From Armatimonadota bacterium (GTDB taxonomy: Bacteria > Armatimonadota > SYMT01): 6,061 nt of DNA. Location of the stretch: the NCBI GenBank assembly GCA_020696885.1, contig JAJFMS010000247.1, forward strand, positions 1 through 6,061. The letters are read 5' to 3'. Under the pieces are notes generated by a model. It saw only the letters and a program-made list of their open reading frames with translations, searched no databases and was not told where the DNA came from. Positions 1-6,061 of this stretch are shown here, one piece after another. How positions within the stretch are numbered: position 1 is the first letter of the stretch; the number at the start of each line of letters is the position of its first letter. Made by a program: the position numbers and the translations under genes.

Positions 1-225
1 CGGTTCCTGCATATCGCCGGCCCGGCGCGGGGAATGGACGTGGAATGGCTGCTCCGCGAGGAAGGCGGCCAGGTGCACGTGACCATCCGCCATGAGCTCG
101 CCCTGCAGGTGCCGCTGGTGCGCACGCCGCTCGGACGGTGGGTGGTGGGGGAGATCTTCGTGAGCGCGGTTGCAGGACGCACTCTCAGAGAGCTAAAGAG
201 AACGGTAGAAGCGGGCGCCGCCTGA
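1..225 (+). CDS. SRPBCC / polyketide cyclase-like protein, C-terminal part
   Basis: The frame is open from base 1 to a TGA at 223-225, giving the last 74 residues of a protein whose start lies to the left of the window. The pattern resembles the end of the SRPBCC (START/Bet v1-like, polyketide cyclase/dehydrase) fold: beta strands such as MDVEWLL and VHVTIRHEL, a hydrophobic PLGRWVVGEIFV stretch, and a final amphipathic helix, RTLRELKRTVEAG. Family members bind hydrophobic ligands, and some act as aromatases/cyclases on polyketide chains. It is followed 50 bp later on the same strand by a ketosynthase, which supports a role in a lipid or polyketide pathway. The coding call is solid. The family call rests on pattern recognition of a fragment, and the specific substrate is unknown. 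Confidence 0.65.
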   Translation, partial: RFLHIAGPARGMDVEWLLREEGGQVHVTIRHELALQVPLVRTPLGRWVVGEIFVSAVAGRTLRELKRTVEAGAA

Positions 226-235
226 CGGCGCCCGC
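211..235 (+). terminator. Perfect 10-bp GC hairpin spanning the stop codon (attenuator or partial terminator)
   Basis: GCGGGCGCCG at 211-220 is the exact reverse complement of CGGCGCCCGC at 226-235. The five-base loop CCTGA (221-225) contains the TGA stop of the upstream gene. No T-run follows, so it is not a textbook intrinsic terminator. Between two co-directional genes it could pause or partly terminate transcription, or protect the upstream message end. The structure is seen directly; its role is inferred. Confidence 0.5.
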
Positions 236-275
236 ACGTGCAACGAGTCAAGTCCCGGGTGGTCGAGGTTCATTG

Positions 276-1529
276 ATGGATGCTGTGAATGCAGGGCGGC
301 GGGTGGTGGTGACCGGTCTCGGTGTGATCACCGCGATCGGTACGGGGGTGGAGCGGCTCCGCTCCGGGCTGTTGGAGATGCGGCCCGGCGTCCGCGAGGT
401 CACCCGCTTCGACGCCAGCGGGTTCAAATGCCGCGTGGCCGGCGAGATCCCGGACTTCCGGCCCGAGGAGTTTCTGGACAAGAAGCAGGTCCGCCGCCTG
501 GACCGCTACTCCCAGCTCTCCATCAGCGCCGCCCGCCTGGCGCTGGAGGATGCCGCCCTGGACCCGACGAGCATCGACCAGGAGCGCGCCGGCGTCTGCA
601 TCGGCTCCGCCCTCGGTGGTGTGAGCTTCGGGGAACAGAACTACGAGGCCTACTCGCGCGGGGGCTGGAAGGCGGTGCACCCGATGCTGGCGCTTTCCGT
701 GTTCGTGGGGGCGGGGTCGTGCAACGTCGCCATCGAGTGCGGCTTCACCGGCCCCTCCACGGCCAACGGAGATAGCTGCAGCGCGGGCGCCATCGCCATC
801 GCCAACGCGCTCCGGTTCATCCAGACCGGCCAGGCGGACCGGATGCTGGCGGGAGGCGTGGAGTCGCCGCTGTCGACCGTTTGCTTCGGAGCCTTCGACA
901 TCATCTCCGCGATGAGCAAGAACATCGATCCCCCGGAGCGTGCCTGCCGCCCGTTCGACCGCACGCGGGACGGGTTCGTGATGGGGGAGGGGGCTGCGAT
1001 CCTGATGCTCGAAGCCGAAGAGGCGGCCCTCGCCCGCGGCGCGCGCATCTACGCCGAGCTGGCCGGCGCCGCCATCACCAACGACGCCTACCACATGACC
1101 GCGCCCCGGCCGGATGGGAAGAGCGCCCTTCGGTGCATGCAGACCGCCTTGCGAGACGCCGGCGTCACCCCGGAGCAGGTAGACACGGTAAACGCCCACG
1201 CCTCCGGCACTCCGTTGAACGACAAGACGGAGACGATGGCCCTCAAACAGCTCCTCGGGGAGCGCGCCTACTCGATCCCGGTGAGCGGTACCAAGAGCCT
1301 GTACGGTCACCCGCTCGGCGCCAGCGGCGCCATCGAAGCGGCGATTAGCTGCCTCACCGTGAGCGAAGGGCTCATCCCCGGCACCGCCAACCTCCACGAG
1401 CCGGACCCCGACTGCGACCTGGACTACGTGGCGGACGGCCCGCGGCAGCAGGCGGTACAGACGCTGCTCTCCAACAGCTTCGGCTTCGGCGGGATCAACG
1501 CCGCACTGGTCTTCCGCGCCTGGCGGTAG
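276..1529 (+). CDS. Beta-ketoacyl-ACP synthase, FabF (KAS II)-like / type II PKS KS-like
   Basis: A thiolase-fold condensing enzyme of 417 residues, the usual FabF length. It would catalyse decarboxylative Claisen condensation of malonyl-ACP onto an acyl thioester in the cytosol. Visible landmarks are the N-terminal RRVVVTGLGVIT strand, the nucleophile Cys168 in GDSCSAGAIAI, His308 in NAHASGTPLNDKTE, Lys340 and His345 in GTKSLYGHPLGASGA, and the C-terminal NSFGFGGIN gate motif. The triad is intact, so it is not a chain-length-factor partner, which lacks the cysteine. The ATG at 276 was chosen over an in-frame ATG at 138 because homology begins at residue 8, GAGG at 265-268 is well spaced, and the longer form would overlap the SRPBCC gene. 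The SGT-x-x-ND-x-x-ET and DP-x-CDLDYV stretches also recall type II polyketide KS-alpha enzymes, so primary fatty-acid synthesis is not assured. Confidence 0.93.
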   Translation: MDAVNAGRRVVVTGLGVITAIGTGVERLRSGLLEMRPGVREVTRFDASGFKCRVAGEIPDFRPEEFLDKKQVRRLDRYSQLSISAARLALEDAALDPTSIDQERAGVCIGSALGGVSFGEQNYEAYSRGGWKAVHPMLALSVFVGAGSCNVAIECGFTGPSTANGDSCSAGAIAIANALRFIQTGQADRMLAGGVESPLSTVCFGAFDIISAMSKNIDPPERACRPFDRTRDGFVMGEGAAILMLEAEEAALARGARIYAELAGAAITNDAYHMTAPRPDGKSALRCMQTALRDAGVTPEQVDTVNAHASGTPLNDKTETMALKQLLGERAYSIPVSGTKSLYGHPLGASGAIEAAISCLTVSEGLIPGTANLHEPDPDCDLDYVADGPRQQAVQTLLSNSFGFGGINAALVFRAWR

Positions 1530-1541
1530 CGGCTCCGGGGA

Positions 1542-1569
1542 GTTGCCCGCGAAAAGGCAGGCGGGGAAC
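1542..1569. terminator. Possible bidirectional terminator hairpin between convergent genes
   Basis: GTTGCCCGC (1542-1550) can pair with GCGGGGAAC (1561-1569), eight pairs with one G-G mismatch and a ten-base loop. It lies between the ketosynthase stop and the end of the convergent ankyrin remnant, where a shared terminator is expected. There is no clear T-run on either side, so the call is tentative. Confidence 0.3.
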
Positions 1570-1586
1570 GGGGAAACCGATCGTCG

Positions 1587-2223
1587 TCAGGCTTCCGGCG
1601 CGCCGCGCTCGCGGGGGAGGTCCGCGACCTGGAGAAATCCCGCGCGGGTGGCGTAGAACAGCGCCGGCCTTCCGGCGTACTCCGCCGCCATGTCGGCCCC
1701 GCAGTGGAGCAGCGCGCGCACCAACTCCACGTCCTCGCGGTGTCCGCTGTTCCCGGTGCACGAGATCCAGATCCAGCGGCCGGGCACGCGGTTCACGTCC
1801 GCCCCGTGCGACAGCAGCTTCCCGGCGATTCCCGGATGGCGCACCCACGGGCCGGGACCTACCGCTCCGGCGGTCGCGCCATGCGCCAGCAGGAGGTCCA
1901 CCAGCGCCTCATCGCCGCGGTTGGCGGCGGCTCCTACCAGGCGGGAGCTGTTGGGACCACGTATCGTCAAAGTAGCCGGGATCGCCGCCGAGCCAGGCCT
2001 CGAAGAACCGCTTCTGCTTCTCGCGCTCGTGGGTGAGGTCTCGCACGAACGCCGGCCGGAGCAGCCGGTCGCGCTCGATGCGGTCGTACAACCCGTCCAC
2101 AACCAGAGCTACCGCCTCCCGCCCACCGAGCAGGTCGAACGTCCCCGGCGGAGGAGTTAGCGGCGCCTCGCTCGTGCCGAAAACGCCGCGGTGTTCAAGC
2201 CTGGGCTGCACCGGCAATAACAT
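1587..2223 (-). pseudogene. Broken truncated-globin / ankyrin-repeat gene (frameshift and probable internal deletion)
   Basis: Two adjacent minus-strand frames read as one damaged gene. The first (about 2139 down to 1957) has TFDLLGG, LYDRIERD, LLRPAFVRDL and KRFFEAWLGGDPGYFDDTW, matching the front half of a group II-like truncated haemoglobin. The rear half with the heme-ligating His-F8 is absent. The second frame (about 1952 down to the TGA at 1587-1589) has ankyrin-like units: EALVDLLLAHGAT, GKLLSHGADVNR, ELVRALLHCGADM, then GFLQVADLPRERGAPEA. Going from globin to ankyrin needs a one-base step in frame, and about 60 globin residues are missing, so a deletion not divisible by three is the simplest cause. 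The globin frame stops soon after the junction. The start is uncertain: an ATG lies at 2221-2223 with no good ribosome binding site. It could be two neighbouring genes rather than one fusion. Confidence 0.7.
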
Positions 2224-2255
2224 GGATCCGTGCGTCACAGTTGTGATGAGCGGCG

Positions 2256-2274
2256 TCGGGCTGCTAGAGCCCGA
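2256..2274. repeat. 7-bp stem hairpin
   Basis: TCGGGCT (2256-2262) pairs exactly with AGCCCGA (2268-2274) around the loop GCTAG. It is not followed by a T-run in either direction, so termination is unproven. It lies just upstream of the possible start of the globin remnant, on its coding strand. Confidence 0.45.
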
Positions 2275-2341
2275 GGCCCGCCCCGGGCTGAAGCCACGAG
2301 GGAGGAAATCCGTTCCCGTCCCTTGGTCCACTAACGCCAGT

Positions 2342-2428
2342 TTGACAGGAGTCCGGCTGTCAGGCCGGCCTTCAATGAGACAAGCGCGGGACGGTCACTC
2401 GCCCGCCTCACGACGGGACTCCTATCAA
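2342..2428. repeat. Inverted repeat pair TTGAYAGGAGTCC with 61-bp interior
   Basis: TTGACAGGAGTCC at 2342-2354 and the reverse complement of GGACTCCTATCAA at 2416-2428 (TTGATAGGAGTCC) agree at 12 of 13 positions. The interior is too short to encode a protein and contains two small hairpins (CCGGC/GCCGG at 2353-2368, overlapping the left arm by two bases, and GCGGG/CCCGC at 2386-2406). This could be a very small non-autonomous mobile element, a REP-like unit or a structured RNA. No clear target-site duplication is visible flanking the ends. Confidence 0.4.
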
Positions 2429-2508
2429 TCAGCCGGAAGCACTTCCTGGCTCCAGAGCAGTTCAGCCACCTACCCCTGGGTGATCGAGATGTGGATGCCG
2501 TTCTGCCA

Positions 2509-2718
2509 TCACGGACCGGACCTTCCCCGTTTCCGCGGCGTGGCGCGAGTGAGCTCCGTCAGTTGCTCAGGGCGTTTCTCGCCGTTGAGCTCGCTCAGCA
2601 GCAACTCCGGATACTGCTCGTAGGGGTTGCCCCACCACTTCTTCGCCTTGCGATCCCAGATCCGCCAGCCCTGGCCGGTCTCTGCTTTCGCCACGAACCG
2701 CGTCGTCAACTTGCCCAT
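2509..2718 (-). CDS. Small Trp-rich basic protein of unknown function, 69 aa
   Basis: Starts at ATG (2716-2718) and ends at TGA (2509-2511). I do not recognise a named family. The sequence has a compact GWRIWDRKAKKWWG core (residues 17-30, four tryptophans), then YPELLLSELNG (36-46), then a basic tail PRKRGR. There is no signal peptide or membrane segment. The composition looks protein-like, with alternating aromatic and charged residues and a helical LLLSELNGEKRPEQLTELT stretch, which argues against a random frame. It lies 52 bp downstream of the SUKH gene on the same strand and may be co-transcribed with it. The ribosome binding site is weak, so a start elsewhere or translation coupled to the upstream gene cannot be excluded. 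Confidence 0.6.
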   Translation of the reverse strand: MGKLTTRFVAKAETGQGWRIWDRKAKKWWGNPYEQYPELLLSELNGEKRPEQLTELTRATPRKRGRSGP

Positions 2719-2770
2719 TGCTGCACCCGGGGCGGAAGGTGACTGCGGGGCGTCGAGAGCGTGGCGCGAA

Positions 2771-3427
2771 TCACTCGACCGTCAGTTGAAGGAACTCGCG
2801 CCAGAGAACGGCATTGGCGCCGTGCGGGTCAAGGAACGAGGTCGGGCCGGTGATGAAAGGCAGCATCTGCCAGTCTTCCGCCCCCGGGCAGCCAAGCAGC
2901 GACCAGCGGTCGATGAAGTCCTCGAAATCCGCGCCCAGTTGGTAGCCGTGCCCCTCCCCGCCGTCGTGGCTCAAGTAGACCACTGGAGCCGAGGTCGCGA
3001 GGACATCCAGGGCGAGGACGTCGCCGTTGTCCACCTGGAGGAACCCGAGCTTATGATGCCACACGCGATTGTAGGCGTCTTCCGGATCGGCAAAACACGA
3101 GTCGATCCACTCCCGTCGCCCGCCATCCACGTTGGTTAGCTGGGACAGGCTCCACCGGCACTCCCCGCAGAAGTTGTCGCCAAAAGCCGGCGGGCGAGGG
3201 AGCTCCTCCGGTAAGAACCAGCGGAACTCCACCTCTGCGGAGAAATCGGTCAGCACCCGGCGGAAGGAGGCAGGAAGCCGCTGTCCCAGCTCGCTCTCCA
3301 CCGTCTCGACTTCCGCCTCGGTCGCCGGTGGAGCGATTCGAAGCTCCCGTGCGTCGCCGCCCAGGCGTTGGCACGCCGCCAGCATCGCCTCCCACCGCCT
3401 CACCCACCGATCATATGAAGCCTTCAC
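2771..3427 (-). CDS. SMI1/KNR4 (SUKH) domain protein
   Basis: A 218-residue soluble protein with no signal peptide. After a helical N-terminus (MKASYDRWVRRWEAMLAACQ), the SUKH signature begins at residues 31-60: IAPPATEAEVETVESELGQRLPASFRRVL, the usual 'P-A-T-x-x-E-I-x-x-x-E-x-x-L-G-x-x-L-P' opening. It closes with GDVLALDV (135-142), PVVYLSHDG (148-156) and ADFEDFIDRW (166-175), followed by a 43-residue tail with EDWQMLPF and LWREFLQL. The start is GTG at 3425-3427, backed by GGAGGG (3435-3440 on the minus strand) seven bases upstream. SUKH proteins are best known as immunity proteins that bind and neutralise secreted nuclease toxins, but many stand alone with unknown partners. No toxin gene is visible here. 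The divergent neighbour is the blaI-like gene, 299 bp away. Confidence 0.85.
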   Translation of the reverse strand: MKASYDRWVRRWEAMLAACQRLGGDARELRIAPPATEAEVETVESELGQRLPASFRRVLTDFSAEVEFRWFLPEELPRPPAFGDNFCGECRWSLSQLTNVDGGRREWIDSCFADPEDAYNRVWHHKLGFLQVDNGDVLALDVLATSAPVVYLSHDGGEGHGYQLGADFEDFIDRWSLLGCPGAEDWQMLPFITGPTSFLDPHGANAVLWREFLQLTVE

Positions 3428-3647
3428 GACTCTTCCCTCCAGCCAAGCAGCGGCTTACCCAGTCCAGCCTTCACCGGTATCAAAACCAGGACCGCGACGC
3501 ACCGATCCCACTCCGCGCGGAAAGCGAACAGCGATTCGCCGGGCACAGCCCGGCATACTGTTCCGGCGGCTCGTACCGGGTCTCCTCCCGGATCAGCCCC
3601 GCTGGAGTTGAAGCTCCAGGAGGAGTATGCAGGAACCGGTGCGGCCC
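3428..3647. other. Divergent intergenic region, SUKH side
   Basis: No convincing protein is seen here. The minus-strand ribosome binding site of the SUKH gene lies at 3435-3440. A possible minus-strand -35 (TTGATA, 3478-3483) has only a poor -10 partner near 3454-3460, so the SUKH promoter is not firmly placed. A strong 7-bp hairpin, GCCGGGC-ACA-GCCCGGC (3538-3554), and the hairpin at 3602-3619 are present. Confidence 0.45.
3602..3619. repeat. Hairpin CTGGAG-TTGAAG-CTCCAG, REP-like
   Basis: CTGGAG (3602-3607) is the exact reverse complement of CTCCAG (3614-3619). With a T-G wobble the stem has seven pairs and a TGAA loop. A shorter structure with the same TGAA loop, GGC-TGAA-GCC, occurs at 2286-2295. 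Shared loop and intergenic position suggest a repeated extragenic palindrome family, which one window cannot establish. Confidence 0.4.
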
Positions 3648-3649
3648 GA

Positions 3650-3665
3650 TGTTAACTTTTTAGCG
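3650..3665. promoter_or_regulatory. Candidate distal BlaI-type operator (imperfect dyad)
   Basis: TGTTAA (3650-3655), four bases, then TTAGCG (3660-3665). It matches the downstream dyad with the same four-base spacer: the left half is perfect and the right half agrees at four of six positions. It lies upstream of the -35 box, and its centre is 42 bp from the downstream dyad, about four helical turns, so both would face the same side of the DNA. Confidence 0.5.
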
Positions 3666-3672
3666 CCAGAGG

Positions 3673-3700
3673 TTGACGCAACGGAGAATCGTGTTAATAT
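3673..3700 (+). promoter_or_regulatory. Predicted sigma-70-type promoter of the repressor/peptidase operon
   Basis: A -35 box TTGACG (3673-3678; five of six to TTGACA) is followed after 16 bases by TAATAT (3695-3700; four of six to TATAAT). Transcription would begin near 3707, leaving a leader of only about 20 bases before the GTG start. The -10 lies inside the operator dyad, so repressor binding would block RNA polymerase directly. Confidence 0.55.
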
Positions 3701-3707
3701 TTTAACA
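3692..3707. promoter_or_regulatory. Candidate BlaI-type operator (perfect dyad)
   Basis: TGTTAATATTTTAACA has perfect 6-bp arms, TGTTAA and TTAACA, around a four-base spacer. It covers the predicted -10 box and ends 19 bp before the repressor start codon, the expected place for an autoregulated BlaI/MecI operator. The sequence differs from the staphylococcal TACA/TGTA-type operator, so assignment to this repressor rests on position and symmetry. Confidence 0.65.
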
Positions 3708-3716
3708 TCAAGCCGA

Positions 3717-3738
3717 TGGATTACCTGTGGACTACCTG
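3717..3738 (+). repeat. 11-bp tandem duplication at the repressor start
   Basis: TGGATTACCTG (3717-3727) is followed directly by TGGACTACCTG (3728-3738), ten of eleven identical. The ATG at 3716 opens only a seven-codon frame (MDYLWTT, stop at 3737-3739). The GTG at 3727, formed across the repeat junction, re-creates the same N-terminus (DYLS) in the repressor frame. Confidence 0.75.
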
Positions 3739-4101
3739 AGCAAGCGCGAACAACAGATCATGGACCTCGTCTATCAGCGGGGTGAGGCGACGGCGGCAGA
3801 GGTGGTGGAGGCCTTACCGGAGGCACTCTCCAACTCCGCGGTGCGCACGTTCCTGCGGATCCTGGAGCGCAAGGGCCACCTCCGGCACGAGGTACGAGAG
3901 GGCCGGTATGTCTACCTGCCCACCCGGCCCCGGCAGTCTGCAGCCCGCGCGGCGCTGTCGCAGCTCCTCCATGTCTTCTTCGACGGTTCGGTGGAGCAGG
4001 TCATGGCTACGCTTCTCTCCGAGAAGGAGGGCGAGGTGTCGGCAGCCGAGCTGGAGCGCTTGGAGCGGATGATCCAGCAGGCAAAACAGGAGGGTCGGTA
4101 G
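3727..4101 (+). CDS. BlaI/MecI/CopY-family transcriptional repressor
   Basis: A 124-residue cytosolic regulator, the normal family length. Residues 1-65 form the winged helix: LSKREQQIMDLVYQRGEATAAEVVEALP (first two helices), SNSAVRTFLRILERKGHL (recognition helix), then a wing ending GRYVYLP. Residues 70-124 are the helical dimerisation arm (SAARAALSQLLHVFFDGSVEQVMATLL, then a charged final helix). Such repressors bind operator dyads as dimers and are lost from DNA after the partner M56 sensor is activated and they are cleaved. The GTG start is the only one in this frame consistent with the family N-terminus (DYLSKRE). No good Shine-Dalgarno precedes it, and the leader is very short. The M56 gene follows after 46 bp, the classical blaI-blaR1 order. 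The regulated function need not be beta-lactam resistance; no beta-lactamase is visible. Confidence 0.92.
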   Translation: MDYLSKREQQIMDLVYQRGEATAAEVVEALPEALSNSAVRTFLRILERKGHLRHEVREGRYVYLPTRPRQSAARAALSQLLHVFFDGSVEQVMATLLSEKEGEVSAAELERLERMIQQAKQEGR

Positions 4102-4134
4102 CCGCTCGCGTAGGCGAGGGCTGCGGTCGATGCC

Positions 4135-4141
4135 GGAGGAG
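4135..4141 (+). promoter_or_regulatory. Ribosome binding site of the M56 gene
   Basis: GGAGGAG lies six bases before the ATG at 4148. It favours that start over the in-frame ATG at 4130, whose best upstream match is GAGGG at 4116-4120. Confidence 0.6.
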
Positions 4142-4147
4142 CGGACG

Positions 4148-6061
4148 ATGGGGGACGATACCCGCGCGCTGATGGTTTTAGGCGAGCTCGCTGCTCGGAG
4201 CGTGGCGCTGGTGGTGGCGGCCGGGGTGGTGAGCGCACTCCTGCGCCGCACTCCGGCCGCCTACCGGTGCCAGCTCTGGCAGATGACCCTGGCACTGCTG
4301 TTGCTCCTCCCTGCCACCTACGCGGCGCTCCCCCGGCTCCGCGTGCCGGTGCTCCCGCCCGTCGCGTCACCCGTCCCCGGAGGTACTGCGGCCGCGTCGG
4401 ACGCCGCGCGTAGTGCGCCTCGCTCAGGGCTGGACGCTGCGCGGACTTCCGGTCCGGTTCGACCGCCGCAGCGGGCGGAGCCGTTTCCTCCCGGAACCCG
4501 ATTCCTCTCCAGGCTTCCAGCAGGGTTCCACGGGCTCCCTGGCGGGATCCTCGCAATCTGGGCGCTCGGCACGGCGCTTGGGCTGGGGTCTCTTGTCACC
4601 GGGCTCCTCCGGGCTCAAGCCCTTCTGCGGTCAATGTCGGAAGTGGACGATGAGGCCCTGCTCCGGGTACTCGCAAGCGCCCGAAGCTCGATGGTGTCGG
4701 GGAGGTGCGTGCGCCTGGTGATGCCCGGCGCGGAGGGCGGGTTCGCGACTCCAATGACGACCGGCCTGCGCCGCCCCACGATTCTCTTGCCCCATGCTGC
4801 GAAGGAATGGAGCGAAGAGCGGGTCCGAGCCGTCCTCCTCCACGAACTCGCCCACGTGGAGCGCCGGGACTGGCCCTGGTACCTCACGGCCCGCTTGGCC
4901 TGCGCCCTCTACTGGTGGAACCCGCTGGTCTGGCTGGCGGCGGAGCGGATGCGAGCCGAGGCCGAAGGAGCCTGTGATGACCAGGTGCTCGCGGCGGGGA
5001 TGCCCGCGTCGAACTACGCCGCGCACCTGATGGCGCTGGCCCCCGCGGCTCGCCGGCAGGCCGTGCCCACCACGTGGGTGGGGATGGCGCGTGAGTCTGG
5101 CATCGCCATTCGCATCGAAGCGATCCTCGGCGAGCGGGTGCCCCGCGGTCCGGTGCGGGCGCGGTGGGCAGCCGCCATCGTTGCTGGTGCCGGGCTGGTA
5201 CTGCTGCCGGTGAGCAGCATCGCCCTGGCACCGCGAGGATTCACTCCGATGGTAGCCCGGGAGGTGGCCTCTCCGCAGACACCGGCATCCCGGGCTGTCG
5301 TTGCGGCCCCCGCTCAGTCCAGTCCGGTAGCAACCACCGCACCCGCAGCACCAGTCATGCCGCCCATCGCAGCCGGGCCGCGCGAAGACGCGGCGGGCCG
5401 GCTTGCGGAGGTGCGGATGGAGCCGCCCCCCATGCCGTCTGCCCTGGCTCCCGTGCTTCCCCCGGCCCTCGCAGCGCCTCCCGCGGCGCCGGTTACCGGC
5501 CGGATCGTGGTTGGCGGCTTTGTCCAGGCGGAAGGGTTCAAGATTTTCGCGCTGGATCCGGCTACGGGGAAGCTGGAGGTCCTGGTGCGGCACGGCGGCG
5601 AGCGTGTCCGGCAGGCTCCCGACCGGCGCACGCTTGCCTACGAGCGGGAGACGGACGGCGAGGCGCCAGCGTTGCTCGTGGGCGAGGTCGGCAACGACAA
5701 GCCGCGCACTGCCCAGACCTTCGTGGATTCCTGGATCTCGCCGGATAGCCGATACCCGGTCTGGTCGCCGGATGGGCAGAGCTTCCTCTGCAGCTTCGCA
5801 GAACGGAACACGGATTTCTTGCTCCGAACGTACCGCTTCTCCCGCGATGGAACCGGGAAGACGCTCCTGCCGCTCCCGGATCGAGACTGGGTGTCGGACT
5901 GGTCGCCCAATGGCGAGTGGCTGCTTACGGTATCCGGCAGGGGCAACGTGGGTCCGCATATCTACCTCATGGGGACAGACGGTTCCCAGGCACGACGCCT
6001 GTCCGAAGAGGACGGCGACTATCACTGGGCGCCGCGGTTCTCGCCGGATGGGAAGCGCGTG
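4148..6061 (+). CDS. BlaR1-like M56 metallopeptidase with TolB/WD40-like propeller, 3' partial
   Basis: One frame stays open from the ATG at 4148 to the window end (638 codons, no stop). Membrane segments are predicted near residues 14-32, 45-62, 134-155 and 340-360. The M56 zinc site is LLHELAHVERRDW (His232, Glu233, His236), followed by WWNPLVW and AEAEGACDDQVL, where Glu273 is the expected third ligand. Residues about 361-450 are a Pro/Ala-rich linker, likely extracytoplasmic. From about 451 a TolB-like beta-propeller begins, with blades marked WSPDG (539), WSPNG (585) and FSPDG (631) at exact 46-residue steps and IYLMGTDGSQARRLS before the last. Classical BlaR1 has a penicillin-binding sensor at this place. 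By analogy, it would sense a signal outside the membrane and trigger loss of the upstream repressor. An alternative start is the in-frame ATG at 4130. The propeller continues beyond the window. Confidence 0.9.
   Translation, partial: MGDDTRALMVLGELAARSVALVVAAGVVSALLRRTPAAYRCQLWQMTLALLLLLPATYAALPRLRVPVLPPVASPVPGGTAAASDAARSAPRSGLDAARTSGPVRPPQRAEPFPPGTRFLSRLPAGFHGLPGGILAIWALGTALGLGSLVTGLLRAQALLRSMSEVDDEALLRVLASARSSMVSGRCVRLVMPGAEGGFATPMTTGLRRPTILLPHAAKEWSEERVRAVLLHELAHVERRDWPWYLTARLACALYWWNPLVWLAAERMRAEAEGACDDQVLAAGMPASNYAAHLMALAPAARRQAVPTTWVGMARESGIAIRIEAILGERVPRGPVRARWAAAIVAGAGLVLLPVSSIALAPRGFTPMVAREVASPQTPASRAVVAAPAQSSPVATTAPAAPVMPPIAAGPREDAAGRLAEVRMEPPPMPSALAPVLPPALAAPPAAPVTGRIVVGGFVQAEGFKIFALDPATGKLEVLVRHGGERVRQAPDRRTLAYERETDGEAPALLVGEVGNDKPRTAQTFVDSWISPDSRYPVWSPDGQSFLCSFAERNTDFLLRTYRFSRDGTGKTLLPLPDRDWVSDWSPNGEWLLTVSGRGNVGPHIYLMGTDGSQARRLSEEDGDYHWAPRFSPDGKRV

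Follow-up and report, generated by a model that had tools for sequence, protein, structure and literature searches.

The window, i.e., the whole stretch of 6,061 nucleotides of Armatimonadota DNA analyzed here, carries in direct succession a gene for a BlaI-family repressor and a gene for an M56 metalloprotease whose C-terminal ectodomain is predicted to be a TolB-like β-propeller. BlaI/BlaR1 is best known as a switch for beta-lactam resistance; we regard the present pair, at a probability of about 0.7, as a two-gene transmembrane derepression switch of that kind with a sensor for something other than beta-lactams. By analogy with BlaR1, it probably aims the same cut-the-repressor wiring at another extracellular signal.

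The M56-propeller gene (4148..6061, + strand) is cut by the window end. In the list of open reading frames its frame is free of stops from 4130/4148 to 6061, and the ATG at 4148, with a GGAGGA at 4135-4140, is its likely start. A Pfam scan of the product recovers M56 (E 3.7e-30) and PD40 (E 3.1e-7), both over their curated cut-offs, and nothing else. The continuation is provided by P0002 (two members on two contigs), known as a database protein and not as DNA, which from residue 203 onward matches the window protein at all but one of 436 residues, and which adds 102 residues for a total of ~740. Thus, at the protein level, the frame runs on past 6061 free of the early stop or frameshift that the preliminary description had named as a possible objection. 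P0002 itself appears complete at its C-terminus, since it closes with a DWR that is also found at the end of its propeller kin.

The protease core is marked by the zinc-site motifs HELAH (residues 232-236) and EGACD (273-277), recovered by motif scan at 4841..4978 (+). H232, E233, H236, E273 and D277 are invariant in an alignment (A3) of 14 rows including the window protein, which therefore displays the HExxH and third ligand E characteristic of the M56 zinc protease core of BlaR1/MecR1. A search of PDB with an M56 profile finds Staphylococcus aureus BlaR1 (8exs, E 5.7e-5; 8exp, E 1.7e-4). Structure prediction for the window protein gives a confident model over residues ~11-60 and 131-300 and a poor one in the propeller, because the underlying alignment had few propellers. 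BlaR1 chains make up the top four PDB matches of this model (E 7.1e-6 to 4.8e-5), although the TM-scores are 0.26-0.31 and the rmsd is ~16. These BlaR1 matches and the adjacent blaI gene bear out the protease core in the earlier assignment as a BlaR1-type sensor. The available text of the BlaR1 study (PMC9834060) describes Tyr261, Asp246 and Arg294 of the swapped partner as contributing to the active site; Asp246, Tyr261 and Arg294 align with D277, Y290 and R322 of the window protein, all invariant in A3. The BlaR1 autocleavage residue F284 aligns with G312, beside M313, and the autocleavage loop does not seem recognizably kept.

Hydropathy and predicted helices place four membrane segments ahead of the ectodomain, as in BlaR1/MecR1: segments 1 and 2 (residues ~14-32 and 43-61; 4187..4330), segment 3 (~132-150; 4541..4597) and segment 4 (~342-360; 5171..5227), all on the + strand. 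They are followed by a linker which by composition is rich in Pro and Ala (residues 361-455 include 21 P and 24 A; 5228..5497, +). BlaR1 is Nout/Cout as reported in PMC9834060. In the window protein the loop charges are mixed: the short loop 33-42 is positive, and the predicted outer loop 62-131 is also net positive (9 K+R, 3 D+E) and hence of no help to the proposed topology. The location of the propeller outside the cytoplasm, on which the preliminary description depended, is probable from the hydrophobic segments, the predicted helices and the N-terminal segments of its kin.

The window encodes only the first part of the propeller (5498..6061, +), as delineated by Pfam, structure prediction and kin; with the remainder from P0002, a closed propeller with the six blades typical of TolB is predicted. 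WSPDG-type motifs lie at residues 539, 585 and 631, and at 682 in P0002, i.e., at steps of 46, 46 and 51, much as the previously noted 46-residue step had it, and the pattern also catches FSRDG at 564. Likewise, the M56 core, the membrane segments, the Pro/Ala linker and the WSPDG-type blades read from the letters alone all reappear in the Pfam, motif and hydropathy analyses. A transpeptidase-like penicillin-binding sensor was not found, Pfam detecting only PD40 after the core and none being among the Pfam domains listed for P0002, and no beta-lactamase or PBP was detected by Pfam among the seven window ORFs scanned. The claim that a propeller replaces the penicillin-binding domain is thus upheld, the fold itself being a prediction; in BlaR1 the sensor occupies this ectodomain position according to PMC9834060.

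By its near-full-length matches and its C-terminal DWR, the latter read from P0002, the propeller belongs to what we term the DWR-ending PD40 propeller subfamily, a name coined in this analysis. The DWR C-terminus occurs in 19 of 240 collected proteins: P0002, seven sigma-70 fusions, one carboxypeptidase-regulatory fusion and ten stand-alone propellers. When 17 DWR-ending proteins were compared with the window propeller, most gave one near-full-length match (best stretch ~77-134 bits); the propellers of 17 other M56 proteins matched it in pieces (14) or not at all (three: L131, P0263, P0272). A hydrophobic segment precedes the propeller in all seven sigma fusions tested (six DWR-ending ones and P0135) and lies near the N-terminus of two of the four stand-alone propellers tested (P0123, P0124); none was found at the threshold used in the other two (P0131, P0132), whose starts look twin-arginine-like by eye. 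CadC-type DNA-binding N-termini, considered for Acidobacteriota propeller proteins, were dropped, their consensus being TPR-like by eye.

Directly upstream of the M56 gene lies the blaI-family gene (3727..4101, +; 124 aa, GTG start; PF03965, E 1.1e-25). It is preceded by two candidate operators, O1 (TGTTAACTTTTTAGCG; 3650..3665, +), with two mismatches to TGTTAANNNNTTAACA, and O2 (TGTTAATATTTTAACA; 3692..3707, +), a perfect 6+4+6 dyad recovered by palindrome search. A sigma-70-like promoter, TTGACG-16 nt-TAATAT (3673..3700, +), has its second hexamer within O2. The operator pattern, itself derived from the window sequence, matches twice in the O1/O2 region (shuffle mean 0.10, with 0 of 200 shuffles reaching 2), and the promoter hexamer search gives two overlapping matches (shuffle mean 0.0). 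The window blaI hence combines a Penicillinase_R fold with a palindromic candidate operator at its own promoter. The blaI gene of an Armatimonadota MAG (L002) is preceded by an identical O2 16-mer, and the window BlaI is 63% identical to the BlaI of this locus and 68% identical to that of L174. In PDB, a single-sequence search with the window BlaI gave no match at E 0.01; an 11-row profile did match, and its alignment to S. aureus BlaI/MecI maps the scissile bond to T95|L96. In the BlaR1 system, BlaI is cut between Asn101 and Phe102 as given in PMC9834060.

This operator-promoter layout is repeated among relatives. In a first survey of 53 BlaI upstream regions, 6-nt arms with a 4-nt spacer were most in excess (15/53; shuffle mean 2.7, maximum 6), other spacers, e.g., 6 (11/53) and 9 (10/53), also exceeding shuffles. 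The exact degenerate pattern recurs in six of 17 independent loci fetched for their M56 (L169-L185), including L174 with two exact sites 44 nt apart, and several related blaI promoters have a second site ~40-45 nt before the O2 equivalent. Among 28 near BlaI relatives (window excluded), sites with no more than one mismatch occur in 20 (shuffle mean 0.1), paired sites 38-48 nt apart in ten (shuffle mean 0.01, maximum 1) and a TTGAC 19-21 nt before a site in 21; neither single nor paired sites were found for any of 41 distant BlaI genes. Sites are present in 11 of 12 earlier and nine of 16 later-fetched loci of the near group, the later set being the fair test because the earlier one includes L135, fetched via the operator pattern, and several loci that helped define it. 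As far as can be read from DNA, then, the repressor circuit that the preliminary description took to be retained does appear conserved, with its operators, threaded promoter and layout.

Within the window, no target gene is visible beyond the blaI-M56 operon. When 12 genomes were searched for TGYTARNNNNYTARCA, 11 of them had 0-3 sites and G218 had 28, against 1-15 per genome for the reversed control (15 in G218); only G218 and G462 (3 vs 2) exceed their controls. Outside G218, six of the sites are located at blaI (L134, L135, L137, L138, L139, L147), the others having no BlaI in the fetched stretch. The 28 scattered TGCTAA-N4-TTAGCA palindromes of G218, from the Acidobacteriota sample (e.g., L149-L168), lie mostly within mechanical ORFs: 20 stretches with 22 sites have 17 inside such ORFs and five between them, two of the five before the blaI of L160. 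These sites were not accepted as a regulon. In the same sample, at loci with no BlaI in the fetched stretch, L140 (795-829) has a tandem pair of operator-like palindromes with an ABC ATPase gene ~180 nt downstream, L141 (1501-1516) has one lying 18 nt ahead of an ORF for a MacB-type permease and L148 (1501-1516) has one at the start of an ORF for a PF00144 beta-lactamase-fold hydrolase; all three are possible BlaI targets. In L002 (3744-4820 and 4883-4942), a VanW-like gene whose product weakly matches a peptidoglycan-binding domain is divergent to blaI, and both operator sites lie in the intergenic region common to the two genes. Other genes of the window itself, both ahead of the blaI operon, encode a protein of the SMI1/KNR4 (SUKH) family (2774-3427, -) and a FabF-like beta-ketoacyl synthase (276-1529, +), 71% identical to its counterpart in one Armatimonadota genome and at most 58% to those in the rest of 61. 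The nearest BlaI found likewise comes from this Armatimonadota sample, and within this phylum, the only one compared, the two similarities give a hint of where the window originates. Further, in 1587-2331 (-) an ankyrin-repeat ORF (1590-2102) is overlapped by an ORF in another frame (1909-2331) that looks truncated-globin-like by eye; the two are perhaps one frameshifted gene.

BlaI lies directly upstream of 52 of the 71 M56 ORFs that are 250 residues or longer; three are too near a contig end and 16 have none found; this last figure is an overcount, as a looser cut-off gives BlaI for L019, L030, L055 and L060, L089 overlaps a BlaI ORF and L003 is split over frames. In L169-L185, a same-strand BlaI-family ORF is upstream in 17 of 17. 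The predicted linkage of M56-propeller proteins to BlaI held in all three cases with readable DNA: the window, L131/L132 of Planctomycetota (PF05569 with PF07676) and L178 of Armatimonadota (M56 with WD40 in Pfam). The BlaI of L131 is one of the distant ones, with palindromes unlike those of the window. At the end of the M56-propeller gene in L132, an overlapping ORF of 816 residues (5623-8070, -) with a weak, sub-cut-off MAM-domain match is possibly a third operon member.

What follows the M56 core is variable. The core of L002 is 50% identical to that of the window over 132 residues; for its C-terminal part no credible similarity to the window protein and no Pfam family were found. A Pfam scan of eight M56 proteins, covering five of the 17 loci L169-L185, recovered HEAT in L122 and L084, DUF4440 in L170, WD40 in L178 and M56 only in L174, L172, L184 and L087; a propeller flag on L052 was not confirmed by Pfam. 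Among 120 relatives listed, PD40 occurs in three (including P0002) and HEAT in ~30 (by eye), alongside carboxypeptidase-regulatory, TonB, PQQ, PDZ, amidase and thioredoxin domains. A profile search with three M56-propeller proteins gave 41 proteins with M56 and PD40 among 120 matches listed, which is not a frequency because the query favors such proteins, and JGI names show that the architecture has already been machine-annotated. Two propeller protein pairs, P0060/P0251 and P0309/P0331, have equally long longest contigs (9443 and 7295, respectively) and are perhaps products of neighboring genes. In sum, the view of a little-described class stands in part: no description of a BlaR1/M56-type protein with a propeller ectodomain was found in the titles and abstract starts of open-access papers, but ectodomain exchange is common in this family, and sequence collections contain many M56-PD40 fusions.

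In a tree of 102 M56 domains, with non-propeller matches thinned to every second, the propeller label needs five changes, two of them forced by starred branches. The same tree has a starred clade of 25 rows with long branches, including P0245, P0248 and P0281, which are M56 proteins of ~1300-1560 residues with long propeller regions. The window lies on a long unsupported branch; since its nearest row is the M56-propeller protein P0242 (51% identity), the window protein may, as far as the M56 domain goes, share descent with the group of the latter. Nevertheless, the fusion likely arose separately from other M56-PD40 proteins, because its propeller belongs to another subfamily. M56 with a DWR-type propeller occurs only in the window and P0002 among the proteins collected. 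No second such fusion was found in partly overlapping sets of 199, 149, 297, 294, 3, 151, 194 and 3 genomes, which yielded the further M56-propeller genes L131 and, via Pfam, L178; these negatives are weak, because scoring in the large sets was limited to a few candidates per genome, queries differed, and the 199-genome and last 3-genome searches had no positive control.

On the BlaR1 model, BlaI dimers at rest would occupy O1 and O2, with the promoter of the blaI-M56 operon covered beneath them. The inner membrane would hold the M56 protein with its two termini outside and its zinc site cytosolic, the C-terminal propeller hanging outside on the flexible Pro/Ala linker. A partner that binds to the propeller, or is lost from it, would shift the sensor and free the protease site, and the freed protease would cut BlaI near T95|L96 and so release the promoter. 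No particular signal is supported: the envelope-protein, lipoprotein or peptidoglycan type put forward in the preliminary description would derive only from the TolB-like fold, and function does not follow from fold.

The same gene pair could be read otherwise. The propeller might be cargo, a membrane-anchored envelope or binding domain dosed by the BlaI loop while the protease is constitutive or self-regulating. The ten stand-alone proteins among the 19 DWR-ending relatives fit this reading, as do the lack of any target found beyond the window operon and the sites of several relatives at blaI itself; however, the sensor of BlaR1 sits at the same position (PMC9834060), and the same propeller group stands behind sigma factors, where an input role seems likelier, so that we hold the cargo reading unlikely. 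A propeller gating or feeding substrates to the protease as in prolyl oligopeptidases, with BlaI a mere neighbor, would accord with the S9-type peptidase propellers among the Foldseek matches, but in the BlaR1 topology the zinc site is cytosolic, on the opposite side from the ectodomain, and BlaI and operator accompany the protease in related loci; this arrangement strikes us as quite improbable. Finally, the pairing of M56 and DWR propeller in the window and P0002 only, and the long lone branch of the window M56, might raise the suspicion of an assembly chimera in which an M56 gene was joined to an unrelated propeller gene. Yet P0002, with two members on two contigs, repeats the fusion with a single residue changed and shares the ending of its propeller family, and other M56-propeller fusions recur, making an artifact hardly credible.

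Beyond the derepression switch preferred here for the window, we lean slightly toward a modular platform, in which a single BlaI subfamily of fixed operator-promoter layout is combined with a single M56 protease across Armatimonadota, Acidobacteriota and Verrucomicrobiota, ectodomains are swapped, the same propeller also being used on membrane-bound sigma factors, and the ectodomain rather than the circuit sets the signal, most signals not being beta-lactams. The occurrence of BlaI/BlaR1 logic with a propeller ectodomain in environmental bacteria, and an operator-promoter layout conserved across phyla, suggest that antibiotic sensing is one specialized use of a broader proteolytic derepression system. 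The operator sequence, the scissile bond and the exchangeable ectodomain are concrete predictions amenable to laboratory tests.

Compared with known systems, the window pair shares with the BlaR1/MecR1-BlaI/MecI systems of S. aureus and Bacillus licheniformis the M56 gluzincin core, four membrane segments, a C-terminal ectodomain, an adjacent BlaI-family repressor and palindromes at the promoter. It differs in having a propeller where BlaR1 has the penicillin-binding domain, and its NCBIfam BlaR1 score is 80.9 against a cut-off of 400. Unlike TolB of Tol-Pal, the window propeller is part of a membrane-anchored fusion; it is 17-18% identical to TolB and scores 42 bits on TIGR02800 against a cut-off of 343, and the Pfam scan of the window protein did not find the TolB N-terminal domain family, which we take to be PF04052. 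The M56-PD40 proteins P0005, P0060, P0311 and L131 have the same order of M56 and then propeller, but their propellers match that of the window only in pieces or not at all. The uncharacterized M56-BlaI pairs of L002 (the Armatimonadota MAG), L174 and L178 (Armatimonadota sample), and L087 and L122 (Acidobacteriota sample) have a near BlaI relative, the same operator type and the M56 core of the window, and differ in the ectodomain: no domain recognized by Pfam past M56 in L002, L174 and L087, HEAT in L122 and a WD40 propeller in L178. Two BlaI regulators of Clostridium thermocellum, described in the available part of PMC8457756 as having small self-controlling regulons and two pairs of inverted repeats, follow a logic like that of the window with a different repeat sequence. 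For ECF57 sigma factors, reviews mention a C-terminal extension with WD40-like repeats (PMC8999054), and Planctomycetes are described as having ECF sigma factors that carry WD40 domains (PMC8567305). ECF-type sigma factors with C-terminal propellers of the same DWR subfamily (P0126-P0130, P0136, P0179) match the window propeller at 28-36% identity over 92-100% of the query region; their output is a sigma factor, whereas that of the window is a protease.
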